DNA of 64,000 nt, from positions 248,001 to 312,000 of the forward strand of contig NZ_JARUKW010000001.1 in NCBI RefSeq assembly GCF_029688845.1, in the 5' to 3' direction. Below the pieces are notes generated by a model. That model saw only the letters and a program-made list of their open reading frames with translations, was not told where the DNA came from and did not search any database. The translations under genes and the position numbers were made by a program. Source of the stretch: Natronococcus sp. A-GB1 (GTDB lineage Archaea > Halobacteriota > Halobacteria > Halobacteriales > Natrialbaceae). This document shows, piece after piece, positions 1 to 64,000 of this stretch; positions within the stretch are counted from its first letter, which is position 1, and the number at the start of each line of letters is the position of its first letter.

Positions 1-2
1 TA

Positions 3-278
3 CAGGAGCCGATCCTCGAGGCCGTCGAGGGTTCGGTCGACGAGTCAGCCCCGACGGCCGACGATGCGCTCGAGGGCAGCGAGGACGAGTTCGAGATCGA
101 CGAGGGCGGCGAGGGCGGCGAGGACGAGCGTCCGGCTGATGAGGACGACGAGACCGAAGCCGAAACCGAGGCCGACGGGAAGAGCGCGTTCGCGAAGGCC
201 ACACAGGGACTACTCACGTTCCTCGTGATGTTCGCCGTTCTCTACGTCCTCTTCAGACGACTTGGCGGCGGCGACTGA
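3..278 (+). CDS. C-terminus of an acidic, C-terminally membrane-anchored protein (partial)
   Basis: Only the last 91 codons are inside the window; the 5' end lies upstream. The visible part is a long linker dominated by Glu and Asp, then a basic patch and one hydrophobic helix (about LLTFLVMFAVLYVLF), then Arg-Arg and a short Gly-rich tail. This suggests a soluble or extracellular acidic region held to the membrane by a C-terminal segment. The helix is followed by arginines, so the C-terminus is probably cytoplasmic. The family cannot be recognised from this fragment and no function is assigned. Confidence 0.7.
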   Translation, partial: QEPILEAVEGSVDESAPTADDALEGSEDEFEIDEGGEGGEDERPADEDDETEAETEADGKSAFAKATQGLLTFLVMFAVLYVLFRRLGGGD

Positions 279-459
279 ACTCGCCTCGTCTCGAGACCGT
301 CCCAAGATTCTCGCCTTTTGCACCAACGGATCTCGGGTAGAGTTTGCTGAACCGGTCCCGTGCCCGACTTCTTCCAGCGCTAGGACCGGCCGCTTCTCTG
401 CTGTTCCGTCACATTACTGTAAGAAGAGCCGTCTCGGTCTCTCCGAGAGCGACGGTTCG

Positions 460-579
460 CTACACCACGAACGTCAGGACGAAGGCGCCGACGACCACGA
501 GTCCGATCCACAGTCCGAAAACGATCGCCGCGTGCTTTCCAGTGAGTGCCTCGCCGTCGAGGAATTCGTTCGTTTCCAT
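460..579 (-). CDS. 39-aa single-span membrane peptide
   Basis: This short reading frame encodes a polar N-terminus (METNEFLDGEALTGKH) followed by one 22-residue hydrophobic helix that runs to the C-terminus. The pattern is that of small tail-anchored membrane peptides, not a random antisense frame. It lies about 150 bp downstream of the UspA gene on the same strand and could be cotranscribed with it. No conserved family is recognised. The charge pattern and continuous helix are seen directly; that it is translated is an inference. Confidence 0.5.
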   Translation of the reverse strand: METNEFLDGEALTGKHAAIVFGLWIGLVVVGAFVLTFVV

Positions 580-727
580 CAGTCGAGAGTGAGGGGACCG
601 TCGGTAGTGAACTGCAACCCGATTCTCGATTCTCTGGAATCGTCGATAGCGATACGAACGGTGACCGACGCGTCGTTCGTGGCGATGGTCGACGCGTTCT
701 CGAGCGGTCCGATCGATCGCCGCGTGG

Positions 728-1144
728 CTACCGGACGACCGTCACCGGAACCTGTGCGCGTCGCACGACCTGTTCCGCGACGCTTCCCAGCAGGACGCGC
801 GAGACGCCCGACCGACCGTGGCTACCGAGGACGATGCCGTCGACGTCGTGCTCCTCGGCAAACTCGACGATCCCTCGAGGCGGCGAGCCGACGACGGTTT
901 CGGTCTCGACCGACCGACCGTGCTCATCGGCGACTTCGTGGGCCATCTCGAACAGCCCCTCGGCTTTCTCTTCCTCGAGCTCGACGGCTCGCGGAAAGTT
1001 GTAGGGTGCGTCGTTTCGGTACGCGGAGACGGACGGGTTGACGACGTGCAACGCCGTGACGTCGGCCTCCGGAAACGTTTCGAACGCGTGCTCGAGTGCT
1101 GCCCGTGCCGGTTCGGAGTCGTCGAGCGGAACGAGAATCCTCAT
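728..1144 (-). CDS. Universal stress protein, UspA family
   Basis: The 138-aa product has the complete single-domain Usp fold. It begins MRILVPLDDSEPA and carries the ATP-binding-type signature GSHGRSGVSRVLLGSVAEQV near the C-terminus, followed by VPVTVVR, the usual last strand. Such proteins bind nucleotide and modulate stress responses in the cytoplasm. A longer in-frame extension exists, but the ATG at 1144 fits the family start and has a TATA-like box 25-31 nt upstream. It is paralogous to the Usp gene at 38.6 kb. Confidence 0.93.
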   Translation of the reverse strand: MRILVPLDDSEPARAALEHAFETFPEADVTALHVVNPSVSAYRNDAPYNFPRAVELEEEKAEGLFEMAHEVADEHGRSVETETVVGSPPRGIVEFAEEHDVDGIVLGSHGRSGVSRVLLGSVAEQVVRRAQVPVTVVR

Positions 1145-1168
1145 GCAACATCGTTCGACTGCACAGCC

Positions 1169-1175
1169 CATATAG
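1169..1175 (-). promoter_or_regulatory. TATA-like box of the UspA gene
   Basis: The sequence CTATATG (minus strand) lies 25-31 nt before the ATG at 1144. This is the spacing expected for a leaderless haloarchaeal transcript. It is positional evidence only. Confidence 0.4.
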
Positions 1176-1382
1176 GGAGCCGTCGGTTCTCGAACGCTGG
1201 GAGGAGACAAAGACACCTGTGGAGAGATGGATTGACGCACGACGTACGCGACGCTCGCCAGAACTGTCCGATCACTGCCGGAAGCCGGGTGAACGATAGC
1301 GAGGACGAGTCCGATTCGTCCCAAACGATCCACGCTGAAGGACAGTCCCAACGGTTTTCGTGGATCCTTGCGTACGTATACC

Positions 1383-2207
1383 ATGGTACCCAATACCGGT
1401 TGGGGCCGGACAGCAGACTCGCCGATCGGTGACATCGCGTATCTCGCCCGGTCGGAACACCGTATTCCGGCTCTCGCTGCGCTGACGGAACGCCCTCGGA
1501 GGCGGTCCGAACTCTGCGAGGAGACCGGCGTTTCCTCCTCTACGATACGGCGGACGGTGAACGAGTTCGAAGATCGGGGCTGGATCCGTAAGGACGGCCA
1601 CCAGTACGTGGCAACCCCGCCGGGAGAAGAGATCGTATCCGTGATGCAAGACGCGATCGATCGAGTCGAAACCGAACGGGAGTTGCGCGACGTCTGGCAC
1701 CGGCTTCCCGACGTTGTGGGCGAACTCCCAACCGAGACGTGGTCGGAGCTGACCGTCACCGTCGCCGACCCCGAACTCCCGTACCGGCCGGTAAACCGCT
1801 TTGAGTCGCTTCTCGAGCGGACGACCACGCTGCGTTTCGTTCGGCCCGAGGTCGCGCTGATGGACCCCTGCCTCGACCGTCTCCACGAACGGGTCGACAG
1901 CGGTGTGGACGTGACGCTGATCGACCGCCCGAACTGCCATCTGTACTTTCTTACGACGTACCCGGAGCGCAGCGCCGAACTGCTGCGACGGACCAACTTC
2001 ACGGTACTACAGCACGACGATCTCCCGCCGTACGGCACCGGTCTGCTCGACGATCGCGTCGTCATCAGCTGTTACGAGCAGGACAGCGGGATGACCCAAG
2101 CGATGATCGATACCGACGTTCCGGCGGTTCGCGAGTGGGCGCAGTCGATCTACGAGCGCTATCGGTCCGAGGCGCGGCCGATCGAGCCCCGCCAGCTCGT
2201 CGACTGA
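1383..2207 (+). CDS. Winged-helix transcriptional regulator (haloarchaeal HTH, FilR1-like C-terminal domain)
   Basis: The 274-aa protein starts MVPNTGWGRT. Residues about 20-85 form a winged helix: a conserved opening (YLARSEHRIPALAALTERPR), a recognition helix (ETGVSSSTIRRTVNEFED) and a wing (GWIRKDGHQYVATPPG). The remaining 190 residues resemble the ligand-sensing C-terminal domain of archaeal FilR1-type regulators. The ATG at 1383 is preferred over the upstream ATG at 1368 because it matches the usual N-terminus of these proteins. The regulator reads divergently from the upstream UspA gene and has a short unannotated stretch after it. The ligand and targets are not evident. Confidence 0.8.
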   Translation: MVPNTGWGRTADSPIGDIAYLARSEHRIPALAALTERPRRRSELCEETGVSSSTIRRTVNEFEDRGWIRKDGHQYVATPPGEEIVSVMQDAIDRVETERELRDVWHRLPDVVGELPTETWSELTVTVADPELPYRPVNRFESLLERTTTLRFVRPEVALMDPCLDRLHERVDSGVDVTLIDRPNCHLYFLTTYPERSAELLRRTNFTVLQHDDLPPYGTGLLDDRVVISCYEQDSGMTQAMIDTDVPAVREWAQSIYERYRSEARPIEPRQLVD

Positions 2208-2390
2208 GTTCCCTCAGCACGATACGTATCCTGCGCTAGCCGTCGAGCGTGGACCGAGACCCGGTCGATAGCGGCCTCGATCGGCTTGCAGTTGGTGCAT
2301 CGATTGCAGGGGGTGAACGAACGGTAGGAACTGCAGAACTGTCACAAAATAGCTACACCATCCTCGGCTTCGTACTGTCTCTGGCCGGAG

Positions 2391-2489
2391 ATGAACACCA
2401 TGACCGACGACCAGCAAATCGCGCACAGCAGAGTCCTCGAGACACCCATCGACACGCCCGTCGAGGCGACGGGCGACGACCGACGGTGA
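2391..2489 (+). CDS. Possible 32-aa peptide upstream of the methyltransferase
   Basis: A short frame (MNTMTDDQQIAHSRVLETPI and 12 further residues) ends six bases before the methyltransferase ATG and lies in the same frame. It is hydrophilic, with no membrane segment or cysteines. It could be a leader peptide, a small gene translationally coupled to its neighbour, or the worn N-terminus of an older protein. Haloarchaeal-like composition and the tight spacing are the only support. Confidence 0.25.
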   Translation: MNTMTDDQQIAHSRVLETPIDTPVEATGDDRR

Positions 2490-2495
2490 GCAACG

Positions 2496-3266
2496 ATGAG
2501 CAAGTCACTCGATACGAAGAAACTCGAACGCGAGGTCAAATCGATGTATCAGGAGGTTGCGGTCTCCGCTGACGCCGAGTTCCACTTCGAGACGGGACGG
2601 GACCTCGCCGAACGCCTCGGCTACGATCCGGACACGCTCACCTACGTCCCCGACGAGGCGATCGATTCATTTGCGGGCGTCGGCTACTACTTCGACCTGG
2701 CGGCTCTCGAACCGCGCGAGCGGGTCCTCGACCTCGGTAGCGGTTCGGGGATGGACTCCTTCTACGCCGCGATGAACGTCACCGAAACCGGGTCTGTTAC
2801 GGGCGTCGACATGACTCCCGAACAGGTCGAGAAGGCGACCAGCCTCGCCGCGGACAACGGCTTCCACAACGTCACCTTCCGCGAGGGGTACATCGAGGAG
2901 CTCCCGTTCGAGGACGGGTCGTTCGACGCGGTGATCTCGAACGGCGTGATCAACCTCTCCGCGGAGAAAGACCGGGTCTTCGAGGAAGCGAACCGCGTAC
3001 TCAAACCGGGCGGGCGGTTGGCCCTCTCCGACATCATCAGCGAACGGCAGCTACCCGAGAGCATCAAGACCGACGCGGATCTCTGGGCGGCGTGTATCGG
3101 CGGCGCCGAACAGACCGACGAGTACACGGGAACGATCGAAGCCGCCGGCCTCGAGGTACTGGAACTCCGGGAGAACACGCAGTACGAGTTCATCTCGGAG
3201 CAGGCGGCGAACGCCTGCGGGAAGTACGGCGTCAAGAGCATCTCGCTCAGCGCCCGCAAACAGTGA
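2496..3266 (+). CDS. ArsM-like SAM-dependent methyltransferase
   Basis: The 256-aa product is a class I methyltransferase. Motif I is VLDLGSGSGMDSF, the acidic end of strand 2 is GVDMTPEQ, the post-motif region is SNGVINLSAEKDRVFEEANR, and LKPGGRLALSDII follows. The stretch LWAACIGGAEQTDEY matches the arsenite methyltransferase (ArsM) region around its second arsenic-binding cysteine, and a further Cys sits near the end (ANACGKYG). The cysteine usually found near motif I is absent, because the motif reads GSGSG rather than GCG. The substrate may therefore not be arsenite. The gene is monocistronic apart from the small frame just before it. Confidence 0.82.
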   Translation: MSKSLDTKKLEREVKSMYQEVAVSADAEFHFETGRDLAERLGYDPDTLTYVPDEAIDSFAGVGYYFDLAALEPRERVLDLGSGSGMDSFYAAMNVTETGSVTGVDMTPEQVEKATSLAADNGFHNVTFREGYIEELPFEDGSFDAVISNGVINLSAEKDRVFEEANRVLKPGGRLALSDIISERQLPESIKTDADLWAACIGGAEQTDEYTGTIEAAGLEVLELRENTQYEFISEQAANACGKYGVKSISLSARKQ

Positions 3267-3461
3267 CCGCGTTCCAATATTTTTGCTGGTCGAAGAGCAA
3301 GCCACTCTAGAGGCAAGCACAGAGTTCTCCGTCACGCCGACTCACTGGTGTCGACAGGGGGTGTTTGATACTCGATTCGGTACCGTCTATCGAGACGTCA
3401 GAGTATCCCGTCTCGAGCGAACGTGATTTCGAGCGATGACGTATCGATACCGCTCCGAACT

Positions 3462-3547
3462 CTATAGTAACAACTGAAACGGTTTGCACACCGATCGTAC
3501 AGCCGCCGTGCGAGCGGGTGCGCACTGACGTTCAGTGGCTACTATAG
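3462..3547. mobile_element. 86-bp MITE-like element with terminal inverted repeats
   Basis: The left end CTATAGTAACAACTGAA and the inverted right end CTATAGTAGCCACTGAA match at 15 of 17 positions, and similarity continues further inward. The interior is GC-rich and has no coding capacity. Inverted ends of this length around a tiny non-coding core are typical of MITEs mobilised by a transposase elsewhere in the genome. No clear target-site duplication is visible in the flanks, so the element may be old. It sits in the 324-bp gap between the methyltransferase and the formamidase gene, where no gene was found. Confidence 0.5.
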
Positions 3548-3590
3548 ACGACTTCGAAGCACGCTCAGTCGACTCTCAAAATCAAGTAGA

Positions 3591-4856
3591 CTAGAGAGGA
3601 TCGTCAGTAACGACACTCTTGCTTCGATTTTCGGACTCGCCCAACGAGTCGGGAGTAATATCGAACTCGAAGGCCTCGTTCGGAATCGAAAGCGTCGCAC
3701 AGACGTTCGGGACGTCGACGATTCCACTGATCCGTCCCTCGACCGGGACGGTACTTAGCAACATGTACGCTTGCTCACGACTGTAGCCGAACTTCGCGAG
3801 GTAATCGATCGCCTCGAGTGCGGCTCTTCGATAGGCGACGTGGGCGTCCATGTACCGCTGCTCTCCGTCTTCAGTGACGGAGTAGCCCTCGAACGTGACC
3901 CAATCCGAGAAGTCGGGACCGCGATGACCCGGCTGGAAGATCGGATGATCGACGCCGTGTTTCTCCATTCCGTCTTTGACGACGTCAACACGGAGATCGG
4001 CGTATCCTGCCATTTCGATACCACCGCAGAACGAGATCTCGCCGTCGCCCTGTGATGCGTGCATGTCGCCCATCGAAAGCTTGGCACCCTCGACGTAGAC
4101 CGGGAAGTAGATCGTCGTTCCGAGCGAGAGCTCCTTGATATCACAGTTGCCACCGTTTTCACGGCCGGGAACGGTGCGGGCTCCCTCCCGCGCAGCTTCT
4201 TCGGCTTCGTCGGAATCCATCTCACCCATCAGTGCAGCCGTTTCGGTCGGTGGATTCGCAACCGGTGGGTCTTCCTCACCGGTCGGATGGTTTTGAATCG
4301 ATTCTGGATCTTCCTCGTGTTTCTCTATCAGCTCCCGTTCGCGCGTATTCCATTCCTCGAGGAGCTCGTGTGACGGGGCAGTTCCGATCAGTCCGGGGTG
4401 GATCTTGCCTTCGTACCGAACGTCCGGGACGTGTCGCGATGAGACGACGGTGCCGTCGACGTCCCAGATCGTTTTCGCGGCGTCCGGGAAGTGATCCGTC
4501 AGAAAGCCGCCGCCGTTCTGCTGGGAAAAGATACCGTTGAACCCCCACTCCATCTCCTGGAGCGGTCCGAGATCGAGCAGTTCGACTTTGAGCAAGTCGC
4601 CGGGTTCGGCGCCTTCTACCTCGACCGGTCCACTGAGATAGTGGACCTGTTCCAGTTCGACGTCTCGGATATCGTTCGGATTCTCGTCATTGTGGATCTG
4701 TCCGCCCGTCCAGTCGAGCATCTCCAGCCGGAAGGTGTCTCCCGGTTTTACGGAGACGGTTGCCGGAATGTCCGGGTGCCATCGATTGTGTGGTGTCTTG
4801 TCGGGCTGTTCGTCCGGGCCTCGTTCCGTATCAACGCTAAATCGTGTTTCTGGCAT
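3591..4856 (-). CDS. fmdA: Formamidase / acetamidase family amidohydrolase
   Basis: The 421-aa product hydrolyses short amides such as formamide to the acid and ammonia in the family's characterised members. It shows the FmdA_AmdA layout: an N-terminal beta-rich half (VKPGDTFRLEMLDWTGGQIHND), the central block GGNCDIKELSLGTTIYFPVY, the conserved SMGDMHASQGDGE, and CGGIEMAGYADLRVDV near the metal-binding region. The ATG at 4856 (MPETRFSVDTE) is chosen over one ten codons upstream, which overlaps the palindrome. No transporter is adjacent. A nitrogen-scavenging role is inferred from the family. Confidence 0.92.
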   Translation of the reverse strand: MPETRFSVDTERGPDEQPDKTPHNRWHPDIPATVSVKPGDTFRLEMLDWTGGQIHNDENPNDIRDVELEQVHYLSGPVEVEGAEPGDLLKVELLDLGPLQEMEWGFNGIFSQQNGGGFLTDHFPDAAKTIWDVDGTVVSSRHVPDVRYEGKIHPGLIGTAPSHELLEEWNTRERELIEKHEEDPESIQNHPTGEEDPPVANPPTETAALMGEMDSDEAEEAAREGARTVPGRENGGNCDIKELSLGTTIYFPVYVEGAKLSMGDMHASQGDGEISFCGGIEMAGYADLRVDVVKDGMEKHGVDHPIFQPGHRGPDFSDWVTFEGYSVTEDGEQRYMDAHVAYRRAALEAIDYLAKFGYSREQAYMLLSTVPVEGRISGIVDVPNVCATLSIPNEAFEFDITPDSLGESENRSKSVVTDDPL

Positions 4857-4869
4857 AGGAGCACATCTA

Positions 4870-4883
4870 TTGGCATATGCCAA
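4870..4883. promoter_or_regulatory. Perfect 14-bp palindrome upstream of the formamidase
   Basis: TTGGCATATGCCAA is a perfect inverted repeat 14 bp before the start codon at 4856. A TATA-like box (CTTTATA on the minus strand, about 4909-4915) lies some 25-30 bp further upstream. That places the palindrome at the expected transcription start, a typical site for a repressor operator in archaea. The binding protein is unknown. Confidence 0.5.
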
Positions 4884-5076
4884 CAACCCACATCACATGG
4901 TTAGTCGGTATAAAGGTTGGCTGTGGAGACGACGTCAGTTCACAGCCGTGATGTGGCAAGAGCCACCGTTCCATCAGGACGTCTGGCGCTCGAGGATAGG
5001 CATTTGTGTCATCGTATCCATCCTCGACCTACTCGTTGCTTCCTGCCGAAAGTTTTCGTCGCTTTCGAGCGGCTCA

Positions 5077-5088
5077 GGGGGGGGGGGG
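5077..5088 (+). repeat. Poly-G run of 12
   Basis: Twelve consecutive G residues lie in the non-coding region between the formamidase promoter and the first tRNA-Thr. It may be a slippage-prone tract or a sequencing homopolymer. The surrounding 4915-5141 region contains no gene. Confidence 0.9.
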
Positions 5089-5141
5089 TGAGGCCTTCCA
5101 TACAGACGATCAGCGACTCCTCTCGCGGTTATCTGTAAAAA

Positions 5142-5212
5142 GCCTAGGCCGGGATTTGAACCCGGGCTCTCGTCCTTACCAAGGACGCGCTTTACCGCTA
5201 AGCTACCCAGGC
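5142..5212 (-). tRNA. tRNA-Thr (anticodon GGT)
   Basis: On the minus strand the acceptor GCCTGGG pairs with CCTAGGC, the D-arm is GCTT/AAGC, and the anticodon stem CGTCC/GGACG encloses the loop TTGGTAA, giving anticodon GGT. The T-arm is CCGGG-TTCAAAT-CCCGG. The 3' CCA is not encoded, as is common in haloarchaea. A near-identical copy lies 172 bp away at 5385. Confidence 0.97.
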
Positions 5213-5384
5213 GCGTAGTTCGTGGTTCGTTCGAGGCGAATTTATCCCTTTCGAAACCCGTCCCGCGAGAGTCACCGGTCGAGCGAACCCACAGCCGACG
5301 TAAAAACGTAACCCAGCGTAGCTACCAGCTTCCGTCCGGTACCAGCGACTCGAGACCATCACGACGACGCGAGAATCTGTGAGA

Positions 5385-5455
5385 GCCTAGGCCGGAATTT
5401 GAATCCGGGGTCTCGTCCTTACCAAGGACGCGCTTTACCGCTAAGCTACCCAGGC
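5385..5455 (-). tRNA. tRNA-Thr (anticodon GGT), second copy
   Basis: This copy has the same acceptor, D-arm and anticodon arm as the gene at 5142. It differs in the T-stem, which is CCGGA/TCCGG instead of CCGGG/CCCGG, a base-pair-preserving double change. One variable-loop base also differs. Both copies fold normally and should be functional. Confidence 0.97.
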
Positions 5456-5527
5456 GCACTCGTTGGTTGCGTCGAGTCCATTTTAGGGGTTTCGATTCGC
5501 CACCGGGCGTGGGTGGCCGTGGCGCGG

Positions 5528-6229
5528 TCAGCTGTCGGTCACGGAGGTCGCCCGGTCGGTCGTCGACTCCTCGAGGGAGCGCTCGGAGACGCAGCTCTCG
5601 GAGCCGGCCGTCGACGGCTCGGCGGGGGGGAACGACGTCCCCACGGCTGCGGCGATCTCGTCGGCGCGCTCGAGCAGCGACGGCGACGGGCTCTCGTCGA
5701 CGGCCGCGGCGCCGGCCAGAACGGCCAGCTCGAGGACGTCCCGCTCGAGGGTCGCATCGCGGGTCGTCGCCGCGTGTCCGTCGTCGCGCTCGTCGAGGCG
5801 GTGGGTCTGTTCGCGGCCGAACGCCTGGACGGTGCGGACCGCCTTGTCCGCAGCGTCGGTCCGGGCCAGCAGGTAGAAGCCGCGGGCGACGAGGATATCG
5901 GCCGCGAGAATCTCCATGTCGCCGTCGACGTCGGTTTCGTCGCCGTCGCTCCAGGGCTCCTCGTGGGCCAGCGATCGCGTGAGTCGAAGTCCCTCGTAGA
6001 TGAGCTGGACGCCGGCGGCGTGGGTGATGATCCCGTCGTCCGGCTCGTCCCCGTTTCGGGCGGTCGTTTCACTCGGTGCGACGGCTCCGGCGCTCTCGAG
6101 CGTGAGCGCGCCGGGAAGCATCGACGCGCTCTCGAGCGTGGATTCGATGAGCTCGTAGAGCGCCGGTGGTTCGACGTCCGTGACGGCCTCGATGGCCACA
6201 CGCCGACAGCTGTCCGCCTGTTCCATCAT
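5528..6229 (-). CDS. Haloarchaeal conserved protein (DUF7114-like)
   Basis: The 233-aa protein is largely helical. It opens MMEQADSCRRVAIEAVTDVE and contains a conserved-looking stretch with HAAGVQLIYEGLRLTR and DMEILAADILVARGFYLLAR. The helices and the adjacent DG/DVD acidic segment are reminiscent of proteins distantly related to polyprenyl synthases that are seen across haloarchaea. The canonical DDxxD motifs are not obvious, so no prenyltransfer reaction is claimed. The C-terminus is a low-complexity Ser/Thr/Glu tail. The gene is divergent from the enoyl-CoA hydratase, 57 bp away. Confidence 0.7.
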   Translation of the reverse strand: MMEQADSCRRVAIEAVTDVEPPALYELIESTLESASMLPGALTLESAGAVAPSETTARNGDEPDDGIITHAAGVQLIYEGLRLTRSLAHEEPWSDGDETDVDGDMEILAADILVARGFYLLARTDAADKAVRTVQAFGREQTHRLDERDDGHAATTRDATLERDVLELAVLAGAAAVDESPSPSLLERADEIAAAVGTSFPPAEPSTAGSESCVSERSLEESTTDRATSVTDS

Positions 6230-6286
6230 AGGGCCGTTACGAGGGAGCAGGCAAAGACCTTTGGAAACGCCGAGTAGACTCGTTCC

Positions 6287-6985
6287 ATGATCGACGTCGA
6301 CAGCGAGGGATCGATCCGGACCGTCACGATCGACAGGCCGGACCGGCGGAACGCGCTGACCGAGGCGGGACTCGAGGCGCTCGAGCGTGCCATCGCCGGC
6401 TCCGACGAGCCCATCATCGCGCTTCGTGGCACCGGCCCCGCGTTCTGTGCCGGTGCCGATCTCTCCGTCGTCGCCGAACTCGAGCGGGACGAGGCCGAGG
6501 CGTTCGCTCGGCTGGGCCAGCGGGTCGCCCGACGTATCGAAGACAGCGACGCGATCGTCGTCGCCGAGATCGACGGCCCCGCTCGCGGCGGCGGACTCGA
6601 GCTCGCGCTCGCCTGCGACGTGCGGGTCGGCACGCCCGACTCGACCTACGGCGAACCCGGCGCCACCTTTGGCCTGTTCGGCGCCTGGGGCGGGACGGTC
6701 CGGCTCCCGCGGATCGTCGGCGAGGGCGACGCCCTCGAGTTCGCCTGCACGGGTCGGGTCGTCGACGCCGAGGAGGCGCTGCGGATGGGGCTGCTCTCGA
6801 GGATCGAGTCCGAGCCGCGGGCGGTTGCCGAGGAGCTCGCCGCGAACGAGACGGGCGCACTCACCGTCCTGAAGCGCCGAATCCGCGACGATGCCGACCG
6901 AGAGACCCAGGAGCGACGGGAGGCGGAGGCGTTCGGCGAACTCGTGGACGCACACGCCGGGTCGCTCGAGGGACTGCTCGAGTGA
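6287..6985 (+). CDS. Enoyl-CoA hydratase/isomerase family protein
   Basis: The 232-aa crotonase-fold protein has the oxyanion-hole motifs FCAGADLS (about residues 53-60) and ARGGGLELALACDVRVGT. A glutamate (E in YGEPGA) sits at one of the usual catalytic positions. It is slightly shorter than the typical 255 residues because the C-terminal helices are trimmed. The likely role is hydration or isomerisation of an acyl-CoA in beta-oxidation. No other beta-oxidation genes adjoin it; the acyl-CoA dehydrogenases are 22 kb away. The substrate cannot be told from sequence. Confidence 0.88.
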   Translation: MIDVDSEGSIRTVTIDRPDRRNALTEAGLEALERAIAGSDEPIIALRGTGPAFCAGADLSVVAELERDEAEAFARLGQRVARRIEDSDAIVVAEIDGPARGGGLELALACDVRVGTPDSTYGEPGATFGLFGAWGGTVRLPRIVGEGDALEFACTGRVVDAEEALRMGLLSRIESEPRAVAEELAANETGALTVLKRRIRDDADRETQERREAEAFGELVDAHAGSLEGLLE

Positions 6986-7005
6986 CCTTCGGACGGCCGA
7001 ATCGC

Positions 7006-7010
7006 TTTTT
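7006..7010 (+). terminator. T-tract terminator after the enoyl-CoA hydratase gene
   Basis: A TTTTT run lies 20 bp past the stop codon and before the GNAT start at 7037. Short U-tracts without a stem are the usual archaeal termination signal. Confidence 0.35.
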
Positions 7011-7036
7011 CCCTCCGGCGTGGAGGCTACCGGTAG

Positions 7037-7570
7037 ATGCCCGGACCCGCCTTTCTGACCGGTGAAACCGTCGCGCTACGAACGATCGAGGAGGAGGATC
7101 TCGAATTCCTCCAGACGCAGGTCAACGACCCTGCGATCTGGCGACCGATCGGCAACTCGATGCCGCTCAACGCCGAGCAGGAACGGGAGTTCTTCGAGGA
7201 GGCCGTCTGTGCGAACGACTCGATCCACCTTCTGATCGCGGTCGACTCCACACCGGTCGGGACGGTCGGACTCGACGCGATCGACTGGCGAGCCGGCAGC
7301 GGCGAGGTCGGCTACTGGGTCGCTCCGGACCACCACGGGCGAGGGTACGGAACCGAGGCCACGGAGCTGGTGCTCGAGCACGGGTTCGATCAGCTCGGCC
7401 TCCACCGGCTGTCGGCCCGCGTGTTCGCGTTCAACGGCGGCTCGAAGCGCCTCCTCGAGTCCGTCGGCTTCACGGAGGAGGGCGTCCACCGCGACGCCGC
7501 GTTCGTCGACGGCGAGTACCACGACGTCCACCGGTACGGGCTCTTAGAGGAGGAGTGGGCCTCGGCCTGA
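7037..7570 (+). CDS. GNAT N-acetyltransferase, RimJ/RimL type
   Basis: The 177-aa protein has the whole RimJ/RimL arrangement: an N-terminal strand TVALRTIEEEDLEFLQ, the substrate region, the acetyl-CoA pyrophosphate loop in VGYWVAPDHHGRGYGTEA (R/Q-G-x-G type), and the C-terminal HRLSARVFAFNGGSKRLLES followed by VGFTEEGVHRD. It transfers an acetyl group to an amine of a protein or small molecule in the cytoplasm. The gene is convergent with nadE, and the two stop codons abut at 7570/7571. Confidence 0.9.
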   Translation: MPGPAFLTGETVALRTIEEEDLEFLQTQVNDPAIWRPIGNSMPLNAEQEREFFEEAVCANDSIHLLIAVDSTPVGTVGLDAIDWRAGSGEVGYWVAPDHHGRGYGTEATELVLEHGFDQLGLHRLSARVFAFNGGSKRLLESVGFTEEGVHRDAAFVDGEYHDVHRYGLLEEEWASA

Positions 7571-8365
7571 CTACTCGAGGGGATCGGGCGACGGCGGCAC
7601 CCGACGCTTGTGCATGCTCTGCTCGTACATCCGCCGTACCTTCTCGACGGTTTCGACCTCGACGCCGAGCTCTCGAGCGGCCACGTCGGCCGACAGCGGG
7701 CCGTCGATATGGGTGACCAGGATCGAGTCGAGCGTCTCGTAGTCCATCCCCATCTCGTCCTCGTCGGTCTGGTCCTCCCAGAGCTCGGCGGTAGCGGGCT
7801 TGGTCGCGAGGTCCTCCGGCACGCCGACGTGACGGGCAAGCTGGCGGACCTGTGCCTTGTAGAGGTTTCCGATCGGGTGACAGTCGACGGCGCCGTCGCC
7901 GTACTTGGTGAAGTAGCCGACGGCGCCCTCGCTTCGGTTCCCCGTCCCGAGTACGAGCCGGCTCTCGTGGTTCGCGACGAGGTAGTTGAGGACCCCCCGA
8001 ACGCGCGCTCGAGCGTTGCCGACCGCCATCTGGTCGCCCTCGGCTTCGGGGTAGGTCTCGAGCAGCGACTCGACGATTGGCTCGATCTCGATCACGTCGT
8101 AGCTTATCTCGAGATCACGGGCGACGCGTTCGGCGTCGCCCATGTTGTCGTCGCCGCTGACCCGCGCGGGAAGCACGAGCCCGTGAACGTTCTCGGCGCC
8201 GAGCGCGTCGACTGCGAGGTGTGCGACGAGCGTGCTATCGATGCCGCCCGAGAGCCCGAGAACGGCCCCCTCGGCACCCGCTGTGTCGACCTGTTCGCGA
8301 ACGAAGTTCGTGATGTGATCGTGTCGTTCGTCCAGCTCCGCGTCCGAAAAGTGAAGCTCGAGCAT
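7571..8365 (-). CDS. nadE: NAD+ synthetase, ammonia-type
   Basis: The 264-aa enzyme amidates nicotinic acid adenine dinucleotide to NAD+ using ATP and ammonia. It has the PP-loop LGLSGGIDSTLVAHLA, the second conserved block GTGNRSEGAVGYFTKYGDGA, and the motif NLYKAQVRQLA. No glutaminase domain is present, which is usual for the archaeal form. The ATG at 8365 (MLELHFSDAELDE) is chosen because longer extensions upstream have no family resemblance. It completes the pathway fed by nadABC at 50-54 kb, and NAD kinase lies 2.5 kb away. Confidence 0.94.
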   Translation of the reverse strand: MLELHFSDAELDERHDHITNFVREQVDTAGAEGAVLGLSGGIDSTLVAHLAVDALGAENVHGLVLPARVSGDDNMGDAERVARDLEISYDVIEIEPIVESLLETYPEAEGDQMAVGNARARVRGVLNYLVANHESRLVLGTGNRSEGAVGYFTKYGDGAVDCHPIGNLYKAQVRQLARHVGVPEDLATKPATAELWEDQTDEDEMGMDYETLDSILVTHIDGPLSADVAARELGVEVETVEKVRRMYEQSMHKRRVPPSPDPLE

Positions 8366-8550
8366 CGACCGGCAGTACGGCGGGACTGCCCTAATAGGCT
8401 CCCCCAAACGGCACAATGTTGACAATCGGTCAGTTTTGGCCGCGGTATCAAGGGAGAACGCGACGTTAGAAAGCGAGTTCACCGTACGGAGTATCGCCCT
8501 CGGAAAGACGGAGCGTTTAAATTCGTAGACCGGAAATCTCCCGATGTAGG

Positions 8551-8621
8551 GCGCGGTTGGTCCAGCGGTAGGACAGCTGCCTCCCACGCAGCTAGCCCGG
8601 GTTCAAATCCCGGACCGCGCA
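8551..8621 (+). tRNA. tRNA-Gly (anticodon CCC)
   Basis: The acceptor GCGCGGT pairs with ACCGCGC, the D-arm is GTCC/GGAC, the anticodon stem is GCTGC/GCAGC with loop CTCCCAC (anticodon CCC), and the T-arm is CCGGG-TTCAAAT-CCCGG. The discriminator base is A and no CCA is encoded. It lies upstream of, and reads away from, nadE. Confidence 0.96.
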
Positions 8622-8729
8622 TCCTTCGTCACACCGCGAAAATTCGGGACAGTAAGGTTCTCGAGGAGTTCGAGCAGCAGCCGATGACCACAGCGTAGAG
8701 CGCAGCCGGAGACTCGGCCCCGCCTCGAG

Positions 8730-8900
8730 TCAGTCACCGGCGAGTTCCCGGCTCACCGTCGCGAACAGCACCGCATCACACGAGTAACACGTGAACACGT
8801 CGGGCTCGATCGTCCGACTCGCTTCGCCCTCGTGGACCGTCACCGTATCCGGCTCGACCTCGAGTTCCAGTTCGTCGTCGCAGTGTGGACAGATCGCCAT
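8730..8900 (-). CDS. Small zinc-ribbon protein
   Basis: The 56-aa protein begins MAICPHCDDELELEVEPDTV. Two CxxC pairs (CPHC and CYSC), 34 residues apart, form a probable single-zinc ribbon on an acidic background. Haloarchaea carry many such small zinc proteins, most of unknown role and possibly protein- or nucleic-acid-binding. The ATG at 8900 is preferred over the longer frame because the zinc-ribbon fold starts immediately after it. Confidence 0.75.
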   Translation of the reverse strand: MAICPHCDDELELEVEPDTVTVHEGEASRTIEPDVFTCYSCDAVLFATVSRELAGD

Positions 8901-8996
8901 ACCACGGGTACGGTGGCGAGTTCCGTATGCGGACTGCACGCAGATGCGCTCTCTCGATCGGCACGGAGGGAGACGAAAGAGTCCGGCGGGCTGCGC

Positions 8997-10391
8997 TCAG
9001 AGGTAGCCGAACAGCGTTCCGACCAGCACCAGCACCCACATCGCGACGCCGGCGAGCAGCAGGTCGTTGAATCGGCTCTCTCGAGTCGCGCGTTTCGCCG
9101 CGCCGGCGGCGATCAGCCCGAGCGCGATGACGACGAGGCTCCGCTGGAGCACGACGTCGAGCCGGATAACGTCGACGCCGAGCAGTCCGTAGTCGAGCCA
9201 GATCGCGAGCGATAGCGAGCCGGCGGCGGCGATCGCGGCATCGAGCCGGCTGGTGAGCCCGCGTGCGATCAGGTACGTCGCGACGGGGATCCCGACTGCG
9301 ATCACCGGGTACAGCAGCGCCGCGATCATGTGTGGCGTGAGGAAGCTCGCCCGTCGCTCGAGCAGGAGTCCGCCCATCCGAACCCCGAGGAACAGCGCGA
9401 GGATGGCGAAGACGAGCACGAGGTGGCCCGCCTCGAGGCGGTCGTAGGCGGCCGCGAGTCGTCGTCGATCGACGTCGGTGAGCCCGCGCTCGGGGGCGCC
9501 CTCCTCGGCGGGATGCGGTCGCTCCTTCCCGACGCTCTCCGCGGCCGAGCGCCGGTAGCGACGGCCCGCCGCGAGACCGACGCCGGCGGGAAGGACGACC
9601 ATCGACGTCAGGTCGACGACGGTCGTCCAGCCGTCGGCGTCGGAGGGACCGGCGTTGTCGATGTGGATCCGGCGGACGTCCGTCTCAGCGTCGACGCCGG
9701 GGAGGTTCATGAAGTCCTGCTCGACTTTCGTCTGGGCGGCTTCGACGCCGTCGACGCGGTGGCGAAGCGTGAACCAGTCGAAGTGCTCGGTGTGGGCCTG
9801 CATGGCGATCCACTCGTCGTCGGCGTTCGGACTCTCGTAGAGCCGGATGTGGTAGCGCTGGCCGTAGTAGTCCCCCTCCTCGAGCTGGAGCGACTCGGTG
9901 GCCCAGTAGCCGTCCTCGCCCTCGCCGGGGTTGACCCAGGCGTAGCGGGTGGTCCCATCGGCTTCACCCCACGCGATGCCCGTCGCGTGGCGGTGGTGTT
10001 CCTCGAGCACCGTCGTGTTCTCGAGGACGGTGTTGTTCTCGAGGACCGTCCCGTTCCCGGGACCGTCCTCGGCATCCTCTTCGACCTCTTCCTCGACCTC
10101 TTCGATCTCCTCCCAGTCGCCGTCGCCCTGCTCGCTCATCGCCCGCAGGACGTCCTCGCTTTCACCGCGGACGATGACGTTGATCGGGCTTCGTTCGTGG
10201 AACTCCTCCTCGGGACTCAGGAACCGCCAGAACTCGCTCTCGGAGTCCTCGAGGGAGACGAGCTCCGGCGTCTCCTGGGTATCCTCGGTCACCTGCTCGT
10301 CCACTGAGTCGGCAAACAGCAGCGACGGGCCGCCGATAAACAGCACCGCGACGACGACGAGGGCGACTGCAACCGCGTGCGAACGACGCAT
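8997..10391 (-). CDS. Membrane protein with extracellular LssY C-terminal-like domain
   Basis: The 464-aa protein starts with a signal anchor (residues 6-27). An exported acidic domain of about 220 residues follows, with SPINVIVRGESEDVLRAM and YHIRLYESPN near AHTEHFDWFTLRHRVDG. These resemble LssY_C domains of bacterial phosphatase-like membrane proteins. About six membrane segments follow from residue 250 to the C-terminus, ending VLVLVGTLFGYL. Residues 113-127 hold three N-glycosylation sequons (N113, N119, N125) in a repeated TVLEN unit, preceded by a Glu-rich stretch. The function is unknown; a surface or envelope role is inferred. Confidence 0.7.
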   Translation of the reverse strand: MRRSHAVAVALVVVAVLFIGGPSLLFADSVDEQVTEDTQETPELVSLEDSESEFWRFLSPEEEFHERSPINVIVRGESEDVLRAMSEQGDGDWEEIEEVEEEVEEDAEDGPGNGTVLENNTVLENTTVLEEHHRHATGIAWGEADGTTRYAWVNPGEGEDGYWATESLQLEEGDYYGQRYHIRLYESPNADDEWIAMQAHTEHFDWFTLRHRVDGVEAAQTKVEQDFMNLPGVDAETDVRRIHIDNAGPSDADGWTTVVDLTSMVVLPAGVGLAAGRRYRRSAAESVGKERPHPAEEGAPERGLTDVDRRRLAAAYDRLEAGHLVLVFAILALFLGVRMGGLLLERRASFLTPHMIAALLYPVIAVGIPVATYLIARGLTSRLDAAIAAAGSLSLAIWLDYGLLGVDVIRLDVVLQRSLVVIALGLIAAGAAKRATRESRFNDLLLAGVAMWVLVLVGTLFGYL

Positions 10392-10511
10392 TTCCGATCA
10401 GTTGTGAGAGCTACCGTATCAATCTACCCGTTGCTGTGGCCGGAGCTCTCCCGACGGCGTCGACATCTCTACCGGCCCATCACGGGATCGACACCGGTTG
10501 TTCCGTGATCG

Positions 10512-10757
10512 TTACGACTCGGGCTTCCAGCTCATCGTCACTGTCACCGTCTCGCGGTTCCCGCGGAGTCTGGACGAGCGCTCGACGACGTCGACCGAGA
10601 CGGATACGTCGTCCGAGCGGCCGAGGGAGACGGTCTTGTTGCCGACCGGGACATCGACGCCATCTCCGCCGTCCTCGAACCGTTGGGAGAGCTCCGAGAG
10701 GTACGTCGCGAGTTCGCTTCGGCTCATTACCTCGTCGCTGGTCGTTCGTTCGGCCAT
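10512..10757 (-). CDS. Amphi-Trp domain protein
   Basis: The 81-aa protein matches the amphi-Trp family of small haloarchaeal and bacterial proteins. It has the helix SRSELATYLSELSQRFEDGG, then beta-strands ending in VTVTMSWKP with the characteristic near-terminal Trp. The biochemical role of the family is not established. The start MAERTTSDEV at 10757 is used because longer readings run antisense through the NAD kinase gene. It is divergent from the NAD kinase gene with about 120 bp between. Confidence 0.82.
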   Translation of the reverse strand: MAERTTSDEVMSRSELATYLSELSQRFEDGGDGVDVPVGNKTVSLGRSDDVSVSVDVVERSSRLRGNRETVTVTMSWKPES

Positions 10758-10877
10758 ATCCGCAGCTAACGGACGCCCGAAAAAGAAACTATGGGCTGCG
10801 ATTACATTGCATAGACCGGCGCACGGACCGACGCGAGACGGGTGGCCTTTTTGTCCGCGGGCAGCTATGCGGTGACG

Positions 10878-11705
10878 ATGAACGTCGCCGTCGGAATCGT
10901 CGCCCAGCGGGACAACGAGCGGGCACAGACTCTCGCCGCGACGCTCGTCGATACCCTCGAGGACGGCGTTTCCACCGTCGTCGACGACGCGACGAGCGCC
11001 ACGGTCGGCGAGGACGGCGTCCCGGTCGGATCGATGGCCGATCGGGACCTCGTCGTGAGTATCGGCGGCGACGGAACGCTGCTGTTCGTCGCCCGGGAGG
11101 TCGGCGGGACGCCGATCCTCGGAGTTAACCTCGGCGAGGTGGGGTTTCTCAACGCCGTTTCTCCCGACGAGGCCGTCGCCGCCGTCGCCGACGCCGTCGA
11201 GACACTCCGGCGGACGGGTGCCGTCGACGGTCGAGAACTCGATCGGCTCCGGGCCGGCGGCGAGGGGTGGACCCTCGAGCCGGCGCTCAACGAGGTCGTC
11301 GTCCACGGACCGCGACGAGGTCACGGCGGCGGCGCGACGATCGAGATCCGCGTCGACGGCGACCGGTACGCAAAGAGCCACGCCGACGGCGTCCTCGTCG
11401 CGACGCCGACGGGATCGACGGCGTACAACCTCGGGGAGGGCGGACCGCTCGTCCATCCCGACGGCGATACCTTGGTGGTTACGCAGATGGCCGCGAGCGA
11501 CGCGATGCCTCCGCTGGTCGTCGACCGCGGTGCGGAGATCACGCTCGCCGTCTCGGAGGCCGAGACCGCGTACGCGATCAGCGACGGGCGGAACAGACGC
11601 GAACTCGAGCCACCGGCGACCGTCGACGTCTCGATCGCGGTCGATCCGGTCACGCTCGCCGGACCTCAGGCCGACTTCTTCGAGGCCCTCGAGAAGCTCG
11701 AGTGA
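10878..11705 (+). CDS. nadK: NAD kinase
   Basis: The 275-aa enzyme phosphorylates NAD+ to NADP+. It has the ATP/polyphosphate-binding GGDGT motif (VVSIGGDGTLLFVARE), the downstream GVNLGEVGFLNAV, and the NAD-binding block HADGVLVATPTGSTAYNLGEGG with the GPLVHP-type turn. The ATG at 10878 (MNVAVGIVAQRD) is chosen over the upstream one because it begins the first Rossmann-like strand. It is convergent with the DsbA-like gene with no spacer. Confidence 0.94.
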   Translation: MNVAVGIVAQRDNERAQTLAATLVDTLEDGVSTVVDDATSATVGEDGVPVGSMADRDLVVSIGGDGTLLFVAREVGGTPILGVNLGEVGFLNAVSPDEAVAAVADAVETLRRTGAVDGRELDRLRAGGEGWTLEPALNEVVVHGPRRGHGGGATIEIRVDGDRYAKSHADGVLVATPTGSTAYNLGEGGPLVHPDGDTLVVTQMAASDAMPPLVVDRGAEITLAVSEAETAYAISDGRNRRELEPPATVDVSIAVDPVTLAGPQADFFEALEKLE

Positions 11706-12338
11706 TCACTCGCCTTCGAGCAGACGCTCGAGCTGTGCCGGCGGGACCGCACCGCGGGCGGCGTACCCATCGTGGACGAACGTCGGGACCCCGGTGATCC
11801 CCCGCTGGTGGGCGTCGGTGAACAGGTCCTCGAGCTCCGCTCGGAGCCCGTCGTCCTCGATCGCGTCGCGGATCTCGTTGGCGGGGAGGCCGGTATCCGC
11901 CGCGAGCGAGACCAGCACGTCGGGATCGCCGATGTCCCGTTCTGCCTGCCAGAGCGCCTCGTAGATCGCCGCGTCGAACGCGGGCCACTCTTCGGGGTAG
12001 TGCTGAAAGACGTGCCACGAGGCCTGCTGTGCCGGCAGCGAGTCGACCTCGATCGCGAGCGTCTGGCTCATCTCGACGTCGTACTCCGCCTGGAGCCGAC
12101 GGACGTTCTCCCGGGCCTGCTTGAAGTAGTCGTCGTCCTTTCCATCGTCGACCGAGTGGTCGATCGAGCCGTCCTCCCGACGTTTGTCCCGCCGCAGGTC
12201 GAACGGGTGCCACTCGACCTCGAGCGGCTCTGCTCGCCGCTCGCGGTACCGCTCGAGGGACCGTTTTCCGAGGTAACAGAACGGACAGACGTAGTCGGCG
12301 TAGATCGTGAGTCGATCGGCGCCGTTCGTCGCTGACAT
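11706..12338 (-). CDS. DsbA family oxidoreductase (FrnE-like)
   Basis: The 210-aa thioredoxin-fold protein has the active site CPFC in IYADYVCPFCYLGKRSLER and the cis-Pro loop GITGVPTFVHDG. A helical insertion lies between them. No signal peptide is present, so it acts in the cytoplasm, as other FrnE/2-hydroxychromene isomerase-like members do. It probably catalyses dithiol/disulfide exchange; the partner is unknown. Its stop codon abuts that of NAD kinase. Confidence 0.9.
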   Translation of the reverse strand: MSATNGADRLTIYADYVCPFCYLGKRSLERYRERRAEPLEVEWHPFDLRRDKRREDGSIDHSVDDGKDDDYFKQARENVRRLQAEYDVEMSQTLAIEVDSLPAQQASWHVFQHYPEEWPAFDAAIYEALWQAERDIGDPDVLVSLAADTGLPANEIRDAIEDDGLRAELEDLFTDAHQRGITGVPTFVHDGYAARGAVPPAQLERLLEGE

Positions 12339-12400
12339 GATCGCGATAGTCCCTCGCGACGGAAAAGGCGACGGCTCCGGGCGGGCGACGCGGGCCGAAC

Positions 12401-13174
12401 CTACTCGGTGGCGTCCGGATCGTCGGTCGTCTCGTTTTCGGTCGTGTCCACCGATTCCTCGTCGGCACGATCCTCGAGACTCGGCAGGTTCGGATCCCGG
12501 TAGGGGTTGCGTCCGTAGGCGGGCAGCTCCTCCTCGAGCTGGGCCTTCAGCACGCGCCGGAGGCGGTTCAAGCTTGTCGTATCGAGCCCGTGGTCGGCGG
12601 CGAGACGCTTGAACGTCTCCTCGTCGGTGATGTCGTGGGCGCGGTACTGGCCGAACAGCTTGTCCATCCGATCGGGAGAGAGCGCGGAGACGTCGACCTC
12701 GTCGAGCCCGAAGTACGCCCGTCGATCGACGTCGACGACGTGGCGGATCACCACGAGAGCAACCTTGGGGATCGCCCGCTGGCTGCCAAACTCGGTGAGG
12801 TCGATCTCGTCCATCACGCCGAGCGCGAGGTCCCGCTGCCAGGGTGTGAGATCGAGGGCGTTACACAGTGCCTGGGTCGTTCGCAGTCGGTCGAGCCTGT
12901 GAGCGCGCTTGCTGTACCCCGGCGTCGCGCCGTGTTGTTCGTCGTGGAGCCGTCGAACGCTCTCGGGGAGATCCCCCTCGGGTGAATCCGCACGTCCGAT
13001 GACGGTCGCGCTCGGGGTGACGACGCCCCACTGGCGGACGGTCGAGTCGCGCTGGACGTCCGCCCGGGAGAGCGCCCCGGAACCGGGACGCGTCTCGAGG
13101 CGACGGTCCTCCTCGAGGCCGTCGGGGGCGGATTCCCGCTGGAGGGCTGGCCCGGAGTCAACACCGTCGTACAT
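12401..13174 (-). CDS. Haloarchaeal DNA-directed RNA polymerase subunit epsilon
   Basis: The 257-aa protein matches the haloarchaea-specific epsilon subunit that copurifies with RNA polymerase and stimulates transcription. Diagnostic regions are STVRQWGVVTPSATVIGRA, VRRLHDEQHGATPGYSKRA, and the helical core HRLDRLRTTQALCNALDLTP to FGLDEVDVSALSPDRMDKLF. The N-terminal 45 residues and the acidic C-terminal 30 residues are variable. The upstream region consists of the repeat copies described at 13281-13545, whose TTTAAG boxes point toward this gene. Confidence 0.88.
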   Translation of the reverse strand: MYDGVDSGPALQRESAPDGLEEDRRLETRPGSGALSRADVQRDSTVRQWGVVTPSATVIGRADSPEGDLPESVRRLHDEQHGATPGYSKRAHRLDRLRTTQALCNALDLTPWQRDLALGVMDEIDLTEFGSQRAIPKVALVVIRHVVDVDRRAYFGLDEVDVSALSPDRMDKLFGQYRAHDITDEETFKRLAADHGLDTTSLNRLRRVLKAQLEEELPAYGRNPYRDPNLPSLEDRADEESVDTTENETTDDPDATE

Positions 13175-13280
13175 CGTGTGTCGCTCAGACCGGGAGACAG
13201 AAAAAGACTTGCTCGTTTTACCGAGGCCGAGAGCCTCCGCTCGATGAGGTTTGGCTTGGGAATCCGTCTGCGAAAAGCCC

Positions 13281-13545
13281 TTCGTAGCTCAACCTTGTGG
13301 CCAGAAGCACTTAAAGAAGGAGCGATGTTACCGGTTTTCACCGGATACCCGTAGCTACCGAAGTTTGGAACACGAGAAGCGGCGATCTCCCGTCGTAGCT
13401 CCACCTTGTGACCAGAGGGACTTAAATGGCGACCGGTACGGTCGGATTCCCGTCGAATACGTGTGGCTACCGAAGCGAGGAACGTGAGAAGCGACGACCT
13501 CTCGTCGTATCTTCATCTTGTAGCCAGAGACACTTAAAGAACGAG
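13281..13545 (-). repeat. Three tandem degenerate repeat units with TATA-like cores
   Basis: Three units with periods of 111 and 112 bp carry a shared core. Read on the minus strand the core is TTCTTTAAGT, then CTCTGG, then ACAAG and a GGAGCTACGACGGGAG-like block. About 22 nt after the TTTAAG box, two of the three units have ATG or GTG followed by codons for E/K-L/I-R-R-E. The stretch between the epsilon subunit gene and the nucleotidyltransferase gene therefore consists of these units and has no separate gene. Two more copies lie at 14571-14735. Confidence 0.7.
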
Positions 13546-13554
13546 CGACCCACA

Positions 13555-14475
13555 CTACCGACTCGCCGCGATCAGCTCGTCGATGGCGTCGTTCAGCCGT
13601 GCCCGATCGGGGCCGTCCCGAGCGTGCACTGCCGGATCGATGCGCTTCGGCGGGTGGGCGAACGCGCGACCGACGGCGTCGCCGATCCGGACGCCGCCCT
13701 CGCCGCCACGCTTTCGCTCGAGCAGGTCGCGAGCACGGTCGATCCGTTCGTCGTCGAACACCGCGGGCGCCTGCGCCTCGAGGAAGGTCTCGAACTCGAG
13801 TGCCGGCAGTTCGTGGTCGCCGCGTTCGCCCGTTGCCTTCAGGTAGTGCGCGGCCGTCGCGGCACGCATCACGGTCAGGTTCCGTTTGACCGTCGGCCGC
13901 GTCCCCGTCTCGGTGAATCGCTCGTCGTCCGCGGCGACGATTGTCGTCCCCTCGTCGGTTTCGACGAGGTACTCGTCTTCGCGGTGCTCGAGGATCGGAA
14001 AGATCTTGTCGTCGTTCCGAACCAGATGTTCTGAGAGGTACTTCCGGTAGTTGTTCGTCGCGATCCCGCGCCAGGCGTGATAGAGATCGATCGGGTTGTA
14101 CGTCCGCTCGACGTAGTCCGCAAGCGGGTCGGGATCGTAGTGCGTTCGGTACCGGTTCGGGCTCCTGAGAAGGTCGACCGCGCCGTCGTTCGAGTCGGCC
14201 AGCAGGCTCGCGAACTTGCGGACGTCCCACCCCTGGTACTCGAAGTTCCCGCGTTCCTCGAGGCACACCGCCTCGACGCCGCCGAGGTGGGCGTACCGTC
14301 TGAGGTCCGTCGGCGCGTAGACGAAGCCGACGTCGTAGTCACTGTTGGGTCCTGCCGCGCCCCAGGCGTGGCTCCCGCGGGCGACCGCCAGAACGACGGA
14401 CATCTCCTGGAAACGCTCGATCTCGTTCAGGTGTCGGTCTACCGTCTCGCGTACGTAGCGGGGGACCGATGCCAT
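13555..14475 (-). CDS. Nucleotidyltransferase, PF10127 (RlaP-like) family
   Basis: The 306-aa protein has the minimal nucleotidyltransferase active site in VARGSHAWGAAGPNSDYDVG (GS and SDxD, about residues 33-51). It also has the RlaP-type blocks GWDVRKFASLLADSND, YHAWRGIATNNYRKYL, and RPTVKRNLTVMRAATAAHYL. The family is related to DNA polymerase beta-like enzymes found with RNA-ligase systems in bacteria. No ligase is nearby, but KptA, another RNA-end enzyme, is in this window at 49.5 kb. The gene is bracketed on both sides by the same direct repeat, suggesting transfer or duplication as a cassette. Confidence 0.85.
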   Translation of the reverse strand: MASVPRYVRETVDRHLNEIERFQEMSVVLAVARGSHAWGAAGPNSDYDVGFVYAPTDLRRYAHLGGVEAVCLEERGNFEYQGWDVRKFASLLADSNDGAVDLLRSPNRYRTHYDPDPLADYVERTYNPIDLYHAWRGIATNNYRKYLSEHLVRNDDKIFPILEHREDEYLVETDEGTTIVAADDERFTETGTRPTVKRNLTVMRAATAAHYLKATGERGDHELPALEFETFLEAQAPAVFDDERIDRARDLLERKRGGEGGVRIGDAVGRAFAHPPKRIDPAVHARDGPDRARLNDAIDELIAASR

Positions 14476-14570
14476 CGCTACCGTCCGTTGCTCCCTGACG
14501 CCTCGAATCTCGAGCCCGCTCGAGACGCGCGGCTGTGGTAGAGTTGGAGACCGTAGAACCGACAGCTTCC

Positions 14571-14735
14571 CGTCATAGCTCCATCTTGTGTCCAGAGATA
14601 CTTAAAGAGCGAGCGCTCGAGGATTCCCTCGAAACGGCTGGACGGCGGACGCGGGGCTCCACGAATTTGGAGTCCTCGGAGAACGACGACCTCCCGTCGT
14701 ATCTCTACCTTGTTGCCAGAGGAACTTAAAGAACG
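14571..14735 (-). repeat. Two further copies of the promoter-like repeat
   Basis: Two units 124 bp apart have the same orientation and core as those at 13281-13545. In one, the codons after ATG read Met-Glu-Leu-stop, and in the other the start codon has become GTA, so neither opens a gene. They lie upstream of the nucleotidyltransferase start, with the TTTAAG boxes pointing toward it. The stretch 14476-14865 otherwise contains no gene. Confidence 0.65.
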
Positions 14736-14865
14736 GTCGGCGTAGCCGCCCCGGCGACACGATCGAATCCCGACGAACGGCGACGCTCGCTGTCGGAGCG
14801 CCGTGTGATCGGATAACGTCCCCGCTTCCGAAAGGTTGAATCGCACGCTACCCTGAATACGGACA

Positions 14866-15792
14866 ATGAGTCAGCAGCTCCCGGACGTTCAGGCGTCCTC
14901 GCCCGACGTCACCGTCGGCCTGAGCCAGGTCGGCGTCACCGGCGTCGAGAAACTCGTCAAGATCGCCCGCGAAGACAAGCGCCCGATCGTGCTCACGGCC
15001 GAGTTCGAGGTCTTCGTCGACCTCCCATCGTGGCGCAAGGGCGCGGACATGAGCCGCAACATGGAGGTCATCGACGAGATCTTAGAGGACGCGACCCGCG
15101 ACGAGGCCTACCGCGTCGAGGAGGTCTGTGGCGAGGTCGCCGAGCGCCTGCTCGGGAAACACGACTACACCTCCCGTGCGGAGGTCTCGATGGAGGCCGA
15201 GTTCATGCGCCGCGAGCAGACCCCCGCCAGCGACCGCGAGACCCAACATACTGTCGACATCATCGCGTCGGCGACGGCGACCGAGGACGGCACCCGCGAG
15301 GAGATCGGCGCGACGGTCGTCGGCATGACGGTCTGTCCCTGCTCGCAGGGGATGTCCGCCGCGCGCGCGAAACAGACGCTCGAGGATCTGGGCGTCGAGG
15401 GAGAGACGATCACGGAGTTCTTGGAACAGGTCCCCCAGCCCGGCCACTCCCAGCGCGGCCACGCGACGCTGACGGTCGAAGCTGGCGGCGACCCGGAGGT
15501 CGATCTGAACGACGTCATCGATATCGCCCGGGACTCGATGAGCGCCCGGATCTACAACCTGGCGAAGCGACCCGACGAGGACCACATGACCTACGCGGCC
15601 CACGCGGACGCGAAGTTCGTCGAGGACTGCGTGCGCTCGATGGCCGAGGGCGTCGTCGACGAGTTCGACCAGCTCCCGGACGACGCCGTGGTAACGATGA
15701 AACAATCGAACGACGAGTCGATCCACCAGCACAACGCCCACGCCGAGCGCGTCGTCGAGATGGACCAGCTCCGATCGGAAGTCGACGACTAG
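14866..15792 (+). CDS. mptA: GTP cyclohydrolase MptA (type IV)
   Basis: The 308-aa enzyme converts GTP to 7,8-dihydroneopterin 2',3'-cyclic phosphate, the first step of archaeal pterin cofactor synthesis. It belongs to the Fe(II)-dependent MptA/FolE2 group. Conserved features are [35 protein letters not shown] with the metal-ligand cysteines, and [15 protein letters not shown]. In haloarchaea it supports folate-type cofactors. It ends in a four-base overlap of stop codons with the convergent TrmB gene. Confidence 0.94.
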
Positions 15793-16592
15793 AAGACGAG
15801 CGGCTCCGCTTCCTCCCACCGCGGCGCGAACTCCCCGTGGACGTTCGCGGCGAACTCCGGATCCTTCAGGTCGATCATGCCGAACGCGTCGCCCGACGAA
15901 AGCGGATTCGGAACCTGGATGCAGATCTCGACGCCGTCGATGATGTTGAACGATCCCGTGACGTCGTCGTTCGTCCGGACGTGGAAGTCATCGCGGCTCT
16001 GTAACGCCGTCCGGTAGCGCTCGCCCACGTTCGCCGAGAGCGAGTTGACCATCTTTCGGGTCATCAGGATATCGACCGACACCCCCCGGTCCAGGGCGTC
16101 CTCGAGCTGGGCGAGGACGTCCTCGCTGACGGCCTGCATATCCCGTTCGGGGACGGGATCGGCGGCGACCATCACGATGTGGTCGTCAGCAGCCGCCAGC
16201 CGCTCGAGCAGGAGGTCGATCGTCTCCTCGGGACCGACGGCGGCGGTCCAGAACTGCTCCTCGACGGGGTCGGCTGCGTCGAGTTCGTCGGCGAGGTCGT
16301 CGACGATCGACTCGTACTGGTCGACCTTCTCGTCGAGTTCGCGCTTCTTGTCCTCGAGCAGGCGGTCCAGCGCGGTCGAGGGCTCGACCGCGACGTACTT
16401 TTTCGGCCGGCTCGCGGTCTGACTGCGGACGAGGTTGTACTGTTCGATGCTGTTGAGGACGTCGTAGATTCGCCCCATCGGCACGTCGCTCGCGCGCGAC
16501 AACTCCTTGGCCGTTGTGGGGCCCGTATTCAGCAGTGCTCGATACGCACGAGCTTCGTACTCGGAGAGCCCGAGATCCCTGAGACTGGCCAT
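15789..16592 (-). CDS. TrmB family transcriptional regulator
   Basis: The 267-aa protein has the TrmB winged helix at residues 1-70 ([20 protein letters not shown], then [20 protein letters not shown]). A coiled coil follows (about 85-115), and then a ligand-type C-terminal domain with [11 protein letters not shown] and [16 protein letters not shown]. TrmB proteins usually control sugar or central-metabolism genes. The ATG at 16592 ([11 protein letters not shown]) is used in preference to one five codons upstream, which does not extend the wing. Its target is not evident from neighbours. Confidence 0.86.
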
Positions 16593-16662
16593 ACCGTAGA
16601 CGCTCACCCGAGAAACAAAAACGCTGTGGTGGTTTGCCTCCGATTTGCCCTCGGGGGGCTCA

Positions 16663-18321
16663 CTACGTGTGTCGGTCGAGAACCTCCTGTGTCCTCTCGC
16701 TCAACTGCTCCGGAGTTTCGGCGACTGCCGAAACGTTCTCGCCGAGCTTGACGCGTCCGGTCCCGACCTCCAGACCGCCATCGTCGGGCACGACGACCTT
16801 TTCGTGGTCCGCGAGTCGCAGCGCCGCGCGGTGGAGATCGGAACCCGGCTCGCCGCCGACCCGGATCACCAGCGGTCCCTCGAGGAGCCGCGAAGCAACC
16901 GTCGCGTACCGAGCGATCTGGACGCCGAAGCGGTCGCTGGCGCCGGCGAACTCCTCGAGGGTCTCTCTGGCGACCCTCCGATACCGATCTTCGCCGGAAA
17001 GCACCGCAAGCTCGACTAACCCATCGGCGAGAGCGACGTTCGTATCCAGCGGTCGCAGCGGCCGATCGCAGAGACCAACGCCGTCCCCCTCACTATCGAG
17101 GAACGAGTCGCCGTCACGGAGCCGATCGATCGTCGCGTTCGCCACCGCCTCAGCCTCGGTGACCGCGTCGGCGTCGAGGGTGCTCGCCGCCGTCGTCAGC
17201 GCGGCGAGCGCTCGAGCCTGGTTCGAGAGCAGACACGTCCCTCCCTCGCCGGATCCGTCTTCGGTGTCGGACTCGAGTCGATGCCTGGCGACGCCGTCCT
17301 CGAGCAGTTCGTTCCGAAGCGTCGAGAGCGCGCGCTCGGCGTATCGCCGCGCCCGTTCGTCGTCGGTGTAGGCGTAGTAGGTAAGTAGCCCCTCGGTCGC
17401 CAGCGCGTTCGGCCCGGCGAAGACCCGTTTGTCGACCGGCGGATCGTCGGCCGCCTCGCGCTCGGTTGGCTCGAGCCCGTGGCTCTCGGGGTCACCGGGC
17501 GCCTGGCTGTTCGCGAACGCCTCGGCGTCGCCGTTCCACAGGGTCGTCGTCAGGAACTCGACGGTTCGTTCGGCGGGTTCGCGGTACTCGTCTTTCCCCG
17601 TGTGGAGGTAGGCGTTCGCGAACGCACGCACGAGGGCGCCGTTGGAGTCGAGTAGCTTCTCGTGTTGCAGCCCCGCCCAGTCGCGCTCGGCGGCGAACCG
17701 GTAGAACCCGCCCTCGTACTCGTCTAACAGGTTCGCGCCAACGGCGTCGAACGAACGCAACGCCATCTCGCGGTCGCGCTTGAGCGCGAACTCGAGGGCG
17801 TCCGGTAGGGGAAACTTCGGCTCGGTTCCCCAGCCGCCGGCGACCTCGTCGTAGGATTCGGTGAGCTGGCCGAGCATCGACGCCTCGGTGTCGCTCGAGA
17901 GCTTGCCGGCCGGCGGCGCGTCTTCCCGAAGCGGTCGGGGAACGCGACCGGCACCGCTGCCCTTCGTCTCCCACATCGTCCGGACGCTGTCGAGCACCTG
18001 GCGCATTCCGTCCGGCCCGAGGTAGCCGGCGCCGGTCAGTACGGTGCCGTCGGGAGCCAGAAAGACCGTCGACGGAAACCCGCCCATATTGTACCGATCG
18101 CGCACGCGAGGGCGGGCGTCAACGTCGACTCGAATCGGGACGAACCCGTCGTTGATGTGGGCCGCGATGCGGGGTTCCGCGTAGGTCTCGGCGTCCATCT
18201 CGTGACAGTGATCGCACCACGTCGCGGTGAGGGCACACAGGATCGGGACGTCGGCGGTCTCGGCCTCGTCGAAGGCGTCCTGACCCCACTCGCGCCACTC
18301 GACGCGCGTCGAATCGTTCAT
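16663..18321 (-). CDS. Thioredoxin-domain protein, YyaL/DUF255 family
   Basis: The 552-aa protein has an N-terminal thioredoxin-like domain: VPILCALTATWCDHCHEMDA with a WCxxC active site (about residues 30-38) and YNMGGFPSTVFLAPDG. An alpha/alpha-barrel of (alpha/alpha)6 type runs from about residue 140 to the end (GWGTEPKFPLPDALEFALKR, HTGKDEYREPAERTVEFLTT). The family is related to glycoside-handling epimerase barrels, but its substrate is unknown. It is somewhat shorter than the usual 650-700 residues, with the barrel's end trimmed. No signal peptide is seen. Confidence 0.87.
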   Translation of the reverse strand: MNDSTRVEWREWGQDAFDEAETADVPILCALTATWCDHCHEMDAETYAEPRIAAHINDGFVPIRVDVDARPRVRDRYNMGGFPSTVFLAPDGTVLTGAGYLGPDGMRQVLDSVRTMWETKGSGAGRVPRPLREDAPPAGKLSSDTEASMLGQLTESYDEVAGGWGTEPKFPLPDALEFALKRDREMALRSFDAVGANLLDEYEGGFYRFAAERDWAGLQHEKLLDSNGALVRAFANAYLHTGKDEYREPAERTVEFLTTTLWNGDAEAFANSQAPGDPESHGLEPTEREAADDPPVDKRVFAGPNALATEGLLTYYAYTDDERARRYAERALSTLRNELLEDGVARHRLESDTEDGSGEGGTCLLSNQARALAALTTAASTLDADAVTEAEAVANATIDRLRDGDSFLDSEGDGVGLCDRPLRPLDTNVALADGLVELAVLSGEDRYRRVARETLEEFAGASDRFGVQIARYATVASRLLEGPLVIRVGGEPGSDLHRAALRLADHEKVVVPDDGGLEVGTGRVKLGENVSAVAETPEQLSERTQEVLDRHT

Positions 18322-18425
18322 ACCGGTCGTCGGGCCGTCGGCAGGGTAAGCGCTTCGTTCGGCTCTCTCCGAACCGTCGGGAGGGAGTGTAAAGGGTTTT
18401 CACTCGTCGCCGGCTACGTTGGGGC

Positions 18426-19016
18426 ATGCTCCGGTGGATCCTCGCACTACTGCTGATCCCGTTTCTCGATGCGATACTCCTCGGGTTCGTCGCGACCGCC
18501 TACATCGGCTGGGTGCCGATGGTACTGCTGGTCGTCCTGACCGGTCTCGTCGGCATGTTACTCGTCCGGGCTGAGGGGCGACGAACGATCCGAAAGATGC
18601 AGCGCTCGCTCGCCGAGGGGAAGCCGCCAACCGACGAACTCCTCGACGGCGGCTTCCTGATCGCCTCCGGCGCGTTCCTGCTCACCCCGGGGCTGGTCAC
18701 GGACCTGATCGGATTCCTGCTGGTCGTCCCGCTGACCCGGATCCCGATCCGAACCGCCCTCAAACGCTACGTGATCGTTCCGTACGCGGACAAGAAGACC
18801 GGCGGCTTCGCGAGCGGGAACGTCTGGACGTTTGGCTTCCCGGAGGGCAGCGCCAACGGAAGCGAGGGACAGGCCCAGTGGTCCGACGGGGGCAACACCT
18901 ACGACCTCAGCGAGGACGACTACAGCGTCGACAGCGAGGAGTCGTACACGGTCGAGTTCGGCGACGAACGTACCGACTCGAGCGACGAGGATCCCGACGA
19001 CCCCTACGCCCGGTAG
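18426..19016 (+). CDS. fxsA: FxsA family membrane protein
   Basis: The 196-aa protein contains the FxsA core of four hydrophobic segments. The first is LRWILALLLIPFLDAILLGF and a later one is LLTPGLVTDLIGFLLVVPLT, with the conserved charged loop RAEGRRTIRKMQRSLAEGKPP between them. The C-terminal 70 residues are a haloarchaeal acidic tail with Ser, Tyr and Asp. FxsA of bacteria modulates phage exclusion; the archaeal role is unknown. The gene is divergent from the YyaL-like gene and upstream of tRNA-Ile. Confidence 0.88.
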   Translation: MLRWILALLLIPFLDAILLGFVATAYIGWVPMVLLVVLTGLVGMLLVRAEGRRTIRKMQRSLAEGKPPTDELLDGGFLIASGAFLLTPGLVTDLIGFLLVVPLTRIPIRTALKRYVIVPYADKKTGGFASGNVWTFGFPEGSANGSEGQAQWSDGGNTYDLSEDDYSVDSEESYTVEFGDERTDSSDEDPDDPYAR

Positions 19017-19084
19017 CGATTCTCACGCCTCTTCCAGAAAGAAACACTTAACCATCCCAGCGCACAACTGACTGATGCGGACGC

Positions 19085-19158
19085 GGGCCAATAGCTCAAT
19101 TAGGTTGAGCGCCACTCTGATAAGGTGGAGGCTCTCGGTTCAAATCCGAGTTGGCCCA
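19085..19158 (+). tRNA. tRNA-Ile (anticodon GAT)
   Basis: The acceptor GGGCCAA pairs with TTGGCCC, the D-arm is GCTC/GAGC, the anticodon stem is CCACT/GGTGG with loop CTGATAA (anticodon GAT), and the T-arm is CTCGG-TTCAAAT-CCGAG. The discriminator is A. A TATA-like CACTTAACC lies about 35 bp upstream. The gene's 3' end is duplicated further on at 19276. Confidence 0.97.
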
Positions 19159-19275
19159 CTGGTTTTCCGGCGAACAACACCGTGAGCCGGAAATCCGTGG
19201 CGAAGCTCGGACTTGAAGTAGAGAAGTCTCATGCCCGACAGCCGAGCGTAGCGAGGCGAGCAGGACTGTCTTCGT

Positions 19276-19300
19276 TCGGTTCAAATCCGAGTTGGCGCAC
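19276..19300 (+). repeat. Duplicate of the tRNA-Ile 3' end (attachment-site-like)
   Basis: Twenty-five bases repeat the T-arm and acceptor end of tRNA-Ile with one mismatch, 118 bp beyond the gene. An inverted, slightly diverged copy of the same T-arm lies between them at 19204-19217. A duplicated tRNA 3' end is the classic trace of site-specific integration, but the enclosed segment is too short to be an element, so it may be a scar. Confidence 0.65.
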
Positions 19301-19942
19301 TTCTTGCTCTGAACTGATTTCCGTAAACGATGAGCACGTGCTGCTTCGAGATTTGAGACGCTGTCGTGCTGGCCGCTGATTCGCGGACGGGAGCGAAATG
19401 AGTTCGAGTTGACTACGGTCTGACCGTGTCCGTCGTTTGTAGCGACCGAGTTCGCGAGTGGCCCTACCGAACCGTTGTGAAGACATGACCCCGAACTTCC
19501 GGCCGGTATCCGCTCGGACGGACAGCTCGAGTCACTCCGTTCTACGGACAGCGTCTTGAGGTGGTGACCATCGGTTGATCGAGTGGCCCGCCCGTGAGGA
19601 ACTGTTGGTGGTCGTGCCGGTAGAATATAGCTTCTTCTTCAATTCGTTTCGTCCATCGTTGCAGCGGTTCGAGTCGATTCGCCGTGATACGTCCATGTTC
19701 CAGTCTGGACGGTTAACAGTCAATTAAGCGGTTTTCGAGGATCGGTTTGGAACCGAATCCGTCCGCGACCGTGGGTGTCATCGATCTTCGGCCATCCCGA
19801 TTCCCGCCGAGTGATCTTTACCGACGCTATAATAAACAGCCAGAATAGATTTTCCCTGACTGTGATGTTGCCAGTCCGTAAACACCGACTGCTACCGATC
19901 GGCCGAACCGGTGTCGCCGATCCGGAGCTGAGGTGACATTTC
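19301..19942. other. 642 bp without an intact gene
   Basis: No complete gene was found between the tRNA-Ile 3'-end copy and the AsnB-like gene. A 56-codon minus-strand fragment (19542-19712) looks protein-like, and a TATA-like CTATAATAAA lies at 19827-19836, about 107 bp before the AsnB-like start. The composition is more AT-rich than the neighbouring genes. Confidence 0.7.
19542..19712 (-). pseudogene. Possible gene fragment
   Basis: A 56-codon frame without an early start codon reads RLEPLQRWTKRIEEEAIFYR and then HDHQQFLTGGPLDQPMV before a stop. Its composition is more like a real protein than the other frames here, and a stop codon immediately precedes it. It could be the C-terminal remnant of an otherwise deleted gene. 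The family is not recognised. Confidence 0.25.
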
Positions 19943-21859
19943 GTGAGGTGTACGAACGGTGTGGTCTGTGCTGATGGATCGCTGTCGGACGGAGCGTTCG
20001 ACGAGTGGCTTCCGTCCGAGCCGGCGATTCAGTACACGACCGACCACGTTGCGATCGCGACCGACCCCAACGAGTGTCACTCGTCGGGTCAGTCTGCGGG
20101 TGCCGGGAACGAGTCCGTTCGCTGTTGGCTGCTCGGTGACGTCTACGGCTACGAAGCCGGCGGCGTGGGTCGATCCGGTGGCTACGAGCCCCGACCCGCC
20201 GACATCGACCCCGCACAGTACTGTCTGTCTCTGTACGAACGAACGGGACTCGAGTTCCTTGAGGGACTCAACGGGAACTACACGCTGTTGCTCTACGATC
20301 GTGAGAACCGCCACTTTACTCTCTGTACGGATCGATTCGGGACGGTTCCGGTCTACTGGACGCGAACCGACGACGACAGGATCGTCTTCTCGACGAACGT
20401 CCAACTGATTCCGTTCCACCCCGACGTCGACACCGCGTTCCATCCGGCATACCTCCACGAGTATCTCGCGTTTCGACGCACGTTCGGTGTCAAGACGCCG
20501 CTCGAGGGCGTCGAAAAGCTCGAGCCCGGAGCGATCACGTCGATCGGACTCGAGAACGGATCGGTTCGGGCCGACCAGTACTGGCGACCCCGGTACCGAC
20601 CACGTGACGAGTCCTTCGAGTGGTTCGTCGAGGAGTTCACCGACCGGTTCCGGACCGTCGTCGACGAGTGGACACACGACGACTGCGAGTACGGCGTGTT
20701 ACTGTCGGGGGGCAGTGACTCCCGGCTCGTCCTCGCCGCCCTCGACAACGCCACCGCGTTCCACATGAACGACTGGATGAACCGCGAGGCGCGCATCGCC
20801 GAGCGGGTGGCCCTCGAGGCCGGCGCCGAGTTCCGACTGCTCGAGCGCGGGGCCGACTACCGAATCGGTGCGCTCGAACGGAACCGCTGGGCCGACTCGT
20901 TCAACGGCTGGTTCAGTCAGCCGTACACCAGCGGGTTCGAAACCGAGATCACCAGTCGGGTCGACGGCGTGCTATCGGGACTGTACAGCGACTCACTGTT
21001 CGGCGAGTACGGCGTGCCATCGCCGAACGTCTCGCTCGGGCCCCTGGGCTCGATGACGGTCCCGATCGAACGGCCGGTCGACTCCGTCGACGAGTACATC
21101 GACCTGTTGCTGGAGACCGCAGCCGACGACCTCGAGATGCCGACCGATCTCCGCACGATCCTCGAGTCGAACATTTACCGGGATGGCGATCAGGTCGTCC
21201 ACCACGGTGTCACCTACGAATCGCTCAAGGACGTCGTCTACTACGGCGACTGCTACCCGCTCTCGAACGACGACGATATGCGGTTCCACAGCGATCTCCG
21301 CCGGATGCTTCCGTACCGATCGCCGTTCCTCGACAACCGACTGCTCGATCTCTCGCTGTCGATGCCGCCCCGGTACAAGCTGCGTCGGGATCTGATCGGA
21401 CAGGCCGTTACTCGGCTCGATCCCGACCTCGCGGCAATCCCACACGCCAGCACCGGCGTCTCGCTCTCTCGATCGTTCCCGGTTGAGTACGCCGGCGAAC
21501 ACTTCCTGGAGTTCTGGCGAAAGCACGTGACCAAGCGGACGCCGCCGAAGCCGTACCTGACCGACGGTCCGTGGTTGGACGACGCCGAACTGCTCCTGTC
21601 GTTCGATTTCACAGGCGAGGTCCTCGAGCAGCGCGGTCACCTGGCCGACGCGTTCCCCGGTCCGAACGCGGATGCGATCCGCAGACTGTACCACACGCAC
21701 TGCCACGACGAGGACCGCGTCGGAGAGCTGTACACGCTGTTGACCGTCCTGACCATGCCAGTAACCGCCCACCTCACCGACTCCGAGACGACCGACCCGA
21801 ACCGAGCGAAGCCGAACGCCTCGCGGTACCGTCAATCGAGGGTGATCGACGTTGAGTGA
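19943..21859 (+). CDS. Asparagine synthetase-like protein, glutaminase cysteine absent
   Basis: The 638-aa protein starts at a GTG (the only in-frame start after a stop at 19934). Residues 1-200 follow the class II glutamine amidotransferase fold (EGLNGNYTLLLYDRENRHFT, CTDRFGTVPVYW). The protein begins Met-Arg-Cys, so the required Cys2 nucleophile is missing. The synthetase half starts near residue 235 with the PP-loop YGVLLSGGSDSRLVLAALD. It probably activates a carboxylate with ATP and accepts an amine other than glutamine-derived ammonia. It overlaps the ATP-grasp gene by 8 bp. Similar proteins occur in haloarchaeal surface-glycan clusters and in peptide-tailoring systems. Confidence 0.82.
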   Translation: MRCTNGVVCADGSLSDGAFDEWLPSEPAIQYTTDHVAIATDPNECHSSGQSAGAGNESVRCWLLGDVYGYEAGGVGRSGGYEPRPADIDPAQYCLSLYERTGLEFLEGLNGNYTLLLYDRENRHFTLCTDRFGTVPVYWTRTDDDRIVFSTNVQLIPFHPDVDTAFHPAYLHEYLAFRRTFGVKTPLEGVEKLEPGAITSIGLENGSVRADQYWRPRYRPRDESFEWFVEEFTDRFRTVVDEWTHDDCEYGVLLSGGSDSRLVLAALDNATAFHMNDWMNREARIAERVALEAGAEFRLLERGADYRIGALERNRWADSFNGWFSQPYTSGFETEITSRVDGVLSGLYSDSLFGEYGVPSPNVSLGPLGSMTVPIERPVDSVDEYIDLLLETAADDLEMPTDLRTILESNIYRDGDQVVHHGVTYESLKDVVYYGDCYPLSNDDDMRFHSDLRRMLPYRSPFLDNRLLDLSLSMPPRYKLRRDLIGQAVTRLDPDLAAIPHASTGVSLSRSFPVEYAGEHFLEFWRKHVTKRTPPKPYLTDGPWLDDAELLLSFDFTGEVLEQRGHLADAFPGPNADAIRRLYHTHCHDEDRVGELYTLLTVLTMPVTAHLTDSETTDPNRAKPNASRYRQSRVIDVE

Positions 21860-23054
21860 CGAACGCGACGCGGTCGTCATCCCCGCATCCCGGTATCCAC
21901 ACGGCTACACCTCGGTCCGCTCGCTGGGGTCGAAAGGCGTGTACACGATCGCCGCGGTCGACGATCTGAATCTCAGCGTCACCGCCTCGCGCTACTGCGA
22001 CGAGGCTGCGCTCGTGCCGCCGCCGAGTGACCTCCCGGCCTACCGGGATGCGCTGCTCGGACTGGCCGCCCGTCCCGACGTTCGGACGATCATCCCCCAC
22101 CGCCCGCACGACACCTACATCCTCTCGCGGGAGTACGAGGCGTTCGACCGCCACGTCGACCTCGTCGTCCCGCCGATGGAGATGCTTCGGAACGTCCACG
22201 ACCGCAAGCGCCTCGCCGAGATCGCGACCGACGCGGGCGTGGCGATCCCGGAGACGCAACTGCTCTCCGAGGTCCAGGACTGGAGCGACAACCGGATCGT
22301 CAAGTCCCGCTACAACCTGCTCACCGACGCCTACCTCGAGGAGTTCGAACTCGAGGACTCGAAGATCGCCAAATCCGTCGAACACATCGCACCCGGCGAG
22401 ACGCCCGATACGGACGCGCTGATCGAGAAGATGGGTCACGAGCCGATCGTCCAGGAGTACGTCGAGGGCGCCGACGAGTACGTCTTCGGCGCGATGTACG
22501 AACACGGCGAGGCGCTTGGCACCTTCCAGCACCGTCAGCTCCGGGGTGACTCCTACACCGGCAGCGGCGGCGTCTATCGGGAGTCGGTCCATATCCCCGA
22601 ACTCGAGGAGGCCGGGCGCGCGATCCTTGACGAGCTCGAGTGGCACGGGCTGGCCTGCATCGAGTACATCGAGGACGCCGAGACCGGCGAGTTCTCGATC
22701 GTCGAGATCAACCCGCGGATGTGGCAGTCGCTGGCCTGTGCGGTCAAGGCGGGCGCGGACTTCCCGGCCTGGTACTGGCTCGCAGCGACGGGTCGCAGCG
22801 AGCTGATCGATCCCACCTACGAGACCGGCGTCAGCACGCACTATCTCTACGGAGAACTCGAGCACCTCGTCAGCGTCGCCCGCGAGGAGTCGCCGTTCGT
22901 CGAACGGCCATCGCTCGCGGGACGGGCCGGCGAGATCGCCAAATCGTGCGTCGAGGATCGGTCGTTCGACTTCCTCCACCGCGACGATCCGATGCCGACC
23001 GTCCGGCAGGTTCGCAACGAGATCGGGGATGCCGTCGGCCGGCGACTCGGCTGA
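21852..23054 (+). CDS. ATP-grasp carboligase-like protein (COG3919 type)
   Basis: The 400-aa protein begins at a TTG inside the end of the AsnB-like gene, which implies translational coupling. The N-terminal pre-ATP-grasp domain opens DAVVIPASRYPHGYTSVRSL. The ATP-grasp core includes VVPPMEMLRNVHDRKRLAEI, the lysine-containing strand NRIVKSRYN, the binding strand EPIVQEYVEGADEYVFGAMY, and the metal-binding FSIVEINPRMWQSL (about residues 275-295). The C-terminal 100 residues are family specific. It would form an acyl phosphate and couple it to an amine or thiol. The substrate is unknown. Confidence 0.85.
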   Translation: MSDERDAVVIPASRYPHGYTSVRSLGSKGVYTIAAVDDLNLSVTASRYCDEAALVPPPSDLPAYRDALLGLAARPDVRTIIPHRPHDTYILSREYEAFDRHVDLVVPPMEMLRNVHDRKRLAEIATDAGVAIPETQLLSEVQDWSDNRIVKSRYNLLTDAYLEEFELEDSKIAKSVEHIAPGETPDTDALIEKMGHEPIVQEYVEGADEYVFGAMYEHGEALGTFQHRQLRGDSYTGSGGVYRESVHIPELEEAGRAILDELEWHGLACIEYIEDAETGEFSIVEINPRMWQSLACAVKAGADFPAWYWLAATGRSELIDPTYETGVSTHYLYGELEHLVSVAREESPFVERPSLAGRAGEIAKSCVEDRSFDFLHRDDPMPTVRQVRNEIGDAVGRRLG

Positions 23055-23090
23055 CGGTCGTCGTCCGCAGGTCGACTTCGGTTCGGCCGA

Positions 23091-23398
23091 TCAAACGTAG
23101 TTGCCCTCGCTTTCGTACACCGACGGATCGTCCCTGAACCGCTCCGCGACCGTCTCGAGGGTGACGAACTGCGCGTTCTCGTGGCGCTTGACGTACTGGA
23201 CGAACTCCTCGAACAGCAGGATGATCTCGGAATCCCTGTAACCAGCGTCTCGACGTCCTGTTCGTCGAACAGCGCGGGCGTTCGGGGACCTCCATCGTTC
23301 CCTGTCGACAGGCCTCGAGAGAGGTCGGTAAGGGAGTCCTCGCCGTCGTACGAATCGAGCCGGCCGGCGACGCAGTCCGCGTCGACACCGATGGCCAT
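23091..23398 (-). pseudogene. Polysaccharide deacetylase reduced to its two ends
   Basis: On the minus strand the first 51 codons match the start of haloarchaeal polysaccharide deacetylases (MAIGVDADCV, then DLSRGL and ALFDEQDVET). About 50 codons in another frame match the C-terminus of the same family (GYRDSEIILLFEEFVQYVKR and HENAQFVTLETVAERF). The join lies near 23238-23250. The catalytic TIM-barrel middle, roughly 180 or more residues, has been deleted and the frame is shifted, so no active enzyme is made. It is convergent with, and 36 bp from, the ATP-grasp gene, which suggests a former glycan cluster. Confidence 0.72.
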
Positions 23399-23526
23399 AT
23401 CAATCACTCTCGTTCGTCCGGAGAGCCACCGACGAGGAGCAAGAAACTAGGGGCTGCGCGTGTCGACGGCACAGAGCCGTTCGATAGACGGCGACATCCC
23501 CATCAGCATCGGCCCGAAGAGTCGGT

Positions 23527-24192
23527 ATGGAACCGACGGAGTCCGCGGCCGGCGAGCCGGCACTGCTCGAGGACGCCTCACTGGAACTCCCAAACGGAAC
23601 CGAGACGGCGACGTTCGGGATGGGCTGTTTCTGGGGTCCCGAGGCTCGCTTCGGCGCGCTCGAGGGGGTCGCCCGAACGCGTGTCGGGTACGCGGGCGGG
23701 ACCGAGCCCGATCCGACGTACTTCGCGCTGGGTGATCACACTGAGGTCGTCCGGGTCGTCTACGACCCCGAGTTGCTGTCCTACGAGGACCTCCTCGAGA
23801 CGTTCTGGGCGAACCACGACTGGCACTCGAGCGCGCCGAAGCGACAGTACCGCAGCGTCGTTCTCGCTCACGACGACGACCAGTACGAAACCGCGAGTCG
23901 GGAGCGGGCCGCGATCGCGGACCGAACCGGACGGTCGCCGGCGACCGATATCGAACGACTCTCGGCGTTCTACTCGGCCGAGCCGTCCCACCAGAAGTAC
24001 GAACTCCGCTCGAGACCGACGGTCGGGGACGAACTCGAGACGCTGTACGGCGACTCGTTTGTCGACTCGACGGTCGTCGCGCGACTGAACGGATTCGTCG
24101 CCGGATACGGTAACCGAAGCCAGCGTGAGACGCTGCTTGCGGGGCTGGATCTGCCGGCGTCCCTGCTCGCGGAACTCCGGCGGGTGGTTTGA
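23527..24192 (+). CDS. msrA: Peptide methionine (S)-S-oxide reductase
   Basis: The 221-aa enzyme reduces methionine S-sulfoxide in oxidised proteins. The active-site motif is TFGMGCFWGPEARFGALEGV with the catalytic Cys34, followed by RVGYAGGTEPDPTY and GDHTEVVRVVYDP. Cys34 is the only cysteine in the protein, so there is no resolving cysteine and the enzyme must be recycled by direct reduction from an external thiol. The region SAFYSAEPSHQKYELRSRP matches the family's C-terminal half. Confidence 0.93.
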   Translation: MEPTESAAGEPALLEDASLELPNGTETATFGMGCFWGPEARFGALEGVARTRVGYAGGTEPDPTYFALGDHTEVVRVVYDPELLSYEDLLETFWANHDWHSSAPKRQYRSVVLAHDDDQYETASRERAAIADRTGRSPATDIERLSAFYSAEPSHQKYELRSRPTVGDELETLYGDSFVDSTVVARLNGFVAGYGNRSQRETLLAGLDLPASLLAELRRVV

Positions 24193-24241
24193 TCCTCACC
24201 GGTCGCGATCTAAACCTATTCATAGGACGAGGCGGTTACCC

Positions 24242-24925
24242 GTGAGTGTGGAACGAACCGACCTGAGCACGTGGAAGCGGGACTTCGGGCGCGGACTCAT
24301 CGTCATCGTTCCGATCATGATCACGGCGTTTCTCGTCTACGTGCTCTACCTGTTCGTCTCGACGTTCGTTCCGACGATGCTGCTCGACGGCGCCGCTCTC
24401 GAGCCAGTCCTCCCCGGCGTCGGCGACCGAGCGCGCGAGGTCGCCGCAGGATTGTTGCGCGTCGTTACCGTCCTCTCGATCGTCGTCGCGTTGATGTACC
24501 TGCTCGGCCACCTCGCGCGGACGACGGCAGGAGAGCTGTTCGAGGCCTGGCTCGACCGCGCCGCGAACCGCGTCCCGGGGTTGCGGCTCGTCTACAACGC
24601 CTCGAAGACGACGACCGAGGTAACGGTCGGCTCCGACTCCGTCCAGGGACCGGTCAAACTCGAGATCTGGCACGGGGTCCGAATGACGGCGTTCAAAACC
24701 GGCCACCAGACGGACGACGACCAGATACTGTTGTTCCTGCCGACGGCGCCGAACATCTCCACGGGCTTCGTACTCGAGGCCGACCCCGACGATATCACGG
24801 AGCTCGACGAGACCACCGAATCCGCGCTGACGCGGATCATCAGCGCCGGCTTCGGCGGTGACGACGAAACGGGCCACGGACGCTCCGGTGAGCAGTCCCC
24901 TTCGAACCGTGGCCCGAAGTCGTGA
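24242..24925 (+). CDS. DUF502 family membrane protein
   Basis: The 227-aa protein starts at a GTG (VSVERTDLSTWKRDFGRG). Two membrane segments, LIVIVPIMITAFLVYVLYLF and VVTVLSIVVALMYLLGHLA, are followed by the DUF502 soluble domain: VPGLRLVYNASKTTTEVTV, the beta block VKLEIWHGVRMTAFKTG, and LLFLPTAPNISTGFVLEAD. The family is widespread in bacteria and archaea with no assigned activity. A TATA-like CCTATTCATAGG at 24215-24226 lies about 20 bp before the start. Alternative upstream starts run inside msrA and look spurious. Confidence 0.87.
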   Translation: MSVERTDLSTWKRDFGRGLIVIVPIMITAFLVYVLYLFVSTFVPTMLLDGAALEPVLPGVGDRAREVAAGLLRVVTVLSIVVALMYLLGHLARTTAGELFEAWLDRAANRVPGLRLVYNASKTTTEVTVGSDSVQGPVKLEIWHGVRMTAFKTGHQTDDDQILLFLPTAPNISTGFVLEADPDDITELDETTESALTRIISAGFGGDDETGHGRSGEQSPSNRGPKS

Positions 24926-25066
24926 CGTTCGGGCGGCCAACTGACGCGTGAGCGCGAACTGTTGTCGTCGCTGCCCGTGTCCTCGCTGGTCGACATCGTT
25001 TCGATCGAGAATCGCCTCGTTGCCGAGCTGGTCCGTCGTGAATCCACGACGCCGCTCCCGAGAGCG

Positions 25067-25408
25067 TCAGGGCTGACCGGTGCTCTCGGGTTTTTCCGGA
25101 AGGTGCTGGTAGCTACGGAGCGCTCTCTCTTCGACGACGACGAGTAAAACGTCCCGTTCGTCGATCTCGGCGAACTCGTCGACGTCGACGACGAGCTGGT
25201 CGACCACCCGGTTGTCCTCCTCGAGTAGGATCACGACGTGTCGGCCATCGACGATCCGATCGACGACGCCGATGTACTGGTCGACGCCCTCGCTCGAGGC
25301 CGATTCCGATCGCGCAGCGGCCGCACTCGATCCGGCGACCGATGCGATTCCGAATGCGCCTGCAGTTCGAAGGACAGTTCGTCGCGACAGTTTCGTTCGA
25401 TCTGTCAT
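25067..25408 (-). CDS. Tat-exported DUF3006-like protein
   Basis: The 113-aa protein has a twin-arginine signal (KLSRRTVLRTAGAFGIASVA, residues about 6-25). A small beta domain follows with YIGVVDRIVDGRHVVILLEE and QLVVDVDEFAEIDERD, resembling DUF3006. The family is usually found beside exported nucleases or beta-lactamase-like proteins, but none is adjacent here. It should act outside the membrane. Its promoter, TATATAAATT read on the plus strand, lies at 25431-25440. Confidence 0.78.
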   Translation of the reverse strand: MTDRTKLSRRTVLRTAGAFGIASVAGSSAAAARSESASSEGVDQYIGVVDRIVDGRHVVILLEEDNRVVDQLVVDVDEFAEIDERDVLLVVVEERALRSYQHLPEKPESTGQP

Positions 25409-25430
25409 ACCTCGGTTGGCCTCGGTTTGA

Positions 25431-25440
25431 TATATAAATT
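25431..25440 (-). promoter_or_regulatory. TATA box of the DUF3006-like gene
   Basis: AATTTATATA on the minus strand is a strong TATA element 23-32 nt before the ATG at 25408, consistent with a leaderless transcript. Confidence 0.5.
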
Positions 25441-25848
25441 CGTGGAACCGGAAGGGACAGTTCGATCACGAGCACCGAGACTAATAAGATTTCATATGTA
25501 TAGGTAGAATACTACGGATACAAACAAATATGCAAAGCCGGATTCGAGTACGAGGTGTCTAAATAGGGCACTTCGGTGATGAATCGGCCACAAGCCATTC
25601 TGGAGCCTAAGGACGATACTTGGGTCAATAGAGGTATAATAATTAGAGTAACTCTCATAGAATATTTCGAATCTGAAGATCGGATCGTTGCTGTATCGTT
25701 CGATCTTGTGTCGATAGATATAGAAAGCTAGTATTATATATATATCTGGTACTTGTCGCTGAGCTTCCAGTCCGTATTACGGACATACCTGTGTAAACGC
25801 ACCGCGGTCTCGGAACCCTTTTTGCTTGGTACGCCGTTCGCCGTACTA
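25441..25848. other. AT-rich intergenic region, no gene
   Basis: About 400 bp are markedly richer in A and T than the rest of the window, with runs such as ATTATATATATATC near 25733-25747. Stop codons interrupt every frame, and no tRNA or inverted terminal repeats were seen. The final part carries a likely promoter for rdfA (CCCTTTTTG about 30 nt before its ATG). The region may be a relic of inserted foreign DNA or a regulatory region. Confidence 0.7.
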
Positions 25849-26457
25849 ATGGCTGACCGTGACGCGACGTGTTGCAAGCTCGGCCGAGTCGCCGAGACGT
25901 ACTCGCTCTCGGGACTCGACGAGGATCTGGTCTCGTACTGGACCGGGACGGGCGACGAACAGTACAGCACGCGAGAGCTGGCGACGATCGTCAACCAGCG
26001 GATCCTCGAGGCGGCCTTCGAGACGGCCGGCGTCTCGTACAAGGAAGGGGAGATCGAGAACACCTATCGGCTGCTCAGCGCCGACGACGTGACGAGCGGG
26101 ACTCGAGTCCAGACGCGCAACGAACTCGAGCGCGACGGCGTCCCAGTCGACGACGTCGAATCGAACTTCGTCTCCCACCAGACCGTCTACAACCACCTCA
26201 CCAAGTGTCTCGAGGCCGAACTCGCGACCCCGAGCGACGAGGAACGGCTCGAACGAGCCGAGGAGAAACTGGGTGCGCTTCAGAACCGGACCGAGGCGGT
26301 CACGGGCGATACGATCGCCCAACTGCGACGCAACGACGTCGTCGACATCGGTAAGTTCGACGTGCTCGTCTCCGTGACGGTGACCTGCGAGGAGTGCCAG
26401 CAGCAGTATACGGTGCGCGAACTCCTCGACGAGCGAGCCTGCGACTGTTCGGCCTAA
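25849..26457 (+). CDS. rdfA: Rod-determining factor RdfA family protein
   Basis: The 202-aa protein has the RdfA N-terminal block CCKLGRVAETYSLSGLDEDL and YSTRELATIVNQRILEAAF, then a segment (DGVPVDDVESNFVSHQTVYN) followed by HLTKCLEAELATPSDEERLE. The C-terminus carries CEECQQQY and CDC, a possible zinc site. In Haloferax volcanii RdfA is needed for the rod shape of cells. The gene starts MADRDAT at 25849; an extension 32 codons upstream is less like the family. It is followed after 72 bp by the sph gene, the arrangement known from other haloarchaea. Confidence 0.85.
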   Translation: MADRDATCCKLGRVAETYSLSGLDEDLVSYWTGTGDEQYSTRELATIVNQRILEAAFETAGVSYKEGEIENTYRLLSADDVTSGTRVQTRNELERDGVPVDDVESNFVSHQTVYNHLTKCLEAELATPSDEERLERAEEKLGALQNRTEAVTGDTIAQLRRNDVVDIGKFDVLVSVTVTCEECQQQYTVRELLDERACDCSA

Positions 26458-26529
26458 CGAGAGCTGAATCCGGCCCTGGTGGAAGCTGAATGGACAATAC
26501 CTATTTGCCCGGCCGCGTTACCGGGCTGT

Positions 26530-28497
26530 ATGAAGACGAGCCAGAACGTATCGAATCGGGAGACTCCAGACCAGACGACGCTCTCGGTGAGCAACATCGG
26601 CGGCATCGAGGAGACGACCGTCTCGTTCCAGCAGGGGATCACCGTCCTCTCGGGACGAAACGCGACGAACAGAACGTCGCTGCTCCAGGGCATCATGGCC
26701 GCACTCGGAAGCGACCGAGCGAGTCTCAAGGCCGACGCGAAGGTGGGTGAGGCCGTCCTTGAGTTCGGCGACGAGACGTACCGCCGGACGCTCCACCGTC
26801 AGAACGGGACTGTCGTCACGGAGGGCGATCCCTACCTCGAGGATCCGGAGGTTGCAGATCTGTTCGCGTTCTTGCTCGAGTCCAACGAAGCGCGTCGGGC
26901 CGTCGCTCGGGGCGACGAGCTTCGGGATCTGATCATGCGTCCGGTCGACACCGACGCAATCAAGGCCGAGATCCAGCAGCTCGAACAGCGAAAGCAGCGT
27001 ATCGATGACGAACTCGACGAACTCGACGAACTCGAGGATCGGCTTCCCGATCTCGAGGCCAAGCGAACGCGGGTGAGCGACGAGATCGAGTCGCTCCGGG
27101 AGGAGCTCGAGGAAGCGGAAGCACAGCTCGAGGCGACGAACGTCGACGTCGAGACCCGCCGTGAGGAGCGCTCCGAGCTCGAGACGAAGCTGGACGAACT
27201 TCGCGGGACCCGATCCGACCTCGAGCGCACCCGCGACCGGATCGACACCGAACGCGAGAGCATCGCAGCCCTCGAGGACGAACGCGAGGAGGTCGAAGCG
27301 CAGCTGGAGGAGCTCTCGACGGGCGAGGAAACGGACGTCGGCCGCCTGGAGGCCGAGATCGACTCGCTACAGTCCCAGAAGGACGATCTCAACGAGGAGA
27401 TCTCGCAGCTCCAGCGGACCGTGCAGTTCAACGAACGGCTGCTCGAGGAGGCTGGAGAGTTCCTCGACGACGATGGCCACGAACACGACGGCGGCGCCGT
27501 TACCGACCAGCTGCTGGCCGACAGCGACTCCGAGACGGTCACCTGCTGGACCTGCGGTTCGTCGGTCGCCACCGAACAGATCGAGAGCACGCTCGAGCAG
27601 CTTCGCGGGGTCCACCAGGACCGACTCGAGGAGCGCTCGGGGATCGACGACGAGCTCGACGAGAAGCGGGCGACGCTCACCGAAATAAACGAGAACCGAA
27701 CGGAGTACAACCGAGCGGATCGACGACTCGACTCGATCGACGACGAGATCGAGCGCCGGCGCGACCGGATCGACGACCTCACCGACGAGCGGGAGTCGCT
27801 CACCGAGGAGATCGACGACCTCGAAAGCGAGATCGACGACCTCGAGAGCGACGGCTCCGAGGACATCCTCGAACAGCATCGCGAGGTCAACCAGCTCGAG
27901 TTCGAACTCGAGCGCAAGGAGCGCGAGCGCGACGAGATCGAAGACGAGATCGCCGACGTCGAGGACCGACTCGGCGACCGCGAGGGTCTCGAGAGCCGCC
28001 GCGAGGAGACGACCGAGGAGCTGACGGACCTGCGAACCCGAATCGACCGCATCGAGGAGGACGCTGTCGAGGCGTTTAACGAGCACATGGAGAACCTGCT
28101 CGAGACGCTGGGCTACAGCAACCTCGATCGGATCTGGATCGATCGCACCACGCGGGAGGTCCGCGAGGGCCGTCGGAAGGTCTCGCGGTCCTCCTTCGAC
28201 CTCAAGATCGTCCGCAGCACCGAGGAGGGTGCAGCCTACGAGGACGCGATCGAACACCTAAGCGAGAGCGAACGCGAGGTGACGGGACTGGTGTTCGCAC
28301 TGGCAGGGTACCTCGTCCACGACGTCTACGAGACGGTGCCGTTCATGCTGCTCGACTCCCTCGAGGCGATCGATGCAGAGCGGATCACGGCGCTGGTCGA
28401 GTACTTCGAATCGTACGCGCCGTACCTCGTCGTGGCGCTGCTCGACGAGGACGCCGAACAGCTGGCCCAGAGCCACGACGTCGTCTCCGAGATCTAG
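26530..28497 (+). CDS. sph: Archaea-specific SMC-related protein (Sph)
   Basis: The 655-aa protein has Rad50/SMC architecture. The N-terminal ATPase half carries a degenerate Walker A, SGRNATNRTSLL (residues about 41-52). Long coiled coils run from about 130 to 330 and 350 to 540. Between them a zinc-hook-like CWTC pair (Cys339 and Cys342) sits in VTCWTCGSSVATEQIES. The C-terminal half has ESEREVTGLVFALAGYL, signature-like, and a Walker B-like FMLLDSLEAID near 603-612. It probably dimerises through the hook and works with RdfA in cell-shape control. The start MKTSQNV is used; a further-upstream ATG is possible. Confidence 0.9.
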   Translation: MKTSQNVSNRETPDQTTLSVSNIGGIEETTVSFQQGITVLSGRNATNRTSLLQGIMAALGSDRASLKADAKVGEAVLEFGDETYRRTLHRQNGTVVTEGDPYLEDPEVADLFAFLLESNEARRAVARGDELRDLIMRPVDTDAIKAEIQQLEQRKQRIDDELDELDELEDRLPDLEAKRTRVSDEIESLREELEEAEAQLEATNVDVETRREERSELETKLDELRGTRSDLERTRDRIDTERESIAALEDEREEVEAQLEELSTGEETDVGRLEAEIDSLQSQKDDLNEEISQLQRTVQFNERLLEEAGEFLDDDGHEHDGGAVTDQLLADSDSETVTCWTCGSSVATEQIESTLEQLRGVHQDRLEERSGIDDELDEKRATLTEINENRTEYNRADRRLDSIDDEIERRRDRIDDLTDERESLTEEIDDLESEIDDLESDGSEDILEQHREVNQLEFELERKERERDEIEDEIADVEDRLGDREGLESRREETTEELTDLRTRIDRIEEDAVEAFNEHMENLLETLGYSNLDRIWIDRTTREVREGRRKVSRSSFDLKIVRSTEEGAAYEDAIEHLSESEREVTGLVFALAGYLVHDVYETVPFMLLDSLEAIDAERITALVEYFESYAPYLVVALLDEDAEQLAQSHDVVSEI

Positions 28498-28561
28498 CGG
28501 TTCGGCTCGATCGGACGCCCTTTTCGGCGATAGGCGGATCAGTCGTCGCGAATCGCCACTG

Positions 28562-29725
28562 CTACGTGAACGCCTGAAAGCCCGTCAGCTCCTCGCCGAG
28601 GACGAGCGTGTGGATGTCGTGGGTCCCCTCGTAGGTGTAGACCGTCTCCATGTTCGCCATGTGGCGCATCGGCGAGTAGTCGGTCGTGATCCCGTTCCCG
28701 CCGAGCATCTCGCGGGCGACTCGCGACTGGTCCCGGGCGGTTCGGACGTTGTTTCGCTTCGCCATCGAGACGTGCTGCGGTTGCATCTCGCCGCGTTCCT
28801 TGAGCTCCGCCAGGCGGTAGGCCAGCAGCTGAGCGAGCGTAATCTGGGTCGCCATCTCGGCGAGCTTCTCCTGTTGGAGCTGGAAGCGACCGATCGGCCC
28901 GCCGAACTGCTCGCGCTCGGTAGCGTATGCGCGGGCTTCCTCGAAACAATCGCGGGCGGCCCCGACCGCACCCCAGGCGATCCCGAACCGAGCCTGCGTG
29001 AGACACGACAGCGGCCCCTTCATCCCCGAGACGCCGGGCAGGACGTTCTCCTCGGGAACCCGAACGTCGTTGAGCCCGATCTCGCCCGTGATCGATGCTC
29101 GCAGGGAGAGCTTTTCGGTGAGCTTGTTCGTCGAGACGCCGTCCCGATCGGTCTCGACGAGAAATCCGCGAACGGGGTCGTTCTCGCTCGAGCGGTCCCG
29201 TGCCCAGACGACGGCGACGTCGGCGATCGGCGAGTTCGTGATCCAGGTCTTCGAGCCGTTCAGGACGTAGCCGTCCGCGTCAGCCTCGGCGTGGGTCTCC
29301 ATCGCCGAGGGGTTCGAGCCGTGCTCGGGTTCGGTGAGGCCGAAACAGCCGATCGCTTCGCCTCGTCCCATCGCCGGGAGCCACTCCTCCTTCTGGGCCT
29401 CGCTGCCGTAGGCGTGGATCGGATACATCACGAGCGCACCCTGCACCGAGGCCATCGAGCGCAGCCCCGAGTCGCCGGCCTCGAGCTCCTGCATCAGCAG
29501 TCCGTACGCGGTCTCCGAGACGTTTGGCGAGCCGTACCCCTCGAGGTTCGGCGCGTAGAAGCCGAGTTCTCCCATCTTCGGGATGAGCTCCTCGGGAAAG
29601 GTTCCGGCCTCGAAGTGATCGCCGATGTCGGGTTTGACGTGTTCTTCGACGAACTCCCGGGCCGTGTCCCGGATCATGCGCTCCTCTTGGTCGAGATCGG
29701 CCTCGAGTTGGACGAAATCCAGCAT
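28562..29725 (-). CDS. Acyl-CoA dehydrogenase (glutaryl-CoA dehydrogenase-like)
   Basis: The 387-aa FAD enzyme oxidises an acyl-CoA at the alpha-beta bond. Family features are GCFGLTEPEHGSNPSAMETH, GYVLNGSKTWITNSPIADV, AREMLGGNGITTDYSPMRHM and METVYTYEGTHDIHTL, where the glutamate of YEGT is the expected catalytic base. The sequence SMASVQGALVMYPIHAYGSE is closest to glutaryl-CoA dehydrogenases. The true substrate is not proven. The gene is divergent from the second dehydrogenase at 29931. Confidence 0.9.
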   Translation of the reverse strand: MLDFVQLEADLDQEERMIRDTAREFVEEHVKPDIGDHFEAGTFPEELIPKMGELGFYAPNLEGYGSPNVSETAYGLLMQELEAGDSGLRSMASVQGALVMYPIHAYGSEAQKEEWLPAMGRGEAIGCFGLTEPEHGSNPSAMETHAEADADGYVLNGSKTWITNSPIADVAVVWARDRSSENDPVRGFLVETDRDGVSTNKLTEKLSLRASITGEIGLNDVRVPEENVLPGVSGMKGPLSCLTQARFGIAWGAVGAARDCFEEARAYATEREQFGGPIGRFQLQQEKLAEMATQITLAQLLAYRLAELKERGEMQPQHVSMAKRNNVRTARDQSRVAREMLGGNGITTDYSPMRHMANMETVYTYEGTHDIHTLVLGEELTGFQAFT

Positions 29726-29930
29726 ACCGGATAGTACGCCAACGAGCCAATAGGCATTGTGGTACGCATTCTGTCACACGTCGTGATCAGGGTCGTCCGT
29801 CCAGTCCACGGGGCTGCTCAAGCGACCTCCCTCACCGACAGTATCTTACGACGGTTTTATATATCTTACAAGCCCTTACGATGTTTAGTATAGTCGGAGA
29901 TATTTTGTACGTAGGATCCGACATCCGGGT

Positions 29931-31070
29931 ATGGTATTCGCCCTGTCCGACGAGCACCGCGCGATCCGCGAGGCCGTCCGCGAGTTCGGCGAACACGAGA
30001 TCGAACCGGTCGCCGAGGAATACGACCGGAACTGCACGTATCCCGAGAAGATCCGCAAGGAGGCGGCGACGTACGACCTCGTCGCTCCCGGGATTCCGCT
30101 CGAGTACGACGGCGCGGGGATGGACAAGCTCTCCTCGACGATCGTCACCGAGGAGCTGTGGCGGGCCGACCCCGGAATCGGCTCCGCGGTCGGCTCCGCG
30201 GGCTTCGGGACGAACATGATCCTCGAGTTCGGCGACGAGTGGATGAAAGCGGAGTGGCTCCCGAAGATTACCAACGGCGAGACGGCGTCGTGCTCGATGA
30301 TCTCCGAACCCGCACACGGCTCGAACGTCGCGGGGATCGAGACGGTTGCGGAGAAAGATGGTGAGGAGTACGTGCTGAACGGGAACAAGATGTGGATCAC
30401 CAACGGCACCGTCGCCGACGTCGGCGTCCTGATGGCCAAGACGAGTCCCGACGAGGGCCACCGCGGCATTACCGCCTTCCTCATTGAGATGGATTCCGAC
30501 GGGATCCGGACCGAGAAGATCGACAACAAGCTCGGGATTCGCGCCTCCGACCTCGCGGAGGTCGTCGTCGACGACCTCCGCGTCCCCGCAGACAACGTCA
30601 TCGGCGAGGTCGACGAGGGCTTCTACCAGCTGATGGAGTTCTTCGCTGCCGGACGGACCAGCGTCGCCGCCCAGGCCGTCGGAGCGGCCCAGGGTGCCCT
30701 GGACGCCGCACTCGAGTACGCCCAGGAACGCGAACAGTTCGACCAGCCGATCGCGGAGTTCCAGGCGATCGAGCACAAGCTCGCCGAGATGGCCACGAAC
30801 GTCGAGGCCGCCCGCTCGCTGACCTACCGCGCCGCGACCCAGGTCGAGCAGGACAACCAGGAGGTCGCCGCGCGCTTTTCGAGCATGGCGAAGCTGTTCG
30901 CCTCCGAGCACGCGGTCGACGTCGCCGATGAGGCGATCCAGGTCCACGGCGGCTCTGGCTACGTCACGGACTACCCGGCCGAACGGTACTACCGCGACGC
31001 CCGGATTACGAAGATCTACGAGGGGACGAGCGAGATCCAGAAGAACATCATCGCCGACCGACTGCTGTAG
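29931..31070 (+). CDS. Acyl-CoA dehydrogenase
   Basis: The 379-aa enzyme starts MVFALSDEHRAIREAVREFG. It has ASCSMISEPAHGSNVAGIET, VLNGNKMWITNGTVADVGVL, the flavin-site VHGGSGYVTDYPAERYYRDA and YEGTSEIQKNIIADRLL at the C-terminus. It matches short- or branched-chain acyl-CoA dehydrogenases used in fatty-acid or branched-chain amino-acid breakdown, and it needs an electron-transferring flavoprotein not encoded here. The 205-bp divergent intergenic region shared with the other dehydrogenase may hold a common control site. Confidence 0.92.
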   Translation: MVFALSDEHRAIREAVREFGEHEIEPVAEEYDRNCTYPEKIRKEAATYDLVAPGIPLEYDGAGMDKLSSTIVTEELWRADPGIGSAVGSAGFGTNMILEFGDEWMKAEWLPKITNGETASCSMISEPAHGSNVAGIETVAEKDGEEYVLNGNKMWITNGTVADVGVLMAKTSPDEGHRGITAFLIEMDSDGIRTEKIDNKLGIRASDLAEVVVDDLRVPADNVIGEVDEGFYQLMEFFAAGRTSVAAQAVGAAQGALDAALEYAQEREQFDQPIAEFQAIEHKLAEMATNVEAARSLTYRAATQVEQDNQEVAARFSSMAKLFASEHAVDVADEAIQVHGGSGYVTDYPAERYYRDARITKIYEGTSEIQKNIIADRLL

Positions 31071-31429
31071 TCGCTCCCGGGACGGGAAGCGTTCGGTTGA
31101 CGAAACCTGGTTGTTTCGCGCGGCAATGCATTCGGCCCGTTCTGTCCAGATTGGAAAGTTGTCTCCGGTATAGAGTGGAATGATATAGTATCGGAATGAA
31201 TAAATCAAATAGTTTGGTCCCTCTCTCGTTCGAATACAGTTTTGTACGCTACGGAAGACGATCGTTCGAGGAGAGATATGCCCTGGTAGGGGACCATTTA
31301 CCGGCAGGATCATCGACTTCTGGTTCGAGATCTGTCCCCGAGAAGCGGCTCGATAGGTTTATTCCATGCGCCGGCGACCGACCGAACCTATCTATTTCAG
31401 TTAATTGTGCTAGCCCTGATGGGTTGGGT
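31071..31429. other. Intergenic region between two convergent genes, no gene seen
   Basis: The 359 bp between the stop codons of the acyl-CoA dehydrogenase and the LUD/CCG fusion gene hold no convincing frame. Part is AT-rich (31180-31230). It probably contains both terminators. Confidence 0.6.
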
Positions 31430-33649
31430 CTAGACGCCGCCACCTGGATCGATCGCTTCGACGGGATGGCTCGCCTCGCGCTCGAGCAGGTCGTCGAGCT
31501 GATCCTCACAGGAGGTGCCGCTGGCAAGGACCAGTCGATCCGCTGCGGTCGGGCTCTCGAACTGGTCGCGCAGTCGGTCGCCGACGTCCATGCTGAGTTC
31601 GTAGTACTCCTGCTTGTAGCCGAAGCTGCCGGCCATTCCGCAACACTCGACGTCGCTCTCGAAGACGTCGGCGTCGAGCTCCTCGAGGACGGCCGTCGTG
31701 TACGCCTCGAGTCCCAGCGTTCGCTGCTGGCAGTGGCTGTGGTAGGCGATCGGCTTCTCGGGCGCGCGAAGGGCAGCGGGGTCGGCGCCGTTTTCGAGAC
31801 AGCCGTAGACGTACTCGAGGACCTCGTAGCTCCCGTCTCGGAGCCGTTCGAACGAGCGCTCGGGCAGCAGCTTCTCGTACTCCCGGTGGAACATTGCCAG
31901 ATCCGAGGGTTCGATGACGACGACGTCTCGGCCCGCGTCGAGGTGTTCGGCCAGCGCCGCGTACACCTCGCTGGCCTGCTCGTCGGCGGTCGCGATCATC
32001 CCCTGAGAGAGCGGTGCGCGCCCGCTCTCGCCCACGTTGGGCACCGTGACGTGGACGTCGAGCGCCTCGAGTACCCGAACCGCGGCCTTCCCGCGGTCGA
32101 CGTCGACGTAGTTCGTGTACGTGTCGGGGTAAAGGACGACCTCGCGGTCGGCTTCGCTCGCCGCGACTCGAGGGCCCCGCTCGTCGTACCACTCACGGAG
32201 CGTCTCGCGCTCGAACGCCGGCAGCGGGCGCCGGCTGTCGACGCCGACGGATCGCTCGAGCAGCGACCGAACCGGCCCGAGTTCGGCTACTCGATTCGCC
32301 AGGGGCGCGGTCGCGCTGCCGAGCTTCGCGAGGGTCTCGTAGTTGCCGAAGAGGCGCTTCTGGAGGTCGAGCCCGCTTGGCTCCTCGTCGGGGACGAGCT
32401 CGTCGTAGAGGAACTCGAAGCGGTCCGGATCGACCCCGTGGTTGAGCCGGTCGCGAACCACTGTGTTGATCCAGGGGATGTCGATCTCGACCGGACAGGC
32501 GTTGACGCAGCGCGAACAGCCCGTACAGAGGTCGTTGAACTCGGCGACGCTGTCGGCGCCGTGGACGCCGGCTTCCCAGCCCGTCGCGATCCCGCCCGAG
32601 TAGGTCTCCCCGCCGAAGGCGTGGCCGCCGACCGACTGGAAGTTCGCACAGGAGTTCGCACACGCGGAACACCGGATGCAGTACAGCGTCTCGCGGAGCT
32701 GGTCGTCCTCGCGCATCGCCGTGCGGCCGTTGTCGATCAACACGAGGTGAAAGTCGCGGTCGTCCTCTCGCTCGGCAAAGGCGACGTCGGGCTCGTCGAT
32801 ATCGACGGTCGGCGACTCGACCGGTGGCGTCAGCAGGGAGATGTAGGAGGTGATGTCCTGTCCGGTGCCCGACCGCCCGATCAGCTCGATAAACGGCGAG
32901 AGGTCTTCGACCGAGGGGACGACCTTCTCGATACCCGCGACTGCAACGTGAGTGTCGGGCACGACGGCCGTCTTACGGGCGTTTCCCTCGCTGGTGACGA
33001 GCATGATCGTCCCCGAGTCGGCCGTGATGAAGTTCGCACCCGTCATCCCGACGTCGGCCTCGCGGATCTGCTCGCCGAGTCGCTCGCGGGCGAACATCGT
33101 CAGCTCCTCGGCGGTCTCGAGCGGTTCCTCGAGGTCGAAGCGGTCGTTGAACAGCCGGGCGATCTCGGCGCGTGAGCGGTGGATCGCCGGCGCGACGATG
33201 TGGGAAGGGGACTCGTCGGCGACCTGTAACACCCACTCGCCGAGGTCGGTCTCGACGACGTCGACGCCGTCGCCCTCGAGTGCGTCGTTGACCTCGAGCT
33301 CTTCGCTGGTCATCGATTTCGACTTGACGACCCGGTCGGCCTCCTTCTCGGCGGCGATCTCCCGGATGTAGCGGTTGGCGTCTGCGGCGTCGTCGGCGAG
33401 GTAGACCGTCCCGCCGTTTGCCTCGACGGTTTGAGTCACTTGCTCGAGCAGCTCCGGTAGGCGCTCGATCGCGTCCTCCTTGATGCCGCGGGCCTCACCC
33501 TTTAGCTCCTCGTAGGACTCGAGGTCGGCGACGGCCTCGTACCGCCCCCGGTTGAAGCCGGCGGTGTTGGCCTCGACGGCGTCGCCCTCGGTCTCGAGGA
33601 GGTGGCGGATCCGGGCTGCCTTCGCCCGTCGGTCGTCGGGCTTACTCAT
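31430..33649 (-). CDS. LUD-domain / 4Fe-4S / CCG fusion protein (LutB-LutA-like)
   Basis: The 739-aa protein joins three parts. A LUD domain covers about residues 50-310 (VGMTGANFITADSGTIMLVT). A ferredoxin module has two clusters, CIRCSACANSCANF and CTGCSRCVNACPVEID. Two cysteine-rich CCG repeats follow (HSHCQQRT, then CCGMAGSFGYKQEYYELS and a final SCEDQL). Bacteria encode these as separate LutB and LutA subunits for L-lactate oxidation, so here one chain does both. It overlaps lutC by 8 bp and lies opposite the D-lactate-type dehydrogenase gene. The electron acceptor is not encoded nearby. Confidence 0.9.
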   Translation of the reverse strand: MSKPDDRRAKAARIRHLLETEGDAVEANTAGFNRGRYEAVADLESYEELKGEARGIKEDAIERLPELLEQVTQTVEANGGTVYLADDAADANRYIREIAAEKEADRVVKSKSMTSEELEVNDALEGDGVDVVETDLGEWVLQVADESPSHIVAPAIHRSRAEIARLFNDRFDLEEPLETAEELTMFARERLGEQIREADVGMTGANFITADSGTIMLVTSEGNARKTAVVPDTHVAVAGIEKVVPSVEDLSPFIELIGRSGTGQDITSYISLLTPPVESPTVDIDEPDVAFAEREDDRDFHLVLIDNGRTAMREDDQLRETLYCIRCSACANSCANFQSVGGHAFGGETYSGGIATGWEAGVHGADSVAEFNDLCTGCSRCVNACPVEIDIPWINTVVRDRLNHGVDPDRFEFLYDELVPDEEPSGLDLQKRLFGNYETLAKLGSATAPLANRVAELGPVRSLLERSVGVDSRRPLPAFERETLREWYDERGPRVAASEADREVVLYPDTYTNYVDVDRGKAAVRVLEALDVHVTVPNVGESGRAPLSQGMIATADEQASEVYAALAEHLDAGRDVVVIEPSDLAMFHREYEKLLPERSFERLRDGSYEVLEYVYGCLENGADPAALRAPEKPIAYHSHCQQRTLGLEAYTTAVLEELDADVFESDVECCGMAGSFGYKQEYYELSMDVGDRLRDQFESPTAADRLVLASGTSCEDQLDDLLEREASHPVEAIDPGGGV

Positions 33650-34163
33650 CGCCGCCCTCCTCGAGCAGGACGACGTGGACCGCCTTCGGCCCGTGGGCGC
33701 CTTTCACGAGCGACCCCATGTCGGCGGTCGCGCTCGGACCCGTCGCGAGGATCGCGCTGTCGCCGTCCCGAAGTGCCGGTCCGAGGCGGTCGATCGCCGT
33801 CGGCATGTCGGGGACCAGATCCGCCTCCCGGAGGACGGCGACGTGGAGGTCCGGAAAGAGGCTCACCTGCTCGGCGCCGTCCTCGGTCGACGGCAGGACG
33901 ACGCTGCCGTAGTCGGCGATCCCGAACGAGGCGGCGGTGACGCCCGTCGTCGCCGCCTCGAGCGTCCGCGGCGACGGTTCTTCGTCGACCCACGCCGGCA
34001 GCGAGACGCCGTCGAACGGGAGGGGGGTACCCACGACGGGGTCGTCGACGACGTCCTCGAGCGTCGCCTCGAACGAAGCTGGTTCGGTCCGGCTCACGCT
34101 GACCTCGAGGTCGGCAAGCGAGTCCTGGAACCGCCGTCGAAGCGACCCTGATTCGGTACTCAT
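33642..34163 (-). CDS. LUD-domain protein, LutC-like
   Basis: The 173-aa protein starts MSTESGSLRRRFQDSLADLE. It has the LUD fold: GVTAASFGIADYGSVVLPST, SLFPDLHVAVLREADLVPDM, and a conserved C-terminal ATGPSATADMGSLVKGAHGP with the KAVHVVLL strand. LutC is the third part of the lactate utilisation complex with LutA and LutB. It is first in the operon and overlaps the next gene (ATGAGTAA). The start at 34163 is preferred because further-upstream residues do not match the family. Confidence 0.88.
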   Translation of the reverse strand: MSTESGSLRRRFQDSLADLEVSVSRTEPASFEATLEDVVDDPVVGTPLPFDGVSLPAWVDEEPSPRTLEAATTGVTAASFGIADYGSVVLPSTEDGAEQVSLFPDLHVAVLREADLVPDMPTAIDRLGPALRDGDSAILATGPSATADMGSLVKGAHGPKAVHVVLLEEGGDE

Positions 34164-34229
34164 ATCTCGACCCTGCGACCCGATCCACATTACTGTTGTG
34201 CAACCCGTTCCCTCGAGTGGCTGTCTCAC

Positions 34230-34251
34230 CACCGGGAGCGACTCCCCGGTG
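34230..34251. promoter_or_regulatory. Inverted repeat in the lutC-dehydrogenase divergent region
   Basis: CACCGGG and CCCGGTG are separated by 8 bp, between the divergent lutC and dehydrogenase genes. It could be an operator for a regulator that coordinates both directions, or a chance GC-rich stem. The rest of 34164-34462 holds no gene. Confidence 0.25.
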
Positions 34252-34462
34252 CCGTCGAGGGGTCGGTTCGCGGGTCGGCCGCGAGGGGCCGTGACGAAAA
34301 CCCTCCTCTAGCCCAGCAACTATATGTGGGGTCCACTCATGGTCGGATAATGGCCGTTCGATTCTCCCTCGAGCGCGGCGGTGACCGTCCCCCTTCGGTT
34401 CTCGGCGGTCGTTCAAGTATCGCGACAGGAACTTTCACCGCGGACGAACGCCGACCACCCCT

Positions 34463-37400
34463 ATGACGACGACGCCACCCTCCCGGTCGGATCCGGCCGA
34501 CGATCCCAGAGCCGACTACGACTACCGGAGTGACGACGTCGATCGGCCGGCGCTGGTCGAGGACATCGGCGGGCTGATCGACGGCGACGTGCGCGCGGAC
34601 TCGTACTCGCGAGAGCTGTACGCAACCGACGCGAGCATCTACGAGGTGACGCCCGTCGCGGTCGTCTTCCCGCGCTCGGCCGACGATGTCTCCGCGACCG
34701 TCGAGTACTGTGCCGAACGGGGGATCCCGGTACTGCCGCGGGGCGGCGGAACGAGCCTCGCCGGCCAGACGGTCAACGAGGCGGTCGTACTCGACTTTAC
34801 GCTGTCCATGGACGGCGTCGTCGACGTCGACCCCGACGCCCGTCGGGCGACCGCCCAGCCCGGAATCTACCTCGAGACGCTCAACGAGACCCTCGAGCCC
34901 CACGGGCTGAAGTTCGCCCCCGACCCGGCCTGGGGGGACAAGAGCGCCCTCGGGGGCGCGATCGGCAACAACTCGACGGGCGCCCACTCGCTGCAGTACG
35001 GCAAGACCGACGCCTACGTCGAGGAAGTAGAGGTCGTCCTCGCCGACGGCAGCCGCACGCGGTTCGGCGAGGTCGCCGTAGAGGAGCTGCCCGAGCTCGC
35101 CGACGGCGACGATCTCGAGTCAGCGATCTACGCCGAGGTGGCTCGCGTTCTCGAGGAGCGAGGCGACCTGATCGAGGAAGCGTACCCCGACCTCAAGCGC
35201 AACGTCTCCGGCTATAACCTGGACTGGTTGGTCGAGGACGCCCGCGGAGCCGAGCGCGGGGTGGGGGAGCCCGACTCCGAGGGCGGAACGATCAACCTCG
35301 CGAAGCTCCTCTGTGGCAGCGAGGGAACCCTCGCGATCGTCACCGAGGCGACCGTCTCGCTCGAGCCGATCCCCGCCGAGAAGAGCATGACGCTGCTCGC
35401 CTACGACACTGTCCTCGACGCGATGGACGACGTGGCGGCGATCGTCGACCACGACGCGGCCGCGGTCGAGGTCATCGACGACGTGCTGATCGACCTCGCA
35501 CGGGGGACAGCCGAGTTCGCGCCCGTCACGGAGATGCTGCCGGAGGGAACGGGAGCGGTCCTCATTGTCGAGTTCTACGCCGAGGACGCCGCCGACGGAA
35601 AGCGACGAGTCGCGAACCTGCTGGCCGACCGCTGTCCGTCGGTCGATCCCGTCGGCGAGGTCGACCCCCCCGAGGAACGTATCGTCACCGACGAGGCGGT
35701 CCACGCGTTCGACGCGATCGAGGCCCACGACGCCGAGAGCCGAAGCCAGATCTGGAAGCTGCGAAAGTCCGGGCTCCCGATCCTGCTCTCGCGGACGACC
35801 GACGAGAAGCACATTGCCTTCCTTGAGGACACCGCCATCCCGCCCGAGAACCTCCCGGCGTTCGTCGCGGACTTCCAGGCGGTGCTGGAGGATCACGACA
35901 CCTACGCCAGCTTCTACGCCCACGCGGGACCCGGCGTTTTGCATATCCGACCCCTGATCGACACGAAGACCGAGGCGGGCCTCGAGGAGATGGGATCGAT
36001 CGCCGATGCCGTCACCGATCTGGTCGTCGAGTACGACGGCTCGGTCTCGGGCGAGCACGGCGACGGCCGCGCGCGCACCCAGTGGAACCGCAAGCTGTAC
36101 GGTGAGGAGCTCTGGGAGACCTTCCAGGAGCTGAAGACGGCGTTCGACCCCGACTGGCTGCTCAATCCCGGCCAGGTCGTCTTCCGCGACGACGATCCCA
36201 CCGAGGTGACCGAGCACCACCGCTTCGGCCCCGACTACGAGTTCGAACCCGGCTTCGAGCCCACCCTCGAGTGGGACAACGACAACGGCTTTCAGGGGAT
36301 GGTCGAGCTCTGTCACGGCTGTGGCGGCTGTCGGGGCGAGCAGTCGACGACGGGCGGCGTGATGTGTCCGACGTTCCGGGCGAGCGAGGAGGAGATTACG
36401 AGCACCCGCGGGCGGGCGAACGCGCTCCGGCAGGCGATGAGCGGTGACCTCGAGCCCGGCGAGGCCTTTTCCGACGAGTTCGTCGAGGAGGTGATGGACC
36501 TCTGTATCGGCTGCAAGGGCTGTGCGATCGACTGTCCGAGCGAGGTCGACATGGCGAAGCTCAAAGCCGAGGTCACCCACGAGTACCACGAACGAAACGG
36601 CTCGTCGCTGCGGGATCGGCTCTTTGCGAACGTTTCGACCCTCTCGAAGTGGGGGTCGAAGTTCCCGCTGCTCTCGAGCGCTGCCCCGAAGCTCCCCGGC
36701 GCCCGCAAGCTGCTCGAGGCGACCGTCGGGATCGACTCGAGCCGACCGCTGCCGTCGTTCCAACCGATGACGTTTCGGGACTGGTTCGAGGAGCGAGGTG
36801 GCTCGCGCGTTCCCGAGCGCGGCGCCGATCGGAAGGCGATCGTCTACCCCGACACCTACACCAACTACAGCCACCCCGAGGCGGGGAAGGCTGCCGTGCG
36901 CGTCCTCGAGGCCGCGGGCGTCCCCGTCAGGGTGCCCGACGACCTGGACGACACGGGCCGACCCGCGTTCTCGAAGGGCTTTCTCGAGCAGGCCGGCGAG
37001 ACCGCCCGCGAGAACGTCCGGGCGCTCGCCCCGCTGGTCGAGGAGGGGTGGGACGTGGTCGTGATCGAACCCTCCGATGCGGTGATGCTCCAGTCGGACT
37101 ACCTCGACCTGCTCTCCGACGAGGAGGCTCAAACCCTGGCGGAGGCGGGCTACGGAATCTGCGAGTACCTCGATACGTTTCGGCTCGACGAACGGCTCGC
37201 GTTCGACGCGCCTGAGGAGTCGCTGACCTACCACGGCCACTGCCACCAGAAGGCGACGGCCAAGGACCACCACGCCGTCGGCGTCCTCCGGCGGGCGGGG
37301 TACGCCGTCGACCCCCTCGACTCGGGCTGTTGCGGGATGGCTGGCAGTTTCGGGTACGAGGCCGAACACGGCTCGATGAGCGACGCGATCGCCTCGATCC

Positions 37401-37540
37401 TCTACGACCAGGTCGACTCGAGTCCCGGGGAGCGGGTTGTCGCCCCTGGCGCCTCGTGTCGGACCCAGCTGCAGAACCGCGACGGAGACACGGAGGAGCC
37501 CCCGACGCCGATCCAACTCGTCGACGCCGCGCTTCGGTAG
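34463..37540 (+). CDS. FAD/Fe-S/CCG fusion oxidoreductase (D-lactate dehydrogenase-like)
   Basis: The 1025-aa protein has an FAD-binding PCMH domain (about 50-270; PVLPRGGGTSLAGQTVN and ALGGAIGNNSTGAHSLQYGK). An FAD-linked oxidase C-terminal domain follows (to about 570; SVSGEHGDGRARTQWNRKLY). Next comes a 4Fe-4S pair (CHGCGGCRGEQ with a further CPTF, and CIGCKGCAIDCPSEVDM), then two CCG repeats (HGHCHQKA, CCGMAGSFGYEAEHG, SCRTQL). This is the layout of Dld/GlcD-GlpC fusions that oxidise D-lactate or a similar 2-hydroxy acid. It is divergent from the lut genes. Substrate preference and the membrane acceptor are inferences. Confidence 0.9.
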   Translation: MTTTPPSRSDPADDPRADYDYRSDDVDRPALVEDIGGLIDGDVRADSYSRELYATDASIYEVTPVAVVFPRSADDVSATVEYCAERGIPVLPRGGGTSLAGQTVNEAVVLDFTLSMDGVVDVDPDARRATAQPGIYLETLNETLEPHGLKFAPDPAWGDKSALGGAIGNNSTGAHSLQYGKTDAYVEEVEVVLADGSRTRFGEVAVEELPELADGDDLESAIYAEVARVLEERGDLIEEAYPDLKRNVSGYNLDWLVEDARGAERGVGEPDSEGGTINLAKLLCGSEGTLAIVTEATVSLEPIPAEKSMTLLAYDTVLDAMDDVAAIVDHDAAAVEVIDDVLIDLARGTAEFAPVTEMLPEGTGAVLIVEFYAEDAADGKRRVANLLADRCPSVDPVGEVDPPEERIVTDEAVHAFDAIEAHDAESRSQIWKLRKSGLPILLSRTTDEKHIAFLEDTAIPPENLPAFVADFQAVLEDHDTYASFYAHAGPGVLHIRPLIDTKTEAGLEEMGSIADAVTDLVVEYDGSVSGEHGDGRARTQWNRKLYGEELWETFQELKTAFDPDWLLNPGQVVFRDDDPTEVTEHHRFGPDYEFEPGFEPTLEWDNDNGFQGMVELCHGCGGCRGEQSTTGGVMCPTFRASEEEITSTRGRANALRQAMSGDLEPGEAFSDEFVEEVMDLCIGCKGCAIDCPSEVDMAKLKAEVTHEYHERNGSSLRDRLFANVSTLSKWGSKFPLLSSAAPKLPGARKLLEATVGIDSSRPLPSFQPMTFRDWFEERGGSRVPERGADRKAIVYPDTYTNYSHPEAGKAAVRVLEAAGVPVRVPDDLDDTGRPAFSKGFLEQAGETARENVRALAPLVEEGWDVVVIEPSDAVMLQSDYLDLLSDEEAQTLAEAGYGICEYLDTFRLDERLAFDAPEESLTYHGHCHQKATAKDHHAVGVLRRAGYAVDPLDSGCCGMAGSFGYEAEHGSMSDAIASILYDQVDSSPGERVVAPGASCRTQLQNRDGDTEEPPTPIQLVDAALR

Positions 37541-37601
37541 CTCCCGCTCGAAACCTTCCAGTCGAAATGCCCGGTAGCGAATCGCGCTACCCGGTTGTTG
37601 G

Positions 37602-38420
37602 TTAGCAGTCGTCTTCCGTGCGTACCGATTTGTCCGTCTCTTTTCCGGAGTCCTCTTCCTTCTTTTCGGATCGCTCCGCCGCTTCTTCCTCCGGGCAGTC
37701 GTCGTCTTCGGGTTCGGGTTCCTTCTTTTCTTCCTCCGGGCAGTCGTCGTCTTCGGGTTCTTCCTTCTCTTCTTCGGGGCAATCGTCCTCTTTTGGCTCC
37801 TCTTTTTCAGCTTCCTCCTCGGGACAGTCGTCTTCCTTCTGTTCGGCCGTCTCCTCTTCCTCGGCCTCGGGCTCCGGCTCGTCGGGCTCTTCCTCGACGT
37901 CTTCCTCGACGTCTTCGGGCTCTTCGTCTTCAGGATCCTCGTCTTCGGCTTCCTCGTCCTCCGTGTCGTCGACGGGATCGCCGGGCTCGGTTTCACCCGT
38001 CGAGGTATCGTAGACCGAGACTGCGTTGGACCGACTCGGCGTATACAGGGCGATCACGTTCGTGCCCTCGTTGTCGATCCGTCCCCCGTCGTAGTCGTAG
38101 GTGACGTCGGCGTCGGTGTCGTAGTACCCTGAGGTGACGCGAAGCTCTCCTCCCGCCGCGATCTCGGTTCCGCTCGGCAGCGAGTCGGACTGATCGTAGT
38201 CCGGATTATTGTACAGCCAGTCGACGATGTAGCCGGAAAGATCGACGGTCGACTCCCCCTCGTTGCGCAGGACGATAAGGTCCTGCTCGGGCGTCACCGA
38301 CTCGATGACGACCGGTACGTCGTGTCCGTCGGCGGCCGCCTGGGATCCGATCCCTGCGAGTCCGGCGACCGCGGCGCCCGTTCCCGCTAGCACTGCTCGA
38401 CGCGATCTGTTTCGTGTCAT
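37602..38420 (-). CDS. Tat-exported lamin-tail protein with DDCPEEE repeats
   Basis: The 272-aa protein has a twin-arginine signal (SRRAVLAGTGAAVAGLAGIG, residues 6-25). A lamin-tail (LTD) beta domain covers about residues 35-145 (EQDLIVLRNEGESTVDLSGY and the DGGRIDNEGTNVIALYTP strand). A strongly acidic C-terminal half follows. It contains four copies of DDCPEEE, with cysteines at 199, 214, 227 and 242, and ends EDDC with Cys272. The cysteines in an all-acidic context suggest metal binding or a covalent anchor, but neither is shown. A TATA-like box lies near 38450. Confidence 0.8.
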   Translation of the reverse strand: MTRNRSRRAVLAGTGAAVAGLAGIGSQAAADGHDVPVVIESVTPEQDLIVLRNEGESTVDLSGYIVDWLYNNPDYDQSDSLPSGTEIAAGGELRVTSGYYDTDADVTYDYDGGRIDNEGTNVIALYTPSRSNAVSVYDTSTGETEPGDPVDDTEDEEAEDEDPEDEEPEDVEEDVEEEPDEPEPEAEEEETAEQKEDDCPEEEAEKEEPKEDDCPEEEKEEPEDDDCPEEEKKEPEPEDDDCPEEEAAERSEKKEEDSGKETDKSVRTEDDC

Positions 38421-38517
38421 ACGACGCGAGATACGTTACCAAGACAGTGTAAAATAATCTATGGATACAACCGATCGATATATTCTGTGAACCATATACG
38501 TTCAATCCGAATATTAC

Positions 38518-38589
38518 ATGTCAGAAACATCGAAAGAGGATCCCATCGACGGACGGAGTGTGATTCGGAGCGACGAATCAAGCGAGTAG
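38518..38589 (+). CDS. Possible 23-aa peptide
   Basis: A short hydrophilic frame (MSETSKEDPIDGRSVIRSDE and three more residues) lies between the exported repeat protein and UspA, in the same direction as the latter. It has a haloarchaeal-looking composition and no other support. Confidence 0.2.
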   Translation: MSETSKEDPIDGRSVIRSDESSE

Positions 38590-38646
38590 TCGACCGATCA
38601 GCACTCGAGGAGTCGGTTTATGGCGCTGCCTGTCGTAGGACCCGCC

Positions 38647-39081
38647 ATGGTCTCCACCGTACTCGTCCCGATCGACGACTCGGAGCGCTCGAACGAGGCC
38701 CTCGAGTACGCCCTCGAGGTCCACCCCGACGCGACGATCACGGCACTCCACGTCGTCGATCCGCGGAAGTTCTACTCCGGGACCGGTATCGAGGGCAGCA
38801 TCACGACCAACTACGAGCAGATCCAGGAGAACTACGAGCAGCAGGCCCGGGCGCTGCTCGCGGAAGTCGAGGAAACGGCCGCCGAACGCGGCGCCGAGAT
38901 CGAGACGGAGTGGGTCACCGGTGCGGTCGCCCGATCGATCGTCGACTACGCGACCGACCACGACATCGACGGGATCGTCATGGGAAGCCACGGTCGCTCG
39001 GGCGCGAGTCGCATCCTGCTGGGCAGCGTCGCCGAGACAGTCACTCGCCGCTCACCGGTCCCGGTTACGATCGTCCGCTGA
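38647..39081 (+). CDS. Universal stress protein, UspA family
   Basis: The 144-aa Usp protein starts MVSTVLVPIDDSERSNEALE and carries VMGSHGRSGASRILLGSVAE and SPVPVTIVR at the C-terminus. The ATP-binding glycine motif is intact. A nine-codon-longer start exists, but the ATG at 38647 fits the family, and TTTATG lies about 30 nt before it. It is a paralogue of the gene at 0.7 kb. Confidence 0.93.
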   Translation: MVSTVLVPIDDSERSNEALEYALEVHPDATITALHVVDPRKFYSGTGIEGSITTNYEQIQENYEQQARALLAEVEETAAERGAEIETEWVTGAVARSIVDYATDHDIDGIVMGSHGRSGASRILLGSVAETVTRRSPVPVTIVR

Positions 39082-39240
39082 GACGGCTCCCGGTGTCGGC
39101 ACTCGGATCGGCCACGAACCGCAAGACGCCTCGAGAGCGAGGCCCGGACCGAACCCAGCCACGTCGCTCGGCGTCGGAGACGGCCCCGAAAAAGCGCCGG
39201 AAGCGCGAATCTTTTGCGCCCGCTTCGGTAACGACGATCC

Positions 39241-40308
39241 ATGACGAACAACTCCGAGACGTTCGGCGAGTGGCCGCTCAAGCGGCTGCTGACCGAGGTC
39301 GTCGGCTCCGGACCCAAATCGGCCGACGACATGACCCGCGAACAGGCCCGCGAGGCGTTCCAGCGCCTTCTCGCTAGCGAGCCCGAGGAGACGACGCTCG
39401 GCGCGTTCTGGCTGGCGAACCGCTGGAAGCGAAACACGCCCGAGGAGCTGGCGGCCTACACCGACGTCATGCGCGAGGAGTCGGTCGTCACCGCTGCCCC
39501 CGACTGCGACCCCGTCGACTGCGGCGCGAACTACGACGGCAAGCACACCTCCGCGCTGCTCGGCGTCGGTGCCGGCGTCGTTGCCGCGGCCGCCGGCACT
39601 CCGGTCGTCGTCCACTCCGGCGACGGCGTTCCGACCCAGAAGGAGACCGCCTACAAGCACGTGCTGGACAAACTGGGAGTTCGGACCGAACTCGAGCCCG
39701 ACGAAAGCGCCGACATGGTCGACGAGACCGGCTTCGGCTTCTACTACCAGCCCGCGTTCAATCCGGGAATCGACGGCCTGTTCGAGCGACGCGACGAGAT
39801 GGGCGTTCGGACGTTCGTCAACACGATCGAGACAGTCGCCAACCCCGCCGAGGCTGACGTCCACCTCGGCTCCTTCTACCACCTCGCGTTCGCGAAGAAG
39901 CTGACCGACTTGCTCAGAGAAAGCGAGGAACTCGACTACTCGAGAGCCATCTTTTTCCAGGGGATGGAGGGGTACGACGACATTCGGCCGGGGTACACGA
40001 AGGTCGCCGAGTGGAACGCGGGGGAGGACCTGACCGACTACGAGATCGAGACCGCCGAGTACGGCATGGAAATGGAGAGCGAAGACCTCGCGGTCGACGA
40101 CGTCGCCGCCGCCTCGGCGACGATCACCGAGGACGTTCTCGCGGGCGAGCGCGAGGATCAGTTCGCCGACGCCATCGCGCTCAACGGCGCGTTCCGGATG
40201 TACGCCCGCCAGGACGTCGACTCGCTCGAGGAAGGCCTCGAGCGGGCTCGCGACGTGATCGCCGACGGCAGCGCGCAGGTGGTCCTCGAGGAACTACGCG
40301 AGTTCTGA
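39241..40308 (+). CDS. Anthranilate phosphoribosyltransferase-like protein (TrpD2 group)
   Basis: The 355-aa protein has the TrpD-type fold: an all-helical N-terminus (PLKRLLTEVVGSGPKSADDM), then CGANYDGKHTSALLGVGAGV and PVVVHSGDGVPTQKETAYKH. The usual GTGGD signature of biosynthetic TrpD is replaced by CGANYDGK, which places it with the TrpD2/YbiB-type group, whose bacterial members bind nucleic acid rather than make tryptophan. No trp genes adjoin it. Its actual role is therefore uncertain. Confidence 0.82.
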   Translation: MTNNSETFGEWPLKRLLTEVVGSGPKSADDMTREQAREAFQRLLASEPEETTLGAFWLANRWKRNTPEELAAYTDVMREESVVTAAPDCDPVDCGANYDGKHTSALLGVGAGVVAAAAGTPVVVHSGDGVPTQKETAYKHVLDKLGVRTELEPDESADMVDETGFGFYYQPAFNPGIDGLFERRDEMGVRTFVNTIETVANPAEADVHLGSFYHLAFAKKLTDLLRESEELDYSRAIFFQGMEGYDDIRPGYTKVAEWNAGEDLTDYEIETAEYGMEMESEDLAVDDVAAASATITEDVLAGEREDQFADAIALNGAFRMYARQDVDSLEEGLERARDVIADGSAQVVLEELREF

Positions 40309-40460
40309 GCCGAGAGGTTTCCTTCCGACTCGCACGAGGAGCCGCCACGGTCGAGCCCGCTGTCGGTCGGAACGTGGCGATCGGACCTCGCCGACGATCG
40401 TCCCGCCCACTCCGGCGACCTGACAGCCAGATATATCAACTATCGTGTATTGGTTGGCGT

Positions 40461-40871
40461 ATGGCTCCGAACGATCCGCCGCCGTCGGTCGAGAACTCGA
40501 CGCCGCCCCCGGTCGACGAACAGGATCCCGGACGCGGCACGAGTACCGCGCTCAACGCCGTCCTCGGCGGCGTCGTCGGGATCGTCCTTTCGTTCGTTCC
40601 GCTGTCGCCGGTGCTCGGGGGCGCCGTCGCGGGCTACCTCGAGGGCGGCGACACCGACGATGGACTGAGGGTCGGCGCGCTCGCCGGACTGGTCGTGCTG
40701 CTCCCGCTGAGCGTCATCGGGTTCTTCCTGCTTTTTCTCCTCGGATTCGGCGCAAACTCGGCGGTGCTGGGCCTGCTGGGACTGGTCGCGCTCCTCTTCG
40801 TGACGATATACACCGTTGGTTTGAGCGCCCTCGGTGGCGTTATCGGCGTCTACGCCGAAAGCGAGTTCTAG
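40461..40871 (+). CDS. DUF5518-type membrane protein
   Basis: The 136-aa protein starts MAPNDPPPSVENSTPPPVDE, a proline-rich cytoplasmic segment. About four hydrophobic helices follow, beginning ALNAVLGGVVGIVLSFVPLS and including SVIGFFLLFLLGFGANSAVL. The motif GGAVAGYLEGGDTDDGLRVG between the first two helices is typical of the haloarchaeal DUF5518 family. No biochemical role is known. Longer upstream readings of the frame run inside the TrpD-like gene and are not used. Confidence 0.8.
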   Translation: MAPNDPPPSVENSTPPPVDEQDPGRGTSTALNAVLGGVVGIVLSFVPLSPVLGGAVAGYLEGGDTDDGLRVGALAGLVVLLPLSVIGFFLLFLLGFGANSAVLGLLGLVALLFVTIYTVGLSALGGVIGVYAESEF

Positions 40872-40958
40872 CGATCGGCTCGAGCGGGATTACCAGTGTT
40901 TTGAATCTGTGCCAATATCCCGAACGAAGTTTGAGAATCGGTCGAAACCACGAACGAA

Positions 40959-40966
40959 TTTATATA
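40959..40966 (+). promoter_or_regulatory. TATA box of the SDR gene
   Basis: TTTATATA lies 23-30 nt before the ATG at 40989, the expected distance for a leaderless mRNA. Confidence 0.5.
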
Positions 40967-40988
40967 GTAGCCGTCCGAGCATCGTGGT

Positions 40989-41750
40989 ATGCGACTCGAG
41001 AACGAGACGGCCCTCATCACGGGAGCAGCGTCGGGGATCGGACGCGCGACGGCCGAACGCTTCGCAGACGAGGGCGCACGCGTCATCGTCACTGATATCG
41101 ACAGCGACGGCGGGGAAGCCGTTGCGGCCGAACTCGCCGACGGCGACACCGAAGCGGAGTTCTACGAACTCGACGTCACCGACAGCGAGGGGTTTCACGC
41201 GGTCGTCGACACGGTCGCCGAGGAGTACGGGCTCGATATCGTCGTCAACAACGCGGGGACGGGCCACCCCTCCTCGCGGCTCGAGGAGACCGACGACTCG
41301 ATCCGGGACTTCGTCATCGACGTCAACATCAAGGGCGTCTGGAACGGCTGTCACGCCGCTCTGCCGCACATGAAAGAGCAGGGTGAGGGGTCGATCGTCA
41401 ACGTCGGCTCGCTGGCGAGCATCCTCGGGTTGCCCAAGCAGGCCGCCTACTCGCTGAGCAAGGGCGCCGTGCTCAACCTCACGCGGGCGATCGCCGCCGA
41501 GGCGGGTCCCTACGGGGTCCGGGCGAACACCGTCTGTCCGGGCTTTACCGATACGACACTGCTCGAGCAGTATCTGGCGATGCGGGACGACCCCGACGCG
41601 GCCCGCGAGGCGATGGCCGAAGAGTACCCGCTCAAGCGGCTCGGCGAAGCCGGGGAGATCGCCGACGCGATCCTGTTTCTCGCGAGCGACGAGGCCTCGT
41701 TCGTCAGCGGTCACGGGCTGGTCGTCGACGGCGGCTTTTCGACCTGCTGA
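40989..41750 (+). CDS. SDR family oxidoreductase (FabG/glucose-dehydrogenase-like)
   Basis: The 253-aa classical short-chain dehydrogenase has the cofactor motif LITGAASGIGRATAERFADE, the NNAG signature in LDIVVNNAGTGHPSSR, the catalytic Ser in IVNVGSLASILG and YxxxK in QAAYSLSKGAVLN. It uses NAD(P)H on a hydroxy/keto substrate. The sequence is close to 3-oxoacyl-ACP reductase or glucose 1-dehydrogenase members, and the substrate cannot be decided from sequence. Confidence 0.9.
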   Translation: MRLENETALITGAASGIGRATAERFADEGARVIVTDIDSDGGEAVAAELADGDTEAEFYELDVTDSEGFHAVVDTVAEEYGLDIVVNNAGTGHPSSRLEETDDSIRDFVIDVNIKGVWNGCHAALPHMKEQGEGSIVNVGSLASILGLPKQAAYSLSKGAVLNLTRAIAAEAGPYGVRANTVCPGFTDTTLLEQYLAMRDDPDAAREAMAEEYPLKRLGEAGEIADAILFLASDEASFVSGHGLVVDGGFSTC

Positions 41751-41791
41751 AGTTCGTTCGGGTCGCCTCCGACGGCGAGTCCGACTCCCGA

Positions 41792-42169
41792 TCAGACAGG
41801 ACCGAGGTTCGCCAGGACGAGCGCGCACTGCACGCCCAGCAGCGCTCCCAGCGTCAGGAGCACGCAGGCGTCGTAGGTCGTCCGAACCGCCTCGAACTCG
41901 TTCGATCGCTCGAGAACCGTCCGGAGCCAGCGACTACCGGCGTAGAGCGCCACGATGACCAGCGGGAACGCGACCAGAACGAGCGCGGCCGGAGCGTACT
42001 CGGGTCCGTAGTGGACCCCGTAGGCCCAGCGAACGCGCAGGTGTTCGGGACCGACGGTGTACGCGACGGCGCTTGCGGCGACGCTGAGCAGAACGATCGT
42101 CATCCCGCCGGCGGTCAGCGGATCGATACGGTTCGGAACGCGCCCGAGTGGTGACGAGGTCGTCGTCAT
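41792..42169 (-). CDS. Small three-helix membrane protein
   Basis: The 125-aa protein has three hydrophobic stretches: PLTAGGMTIVLLSVAASAVA, PAALVLVAFPLVIVALYAGS and CVLLTLGALLGVQCALVLAN. A charged loop with RWLRTVLERSNEF lies between the second and third. It is conserved-looking but not assigned to a family. It is divergent from the zinc-ribbon regulator at 42303. Confidence 0.6.
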   Translation of the reverse strand: MTTTSSPLGRVPNRIDPLTAGGMTIVLLSVAASAVAYTVGPEHLRVRWAYGVHYGPEYAPAALVLVAFPLVIVALYAGSRWLRTVLERSNEFEAVRTTYDACVLLTLGALLGVQCALVLANLGPV

Positions 42170-42302
42170 TCCGAACTACAGTTCGCGTTGCTGGCACTTG
42201 TATCGATCCAGCAACGCGATACAGTTCGCGATCCGACCGGTTCGGTCGACGGATCGACGACGCGCCGAAACCCTTGTACGATGAGTTGTCATACCATCGC
42301 AT

Positions 42303-43160
42303 ATGGTCGATGCGGACGGATCCGACCCGCAGCGTGGGTTCGACCTGCTCAGCGACGAAACGCGCGTCGAGATCCTTCGAGCGCTCGCGGACAGACTCCG
42401 AGAACGTCCCGAGAACCCGACGATCGGGTTCGCCGATCTCCGCCGACGGGTCGGGGTTCGCGACTCCGGGAATTTCAACTACCATCTGCAGCAACTCGAG
42501 GGACGGTTCGTCAGGGGGACGCCGGAGGGGTACCGGATCGCCCCCGCGGGGCTGCTCGTCGTGACCGCGCTGATCACCGGCGTCTACGGCGAGGGGACGC
42601 GGCTCGGCCCGACCGACCTCGAAGATAGCTGCCCCGGCTGTGACGAACCGTTCACGGCGACCTACGAGGACGGCCTTCTCGTCGTCGCCTGTCCGAACGA
42701 CCACGTGTTTCGGAACGCGCTGCCGCCCGGCGCGATCGAGGACCGCACGCTGTCGGAACTCGTCGACCTGCTGGCGCTCAAGTCCAGGCGAGACCTCGCG
42801 TTCGCGGTCGAACGGGTCTGCCCGTACTGCTACGCCCGGCTCGAGTGGTCGGCGACGGTCGACCCGGACGCCGAACTCCCGTCGATCGACACGGGGTGTT
42901 CGCGCTGTGGCGTTCGCGTCGAGATCCCCGTCATCGTGAGCCTGCTGCGTCACCCGACCGTCGCGGCCTTTTATTACGACCACGGGATCGACGTCCGGAA
43001 GCGGCCCCTGTGGACGCCCGAGTTCTTCACCGCCGTCGACGTCTCGACTGTGGCCGACTCCGATCGGCTCCGCGTCGAGATCGAGCTCGAGGGGGACAGA
43101 CTCGAGGCGACCCTCGACGAGTCACTGTCCGTCCTCGAGGTCACGACGCACGGGACGTGA
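42303..43160 (+). CDS. ArsR-type winged-helix protein with zinc-binding domain
   Basis: The 285-aa protein has an N-terminal winged helix: LLSDETRVEILRALADRLRE and RRRVGVRDSGNFNYHLQQLE. A zinc-ribbon region follows with CPGC paired with CPNDH, then CPYCYARLEW and CSRCGVRVEI. The C-terminal 70 residues are a beta-rich domain. The haloarchaeal family is common and its members are presumed DNA-binding regulators. The target is not known, but the divergent membrane-protein gene is a candidate. Confidence 0.82.
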   Translation: MVDADGSDPQRGFDLLSDETRVEILRALADRLRERPENPTIGFADLRRRVGVRDSGNFNYHLQQLEGRFVRGTPEGYRIAPAGLLVVTALITGVYGEGTRLGPTDLEDSCPGCDEPFTATYEDGLLVVACPNDHVFRNALPPGAIEDRTLSELVDLLALKSRRDLAFAVERVCPYCYARLEWSATVDPDAELPSIDTGCSRCGVRVEIPVIVSLLRHPTVAAFYYDHGIDVRKRPLWTPEFFTAVDVSTVADSDRLRVEIELEGDRLEATLDESLSVLEVTTHGT

Positions 43161-43163
43161 CGC

Positions 43164-44135
43164 TCACTCCTCGCGGATCAGCGCAACGCTCGCGAGCTTT
43201 TCGCCGGCCGGGACGGTCGCCTCCTGGGTGAGGGTGTACAACAGTCCCTCGCGACCCACGACGGCCTCCTGGAGCGCCTCGTACGTCGTCGGATCGTACA
43301 CCGTCCCGAGTACGTCGCCCTCCGAGACTGGCTGGCCGATCTCGAGGGCCGGATCCGGCCGGAACAGCCCCGAGTGGTCGGCGACGACCTGGCCGAGGTG
43401 GTTCCTGGCGAGCGTCTGCTCGCGGTTCGGCACGTCGCCGGGCAGGAGTCCGAGTTGGCGACAGACGTCGAGCAGCCCGTCGACGCCGATCTCGACGGCG
43501 TCCTCAAGGATCTGTTTGTTGTGGGCGAGCTCGGGCGTGATCGAGGGAATCCCCTCGTTTGCGGCTGCGACCCGCAGCTTGCCGGCGAACCCGCGGCGGT
43601 GCCACTCCTCGCTCGCCTCGTCGTCGGCCTCCTCCGAGAGCAGGAGGTCGGTGCCGAACGCCTCGGCCAGCGCGCGCGACTCCTCGTCGCCCTCGAGGAA
43701 GACGACGTGTGGGAGCATATCGGGACTCCCGGTGTGGAGGTCGACGACGGCGTCGGCGTCGCCGACGTACTCCCAGAGCCGGGCAGCCATGCGTTCGTGG
43801 AGGCTCCCGTCGGCGTTGCCGGGCCACACCCGATTCATGTTCGGGTTGACGCTGTCGATGATCTCCGGGGTCGTGTAGGAGACGCGATCGAACGTCAGGG
43901 GGTTCGCAACGGGGACAGCGACGATCCGTCCCGATAGCGACTCGAGCGGGAGCCGGTCGTGGAACCGACGCAGCACCTCGGTGCCGTTGATCTCGCGGCC
44001 GTGCTGGGCGGCCTGGACGTACAGCGTCGGCCCGTCGTCGGCGCCGTCGTAGCTGTGTACCGTCGTCGCGATCTCGACGCCCGACGGCAACCGTGCGAGC
44101 GTCACCTCCTCGGTCGTGTGGGTTCCGGCTGTCAT
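43164..44135 (-). CDS. Succinylglutamate desuccinylase/aspartoacylase family protein
   Basis: The 323-aa protein is a zinc carboxypeptidase-like deacylase. The first zinc ligands are in QAAQHGREINGTEVL (H and E), with a further metal/substrate block MNRVWPGNADGSLHERM and VVDLHTGSPDMLPHVVFLEG. The C-terminal domain (VVADHSGLFRPDPALEIGQP) is typical of the family. It would hydrolyse an N-acyl amino acid. The start at 44135 is chosen because it lies 25-33 nt after a TATA-like GGTACATACC; one five codons upstream is possible. Confidence 0.85.
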   Translation of the reverse strand: MTAGTHTTEEVTLARLPSGVEIATTVHSYDGADDGPTLYVQAAQHGREINGTEVLRRFHDRLPLESLSGRIVAVPVANPLTFDRVSYTTPEIIDSVNPNMNRVWPGNADGSLHERMAARLWEYVGDADAVVDLHTGSPDMLPHVVFLEGDEESRALAEAFGTDLLLSEEADDEASEEWHRRGFAGKLRVAAANEGIPSITPELAHNKQILEDAVEIGVDGLLDVCRQLGLLPGDVPNREQTLARNHLGQVVADHSGLFRPDPALEIGQPVSEGDVLGTVYDPTTYEALQEAVVGREGLLYTLTQEATVPAGEKLASVALIREE

Positions 44136-44233
44136 AGGCGATCGTTTCATGCCCGGCGGTATGTACCTGCGGCAGGCGGCCCCACCGTTCCGAGACCACT
44201 ACCGTTTTCACCCGTCCGGCCGTCGGCCGACGT

Positions 44234-44752
44234 ATGGGCAACGTTACTGCGACCCTGCACACGAGCGAGGGCGACATCGAGGTCGAACTCTATGACGAGC
44301 GCGCGCCGCGAACCGTCGACAACTTCGTCGGGCTCGCGACGGGCGGCCAGAAGTGGACCGACCCCGAGACGGGCGAGGAGGTCGAGGGCGAGCCGCTGTA
44401 CGACGACGTGATCTTTCATCGAATCATCGACGGCTTCATGATTCAGGGTGGCGATCCGACCGGAACCGGTCGTGGCGGCCCCGGCTACCAGTTCGACGAC
44501 GAGTTCCACGAGGAGCTGCGCCACGACGACGCCGGGATCCTCTCGATGGCCAACTCCGGGCCCGACACCAACGGCTCGCAGTTCTTCATCACGCTGGACG
44601 CCCAGCCCCACCTCGACGACCGCCACGCCGTCTTCGGCAAGGTCACCGACGGGATGGACGTCGTCCGCGAGATCGGCGACGTCGAGACCGACGCCAACGA
44701 CCGACCACGCGAGGACGTCGTCCTCGAGTCGGTGTCGGTCGACTACGAGTAA
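44234..44752 (+). CDS. Peptidyl-prolyl cis-trans isomerase, cyclophilin type
   Basis: The 172-aa cyclophilin begins [20 protein letters not shown] and has the active-site block [20 protein letters not shown] (with the catalytic Arg), then [20 protein letters not shown] and [19 protein letters not shown]. It catalyses proline isomerisation in the cytoplasm, since no signal peptide is present. The gene appears monocistronic. Confidence 0.95.
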
Positions 44753-44921
44753 CGACTCGAGCGATTCTCTCGTTTTGGGCCCGTCGTTTCCACGGTTTCG
44801 AGCCGCTTCTGTCGATTTGATGCGCTGCTCGAGCGGATTGTTTTACCAGTCGTGTCAGATTACAACAGGCATAGGCAGTGTATGAGAACAACTTTCACGG
44901 GTGATTTTCAATTATCGATCA

Positions 44922-46985
44922 ATGTCTTCCGACAAGTCGGACTGCGGACGGCGAACGGGGCGTCGATCGACGCGGGGCAACCCGGCGACGGAGCGGAGCC
45001 AGGTCTACGCGGTCGAGGACGACGGCGAGCTCCGTCCCAAGGAGCCCTCGGAGGTAGCTCGGGAGTGTGGCTGCGGACGAACGCACACCCGCCGAACGTT
45101 CATGGGGGCGACCGCAGCCACCGCGGGTGCGCTGACGCTCGGCTCGCAGGTCTCCGGCGTCGCAGCCGAGGAGCCCGAGGGCGATACCGTCACGATCGTC
45201 CACGACCTGCACACCCACAGCGAGATCGGCGAACCCGGCGAGCCGAACATCGCGCGCTACTGGAACGTGGTCCAGGAGCAACTCGGAGATCGGGACGACG
45301 CCGTCTTCCTCGCCAACGGGGACGAACTCGGCTCGTCGACGATCTCGTTTTTCACCGAGGGTGAGCACAAGATCGATTTCATGAACGACATGGACCTCAC
45401 CGCAGCGGGCGTCGGCAACCACGACTTCGACTACGGCGTCGAGGTCGCCGAGCAACGGTTCGCTGACAGCGAGTTCCCGTGGCTGAACTCGGCGCTGTAC
45501 ACGCCCGACGGCGAGCTGTTCCCCGAGACCGAGGAGTACACCACCCTCGAGATCGGCGACCTCACGGTCGGCCTGTTCAACGTCGTTCTACGGGGTTTTC
45601 ATGGGATTACGGACTACCCGGACGACTACGAACAACGTGACCCCGTCGAGACGGCCCAGGAGATGACCCAGCTGCTTCGCGAGGAGGAGGATGCCGACGT
45701 CGTCGTCTGCTCGTCGCACACCCCCCACGAGACCCACTTCGAGCTCGCCGAGGAGGTCGACGGGCTGGACGCGATCTTCGGCTCGCACTCCCACTACACG
45801 ATGGATACCGCGGAGGAATACGAAGGAACCGTCATCAGCGAAGTCGGCTACGCCTACTTCCACCTGGGCGTGATGACCCTCGACTCCGAGGGGAACCTCG
45901 TGAGCTGGGAGCGCCTCGACTTGGACGAGGACACCGAAGCCGATCCGGAGTTCAAGGAGCGCATCGAGGCCCAGTACGACGAGCTCGATGAGGAGCTCTC
46001 GGAGGTGATCGGCGAGACGGCCGTCGAACTCGACACCTCGGGCTCGATCACCTACGGCCGCGAGGCCCTGATCGGTAATCTCATCACCGATACGATGCTC
46101 GACCTGCACTCCGACGCACAGGTCGCCTTCCAGAACGGCGGCGGGATCCGAACGAACACCACGTACGGCCCGGGCGAACTCACCGCGGGCGACGTGCTGG
46201 GAATCCTCCCGTTCGGCAACGAGGCGGTCGTTTTCGAGGCGACCGGCGAGGAGATCCTGCAGGTGCTCGAGAACCGCATCGACACGCTCCCGGACAACAC
46301 CTTCGGCGCCCAGCAGGGCCAGCAGGTCGGCGGTCTCCAGTACGAGTGGAGCGGCCACGAGGAGCCCGAGGTCGGTGACGTCTACGTCGAGGGTGAACCC
46401 CTCGAGCCCGAAGAGACGTACGTCGTCTCGACGACCGACTACCTCAAAGACACCGCGGAGGACTACGCGCCCTTCCGTGACGCGGAGCTGCTCTGGGAGG
46501 GCGGAATCGTCCTCGGGCCCGCCGTGATGGAGTACGTCGAGGAGCACAGCCCGGTCGAACCCGAACTCGAGAACCGCATCCTGCGGGTCGACGAGGACGT
46601 CGGGAGCCACCGGGACGTTCGCCGGGAGAACGGCCGAACGCTGCTCTGCTTCGACACCCCCGAGGGGGCGGCCGAGGTCGGCGACGCCGAGACGTTCTTT
46701 AGCGTGACGGCCGACGTCGACGAGGATGCTCCGGACCCCGTCTCCGCCGAGATCGAGAACGGTCTCCTCTGGATCGGGTACGACACCGGCGACCTCCAGC
46801 AGTTCCTCGCCACCACCGACGCCGAGGAGCTGCGGGTCTTCGGTGAGTTCGAACCCGACGAGGAACACTACGGCTACACCGGCACCGACGGCGACCTCCT
46901 CGAGCTTCCCGTCGCCGCCGCCTACGACGGGTTCAAGCTCAAGGCGACGATCGACGCCGCGTCGCCGTCGCTCAGGGAAGACTGA
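44922..46985 (+). CDS. Tat-exported 5'-nucleotidase / metallophosphatase (UshA-like)
   Basis: The 687-aa protein has an N-region of 56 residues (with a CGC at 49-51) before the twin-arginine motif RRTFMGATAATAGALTLGSQ. The calcineurin-like domain shows HDLHTHSEI, NGDELGS, GNHDFDYG, SHTPHE and GSHSHY, and the 5'-nucleotidase C-terminal domain has QNGGGIRTNT. It should hydrolyse extracellular nucleotides or similar phosphoesters. A C-terminal beta-domain of about 120 residues is extra. The start MSSDKSD is used over one seven codons upstream. Confidence 0.9.
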   Translation: MSSDKSDCGRRTGRRSTRGNPATERSQVYAVEDDGELRPKEPSEVARECGCGRTHTRRTFMGATAATAGALTLGSQVSGVAAEEPEGDTVTIVHDLHTHSEIGEPGEPNIARYWNVVQEQLGDRDDAVFLANGDELGSSTISFFTEGEHKIDFMNDMDLTAAGVGNHDFDYGVEVAEQRFADSEFPWLNSALYTPDGELFPETEEYTTLEIGDLTVGLFNVVLRGFHGITDYPDDYEQRDPVETAQEMTQLLREEEDADVVVCSSHTPHETHFELAEEVDGLDAIFGSHSHYTMDTAEEYEGTVISEVGYAYFHLGVMTLDSEGNLVSWERLDLDEDTEADPEFKERIEAQYDELDEELSEVIGETAVELDTSGSITYGREALIGNLITDTMLDLHSDAQVAFQNGGGIRTNTTYGPGELTAGDVLGILPFGNEAVVFEATGEEILQVLENRIDTLPDNTFGAQQGQQVGGLQYEWSGHEEPEVGDVYVEGEPLEPEETYVVSTTDYLKDTAEDYAPFRDAELLWEGGIVLGPAVMEYVEEHSPVEPELENRILRVDEDVGSHRDVRRENGRTLLCFDTPEGAAEVGDAETFFSVTADVDEDAPDPVSAEIENGLLWIGYDTGDLQQFLATTDAEELRVFGEFEPDEEHYGYTGTDGDLLELPVAAAYDGFKLKATIDAASPSLRED

Positions 46986-47067
46986 GCTCGGCGGAGCCGG
47001 ATCGACCCCCGGTTCGGCCGAACGATGCAACGGCTACGCTTAGGGGCACGGCCCCCCTGGCTGTCGT

Positions 47068-48024
47068 ATGAACTGGACGGCTGCGGACGTTCCCGACCAG
47101 AGCGGCCGGGCGATCGTCGTCACGGGAGCCAACAGCGGGATCGGCCTCGAGACGACCCGCGAACTCGCGCGCAACGGCGCTCGGGTGATCATGGCCTGTC
47201 GAAGCACCGATCGAGGCGAGCAGGCGGCACGCGAGGTCCGTCGGGACGCGCCCGACGCCGAACTTCGCGTCGAGGAGTGTGACTTGGGCGACCTCGAGTC
47301 GGTTCGGGCCTTCGCCGATCGGCTCGAGGACGACGAGATCGACGTCCTGATCAACAACGCCGGTGTCATGGCGATCCCCCGTTCGGAGACCGCAGACGGG
47401 TTCGAAACGCAGTTCGGCGTCAACCACCTCGGCCACTTCGCGCTGACGGGTCTGCTCCTCGGAAACCTCACAACCGACGGCGAGGAGCCCGCGCGAGTCG
47501 TGACCGTCTCGAGCGCCGTCCACGAGCGGGGACGGATCCGCTTCGAGGATCTCCACGGCGAGCAATCCTACGACGAGTGGGAGGCCTACGCGCAGTCGAA
47601 GCTAGCGAACGTGCTGTTCGCGTACGAGCTCGAGCGTCGGTTTCTCACGGCCGGACTAAACGCCGACAGCATGGCGGTTCACCCGGGCTACGCGGACACG
47701 AACCTGCAGTACCGAGGTCCCGAGATGCGGGGGAGTCGGCTCCGGATGGCGGCGATGAAGCTCCTGAACGGGGCGGTCGCGCAGTCCTCGGCGGACGGTG
47801 CGTTGCCGACGCTGTACGCCGCGACGGCACCCGAAGCCGAGGGCGGCGCCTACTACGGCCCCGGTGGGCTCGCGAGCATACGCGGACCGCCCGAACGCCA
47901 GGCGTCCTCGGAGCGATCGTACGACGAGGAGACGGCCCGCTGGCTGTGGGCGGTCTCGAGCGATCTGACCGGCGTCACGTACGACCTCCCGGAGCCGAAA
48001 GCCGGCGTGCCGGCGCGGAGTTAA
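47068..48024 (+). CDS. SDR family oxidoreductase (retinol-dehydrogenase-like)
   Basis: The 318-aa extended short-chain dehydrogenase carries IVVTGANSGIGLETTRELAR, the NNAG block IDVLINNAGVMAIPRSET, the catalytic serine in VVTVSSAVHERG and the YxxxK site in EAYAQSKLANVLFAYELER. The sequence is closest to the retinol-dehydrogenase/WW-domain oxidoreductase group often seen in haloarchaea. The natural substrate is unknown. The product is cytoplasmic. Confidence 0.9.
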   Translation: MNWTAADVPDQSGRAIVVTGANSGIGLETTRELARNGARVIMACRSTDRGEQAAREVRRDAPDAELRVEECDLGDLESVRAFADRLEDDEIDVLINNAGVMAIPRSETADGFETQFGVNHLGHFALTGLLLGNLTTDGEEPARVVTVSSAVHERGRIRFEDLHGEQSYDEWEAYAQSKLANVLFAYELERRFLTAGLNADSMAVHPGYADTNLQYRGPEMRGSRLRMAAMKLLNGAVAQSSADGALPTLYAATAPEAEGGAYYGPGGLASIRGPPERQASSERSYDEETARWLWAVSSDLTGVTYDLPEPKAGVPARS

Positions 48025-48082
48025 TCGGTCGTCCCTCGAGCCGATCGTAACGCGAAAGACGGTTCGGCCGAACTCCTACGCA

Positions 48083-48421
48083 ATGAGCGACGAGGAGATT
48101 ACGTGCGCGAGCGACGTCGGCTCCGCGGACGCGCCGCCGGTCTCGGAGAAGCCGTACAAGATCGTCTTCGAGGCGAACAAGTGTTTCGGCGCGGGAAAGT
48201 GCGCCGAGGTCAGCGACAACTGGGGCATGTCCCTCGAGTCGGGAATCGCTCAGCCGGAGGCCTACTTCTTCGACGAGGACGATCTCGAGCACAACGTCCG
48301 AGCCGCGGAGGTCTGTCCCGCGAAGAAGGGCGACGGCTGTATCCACGTTATCGACCGCCGCACGGACGAGGAGATCGCTCCAGATCCCCACGGCGACGGC
48401 ACGCTGAGCGTCGACTGGTAG
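48083..48421 (+). CDS. Ferredoxin-like protein
   Basis: The 112-aa protein has the cluster motif KCFGAGKCAEVSDNW, with a downstream VCPAKKGDGCIHVI that supplies further cysteines. It resembles the 3Fe-4S/4Fe-4S ferredoxins that donate electrons to P450s or reductases. The acidic N- and C-termini are typical of haloarchaea. No obvious partner enzyme adjoins it; the SDR lies 58 bp upstream on the same strand. Confidence 0.82.
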   Translation: MSDEEITCASDVGSADAPPVSEKPYKIVFEANKCFGAGKCAEVSDNWGMSLESGIAQPEAYFFDEDDLEHNVRAAEVCPAKKGDGCIHVIDRRTDEEIAPDPHGDGTLSVDW

Positions 48422-48454
48422 CGAGGGCACAGCCCCGACGTGTCGTTCGCTCGA

Positions 48455-48976
48455 TCAGTCCGCCTCGCCCTCCCGGAAGGTCCACTCGGTCTCGAGAGCC
48501 GACGGCTCCGCGAGGGTCTGGTAGACGACGCAGTAGCGTTCGGTGTACTTCTGCAGTGCGGCCTTCGTGTCGTCGTCGACGTCACCGTCGACGGTGACCT
48601 CGAGGCGGATGTCCTGGAAGCCGACGGGTGCGTCCGCGTCGACGCCCATCGTCCCGCGGAGATCGAGGTCGCCGCTGGCCTCGACGCCGATATCGACCTC
48701 GAGGCCGAAGTTCTCCGCGACTGCCTGGGCGGTGAGCTGCGAGCACGCCGCCAGCGCACCTAACAGCAAGTCGCCCGAACAGGCGCCGGTTCCGGGACCG
48801 CCGGCGCCCTCGTGGAGTTCGGCCTCGTAGATCGCCCGGCCGATGTCCACGTTACAGCTCCGGCTGTCATCTTGCTCTTCGCCGGTCGCGGTCAGCGTGA
48901 TCTGGGCCGACTCCGGTTTCTCCTCGTACTCGGCCTTCAGCGGTTCCTGTTCCTCTTGCAAGTTACTCTCACTCAT
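48455..48976 (-). CDS. OsmC family protein
   Basis: The 173-aa protein has the OsmC/Ohr fold: GTGACSGDLLLGALAACSQLTA carries the first cysteine region, and a second cysteine is in TERYCVVYQTLAE. These would form the peroxidatic and resolving pair of a hydroperoxide reductase, although the function in archaea is not established. It is convergent with the ferredoxin gene. Confidence 0.88.
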   Translation of the reverse strand: MSESNLQEEQEPLKAEYEEKPESAQITLTATGEEQDDSRSCNVDIGRAIYEAELHEGAGGPGTGACSGDLLLGALAACSQLTAQAVAENFGLEVDIGVEASGDLDLRGTMGVDADAPVGFQDIRLEVTVDGDVDDDTKAALQKYTERYCVVYQTLAEPSALETEWTFREGEAD

Positions 48977-49100
48977 ACACCCACGATATTCGGTCGCTCC
49001 TCAAATAACTACGCTCCGACGTCGGTCGGCCGAAGCGAGGTGCGAGCGAACACCGAAACACACATTCCCGCACGGTGGCTACCCTCGAGCGCACTTCTGT

Positions 49101-49184
49101 GCGAGGGTAGCCAAGCAGGCCAACGGCGGTGGGCTTAAGACCCGCTCCCGTAGGGGTCCGAGGGTTCAAATCCCTTCCCTCGCA
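49101..49184 (+). tRNA. tRNA-Leu (anticodon TAA)
   Basis: The acceptor GCGAGGG pairs with CCCTCGC, the anticodon stem is GTGGG/CCCGC with loop CTTAAGA (anticodon TAA), the variable arm is long as in class II tRNAs, and the T-arm includes GGTTCAAAT. The discriminator is A. A tandem tail of tRNA-derived repeats lies immediately behind it. Confidence 0.96.
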
Positions 49185-49201
49185 TGCTACCGCGAACATC
49201 C

Positions 49202-49383
49202 GTGAGCGGTAGCTGCGGGACGGAGGGATTTGAACTACGGAACGAGGGAGCGAAGCGACCGAAGTTCAGGTGGTTCAAATCCCTTCCCTCGCGTTCTAGA
49301 ACACGTGAACGGTAGCTGCGAAACGAAGGATTTGAATCAGGGAGTGGAGCGAAACGACCGCAATTCGAATCTCTTCTCTCGAG
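49202..49383 (+). repeat. Tandem tail of tRNA-Leu-derived repeats
   Basis: Two diverged units with a 103-bp period start with GTGA(G/A)CGGTAGCTGCG. Each contains an inverted T-arm copy (GGATTTGAA), a GAGCGAA segment, and a direct copy of the T-arm and 3' end. In the first unit the direct copy matches 21 bp of the tRNA exactly (49272-49292). The second unit is more decayed. There is no gene in this stretch. Confidence 0.7.
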
Positions 49384-49496
49384 CCGCCTCGAGCGCACAC
49401 GGGAGCCACCTTCCGAGACGAAGATCCCAAATCGGTCTGGCTGAGGCGACACTCGCCGATCGGACGGCAGTCGGTTCCGTCTCGAATCGGTGGCTG

Positions 49497-50189
49497 TTAG
49501 ATCGATCCCGACCGCTGGTCGCTCGTCTCGGACGCTCGGTCGACCCCCTCGAGATACGCCGGCGGCACCCGATCGGTCGTGTACGTCTCGCGACCGCGTT
49601 TCGTGATCCGGTGGCCGTCCGCGAGCAGCCCCGCGGCGTCGACGACGAGGACGACGGTATCGCTCGCGTGACGACGTCCAACTCGCCCGGCGGCCCCGGG
49701 GCTCTCTGAGAGGTGGACGTACTGGCGGGATATCGGTCGTAGCCCCGACTCGCGGATCGACGCGAGGCTCTCCGGGGCGGTGCCGTGGTAGAGCTCGTCG
49801 GACACCGGCGCGTCGGTCGGCTCGAGGTCAACGTCGACGGAGTGGCCGTAGGCTGCGCGGACGCGGTCGTCGCCGTCCGTCCCATCGGTTCGCTCGAACC
49901 GCCCCTTCGGATCGGTCGCGATCACGGCCGCGACGTGCTCGGCCTCCGCCCAGTCGTAGTTCCCCTCGACAGCGGCGACCACCTCCTCGAGGCTCGTCCA
50001 CCCTCGGTCGTCGAGTTCGAGACTGGCGTCCTCCGGGAAGTGTCGGAGGGCACCGCTCGTGAACTTCGAGAGGCGACGCCGCCGCGCCCCCGAAAGCAGC
50101 TCCGTCCCACGGGCACCACAGCGCGGACAGCTCCCGTCGTCGGTCGCAAGCGGGCCGTGCTCCGCGCAGGTTCGAACTGGCTCCGTCAC
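49497..50189 (-). CDS. kptA: RNA 2'-phosphotransferase (KptA/Tpt1)
   Basis: The 230-aa enzyme removes the 2'-phosphate left at splice junctions by transfer to NAD+. Characteristic blocks are RLSKFTSGALRHFPEDASLE, VRAAYGHSVDVDLEP, ELYHGTAPESL and SRQYVHLSESPGAAGRVGR. An N-terminal extension (residues 8-24, with CAEHG and CPRCG) looks like a zinc finger, a common addition in haloarchaea. It is the second RNA-end enzyme in the window. It is convergent with the tRNA-Leu tail. Confidence 0.92.
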   Translation of the reverse strand: MTEPVRTCAEHGPLATDDGSCPRCGARGTELLSGARRRRLSKFTSGALRHFPEDASLELDDRGWTSLEEVVAAVEGNYDWAEAEHVAAVIATDPKGRFERTDGTDGDDRVRAAYGHSVDVDLEPTDAPVSDELYHGTAPESLASIRESGLRPISRQYVHLSESPGAAGRVGRRHASDTVVLVVDAAGLLADGHRITKRGRETYTTDRVPPAYLEGVDRASETSDQRSGSI

Positions 50190-50242
50190 GAGAGGTCGGT
50201 AGCGCTCGAGAACGAAAAAGGCCGTGTACGAAGCGGCGCGTT

Positions 50243-51067
50243 CTACGCTACTCTCTCGCCGGTTCGAAAGGATAGATCCAGCGCGGGCGCCGAGTGGGTC
50301 AGCGACCCCATCGAGATCACGTCGACGCCAGTTGCGGCGTAGTCGGCGACGTCCTCGAGCTCGATTCCGCCGCTTGCTTCCGTCAGCACGCCCCTGCGAT
50401 CGGCGAGCAGGTCGACGCCCTCCCGCGTCTCCGGCGGAGACATGTTGTCGAGCAGGACGACGTCCGCACCGGCCTCCACGGCCCGTGGGGCGTCCCCCGG
50501 CGACTCGACCTCGACCTCGACCTTCGTCGCGAAGGAGACCCGCTCCCGGAACCGCGAGACGGCGTCCTCGAGCCCCAGCTCGGCGACGTGGTTGTCCTTG
50601 ACCATCACCATATGGGAACAGTCGAGGCGGTGGGTGTCGCCCCCGCCGGCGACGACGGCTCGCTTCTCGAGGCCCCGCAGGCCGGGCGTCGTCTTTCTGG
50701 TTGCGGCGATCCGGACGTCGTCCGACTCGGCTCGCGCCTCGTCGACCGCCCTGCGGGTTCGGGTCGCGATGCCCGAGGCGTGCCCGACTAGGTTCACCGC
50801 AAGGCGCTCGCCTCGAAGGACCTCGCGCGTAGCCCCCGCGACGCGGAGAACCTCGTCGCCAGGCTCGATCGCCGTCTCCGACTCGAGCGCCTCGAGAACG
50901 TCGACATCGAGATAGTCGAAGACTGCGCGGGCAGCCTCGAGGCCCGCGAGGATGCCCCGTTCTTTCGCGACGAGTCGCCCGGTCGTCTCCCCGGGGACCT
51001 GGTTCGTGACGTCGTCGTGGCCGAGGTCCTCGCGGAGCCAGCGCTCGACTTGTGAGTCCGTAATCAT
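50243..51067 (-). CDS. nadC: Quinolinate phosphoribosyltransferase (nicotinate-nucleotide pyrophosphorylase)
   Basis: The 274-aa enzyme makes nicotinic acid mononucleotide from quinolinate and PRPP. Family blocks are LREDLGHDDVTNQ, ATRKTTPGLRGLEKRAVVAG, GGGDTHRLDCSHMVMVKDNH and DVVLLDNMSP. The start at 51067 (MITDSQVERW) lies two bases after nadB, so it is third in the nadA-nadB-nadC operon. Confidence 0.95.
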   Translation of the reverse strand: MITDSQVERWLREDLGHDDVTNQVPGETTGRLVAKERGILAGLEAARAVFDYLDVDVLEALESETAIEPGDEVLRVAGATREVLRGERLAVNLVGHASGIATRTRRAVDEARAESDDVRIAATRKTTPGLRGLEKRAVVAGGGDTHRLDCSHMVMVKDNHVAELGLEDAVSRFRERVSFATKVEVEVESPGDAPRAVEAGADVVLLDNMSPPETREGVDLLADRRGVLTEASGGIELEDVADYAATGVDVISMGSLTHSAPALDLSFRTGERVA

Positions 51068-51069
51068 GG

Positions 51070-52596
51070 TCAGTCGTCCGCCGTGGATTCGGCTGCCGTC
51101 GACTCCTCGGTCACGAGGTGGTGACAGCCTCGCGATTCCGCGTTCTCGCCCGCGGCCCGCGCGATCAACAGCGCGGTGACGCAGGCGTTTCGAAGCTCGT
51201 AGAGCTCGCGGGAGGTCCTGGTGCGGGTGTAAGCGTCGACCTCGCCCTTGAGCCGCCGGAGGACAGCGCTCGCGCGGGCGATCCCGTCGGGATCGCGCTC
51301 GAGGCCGAGCTGTTCGGCCATTGTTCGCCGCAGCCGCCTGAACTTCTCGGCGGCGAAGCGCTCGGGCAGTGCGGGATCGCTGTCTCGGAGAGTTGGCGCG
51401 TCGACGACCCGAGGTTTCGCTTCGCAGCCGACCACAGTCTCGCCCGCCCGCAATCCCCAGACCAGTCCCTCGAGCAGGCTCGTACTCGCTAGGCGATTCG
51501 CGCCGTGGACGCCCGTTCGGGTACACTCGCCGACGGCGTACAGTCCCTCGAGACTCGTTCGCCCGTCGTGGTCGACGTCGATCCCGCCACACAGGAAGTG
51601 CTCGCAGGGCGCGACCGGAATCTGGTAGCCGTCGATTCCGCGGTCACGACAGTTCTCGGCGATCCCGGGGAACTCGTCCTCGAAATCGCCCTCGAGCGTC
51701 TGTACGTCCAGAACGACCTCGCCGGTTGCCTCGCGCTCGGCGGCGACCGCGCGGGCGACGACGTCCCGGGGCGCGAGTTCGGCGTCTGGGTGGTAGTCGT
51801 CCATGAAGCGGTCGCCGTCTGCGTCCCGGAGGACGGCGCCCTCGCCGCGGAGGGCCTCCGAGAGCAGGAACGGATCCTCCCCGTCGAAAGCGGTCGGATG
51901 GAACTGCACGTACTCGAGGTCCGCGACGTCGGCGCCCGCGAGCGCGGCCATCGCGATCCCGTCACCGGTAGCCCCCTCGGGGTTCGTCGAGCGCAGGTAG
52001 AGCGCCCCGATGCCGCCCGTCGCCAGCACCGTCGCCCCGGCGTAGACGGGGTGGCCGGTCGCGTCCTCGTCGGTGAGGACGCCGTGGACGCGGCCCTCGT
52101 GGGTAATCAGCTCGAGGACGGCGGTGTCCTGTCGAACCTCGACGCGCTCGTGGTCGTCGAGGTAGTTCAGGAACGGGCGCAGGATGTGAGTCCCGGTCGC
52201 GGCGTCGACGTGGAGGATGCGTCGCTCGGAGTGGGCCGCCTCGCGGGCGTAGTCGAACGCGCCGTTCTCGCGCTCGTCGAACGGGATCTCGAGAGTCTCG
52301 AGGAGGACGTCCTCGACGGCCGCGTCGGCCTCGCGGACGAGGACGTCGACGGCGTCGGGATCTGCGGTTCCGTCGCTGGCCGCGAGGACGTCACGTTTCA
52401 GCGCCTCGGGGTCGCCACGAGCCGTCGAGATGCCGCCCTGGGCCCAGTCGGTGCTGGCGTCGGTGGGTCGCTCGGCCTTCGTCACCAGCAGTACCTCCGC
52501 GTCCTCGCGGGCGGCCTGCAGGGCGGCCGCACAGCCCGCGATGCCGCTGCCGACGACGAGGACGTCCGCGGTGTCGTGAGGTGGTGTCTCGGACAT
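51070..52596 (-). CDS. nadB: L-aspartate oxidase
   Basis: The 508-aa FAD enzyme oxidises L-aspartate to iminoaspartate for NAD synthesis. It has the FAD fold VLVVGSGIAGCAAALQAARE, DWAQGGISTARGDPEA, the central block QFHPTAFDGEDPFLLSEALRG, and the active-site GGIDVDHDGRTSLEGLYAVG plus NRLASTSLLEGLVWGLRAG. The C-terminal helical part ends in a short Ala/Ser-rich tail. It is translated between nadA and nadC. Confidence 0.95.
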   Translation of the reverse strand: MSETPPHDTADVLVVGSGIAGCAAALQAAREDAEVLLVTKAERPTDASTDWAQGGISTARGDPEALKRDVLAASDGTADPDAVDVLVREADAAVEDVLLETLEIPFDERENGAFDYAREAAHSERRILHVDAATGTHILRPFLNYLDDHERVEVRQDTAVLELITHEGRVHGVLTDEDATGHPVYAGATVLATGGIGALYLRSTNPEGATGDGIAMAALAGADVADLEYVQFHPTAFDGEDPFLLSEALRGEGAVLRDADGDRFMDDYHPDAELAPRDVVARAVAAEREATGEVVLDVQTLEGDFEDEFPGIAENCRDRGIDGYQIPVAPCEHFLCGGIDVDHDGRTSLEGLYAVGECTRTGVHGANRLASTSLLEGLVWGLRAGETVVGCEAKPRVVDAPTLRDSDPALPERFAAEKFRRLRRTMAEQLGLERDPDGIARASAVLRRLKGEVDAYTRTRTSRELYELRNACVTALLIARAAGENAESRGCHHLVTEESTAAESTADD

Positions 52597-52602
52597 GGTC
52601 GA

Positions 52603-53736
52603 TCAGAGCTCCAGCATACGCTCGAGGGCCAGCCCGGCGAGCTCCTTTTCCTCGGGAGCGACCTCGATCACGTTGCGCTCTCGGCCCGCGACGAGCTCCT
52701 CGAGGACCCAGCCGAGGTAGTTGGGGTCGATCTGGCGCATGGCGTTGCAGTCCATGCAGGCGTCGCCACACAGCGGGACGACGTCGACCTCGGGGTGCCA
52801 GCGCTGTAGGTGTTCGGCGAGGTGAATCTCGGTCCCAATCGCCCACGTTTCGCCGGGGGCGGCGTTGGCGACGGTCTCGCGGATCGTCGCCGTCGAGCCG
52901 ACGACGTCGGCGGCCTCGACGACCTCGCGGCGACACTCGGGATGGACGACCACGTTCGCATTCGGCTGTTCCTCCCGTACTCGCTCGACGTGAGCCTCGC
53001 TAAAGCGCTCGTGGACCTGGCAGTAGCCGTTCCAGAGAATCAGGTCCCGCTCGGCGACCGCCTCGGCGCTTTTTCCCTCAGGGTCCCACGGGTCCCACGT
53101 AACGGTCTCGTCGGCCATCCCCAGATGGTGGGCCGTGTTCTCCCCGAGATGCTTGTCGGGCAGAAAGAGGACCTTGTCGCCGCGCTCGAGGGCCCACTCG
53201 AAGGCCTCGTGGGCGTTCGAGGACGTACAGACCAGCCCGCCCTGGCTCGCACAGAACGCCTTCAGGTCGGCGTAGGAGTTCATGTACGTGATCGGGACGA
53301 TCTCTGCGTCGGGCGCGGCCGCCGTGATCTCCGCCCAGGCGGCGTCGACCTGCAGCGCCTCGGCCATCCCGGCCATCGGGCAGGACGCCTCCATACTGGG
53401 GAGGATCACCGTCTGGTCGTCGTCGGTGATAATGTCGGCGCTCTCGGCCATGAACGTCACGCCGCCGAAGATTACGTACTCGGCGTCGGCCGCGGCCGCC
53501 TCCCTCGAGAGCCCGTAGGAGTCGCCGACGAAGTCGGCGTGCTCGACGATCTCCCGTCGCTGGTAGTTGTGTCCGAGGACGACGACATCGTCGCCGAGTA
53601 TCTCGAGGGCGTCCTCGATTCGCTTCGTTCGCTCGTCCTCTTCGAGACCTCGATACTCCGATGGAAGCTGTTCGAGGTGGTCATATTTGAACAGACTCAG
53701 GTCAGTTTCGAACTCCGTGCTTTCTAGTTTGGCCAT
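52603..53736 (-). CDS. nadA: Quinolinate synthase
   Basis: The 377-aa Fe-S enzyme condenses iminoaspartate with dihydroxyacetone phosphate. Three cysteines in GLVCTSSNAHEAF, VVVHPECRREVVEAAD and CGDACMDCNAMR can bind the 4Fe-4S cluster, and the blocks VVVLGHNYQRREIVEHADFV and GDSYGLSREAAAADAEYVIF are conserved. It heads the nadA-nadB-nadC operon, six bases ahead of nadB. A CTATAT box at 53793-53799 is a promoter candidate. Confidence 0.95.
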   Translation of the reverse strand: MAKLESTEFETDLSLFKYDHLEQLPSEYRGLEEDERTKRIEDALEILGDDVVVLGHNYQRREIVEHADFVGDSYGLSREAAAADAEYVIFGGVTFMAESADIITDDDQTVILPSMEASCPMAGMAEALQVDAAWAEITAAAPDAEIVPITYMNSYADLKAFCASQGGLVCTSSNAHEAFEWALERGDKVLFLPDKHLGENTAHHLGMADETVTWDPWDPEGKSAEAVAERDLILWNGYCQVHERFSEAHVERVREEQPNANVVVHPECRREVVEAADVVGSTATIRETVANAAPGETWAIGTEIHLAEHLQRWHPEVDVVPLCGDACMDCNAMRQIDPNYLGWVLEELVAGRERNVIEVAPEEKELAGLALERMLEL

Positions 53737-54076
53737 TTGGGTTCCCTGTGGCTAGTAGCACACACCAACCATTATTGAATAACTCTTCTATTCGATATAG
53801 GATCATGCACAGGTACCATCCGATGGTTAGAGGTTGGTAGGATAATACCCTCAATTGGGGCCGACGACCGGTTTTGGTCCTGGGACCGTGGGACGCGCTC
53901 AAGGTCGTGCGACGGACGAACGACGGACTCGACGGCGAAACCCCGGAACCGAGCGGCTCGGAAGAAATTCGACGACGTGCGCTCGAGATACCGATTATGA
54001 ACTCGACTGCGAGAACGGCTGGAACCGACGGCGGAGCCGTTAGTGCGGCGGCTTCAACCCGTTTATCCGCCCTCCG
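53737..54076. other. Intergenic region upstream of nadA, no gene
   Basis: No convincing frame was seen here. The nadA-proximal 100 bp are AT-rich, with ATTATTGAATAACTC-type sequence and a TATA-like CTATAT on the minus strand. The distal part is GC-rich and lies beyond the convergent-reading F420-oxidoreductase end. Confidence 0.6.
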
Positions 54077-55051
54077 CTAGCTCGGCGCGAGCGACTCGAG
54101 CGTCTGCTCGACGATCTCGTCCGAGGCGGGGTCGGGAACCACCACGATCGGGTGATCGATTCCGGTTTCGGCGACGAGGGACTCGAGGCGATCCCGGGCA
54201 TCCTCGGGCGTCCCCGCGACGCCGAGGTCGGCGACCAGTTCGTCCGTCACCGCGTCGGCTGCCTCGCCCCTGTTTCCGTCGCGCCAGGCCTCGGCGATCC
54301 GATCGGCCTCGTCGGGGTACGCCGCGCCGACGGCCCGCCGGTACCCCTCGCCGCTGCCGACGTAGTAGGCGACGTGGCCGCGGATCGCGTCCCGGGCCGC
54401 CTCGAGGTCCTCGCTGACGGCCGCAGGAACGTACGGCGCGACGGCGATCGCCTGGGGATCTCGATCCCGCTCTCGGGCCGCCGTCGCGACCTCCTCGAAA
54501 GCGTCCTCGAGCCTCGAGAAGGGGATGTTGTGCGGGATCCAGCCGTCGGCGAGCCGGCCGACGACCCGGCGGTTCGCGGGGCCCAGTCCGGCGTGGTAGA
54601 TCGGCGTCGGCACCTCGAGGGAGGGGAAGTCCTTCGCCTCGAGCAACTCGCCGTCGTACTCGATCCGACCCTCATCCGCGGTGAACGCGCGGACGAGCTC
54701 GATCGTCTCGTGGGCGCGCCGCACGGGACGGTCGAACGCCTCGCCGTGGAGGTCCTCGATCGACTTCTTCGTGCTCGTGCCGACTCCGAGGACGAACCGG
54801 CCGTCCGAAACCCGCTGCAGCGAGGCCGCGGTCATCGCGAGGACGGCCGGCGAGCGCGAGTAGACGTTCAGGATCGCCGACCCGATTCCGAGCTCGTCGG
54901 TCCGGGTCGCGATCTCGGTCGCTCGGACGACGCCGCTCTCGCCCCACAGCTCGGGCAGCCAGACGTCGTCGTATCCCAGCTCCTCGGCGCGAACGGCGAC
55001 GTCGGCCTCCGAGAGCTCGTCGGTGCTCGTCGTCAACAGTCCCGTGTCCAT
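54077..55051 (-). CDS. LLM-class (F420-type) oxidoreductase
   Basis: The 324-aa luciferase-like monooxygenase-fold protein starts MDTGLLTTSTDELSEADVAV and has ELGYDDVWLPELWGESGVVR, LQRVSDGRFVLGVGTSTKKS and GPANRRVVGRLADGWIPHNI. It resembles the haloarchaeal F420-dependent subfamily. It would transfer hydride between coenzyme F420 and an organic substrate. The C-terminal region is the usual TIM-barrel end. Confidence 0.87.
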   Translation of the reverse strand: MDTGLLTTSTDELSEADVAVRAEELGYDDVWLPELWGESGVVRATEIATRTDELGIGSAILNVYSRSPAVLAMTAASLQRVSDGRFVLGVGTSTKKSIEDLHGEAFDRPVRRAHETIELVRAFTADEGRIEYDGELLEAKDFPSLEVPTPIYHAGLGPANRRVVGRLADGWIPHNIPFSRLEDAFEEVATAARERDRDPQAIAVAPYVPAAVSEDLEAARDAIRGHVAYYVGSGEGYRRAVGAAYPDEADRIAEAWRDGNRGEAADAVTDELVADLGVAGTPEDARDRLESLVAETGIDHPIVVVPDPASDEIVEQTLESLAPS

Positions 55052-55122
55052 GGACGGCCCGACGAGGGGCGGGGACAAAAGCGTCGGTGCCGTCGCCGGG
55101 ATCGACGGCGTCGCCCCGTCGC

Positions 55123-55884
55123 TCAGAACAGCCCCGACGAGGGCAACAGCCAGACGCCGACGCCGATCGCGAGCAGACCGCCGACCAACCAGGGCAGCTG
55201 TCGCTTCACGAGTAGCCGCGCCGTCCCCTCCTGGCCGGAGTTCGAGACGACGAACGCCGGCGTTCCGTCGCCGTCGCTCACGACCGCGCTCACGTCACGC
55301 ATCGTCTCGCGGGCGTCGACGTCGTAGCTCGACTGGCCGAACACGTACGCCTCCCTGCCGGGCTCGAGCCGACGCTCGTGGTACCTGCGGTCGTTCCCGG
55401 TCGCGAGCTCGACCACCTTCAGATCGAGCGAGGTGTTCTCCGACTCGAGGTCGGACTCGTGGGCGAGAAACTCCCGAATCGGCTCGGGTTCGGGCTCGCC
55501 GCCGCCGACCTCGATCGTCGTGTCGGTCGACAGCGCCAGCTCGGCGCCCGCAGGCTCGACCCGGACGCTCGCGGTCGCGTCCTCGAGCCGGAACGCCGTT
55601 GCCGCCCGTCCCTCGTCGACGGTCTTCCAGGAGGAGTTCTTCCCGCTCGAGCGGTACTCCTCGACTTCGTACTCGTAGGCGAGCGCGTCCGTCCCCGTGA
55701 TCGGTGCCCGAAGCCGATCGCCGAGCGGAGTCGCGGTTCCCTCGATCTCGACCGGCCCCTCGGCGCGCTCGACCGCGACGACGTCGTCGGTCTCACCCCG
55801 GTAGACGTGGTAGGCCGGCCTGAGCTTCAACAGTCCGATCGCGAGGGCGACGAACCCGCCGAGGACGAGCAGTGGGCCGAACAT
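55123..55884 (-). CDS. GIDE-domain (E3-ligase-like) membrane protein
   Basis: The 253-aa protein begins with a membrane segment (GPLLVLGGFVALAIGLLKLR) and ends with another (LPWLVGGLLAIGVGVWLLPS). Between them are the GIDE-type blocks EGPVEIEGTATPLGDRLRAP and ALAYEYEVEEYRSSG, followed by WKTVDEGRAATAFRLEDATA. The family is shared with mitochondrial MUL1-like proteins, but the RING domain is absent here, so ubiquitin ligase activity is not expected. The role in archaea is unknown. Confidence 0.75.
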   Translation of the reverse strand: MFGPLLVLGGFVALAIGLLKLRPAYHVYRGETDDVVAVERAEGPVEIEGTATPLGDRLRAPITGTDALAYEYEVEEYRSSGKNSSWKTVDEGRAATAFRLEDATASVRVEPAGAELALSTDTTIEVGGGEPEPEPIREFLAHESDLESENTSLDLKVVELATGNDRRYHERRLEPGREAYVFGQSSYDVDARETMRDVSAVVSDGDGTPAFVVSNSGQEGTARLLVKRQLPWLVGGLLAIGVGVWLLPSSGLF

Positions 55885-55965
55885 GCGTCCGTATCGTCGC
55901 GAGATGACAATAACGATACCGGTACGGAAAGCGACACGTCGGCGCAGGGGTTGCCCCCGGATGCG

Positions 55966-57189
55966 CTACTCGTGGCGCAGCGCCTCGATCGGATCCACGC
56001 GGGCGCCCCGCCAGGCGGGGTAGAGCCCGGAGACGACCCCGACGCCGATCCCGACGGCGACTGCGATGGCGACCCACTCGAGCGGGTAGACCATCGGCCA
56101 GCCGAGCAGCCACACGCCGAGGTAGCCGAAGCCGAGGCCGGCGGCGACGCCGACGACCGCGCCGATCGCGCCGAGGACGACCGACTCGACGAGAAACAGC
56201 TGCATGATATCGCGTTTCGTGGCACCGACGGCCTTCATGACCCCGATCTCTCGAGTTCGCTCGGTGACGCTGACGATCATGATGTTAGCGATGCCGATCG
56301 AGCCGACGACGAGCGCGATTCCGGCGACGGCGCCGATGAAGACCGTGAGCTGTCCGACGAGGTCGTCGAACTGCTCGATGGCGTCCTCGACGGTCTGGAC
56401 GGCGATCTCGTCGTCGTCCGCTTTCAGCTCCGCGGCGTGGGAGTCGTCCTCGAGGTAGTCGACGGCGGTCTCCTGAACCGGGTCGACGTCGTCGAGTCCC
56501 TCGGCGCCGATCTGCAGGGTCGGGTACGCCCGCTCCTCGTCGCCGTCGGGCGTCTCGACGGTCGTTGTGTAGTGTTCGTCGGCAGGGACGAACACCTGGG
56601 GCGGCGTCTGCTCGCCGATCTCGCTCTCGGCGACGCCGGCGACCGTCACGCTCGTCGTCTCGCCGTCCTCGAAGGTGAGCTCGAGTTCGTCACCCGCCGA
56701 GACGTTCTCCTCGAAGGCCTGGCCGGCCTGTTCGTTGACGACCGCCTCGTCCGCGCCGTCGAACGGTCCGCCGTCGACGAACGTCGCGTGCTCGAACCGA
56801 TCGGCCGTGGTCGCCTGGGCGTCGACGACGCCCGTCAGCTGTTCGCCGTCTGACTCCGCCTGCACGACGTCGAGCGATCCCTGTGGCGCGACGTACTCGA
56901 CTCCCTCCCGTTGCTCGAGTGCGTCGACGTCGCTCTCGGTGTAGATCGGCGTCTCGACGAGCATGACGCCGAACCCGTCCTCCGGCGTGGTCTGGGTCTG
57001 GACCGTCATCGCGGGCTCCTGCTCGGCCTCGATGTCACCGACAACGTCCTCGGAGAACCCGCCACCGAGCACCATGAACGTGATGACGGCGGCGATGCCG
57101 ATGATGACGCCCAGGGTCGTCAGCGCCGACCGCAGCTTGTGGGCCCTGATCGAGCGCCAGCTGATCCGCAGGCTCTCCCGGAGGTTCAT
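55966..57189 (-). CDS. ABC transporter permease, MacB/FtsX family
   Basis: The 407-aa permease has the MacB layout: an N-terminal helix (RSALTTLGVIIGIAAVITFM), a periplasmic-type core domain of about 200 residues, then three helices. The FtsX core shows IALVVGSIGIANIMIVSVTE, RTREIGVMKAVGATKRDIMQ and a final GVGVVSGLYPAWRGARVDPI. It forms a transporter with the ATPase that follows upstream (start and stop overlap at ATGA). The cargo is unknown; members of the family work on lipoproteins, peptides or drugs. Confidence 0.9.
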   Translation of the reverse strand: MNLRESLRISWRSIRAHKLRSALTTLGVIIGIAAVITFMVLGGGFSEDVVGDIEAEQEPAMTVQTQTTPEDGFGVMLVETPIYTESDVDALEQREGVEYVAPQGSLDVVQAESDGEQLTGVVDAQATTADRFEHATFVDGGPFDGADEAVVNEQAGQAFEENVSAGDELELTFEDGETTSVTVAGVAESEIGEQTPPQVFVPADEHYTTTVETPDGDEERAYPTLQIGAEGLDDVDPVQETAVDYLEDDSHAAELKADDDEIAVQTVEDAIEQFDDLVGQLTVFIGAVAGIALVVGSIGIANIMIVSVTERTREIGVMKAVGATKRDIMQLFLVESVVLGAIGAVVGVAAGLGFGYLGVWLLGWPMVYPLEWVAIAVAVGIGVGVVSGLYPAWRGARVDPIEALRHE

Positions 57190-57971
57190 GCCTCACCCTC
57201 CCCCGTCGACCGTCGGTTCCCCGCCCCTTCCGTCGCTTTCTCGCGGGCCGTCACGTCGCGGGCGCCGCTCAGGTGCTCCAGGGACGCGATCTCGCCGTCG
57301 AGCAGGTGGACGACGTGGTCGGCGTACTCGGCGACCGCCCGCTCGTGGGTAACCAGCAGGATCGTCGCGCCCGCCTCGTTGAGGTCGACCAGCAGCTCCA
57401 TGATCTCGGCTTCGGTCTCCGTGTCGAGGTTTCCCGTCGGCTCGTCGGCCAGCACCAGTGTCGGCTCGTTCGCCAGCGCCCGCGCGAGGGCGACCCGCTG
57501 GCGCTGCCCGCCCGAGAGCTCGCTGGGCTCGTGCTCGAGACGGTCGCCGAGACCGACTCGCTCGAGCAGGCTCCGCGCGCGCTCTTGTCGATCGGCCCCG
57601 ACGCCGTCGTGGAACACCATCGGCAGCCGGACGTTCTCGATAGCGGTCAGCCGCGGCATCAGGTTGAACGTCTGAAAGACGAACCCGATCTCGGTGCCCC
57701 GCAGCCGCGCCCGTTCGGTATCGGACAGCTCCCCGACCGAGCGTCCGCCGACCTCGAGCCGTCCCTCGTCAGGCGTATCGAGGCAGCCGACGAGGTTCAT
57801 CAGCGTCGATTTCCCGGAGCCGCTCGGTCCCATGACAGCCGTGAACGAACCCTCGCCCAGCGACAGCGAGACGCCGTCGACGGCGTGAACCGGCTCGGCG
57901 AGGTGGTACGTTCGGCGGACGCTCTCGGCCGTTACCGCGGCCGCCCCCGGACCAGTGTCGTGTGCCACCAT
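57186..57971 (-). CDS. ABC transporter ATP-binding protein (LolD/MacB type)
   Basis: The 261-aa ATPase has Walker A GPSGSGKSTLMNLVGCLDTP, the LSGGQRQRVALARALANEPT signature, Walker B LVLADEPTGNLDTETEAEIM and the switch histidine in ILLVTHERAV. It opens with AAVTAESVRRTYHLAEPVHA. It precedes and overlaps the MacB-type permease in one operon. No lipoprotein partner is next to it. Confidence 0.92.
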   Translation of the reverse strand: MVAHDTGPGAAAVTAESVRRTYHLAEPVHAVDGVSLSLGEGSFTAVMGPSGSGKSTLMNLVGCLDTPDEGRLEVGGRSVGELSDTERARLRGTEIGFVFQTFNLMPRLTAIENVRLPMVFHDGVGADRQERARSLLERVGLGDRLEHEPSELSGGQRQRVALARALANEPTLVLADEPTGNLDTETEAEIMELLVDLNEAGATILLVTHERAVAEYADHVVHLLDGEIASLEHLSGARDVTAREKATEGAGNRRSTGEGEA

Positions 57972-58110
57972 CCGTCATTGGGGGTACACTACTTGTCGTA
58001 TTAATCCTTACAACATGACTTCCGCTCGACGTGTTCGACGGTTCTCGCCGGGATCGATCGACCGTGCGTCGCCGACTGTTCCCGGTGAGATGGTGTCGGA
58101 TCGGTCCCCG

Positions 58111-59673
58111 TCAGCGCTCGAAGACGACCTCGCCGTCGACCACCGTCGTCGCCACGTCGATCTCGTCGATCCGCTCGGGCTGTTCCCATGGCGATTCCTC
58201 GAGGACGACCAGATCCGCCCGCTTACTGATCTCGAGCGTTCCTAGCCGATCCTCGTCGAAGCCGGCGTAGGCCGCTCCACGGGTGTAAGCCCGAATCGCC
58301 TCGGTAACGGAGAGCCGCTGGGCGTCGGTCGGTGCGTTCACCGCGTGGTGGATCCCCAGCAGGGGATCCAGGGGCATACAGTCGGATCCGAAGGCGAGGG
58401 GGATCCCGTGCTCGAGGACCCGTCGCAGGCGGTTCGTCCGGTTCCGCCGCTCCCGTCCGAGCCGCTGGTCGTAGAGTCCGTCCTCGCCGGCCCACTGGTG
58501 GAAGTTCGGCTGCATCGAGGCGACGACCCCCGCCTCGGCCATTCGCTCGAGCTGGTCGTCGGTCGCCAGCTCGAGGTGTTCGATCCGGTGGCGCGACCCT
58601 TCGGGATCGTCGGTGGCCTCGAGCGCCGACAGCGCCTCCTCGATTGCCTCGTCGCCGATGGCGTGGGCGGTCACCTGAAAGCCCGTGCCGTCGGCCCGCT
58701 CGACGATCTCCTCGAGCTCGTCGGGGGCGATGACCCACTCTCCGTCGTCCCCGGGATCGGGTTCGGCCTCGGTCTCGTAGGGCTCGAACAGCTTCGCCGT
58801 CCGCGCGCCGATGCTGCCGTCAGTGTAGGTCTTAATCGCGCCCGTCCGCACCCGGTCGCTGCCCGCGTTTGTCGCCAGCCCGACCTCGATCGCACTCTCG
58901 AGGTGGTCGGCCCAGTAGTTGATCCGCACTCGGATCGGCAGCTCGCCCACGGCCTCGAGGTCGCGGTACACCTGGGGCGACCGGGAGTTGCGAACCATGT
59001 CGTGGACGGCCGTCACGCCCTTCTCGGCCGCTCGCTCGAGGCCCGACGTGACGAGTTCTCGGGTCTCGTCGTAGCCGGGCGCGATGTGCTCGCGAACCCG
59101 CTCGGCGGCGTCCTCGACGACGATCCCGGTCGGCTCTCCGCCCGCGCGGCGAACGTCGTCCTCGGGAAGTTCGTCCTCGAGTTCCGCGAGGGCAACCGAG
59201 TTCAGCGACGCGGCGTGCATGTCGATCCGCAGGGCGACGACGGGGCGGTCCTCGCTCACCTCGTCGAGCTGCTCGCGGGTGAGGTAGCCGTCGTCGCCGT
59301 CCCACTCGCTCTCGTCGTAGCCGAAGCCCTGCACCCACCCGGATTCCGTCTCCGCGGCCCGTCGGGCGAGGCGATCCAGACAGTCCGCGGCGTCGTCGGC
59401 ACCCGAGAGGTCGGCGTGGACCAGGTATCGGCCCGCGTTCTCGACGTGGGTGTGGGCGTCGACGAAGCCCGGGAGCACGACCCGTCCCTCGCAGTCGATT
59501 CGCTCGGTCTCGACGCCCTCGAGGAACTCGATTTCGTACGTGTCGCCGACGCGGACGACCTCGCCGTCCCGGACGGCCAGCGCCTCCTCGGGGTCGGGTT
59601 CGGCCTCTCTGTCCTCGCCCGCGAGCGTGTAGATCCGCGCGTTCGTCACCACCAGATCGGCAGCCTCGGTCAT
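58111..59673 (-). CDS. Amidohydrolase, YtcJ-like
   Basis: The 520-aa metal-dependent hydrolase has the entry motif LPGFVDAHTHVENAGRYLVH, the metal-bound region TGAIKTYTDGSIGARTAKLF, TAHAIGDEAIEEALSALEAT, HRIEHLELATDDQLERMAEA and the late strand PLAFGSDCMPLDPLLGIHHA. These fit the YtcJ/imidazolonepropionase-like group of the amidohydrolase superfamily. The substrate is not known. The start MTEAADLVVTN at 59673 is used in preference to a long upstream reading. Confidence 0.9.
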   Translation of the reverse strand: MTEAADLVVTNARIYTLAGEDREAEPDPEEALAVRDGEVVRVGDTYEIEFLEGVETERIDCEGRVVLPGFVDAHTHVENAGRYLVHADLSGADDAADCLDRLARRAAETESGWVQGFGYDESEWDGDDGYLTREQLDEVSEDRPVVALRIDMHAASLNSVALAELEDELPEDDVRRAGGEPTGIVVEDAAERVREHIAPGYDETRELVTSGLERAAEKGVTAVHDMVRNSRSPQVYRDLEAVGELPIRVRINYWADHLESAIEVGLATNAGSDRVRTGAIKTYTDGSIGARTAKLFEPYETEAEPDPGDDGEWVIAPDELEEIVERADGTGFQVTAHAIGDEAIEEALSALEATDDPEGSRHRIEHLELATDDQLERMAEAGVVASMQPNFHQWAGEDGLYDQRLGRERRNRTNRLRRVLEHGIPLAFGSDCMPLDPLLGIHHAVNAPTDAQRLSVTEAIRAYTRGAAYAGFDEDRLGTLEISKRADLVVLEESPWEQPERIDEIDVATTVVDGEVVFER

Positions 59674-59792
59674 AGGTAAAATCCCACACGCGAGGAGCAA
59701 AACGGTAGTGGTCGCCGTCTCGAGAACGTCCCGCTGCAAGCCAACCCTGTCAGGCCAGAATCTAGTAGTATCCTGGAATCGAAGACACAGGC

Positions 59793-60188
59793 ATGCCAAG
59801 CCGCGAGAACCGGGCGATCATGGCCTCCTTCGGCGTGTTCGTGCTCGCCCTCGCTGGACTGTCGATTCTCGAGGCGACACTCGGCGTCCCGGTCGGCGAC
59901 GGCCCGCTCGCCGTGTTCGCGTTCGCCGTCGCGATCGTCCTCCCGCAGCTGTACCTCGCGCGGACCGACGACGAGGTCGCGCCCCGAACTAGGCTGGGTG
60001 TCGCCGCCGTCCTCGCAGGGCTGTTCGTGGTCGGGTTCGTTGCGGCGCCGATCGGAACGCCGTCCCTGTTGCTGTTCGGGATCGCGGGAATCGCGTTGCT
60101 GGTCGTCTGCCGTCGTGAGATCCGTACGGCATACCGCGAGTCGATCGAGAACGGGGACGCGAGCGGCGACGCCGCCTCCCGGCCGTAG
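59793..60188 (+). CDS. Four-helix membrane protein
   Basis: The 131-aa protein has four hydrophobic segments: NRAIMASFGVFVLALAGLSI, GPLAVFAFAVAIVLPQLYLA, LGVAAVLAGLFVVGFVAAPI and LLLFGIAGIALLVVCRREIR. Its N- and C-termini are hydrophilic. No family is recognised. It lies just upstream of hmgA on the same strand (52 bp) and could be cotranscribed. Confidence 0.6.
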   Translation: MPSRENRAIMASFGVFVLALAGLSILEATLGVPVGDGPLAVFAFAVAIVLPQLYLARTDDEVAPRTRLGVAAVLAGLFVVGFVAAPIGTPSLLLFGIAGIALLVVCRREIRTAYRESIENGDASGDAASRP

Positions 60189-60240
60189 CTTCGCGCGCCG
60201 ATCAGCAATCCTTAGGGCGGGCCCGCGTGTTGGCCCCACC

Positions 60241-61467
60241 ATGATAGATCCCGAATCCCTCGTCGACAGGGTCCAGGAGGGGGAGCTTCGCATCCACGAA
60301 CTCGAGGCCGAGGCCGACTTCGACACCGCCGCGGAGGCCCGCCGGCTGCTCGTCGAGCGCGAGACCGGCGCCGACCTCGAGACGATCGGCGACTACGCGT
60401 TCCCGGCCGAACGAGCCGAGCCGAACATCGAGAACATGATCGGCGCGGCCCAGGTTCCGATGGGCGTCGTCGGCCCCGTTTCGGTCTCCGGCGGGGCGGC
60501 CGACGGCGACCACTACCTGCCGCTGGCGACGACCGAGGGCGCGCTGCTGGCGTCGGTCAACCGCGGACTCTCGGTGATCGGATCCGCGGGCGGCGCCGAC
60601 GCCCGCGTCACGAAGAACGGGATGACCCGCGCCCCCGTGTTTCGGGTCAACGGCGTCGCTGAGGCCGCCGAGGCGGTCGAGTGGGTCGAGGACAACCTCG
60701 AGGCGCTCCGGGAGGCGGCCGAATCGACGACGAGCCACGGCGAATTACTGGGGATCGAACCCTACGTCGTCGGCGACTCGGTCTACCTGCGCTTTGCCTA
60801 CGACACGAAGGACGCGATGGGGATGAACATGGCCACGATCGCCACCGAGGCGGCCTGCGAGGTCGTCGAACGCGAGACGCCGGCTTCCCTGGTCGCGCTC
60901 TCGGGGAACCTCTGTTCGGACAAGAAACCCGCGGCGATCAACGCCGTCGAGGGGCGCGGACGATCCGTGACGGCCGACGTCGTGATCCCTGGCGAACTCG
61001 TCGAGGATCGCCTGCACACCACCGCCGAAGCGATCGTCGAGGCCAACACCCGGAAGAACCTCGTCGGAAGCGCGAAAGCCGGCAGCCTGGGCTTCAATGC
61101 CCATGCTGCGAACGTCGTCGGCGCCGCCTTCCTCGCGACCGGCCAGGACGAAGCCCAGGTCGTCGAGGGCGCGAACGCGATCACGACGATGGACACCCGG
61201 AACGCGGAGGACGGCGCGACCGACCTCTACGCCTCGGTTTCGCTGGCCTCGCTCGAGGTCGGCACCGTTGGCGGCGGTACCAAACTCCCCACGCAGTCGG
61301 AGGCCCTCGAGATCCTCGGGCTCCGAGGCGGAGGCGATCCCGCGGGCTCGAACGCCGACGCCTTAGCGGAGATCATCGCCGTCGCGGCACTCGCGGGTGA
61401 ACTCTCGCTTCTGGCGGCGCTGGCGTCGAACCACCTCGCGAGCGCTCACGAGGACCTCGGCCGGTAG
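60241..61467 (+). CDS. hmgA: 3-hydroxy-3-methylglutaryl-CoA reductase
   Basis: The 408-aa NADPH-dependent enzyme makes mevalonate, the committed step of archaeal isoprenoid lipid synthesis. It has NIENMIGAAQVPMGVVGPVS, the catalytic-lysine block LSGNLCSDKKPAAINAVEGR, DTKDAMGMNMATIATEAACE, the GTVGGGTKLPTQSEALEILG loop and a C-terminal catalytic His in NHLASAHEDLGR. This is the class I form. The ATG at 60241 (MIDPESLVDRV) is used; upstream extension falls in the preceding gene. Confidence 0.95.
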   Translation: MIDPESLVDRVQEGELRIHELEAEADFDTAAEARRLLVERETGADLETIGDYAFPAERAEPNIENMIGAAQVPMGVVGPVSVSGGAADGDHYLPLATTEGALLASVNRGLSVIGSAGGADARVTKNGMTRAPVFRVNGVAEAAEAVEWVEDNLEALREAAESTTSHGELLGIEPYVVGDSVYLRFAYDTKDAMGMNMATIATEAACEVVERETPASLVALSGNLCSDKKPAAINAVEGRGRSVTADVVIPGELVEDRLHTTAEAIVEANTRKNLVGSAKAGSLGFNAHAANVVGAAFLATGQDEAQVVEGANAITTMDTRNAEDGATDLYASVSLASLEVGTVGGGTKLPTQSEALEILGLRGGGDPAGSNADALAEIIAVAALAGELSLLAALASNHLASAHEDLGR

Positions 61468-61545
61468 TCGAACGGAGCGATCGACAGCCGCGACGCTCGG
61501 GGCCGAAGCGTCGTACGAAAAATGCGGTCGTTCGCGACGGATCGT

Positions 61546-61740
61546 TCAGTGCGCACCCGTTGCAGCGCCGTGGTCGTCTCCGAGTGCGGGGATTACGAAT
61601 CCGGCGACGCTGAGAACCATGAGCGTCCCGCCCGCGGTAATGATCGCGAGTTCGCCACCGAGGAAGACTCCGACGAGCATGATGGTTACTCCGACGAGCA
61701 GTGCGGCGAAACCGGCGGTGATCACAGTCGAGTCCTCCAT
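61546..61740 (-). CDS. Small two-helix membrane protein
   Basis: The 64-aa protein has two hydrophobic helices (TVITAGFAALLVGVTIMLVG and LAIITAGGTLMVLSVAGFVI) joined by FLGGE. A short His/Ala-rich tail follows. No family is recognised. It is the first of three minus-strand small genes downstream of hmgA. Confidence 0.55.
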   Translation of the reverse strand: MEDSTVITAGFAALLVGVTIMLVGVFLGGELAIITAGGTLMVLSVAGFVIPALGDDHGAATGAH

Positions 61741-61790
61741 ACGCAGTCGTACTGTAAACCGATCAGATAAATCGTTCGGAACGTCCCGAG

Positions 61791-62144
61791 TTACCCGGCC
61801 CGTTCGACGCTCCTCCGGACCCGGACCGTCGCGATCGCGACGTACCCACCGCCGAGGGCAAGCAACAGGTAGCCGCCGAGTACCCCGAACCCGCTCGAGG
61901 CGACGGCGACGACTCCCAGTCCGATCCCGGCGACGCCGTAGGCGGCGGCGAAGTCCCGTCGACCGTAGGCGCCGTGGAGGACTGCGAGCGCGACGAACGT
62001 CAGGGCGAACGCGCCGACCGCGAGCGTCGTGGTGTCGACGCCGAGCAGCGAGTCACCGACGGCGGCGCCGTAGCCGAGGAGCGCGATCGCGACCACCGTT
62101 CCGACGCCGATTGTCATCGCCTGCACGTCGACCGTCTCGTCCAT
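61791..62144 (-). CDS. Four-helix membrane protein
   Basis: The 117-aa protein has four hydrophobic helices, from MTIGVGTVVAIALLGYGAAV to FGVLGGYLLLALGGGYVAIA, with a short cytoplasmic loop HGAYGRRDFAAAY. No family is recognised. It is separated by about 50 bp from the two-helix protein gene and may be cotranscribed with it. Confidence 0.6.
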   Translation of the reverse strand: MDETVDVQAMTIGVGTVVAIALLGYGAAVGDSLLGVDTTTLAVGAFALTFVALAVLHGAYGRRDFAAAYGVAGIGLGVVAVASSGFGVLGGYLLLALGGGYVAIATVRVRRSVERAG

Positions 62145-62217
62145 TGTCGTTCCGTACCGACTGCGGGTGCAAAGAACTGCCGCTCGAGGGCCGTGGCCGC
62201 GGAGCAGGGCGTCGCGC

Positions 62218-62742
62218 TCAGAGCCGACGATACCGCCCCTGACTTTCGCTCACCTTACCGCGCCTGGTGAGTTTCTCGAGGGCGTCCTCGACGTAGCCGG
62301 CCGATACGCCGCGTTCGCCCGCGTAGTCGACGACCTCGCTCTCGGTCGGTCGCTCGAGGTCCTCGAGTGCGCGCTCGACGATCTCCTTTTTGCTGCCGCT
62401 GTTCGTCGAACCGCGAGGATCGCGCTCGCCCGCCGCTTCGAGTTCGTCGGTGTCCAGTCCCGACGCCTCGAGGTACTCCTCGTCGTCGACGACGCCGTCG
62501 GCGACGTCGCGCTCGAGATCCGAAAAGGAATCCAGCTTCGCGAAGGCCTCGCCCTCCCCCTGGCGGTTCGCGAGCATCGAGGCCCGGACGTCCCGGGCGT
62601 GGTCGGCGTCGTCGGTCTCGACGAACTTCTTGCGGCGCTCGTAGGCCTTTCTGGAACCGCAGCGGGGACACTGGGTCGTCTCCGAGCGGCCCTCGATCAT
62701 CCAGAGGTGCGAACAGTCGCTACAGCCGACGACGGCGTACAT
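62218..62742 (-). CDS. Zinc-ribbon protein (DUF5817-like)
   Basis: The 174-aa protein starts MYAVVGCSDCSHLWMIEGRS and contains CPRCGSRKAYERRKKFVETD, giving two CxxC pairs of one zinc ribbon. A helical acidic middle and a C-terminal helix-turn-helix-like region follow (SEVVDYAGERGVSAGYVEDA). This matches the haloarchaeal DUF5817 type, suggested to act on nucleic acids. The start at 62742 is used; the further-upstream frame has no zinc ribbon. Confidence 0.78.
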   Translation of the reverse strand: MYAVVGCSDCSHLWMIEGRSETTQCPRCGSRKAYERRKKFVETDDADHARDVRASMLANRQGEGEAFAKLDSFSDLERDVADGVVDDEEYLEASGLDTDELEAAGERDPRGSTNSGSKKEIVERALEDLERPTESEVVDYAGERGVSAGYVEDALEKLTRRGKVSESQGRYRRL

Positions 62743-62847
62743 GCTAGCTCGAGGTGGGACCGGACTGCAGTTCAAGGTTCGGTACGCGGAGCGAAAGTAG
62801 TCGTCGAGGCGTAGGACTATTAGCTCCGCCCTCGCCTCTCGAGACGT

Positions 62848-63186
62848 ATGGAACGCGTTTCCCTGTCCGATAGCGAGATCTCGGAAGCTGCAGACGGCGT
62901 CCACCTCGCGATCATGGCCGGTGCCGAGGAGATGAACGTCCAGCACTTCGAGATCGAGCCGGGTGCCGCCGTCGAGGAGCACAGCCACCCCCACGAACAG
63001 ACGGGGTTCATCTACGAGGGCGAACTGACCTTCCGGAGCGACGGGGACGAGACCGTCTGCGGTCCGGGCGACTCCTACGCGATCCCCGCCGACCAGCCCC
63101 ACGCCGCCGAGAACCGCGGCGACGAGACGGTTCGGGGCGTCGACATCTTCAGCCCGCCCCGCGAGAATCCGACCTGGCAGGAGTAG
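62848..63186 (+). CDS. Cupin domain protein
   Basis: The 112-aa single cupin barrel has motif 1 EEHSHPHEQTGFIYEGELTF (two His and Glu metal ligands) and motif 2 GDSYAIPADQPHAAENRGDE (a third His). It may bind a metal ion for an oxygenase or isomerase activity, or a small ligand. It is divergent from the DUF5817-like gene. A TATA-like ACTATTA at 62816-62822 is 26-32 nt before the ATG. Confidence 0.85.
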   Translation: MERVSLSDSEISEAADGVHLAIMAGAEEMNVQHFEIEPGAAVEEHSHPHEQTGFIYEGELTFRSDGDETVCGPGDSYAIPADQPHAAENRGDETVRGVDIFSPPRENPTWQE

Positions 63187-63289
63187 CGAAGAGACGGCCG
63201 ACCGGCTCGTTCTCCGGCGATACCGCTCGACAGCGGCGACACCCATTTTACTCGAGGCTCGAGGGGCGGCCTTCAGTCAATCTCTTGTG

Positions 63290-63315
63290 TAATAACTAAC
63301 CCGACAAGGTTATTA
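63290..63315. promoter_or_regulatory. Inverted repeat overlapping the DoxX-family promoter
   Basis: TAATAAC and GTTATTA are exact inverted copies separated by 12 bp. The right arm coincides with the expected TATA position (about 25-32 nt before the ATG at 63341), so a protein bound here could block transcription. It is a candidate operator only. Confidence 0.35.
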
Positions 63316-63340
63316 AGAAATACTAATTTATTAGATTTAA

Positions 63341-64000
63341 ATGCTAAATTCTCGGAACACCGAGACGGAGTCACTGACCGACGAACGAGCGGGATCGTGG
63401 ATCGCGTTCGCCCGAATCTTCGCGGGTCTGTTGGTCCTGTACGAACTGACCCTCGGCGGCTGGTGGAAACTTGGCTGGATCACGACCGGGCCGAACCCCG
63501 AGTGGGTCGGCGCCGACGCCGGCGCGGAGGTGTACGGGGTCTCCGAACAGGCGATCGAGGAGGGAACGTTTGGCTGGTTCGCGGCGCTGCTCGAGGCCGT
63601 CGTCCTTCCGGCTCCCGAGCTCTGGACCGTCCTCGCGCTGGCGGCACAGATCGCCACCGCCGTCGGGCTGATTCTCGGTCTCTGGACGCGGCCCGCCGCC
63701 CTGCTCGGCATCGTCTACTTCCTCCCGGTGTTTCATCTCGGGATGATCCGGACGTCGCCGCTGTTTACCGTCCCGATCGCGTTCGCCTTCGTGGCGAACG
63801 CCGGACGATACTACGGGCTCGACGCCGTCCTCTGGAACCGTCCCGACGTGGTCGGGCGGCTCACGCGGGCCGTCAACGCACCGCTGCCGATCCGGCGGAC
63901 CTGGTACCCGCCGCTAGCCGCAGCGGTTGCCGTCGTCGGCGCGTACTACCTGCTTTCGATTCCCGAAACTGTCGACACCCGCGTCCACGTCACGAGCCTC
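63341..64000 (+). CDS. DoxX-family membrane protein (partial, runs off the window)
   Basis: The visible 220 codons begin MLNSRNTETESLTDERAGSW. At least four hydrophobic helices follow, including AFARIFAGLLVLYELTLGGW, LWTVLALAAQIATAVGLILG and LLGIVYFLPVFHLGMIR. The order of helices and the GW-rich first loop resemble DoxX/DoxD thiosulfate:quinone oxidoreductase-like proteins; which member it is cannot be said. The reading frame is open to the window's end, so the C-terminus is missing. Confidence 0.75.
   Translation, partial: MLNSRNTETESLTDERAGSWIAFARIFAGLLVLYELTLGGWWKLGWITTGPNPEWVGADAGAEVYGVSEQAIEEGTFGWFAALLEAVVLPAPELWTVLALAAQIATAVGLILGLWTRPAALLGIVYFLPVFHLGMIRTSPLFTVPIAFAFVANAGRYYGLDAVLWNRPDVVGRLTRAVNAPLPIRRTWYPPLAAAVAVVGAYYLLSIPETVDTRVHVTSL

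Follow-up and report, generated by a model that had tools for sequence, protein, structure and literature searches.

The epsilon subunit of RNA polymerase has been known since the 1980s. Epsilon is encoded by rpoeps (OE_1279R), which is present in Hbt. salinarum and some other haloarchaea, and its co-purification with RNA polymerase has been published for Hbt. salinarum only (PMC8305020). Native templates are efficiently transcribed by polymerase that contains epsilon but not by polymerase that lacks it, and the relevance of the subunit has been called enigmatic (PMC8305020). The literature that we searched, which covered few subscription papers, contained no report of promoters specific to epsilon, of a cognate element or of a regulon.

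Repeated promoters have been described in a halovirus. The class I intergenic repeats of HF2 are repeated extended promoters with a CTTTAAGT TATA box; transcription begins about 26 nt downstream of the first TATA-box position, a conserved start-site block (gamma) was essential in scanning mutagenesis, and activity in Hfx. volcanii requires no other viral gene (PMC8707807). The repeats analyzed here, as putative extended promoters, resemble them in being repeated and in having the same CTTTAAGT box and a conserved block at the presumed start region. By contrast, the HF2 repeats are viral, differ after TTTAAGT (CATTAGCTCCCGTCTATTAGAGTGAGG) and lack TTCTGG..ACAAGG, and sequence comparison showed that the HF2 gamma motif CGTCTNNTAGAG is absent from our element. 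We analyzed a 64-kb window (the whole stretch of DNA under study, C1:248001-312000 of a 4.5-Mb genome) and conclude that its tandem repeats very probably belong to a promoter class that is peculiar to epsilon-bearing haloarchaea.

Results

Five copies of one element at the epsilon locus

The minus strand of the window between 13278 and 14730 contains five direct copies of one unit, all in the same orientation and spaced by 111, 112, 1068 and 124 nt (Table 1). Scored with their own 45-nt position weight matrix, the copies reached 65-71 bits, compared with 2.3 bits for the best remaining site in the 64 kb, and the reversed pattern used as a control had no match in any genome tested, including that of the window. 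This confirms the preliminary description of five direct copies on both sides of the PF10127 gene with periods of 111, 112 and 124, each having a TTTAAG box and, 22 nt past it, a codon position that is ATG in two copies, GTG in one and GTT or GTA in the others. Its reading of the following codons as E/K-L/I-R-R-E, with a stop in one copy, was also right; the stop is in copy 4. Three copies are located between the PF10127 gene and the epsilon gene, so that the first array precedes epsilon, with 141 nt from the TATA box of copy 1 to the epsilon ATG; the other two lie upstream of the PF10127 gene. Four further copies are present in the same genome (C19:20760+, C19:28302-, C55:35609- and C55:35758-). 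A 16S operon, sought for comparison with the rRNA promoter, had no match in this assembly. Farther along the window, a gene for a TrmB-type regulator with DUF7436 (15789-16607, minus strand) is convergent with that for the GTP cyclohydrolase MptA (14866-15792).

Table 1. Features of the window around the repeats, here listed as probable promoter elements. For each copy, the first T of TTTAAGT and the codon 22 nt past TTTAAG are given.
Feature	Position	Strand	Remarks
DsbA/FrnE-like thioredoxin	11706..12338	-	PF01323 E 2e-29; next gene after epsilon
RNA polymerase subunit epsilon, 257 aa	12401..13174	-	named after annotated plasmid-borne homologs; proposed to recognize the element and to regulate its own gene
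Promoter element copy 1	13278..13315	-	TTTAAGTGCTTCTGGCCACAAGGTTGAGCTACGAAGGG; epsilon-proximal; variant 3' end ...ACGAAGGGCTTTTCGC; first T 13315; GTT
Promoter element copy 2	13389..13426	-	first T 13426; GTG
Promoter element copy 3	13501..13538	-	17 nt beyond PF10127 gene stop; first T 13538; ATG
PF10127 RlaP-type nucleotidyltransferase, 306 aa	13555..14475	-	Pfam E 4e-26; second candidate target of the arrays
Promoter element copy 4	14569..14606	-	131 nt upstream of PF10127 gene start; first T 14606; ATG
Promoter element copy 5	14693..14730	-	first T 14730; GTA

The product of the epsilon gene had no match in Pfam and NCBIfam scans. Its relatives are about 50-97% identical overall: near-identical loci belong to Natronococcus (epsilon identity up to 97%), a Halobacterium relative is 70% identical, and plasmid-borne haloarchaeal homologs, annotated as 'DNA-directed RNA polymerase subunit epsilon', are 55-62% identical over 82-91% of the length. 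No epsilon relative was found in viral contigs.

Anatomy of the element

Alignment of 340 distinct copies, with the first T of TTTAAGT as position 1, defined a core-promoter-like element, TTTAAGTNNYTCTGGNNACAAGGTNGAGNTAYGACGGG, with most of its conservation confined to about 38 nt. Positions 1-36 hold about 57 bits of information, mostly 1-2 bits per conserved column, and positions 37-38 about 1.3 bits, after which conservation rapidly fades; nothing beyond a weak C-rich/TTC signal is seen 5' of the element. TTTAAGT is conserved to at least 95% at each position, and the layout, in which the TATA-type box is followed by a conserved block that extends to about +8 of the presumed start, is always fixed. 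Copies at epsilon loci are mostly located 105-290 nt upstream of the gene start. Considering that the HF2 promoter repeat starts 26 nt after the start of its TATA box, transcription from the element would start near position 27-31. The predicted placing would put the TATA box at about -30, TTCTGG at about -20, ACAAGG at about -11 and AG.TAYGA around the start, matching the coverage of the pre-initiation complex, whose expected footprint, from about -30 to +8, would correspond to the conserved stretch of about 38 nt. The earlier suggestion of a promoter is thus well supported by the TATA-type box, the block to about +8, the fixed layout and the position in front of genes, and we consider it very probable that the repeats are promoters. 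Epsilon-adjacent copies, in the window (13278-13300) and elsewhere, often end in ACGAAGGGCTTTTCGC and not in A(C/T)GACGGGAAGTCGTC; both endings hold a short inverted repeat.

The preliminary description had also proposed a leaderless promoter together with a MELRRE-type gene start that was duplicated and then decayed, as ATG or GTG and E-L-R-R-E in some of the five copies would suggest. In the 340 copies, however, the supposed start codon at positions 23-25 shows no conservation, GTA and GTG being the usual readings, and one common variant has CTATGA, which places a stop in frame; at the nucleotide level the element hardly varies. Because the start codon is not conserved and the common form meets TGA at once, we rejected the coding reading; no MELRRE-type gene is needed, and such an origin is extremely improbable.

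Another proposal was an RNA element, in which the block would be the 5' end of a folding transcript, either a leader or a small RNA. Many copies have an inverted repeat, ACGAC-GGGAA-GTCGT, after position 31, the summed pairing of this hairpin is 3.08 compared with 2.74 (maximum 2.82) in shuffles, and in some Natronococcus-group copies similarity decays slowly downstream. The hairpin signal is nevertheless weak: its outer pairs form in 31-53% of the copies, and element types II and III mostly have no hairpin. Moreover, the TATA box and the stretch from -20 to +1, which would not be transcribed, hold most of the information, and an Rfam search of the window returned tRNAs only, with no structured-RNA family at the element. 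We therefore regard an RNA element as improbable.

CRISPR, REP and insertion elements were also considered and dismissed, since ends, spacing and length do not match. A BLAST search of the unit against phages gave chance matches only. Two viral contigs contained the exact short pattern; the one examined was A+T-rich, showed no haloarchaeal signs and was taken as a chance match.

The element accompanies epsilon across genomes

The distribution of the element was surveyed in 146 genomes sampled from the order, with epsilon called at scores above 190 bits. Epsilon was present in 70 of these genomes. The type I/II pattern occurred in 61 genomes, each an epsilon carrier; eight of the remaining nine epsilon genomes had a type III or variant pattern, and the ninth (G125) had an upstream cis copy that narrowly missed both patterns. 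Some form of the element is thus present in all genomes of this order-level sample that encode full-length epsilon, whereas neither pattern was found in any of the 76 epsilon-free genomes. Among 114 epsilon genes examined, a copy was located within 450 nt upstream of 105 (median distance from TATA box to gene start, about 180 nt) and was absent upstream of nine. Genomes with and without epsilon coexist within six families and within one genus; when epsilon labels were permuted between genera of the same family and between genomes of the two mixed genera, the observed association corresponded to about 1 in 200,000 arrangements.

Cis linkage accounts for part of this co-occurrence and does so trivially, so that copies unlinked to epsilon provide a better test. 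All of the unlinked copies found lie in epsilon genomes. They agree with the copies linked to epsilon in the same genus at 25.2 of 31 positions, compared with 20.2 +/- 1.04 when genera were shuffled (p = 5e-5, nine genera). Gene conversion between copies could be another source of such concerted change.

Genes adjoining the element

In 40 of 45 named loci, nearly all from Natrialbaceae, the PF10127 gene lies upstream of epsilon with the arrays included. This conserved synteny, together with the end of conservation about 8 nt past the presumed start, speaks against the mobile cassette that had been suggested by the bracketing of the gene. An MntA-type antitoxin was considered as the identity of the PF10127 gene product and rejected (NCBIfam score of 19 bits against a cut-off of 60). 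In Halobacterium, the DsbA/FrnE gene replaces the PF10127 gene upstream of epsilon, and the Halobacterium relatives of the DsbA/FrnE-like gene have element copies of their own upstream. Other candidate targets were named by reading their translations alone. Among them are menA-like prenyltransferase genes: in ten genomes, all from one family, a copy precedes the gene by 95-160 nt. In the window's genus, three genomes have a copy before hisG, and SfsA-like, GNAT-like and MFS-like genes are single cases. For some solitary copies, no downstream gene is obvious.

An inert or selfish repeat, dispersed through recombination involving the epsilon region, would be consistent with the copy number, which ranges from 1 to about 15 per genome, with the varying size of the tandem arrays and with copies near TnpB or without a clear gene. 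However, the copies have no conserved ends or length outside the 38-nt footprint, only this short block is kept across all epsilon-bearing families, the Natrialbaceae epsilon-locus copies are oriented with the genes, and the menA copies of ten genomes all lie 95-160 nt ahead of the gene. Linked as it is to epsilon and to the regions in front of genes, the element is not scattered at random, as the preliminary description would expect of an inert repeat; we regard this explanation as quite improbable, marginally more so than an RNA element.

Several copies have unusual positions. In several genomes of family f17 (L236-L246, L251-L255), copies lie beyond the 3' end of epsilon, antisense into it; epsilon may therefore have promoters of its own at both ends, on opposite strands. 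Three type III copies (L231:649+, L233:612+ and L230:627+) are located 50-170 nt beyond stop codons, antisense into gyrA-like genes in two genomes and an orc1/cdc6-like gene. Antisense control, or else hitchhiking, may be behind these antisense copies. At L044 and L227, solitary copies lie by the 3' end of TnpB-like genes and face them. The copies L198-L201, also from f17 genomes, share a downstream stretch, GAGGAAGATTTT, most without a clear gene nearby; this stretch is possibly a small transcript.

Element types and epsilon paralogs

The type III element, ACAAGGGTTCGTAGTGA, occurs only with one epsilon clade. One Natrialbaceae genome (G018) has a type III element and an epsilon that groups with the type III clade, in a tree with moderate support at the inner forks, while its relatives have type I. 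Weaker relatives of epsilon (paralogs, about 25-38% identity) are encoded on other contigs, some of them small. Three of these paralogs are preceded, at 150-211 nt, by the same scaffold with other 3' halves (..ACAACGTATCTATATGAAGGG, ..ACAAGGTATCTATATGAACG and ..ACAATACAGGTAAATGAAGGG), and the exact TATCTATATGAA form was found in two of the 146 genomes, only before those paralogs. No recognisable copy was found at most other paralog loci examined. The element shares its 5' half across the whole epsilon family; its 3' half varies with epsilon type and paralog and is probably the specificity determinant. One group of paralogs (L166-L170, L270-L277), of about 200-370 aa, is unnamed in Pfam, is in part plasmid-borne or on small contigs, and also occurs in some genomes without epsilon.

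A probable TFB-like core in epsilon

AlphaFold models of epsilon, built from shallow alignments, were of low confidence (pLDDT 57 and 68). The best 22 and 25 matches in two structure comparisons were all TFIIB, Brf or archaeal TFB and covered the first cyclin repeat (about 90-130 residues) with Z scores of about 5-7, a range that the comparison tool rates as common; Foldseek alone returned no significant match for the models. Sequence and profile searches of Pfam and the PDB with epsilon itself gave no credible match, and one paralog matched Pfam TFIIB with an E value of 0.025, below the cut-off. Comparison of full-length epsilon with TFB by hhalign yielded nothing in a shallow run and, in a deeper run, a high score with a meaningless alignment that was discarded in favor of a core-to-core profile alignment with shuffles. 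In the latter, LCNALDLTPWQRDLALGVMDEIDLTEFGSQRAIPKVALVVI paired gap-free with the TFB repeat and scored 24.2; none of 100 column shuffles exceeded 18.7. On the evidence of the models and profiles, the core of epsilon is likely a TFB-like cyclin domain. Epsilon has a single cysteine (C104) in 257 aa and thus no N-terminal zinc ribbon with two CxxC pairs, and the Pfam and NCBIfam scans showed no sigma family that would indicate sigma regions 2 and 4.

Discussion

Considering the element and its distribution together, we propose, with a probability of about 0.6, that epsilon itself reads the element promoters; direct binding and transcription are what we infer from sequence comparisons. TBP would bind TTTAAGT, and epsilon, as a TFIIB/cyclin-fold factor acting like a sigma factor or an alternative TFB, would read the fixed block TTCTGG..ACAAGG.....TAYGA, from about -20 to +8, which would include the melting and start region. 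Epsilon-containing polymerase would in this way be steered to the element promoters, including those of epsilon, and because of this the arrays would form an autoregulatory loop. The start site, and activation rather than repression by epsilon, are likewise what we infer. The resulting regulon would be small and lineage-specific, comprising the PF10127 gene, DsbA/FrnE, menA, hisG and others.

An ordinary TATA promoter combined with the operator of another DNA-binding regulator, with epsilon merely one of the regulated genes, could also account for much of this. TTCTGG and ACAAGG could be half-sites, repeated operators are frequent in autoregulated operons, and the association data also fit a regulator that is always co-inherited with epsilon. 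By contrast, conservation from the TATA box to about +8 with fixed spacing is as expected for an initiation factor, three epsilon paralogs have their own version of the element, and no constant regulator gene was seen beside epsilon in the loci examined, where PF10127 and DsbA/FrnE interchange. We consider such a regulator unlikely, though clearly less so than the other alternatives.

If epsilon is the recognition factor, it would be like TFIIB/TFB and the haloarchaeal TFB paralogs as a promoter-specific initiation factor, and the weak profile and fold evidence suggests a similar cyclin-type core. Unlike these factors, epsilon has no N-terminal cysteine zinc ribbon, contains one recognisable repeat and was isolated as a polymerase subunit. 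The proposed parallel with bacterial sigma factors lies in a polymerase-bound specificity subunit, an element that reaches into the melting region, and autoregulation; in contrast to sigma, epsilon showed no sequence relation to that family and would act, if at all, beside TBP. We give even odds to the broader proposal that epsilon and its paralogs make up an unrecognised archaeal family of initiation factors which act like sigma, arose from a TFB-type cyclin domain, recognise one version each of the scaffold (-30 to +8) and are driven by their own tandem promoters. Such a family would explain why epsilon-containing polymerase is the form active on native templates. The proposed cognate promoter class, the candidate regulon and the paralog variants make the function of epsilon directly testable in Halobacterium salinarum and, if the proposal is true, promoter choice in archaea would involve a specificity subunit bound to the polymerase, in addition to the known TFB and TBP paralogs.

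Follow-up and report, generated by a model that had tools for sequence, protein, structure and literature searches.

Hairpin-built tails with copies of the tRNA 3' end behind haloarchaeal tRNA genes: candidate arrays of very small non-coding integration cassettes

The window analysed here is a stretch of 64,000 nucleotides from Natronococcus sp. A-GB1 (assembly GCF_029688845.1, contig NZ_JARUKW010000001.1, positions 248,001 to 312,000). It holds a tRNA-Leu(TAA) gene and a tRNA-Ile(GAT) gene, each followed by a short tail that contains a copy of the 3' end of the respective tRNA. The features of the Leu locus, with the evidence for each, are as follows.

49100..49185, plus strand: tRNA-Leu(TAA), the anchoring gene (ARAGORN; Rfam tRNA)
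49186..49213, plus strand: hairpin A of Leu unit 1, made of an 8-bp stem, tandem G.A, 2 bp and a small loop (fold; covariation)
49223..49235, plus strand: anti-T, the inverted T-arm copy of Leu unit 1 (inverted-repeat pairs; Markov test)
49236..49270, plus strand: hairpin B of Leu unit 1, with the tip GAGCGAAGCGA at 49248-49258 (fold; motif statistics)
49272..49292, plus strand: direct copy of the tRNA-Leu 3' end from T-loop to acceptor 3' strand, 21 nt exact (repeat family; Markov test)
49294..49383, plus strand: Leu unit 2, decayed, with a hairpin A remnant, anti-T, hairpin B and direct copy (repeat search)

The first-pass annotation had described the Leu tail as diverged units that each carry an inverted T-arm, a GAGCGAAgCGA-like block and a direct copy, the first of them exact over 21 bp, and both the repeats and Markov sampling bear this out. 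The 21-nt exact repeat of the tRNA-Leu 3' end, GGTTCAAATCCCTTCCCTCGC, lies at 49272-49292, 109 nt from the original. Hereby, 0 of 100 samples from a first-order Markov model of the same flank reach the direct copy and 1% reach the inverted copy. The two units measure about 103-109 bp; unit 1 is intact, while unit 2, 103 nt on, is visibly decayed, with its anti-T at about 49326-49336, GAGCGAAACGA at 49347-49357 and its direct copy at about 49362-49383. In unit 1 the anti-T at 49223-49235 pairs with the direct copy at 49272-49292, and GAGCGAAGCGA forms the hairpin tip between both. The GAGCGAAgCGA-like block is thus present, but it forms the loop at the apex of a hairpin with closing tandem G.A pairs and is no motif of its own. 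The layout originally proposed was likewise found, yet it had missed the first hairpin, which stands directly 3' of the tRNA in each unit. A BLAST comparison of the Leu tail with plasmids and phages gave zero matches. The minus strand contains a 105-aa open frame (window 49135-49452) that spans tRNA-Leu and tail and reads GFEPS-like peptides; such a frame is a likely source of spurious gene calls.

The tail behind tRNA-Ile(GAT) consists of one unit.

19085..19159, plus strand: tRNA-Ile(GAT) (ARAGORN)
19163..19193, plus strand: hairpin A behind tRNA-Ile (fold)
19206..19275, plus strand: imperfect anti-T (CTCGGACTTGAA) and hairpin B behind tRNA-Ile (fold; Markov test)
19276..19301, plus strand: direct copy of the tRNA-Ile 3' end, 96% over 26 nt (repeat comparison)

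The claim that this tail shares the module design of the Leu tail holds for the direct copy (96% over 26 nt); the inverted part is weak for Ile alone, as the inverted arm (GGACTTGAA) is imperfect, is reached in 10% of Markov samples and is absent from the inverted-repeat listing. As for the design in general, the genome-wide survey removes the doubt, because it finds own-specific copies at 26 of 42 tRNA genes.

For that survey, which had been suggested along with the original observation, we compared the Natronococcus genome holding the window (G000) with two congeners (G003 and G006). An Rfam tRNA search gives 44 tRNA matches in G000, 42 of which were scored, with tRNAs that have another tRNA less than 330 bp away left out; a copy of the own 3' end was counted at a score of at least 13 within 250 bp of the tRNA gene. 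Such a copy stands at 26/42 scored tRNA genes in G000, 25/42 in G006 and 27/43 in G003, and the own end scores above 12 ends taken from other tRNAs in 26/26, 23/25 and 27/27 of these cases, respectively. In G000, 4% of trials with the ends of other tRNAs reach a score of 13 on these tails, and upstream controls across the three congeners gave 3/41, 1/15 and 2/15. An inverted arm with a score of at least 9 is found in 21, 18 and 19 genes of the three congeners, compared to 15-22% for the arms of other tRNAs; taken alone, the inverted arm is short and partly common to different tRNAs.

Beyond the genus, a strict unit pattern matches 109 of the 145 haloarchaeal genomes sampled, with 0 matches for a reversed control pattern. 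In a sample of the phylum it occurs in 39/53 genomes of the same order versus 0/241 genomes from its other classes. A named scan of 84,980 species agrees with this distribution in that, among the matches listed, nearly all are haloarchaeal; the three other names among them (Methanomassiliicoccales, Desulfobacterales and Aquibacillus) are probably chance matches. The figure of 227/317 pattern-search loci is not a prevalence, since these loci were selected for having units. Of 31 pattern matches examined (30 loci), 29 lie 32-300 bp behind a tRNA, 22 of them in the matched orientation and 7 with a near-palindrome read on the other strand; the remaining two stand behind a displaced tRNA-Arg end without the gene. 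All 8 pattern places in the own genome are tied to a tRNA end as well. As all 31 examined matches adjoin a tRNA end, the units are tied to tRNA ends. In viral contigs the strict pattern gave a single match, in a stretch without tRNA that looks protein-coding, and hence no true unit; a relaxed pattern was too loose to be used there. The design therefore recurs behind most tRNA genes of the three congeners and in haloarchaea at large, and the Leu and Ile tails are not two unrelated chance repeats among tail-less tRNA genes. The tails are confirmed as real and far more general than two genes, and the genome survey and the class-wide pattern support the original proposal that the tails have a common design, differ in sequence according to their tRNA and form by a shared mechanism.

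Comparison of orthologous tails reveals gain, loss and reordering of units. At tRNA-Val(TAC) a 105-bp tRNA-proximal unit is present in G000 and absent in G003, the rest aligning at 292/315 positions from the first tail base of G003. At tRNA-Lys(CTT) a 121-bp proximal unit of G006, absent in G000, aligns over 116 bp with the tRNA-Lys(TTT) tail of the same genome, and the 3' ends of the two tRNAs are identical. Between G000 and G003 the order of two segments behind tRNA-Arg(GCG), of 100 and 108 bp (95/100 and 104/108 identical), is reversed, and so is, between G000 and G006, that of a 152-bp unit and a 61-bp segment behind tRNA-Asn(GTT); the 61-bp segment shows no recognisable core copy at its inner end. 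Behind tRNA-Leu(TAA), unit 2 at one locus (L045) resembles, by eye, unit 1 of relatives. In other orthologous tails, namely those of Ser(TGA), Ser(CGA), Glu(TTC) and Val(GAC), the type of hairpin B is swapped with hairpin A and inverted arm kept, and tRNA-Leu(TAA) of relatives likewise carries another hairpin B type. At Ser(TGA) the first unit is kept and the second, distal one differs in G006. Orthologous tRNAs also lose the tail. Cassette-like behaviour of the units, with gain, loss, reordering and transfer from gene to gene, is thus well supported.

The same junction between tRNA and tail receives integrase elements. Two G000 genes without a nearby copy, those of tRNA-Arg(TCG) and tRNA-Arg(CCG), have tails that were displaced by integrated elements. 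Behind tRNA-Arg(TCG) foreign sequence follows and the contig ends 5 kb on; another G000 contig carries a tyrosine-type integrase gene, then the 13-base core CCTGCAGCGCCCA and then the intact Arg(TCG) tail, and in G003 the homologous tail (96% match) sits directly at the tRNA. Behind tRNA-Arg(CCG) of a further genome (G007) about 35 kb lie between tRNA and intact tail, with an integrase gene beside the tRNA-end copy, an arrangement that G000 repeats, split over two contigs. The integrases of the Arg(CCG) element in G007 and the Arg(TCG) element in G000 are 44% identical. At locus L110 a further integrase element probably entered between tRNA and tail, its putative integrase scoring under the Pfam cut-off; at L116 core and tail are present, with no integrase within the 3 kb examined. 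The own ends of the integrase elements examined are without hairpin A and inverted arm. At the ends of the tRNA-Arg(TCG) element (L088, region of 17783, and L090, region of 6590) the sequences CCGTAACAG and CTGTTACGG flank the core, and these are possibly the inverted arm sites of the attP of one element. The sole pattern place of the own genome without a tRNA gene (C10) was considered as an attachment unit of an integrase element and rejected, as both element ends show the displaced tRNA-Arg(TCG) tail.

Each unit follows one order: hairpin A directly 3' of the tRNA, the inverted T-arm (T-loop and 3' T-stem), hairpin B, and at the far side the direct repeat of the tRNA 3' end (T-loop to tRNA end). 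In hairpin A a stem is followed by tandem G.A and two more base pairs, which carry a small loop; the second part of the unit forms one long hairpin, because inverted arm and direct copy pair. With the Asp and Thr units left out, the units of the own genome measure 74-197 bp, are built of hairpins and contain no open reading frames, nor do the small units hold an integrase gene or replicon between the repeats. In a rough classification of 200 distinct units, all lying no more than 450 bp from a tRNA, hairpin B falls into few families common to many tRNAs, classes I and II each occurring at 20 tRNA species and class III at 12, with 38 units unclassed. No consensus fold emerged from an alignment of 23 own units (MAFFT and RNAalifold; Arg(CCT), Glu(CTC) and Pro(TGG) left out), given their differing B types and lengths of hairpin A.

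Several variants occur beside this plan. In many T-copies of the Ala, Lys, Phe, Pro and Arg(CCG) tails a single additional base sits precisely at the boundary of TTCA and AATC (TTCACAATC, TTCATAATC); it would either lie outside the helix when the hairpin folds or be a scar of the junction. The Pro(TGG) tail of G000 (L067) contains a palindromic insert with CTATAG-like ends inside hairpin B, and a similar insert of the CTATAG type lies behind the tRNA-Leu tail of G033 (L038); the insert resembles a small inverted-repeat transposon. Segments of another kind, about 75-100 bp long, are seen behind Arg(GCG) (L075, L324, L296), Arg(CCT) (L031, L309) and Arg(CCG) (L277); they end in a tRNA-end copy of only 12-15 bases and have their hairpins seemingly on the opposite strand. 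Behind tRNA-Leu(TAG) of G006 (L299) a whole tRNA-Leu copy stands in tandem before the tail, at a place where the assembly contains N.

We propose, with roughly even chances of being right, that the tails represent arrays of tiny integration cassettes that carry no coding sequence and have tRNA genes as their anchors. Hairpin A would open a cassette, followed by the inverted T-arm, hairpin B and, as recombination core, the copied tRNA 3' end; recombination between this core and the tRNA end would insert the cassette directly 3' of the tRNA, leaving the tRNA-end copy at the far side. On the simplest account the units would then be minimal non-autonomous cassettes that share site, core and position next to the tRNA with the integrase elements, a reading suggested by their layout of tRNA, body and tRNA-end copy, which is the outcome of insertion at a tRNA end. 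The proposal is also favoured by the closer match of proximal than of distal copies to the tRNA, by the restriction of the G.A hairpin tips to the tRNA strand and by the covariation of hairpin A, with the counts given below. Against it stands that the units are no simple deletion versions of the integrase elements, whose ends are without hairpin A and anti-T. Moreover, unequal homologous recombination between the copies of about 20 bp could explain gain, loss and order by duplication and deletion. The distal change at Ser(TGA) under a kept proximal unit counts against strict entry at the tRNA, and the replacement of hairpin B only differs from what simple cassette insertion predicts. The missing core copy of the 61-bp Asn(GTT) segment, the lack of a true unit in viral contigs under the strict pattern and the departure from the integron R-box are further points against the proposal.

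Alternatively, the tails may act as RNA: transcribed as a 3' trailer of the tRNA, their hairpins would serve in termination, 3' processing or stability, and the T-arm copies would be kept since the RNA must fold as, or mimic, a T-arm. The hairpins indeed keep to the tRNA strand. At its tip, hairpin B reads GA, two pairs, loop, two pairs and GA on the tRNA strand of 116/200 units and on the other strand of 0/200, and RNA and DNA parameters alike give the better fold to the tRNA strand rather than to its complement in 173/195 cases. Hairpin A also covaries: in the tRNA-Leu(TAA) tails 95.5% of cells pair, with both-sided changes in 7/10 pairs and a covariation score of 0.493 versus 0.265 for shuffled data, a count that leans to hairpin-keeping tails, as the 20 sequences (19 loci) were chosen as alignable from 30 loci. 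T-runs, furthermore, are often found 3' of tRNA and copies. Other properties of the hairpins speak against an RNA role. Among the 116 tips, 95 have loops of three bases, and 67 are GNA, whereas 2 are GNRA and none is UNCG; GNA loops are known from DNA mini-hairpins such as GCGNAGC, whose stability is exceptionally high. The wobble bias is weaker in the helices of hairpin A (G.T 16 and A.C 9 beside 738 Watson-Crick pairs) than in the acceptor stems of the same tRNA set (11 and 0 beside 479), a modest difference (Fisher p 0.03) by which hairpin A leans to DNA. Mismatches in the B region outside type III (T.G and G.T 70, C.A and A.C 43) give no strong RNA sign either way, because part of them sit in the anti-T flank. 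Rfam, searched with the tails at eight loci, yields only tRNA above the gathering score. In addition, about 40% of tRNA genes have no tail nearby, orthologous tRNAs do without one, and the Arg(CCG) tail is intact although an element of about 35 kb parts it from its tRNA, an insertion that may be recent. All in all, we regard an RNA function as a rather unlikely explanation of the tails.

The tails could also be debris, i.e. the remains of integrated viruses or plasmids that were multiplied by unequal homologous recombination and slippage, with template-switch correction maintaining the palindromes. Integrative elements at haloarchaeal tRNA 3' ends are known, as PMC3119063 describes, and occur here at the very same junction. 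Distal copies decay: 76 tails without a further tRNA body inside 450 bp have at least two copies, and it is the proximal copy that matches the tRNA better in 45 of them and the distal one in 8, with 23 ties (sign test, 2e-7). Independent decay, however, is unlike a single class-wide architecture with few B families at up to 20 tRNA species; the ends of the elements lack this architecture, and the covariation of hairpin A argues that the hairpins are maintained. Debris is consequently an unlikely origin in our view. IS200/IS605- or REP-like elements are not known to copy flanking sequence when they insert. A dispersed hairpin transposon of this type, such as the haloarchaeal PATEs, that hits the tRNA T-loop by chance is highly improbable: palindromes near the ends and the lack of a transposase gene are shared with PATEs (PMC3119063), and T-loop TTCAA could be a target, but the units are not dispersed in the genome, being tied to tRNA ends in every match examined, and each of them carries the 3' end of its own tRNA.

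Returning to integration cassettes, we infer that a tyrosine recombinase moves the units and, more weakly and by analogy, that the substrate may be single-stranded and folded, with the inverted T-arm and the T-copy forming the core duplex and hairpin B the terminal structure. Bending a double-stranded circle of about 100 bp into a synapse is difficult, and a folded single strand would explain how units of this size recombine at all. Phage CTX has an attP that acts as a folded single strand, with two inverted core copies tens of nucleotides apart and a dif core. The units resemble it in that two inverted core copies fold into one duplex core, but their core is a tRNA T-arm, and the strict pattern found no virus with such a site. 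Compared to tRNA-integrated elements of the SNJ2 type and their relatives, target, junction behind the tRNA and far-side copy of the tRNA 3' end are all the same; the haloarchaeal units differ in being about 60-200 bp long, integrase-free and equipped with an inverted T-arm and hairpins.

The folded-strand route is proposed because the units resemble integron attC sites, which, according to PMC2727003, act as folded single strands with paired inverted cores, strand-specific interruptions and a terminal hairpin. Judged by the same source, the likeness extends to two antiparallel cores, an outer duplex, an unpaired spacer, the variable terminal hairpin and strand specificity of the folded site and, at the level of arrays, to units parted by copies of the recombination site, reordering and apparent entry at one end. 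Unlike in integrons, the tails are anchored at a tRNA 3' end, the core differs per tRNA and the units are gene-free. The integron R-box has the consensus RYYYAAC / GTTRRRY. In a comparison by eye, the units do not match it, having TTTGAAC / GTTCAAA or TTCGAAC / GTTCGAA instead. An integron-like system without cassette genes, in which T-arms take the place of attI and folded strands that of attC, and one or few tyrosine recombinases would shuffle the units behind most tRNA genes class-wide, can be suggested only tentatively.

In the available parts of a review of archaeal tyrosine recombinases (PMC8371274) and of the Haloquadratum genome paper (PMC3119063), copies of tRNA ends appear only as marks of integrated elements. 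A search of the open full-text literature on tRNA-associated repeats and integration in archaea, with subscription papers and preprints outside its range, gave no description of such tails. For genome annotation, the tails can give rise to spurious frames over tRNA genes and to false attachment sites. More generally, tRNA genes are classical landing sites of mobile elements, for reasons that have been debated for decades. Minimal, gene-free units that turn over behind tRNA genes across a whole class offer a natural laboratory for this question, and if the folded-strand reading is true, single-strand recombination of the integron type would gain a second, archaeal form on a tRNA platform.
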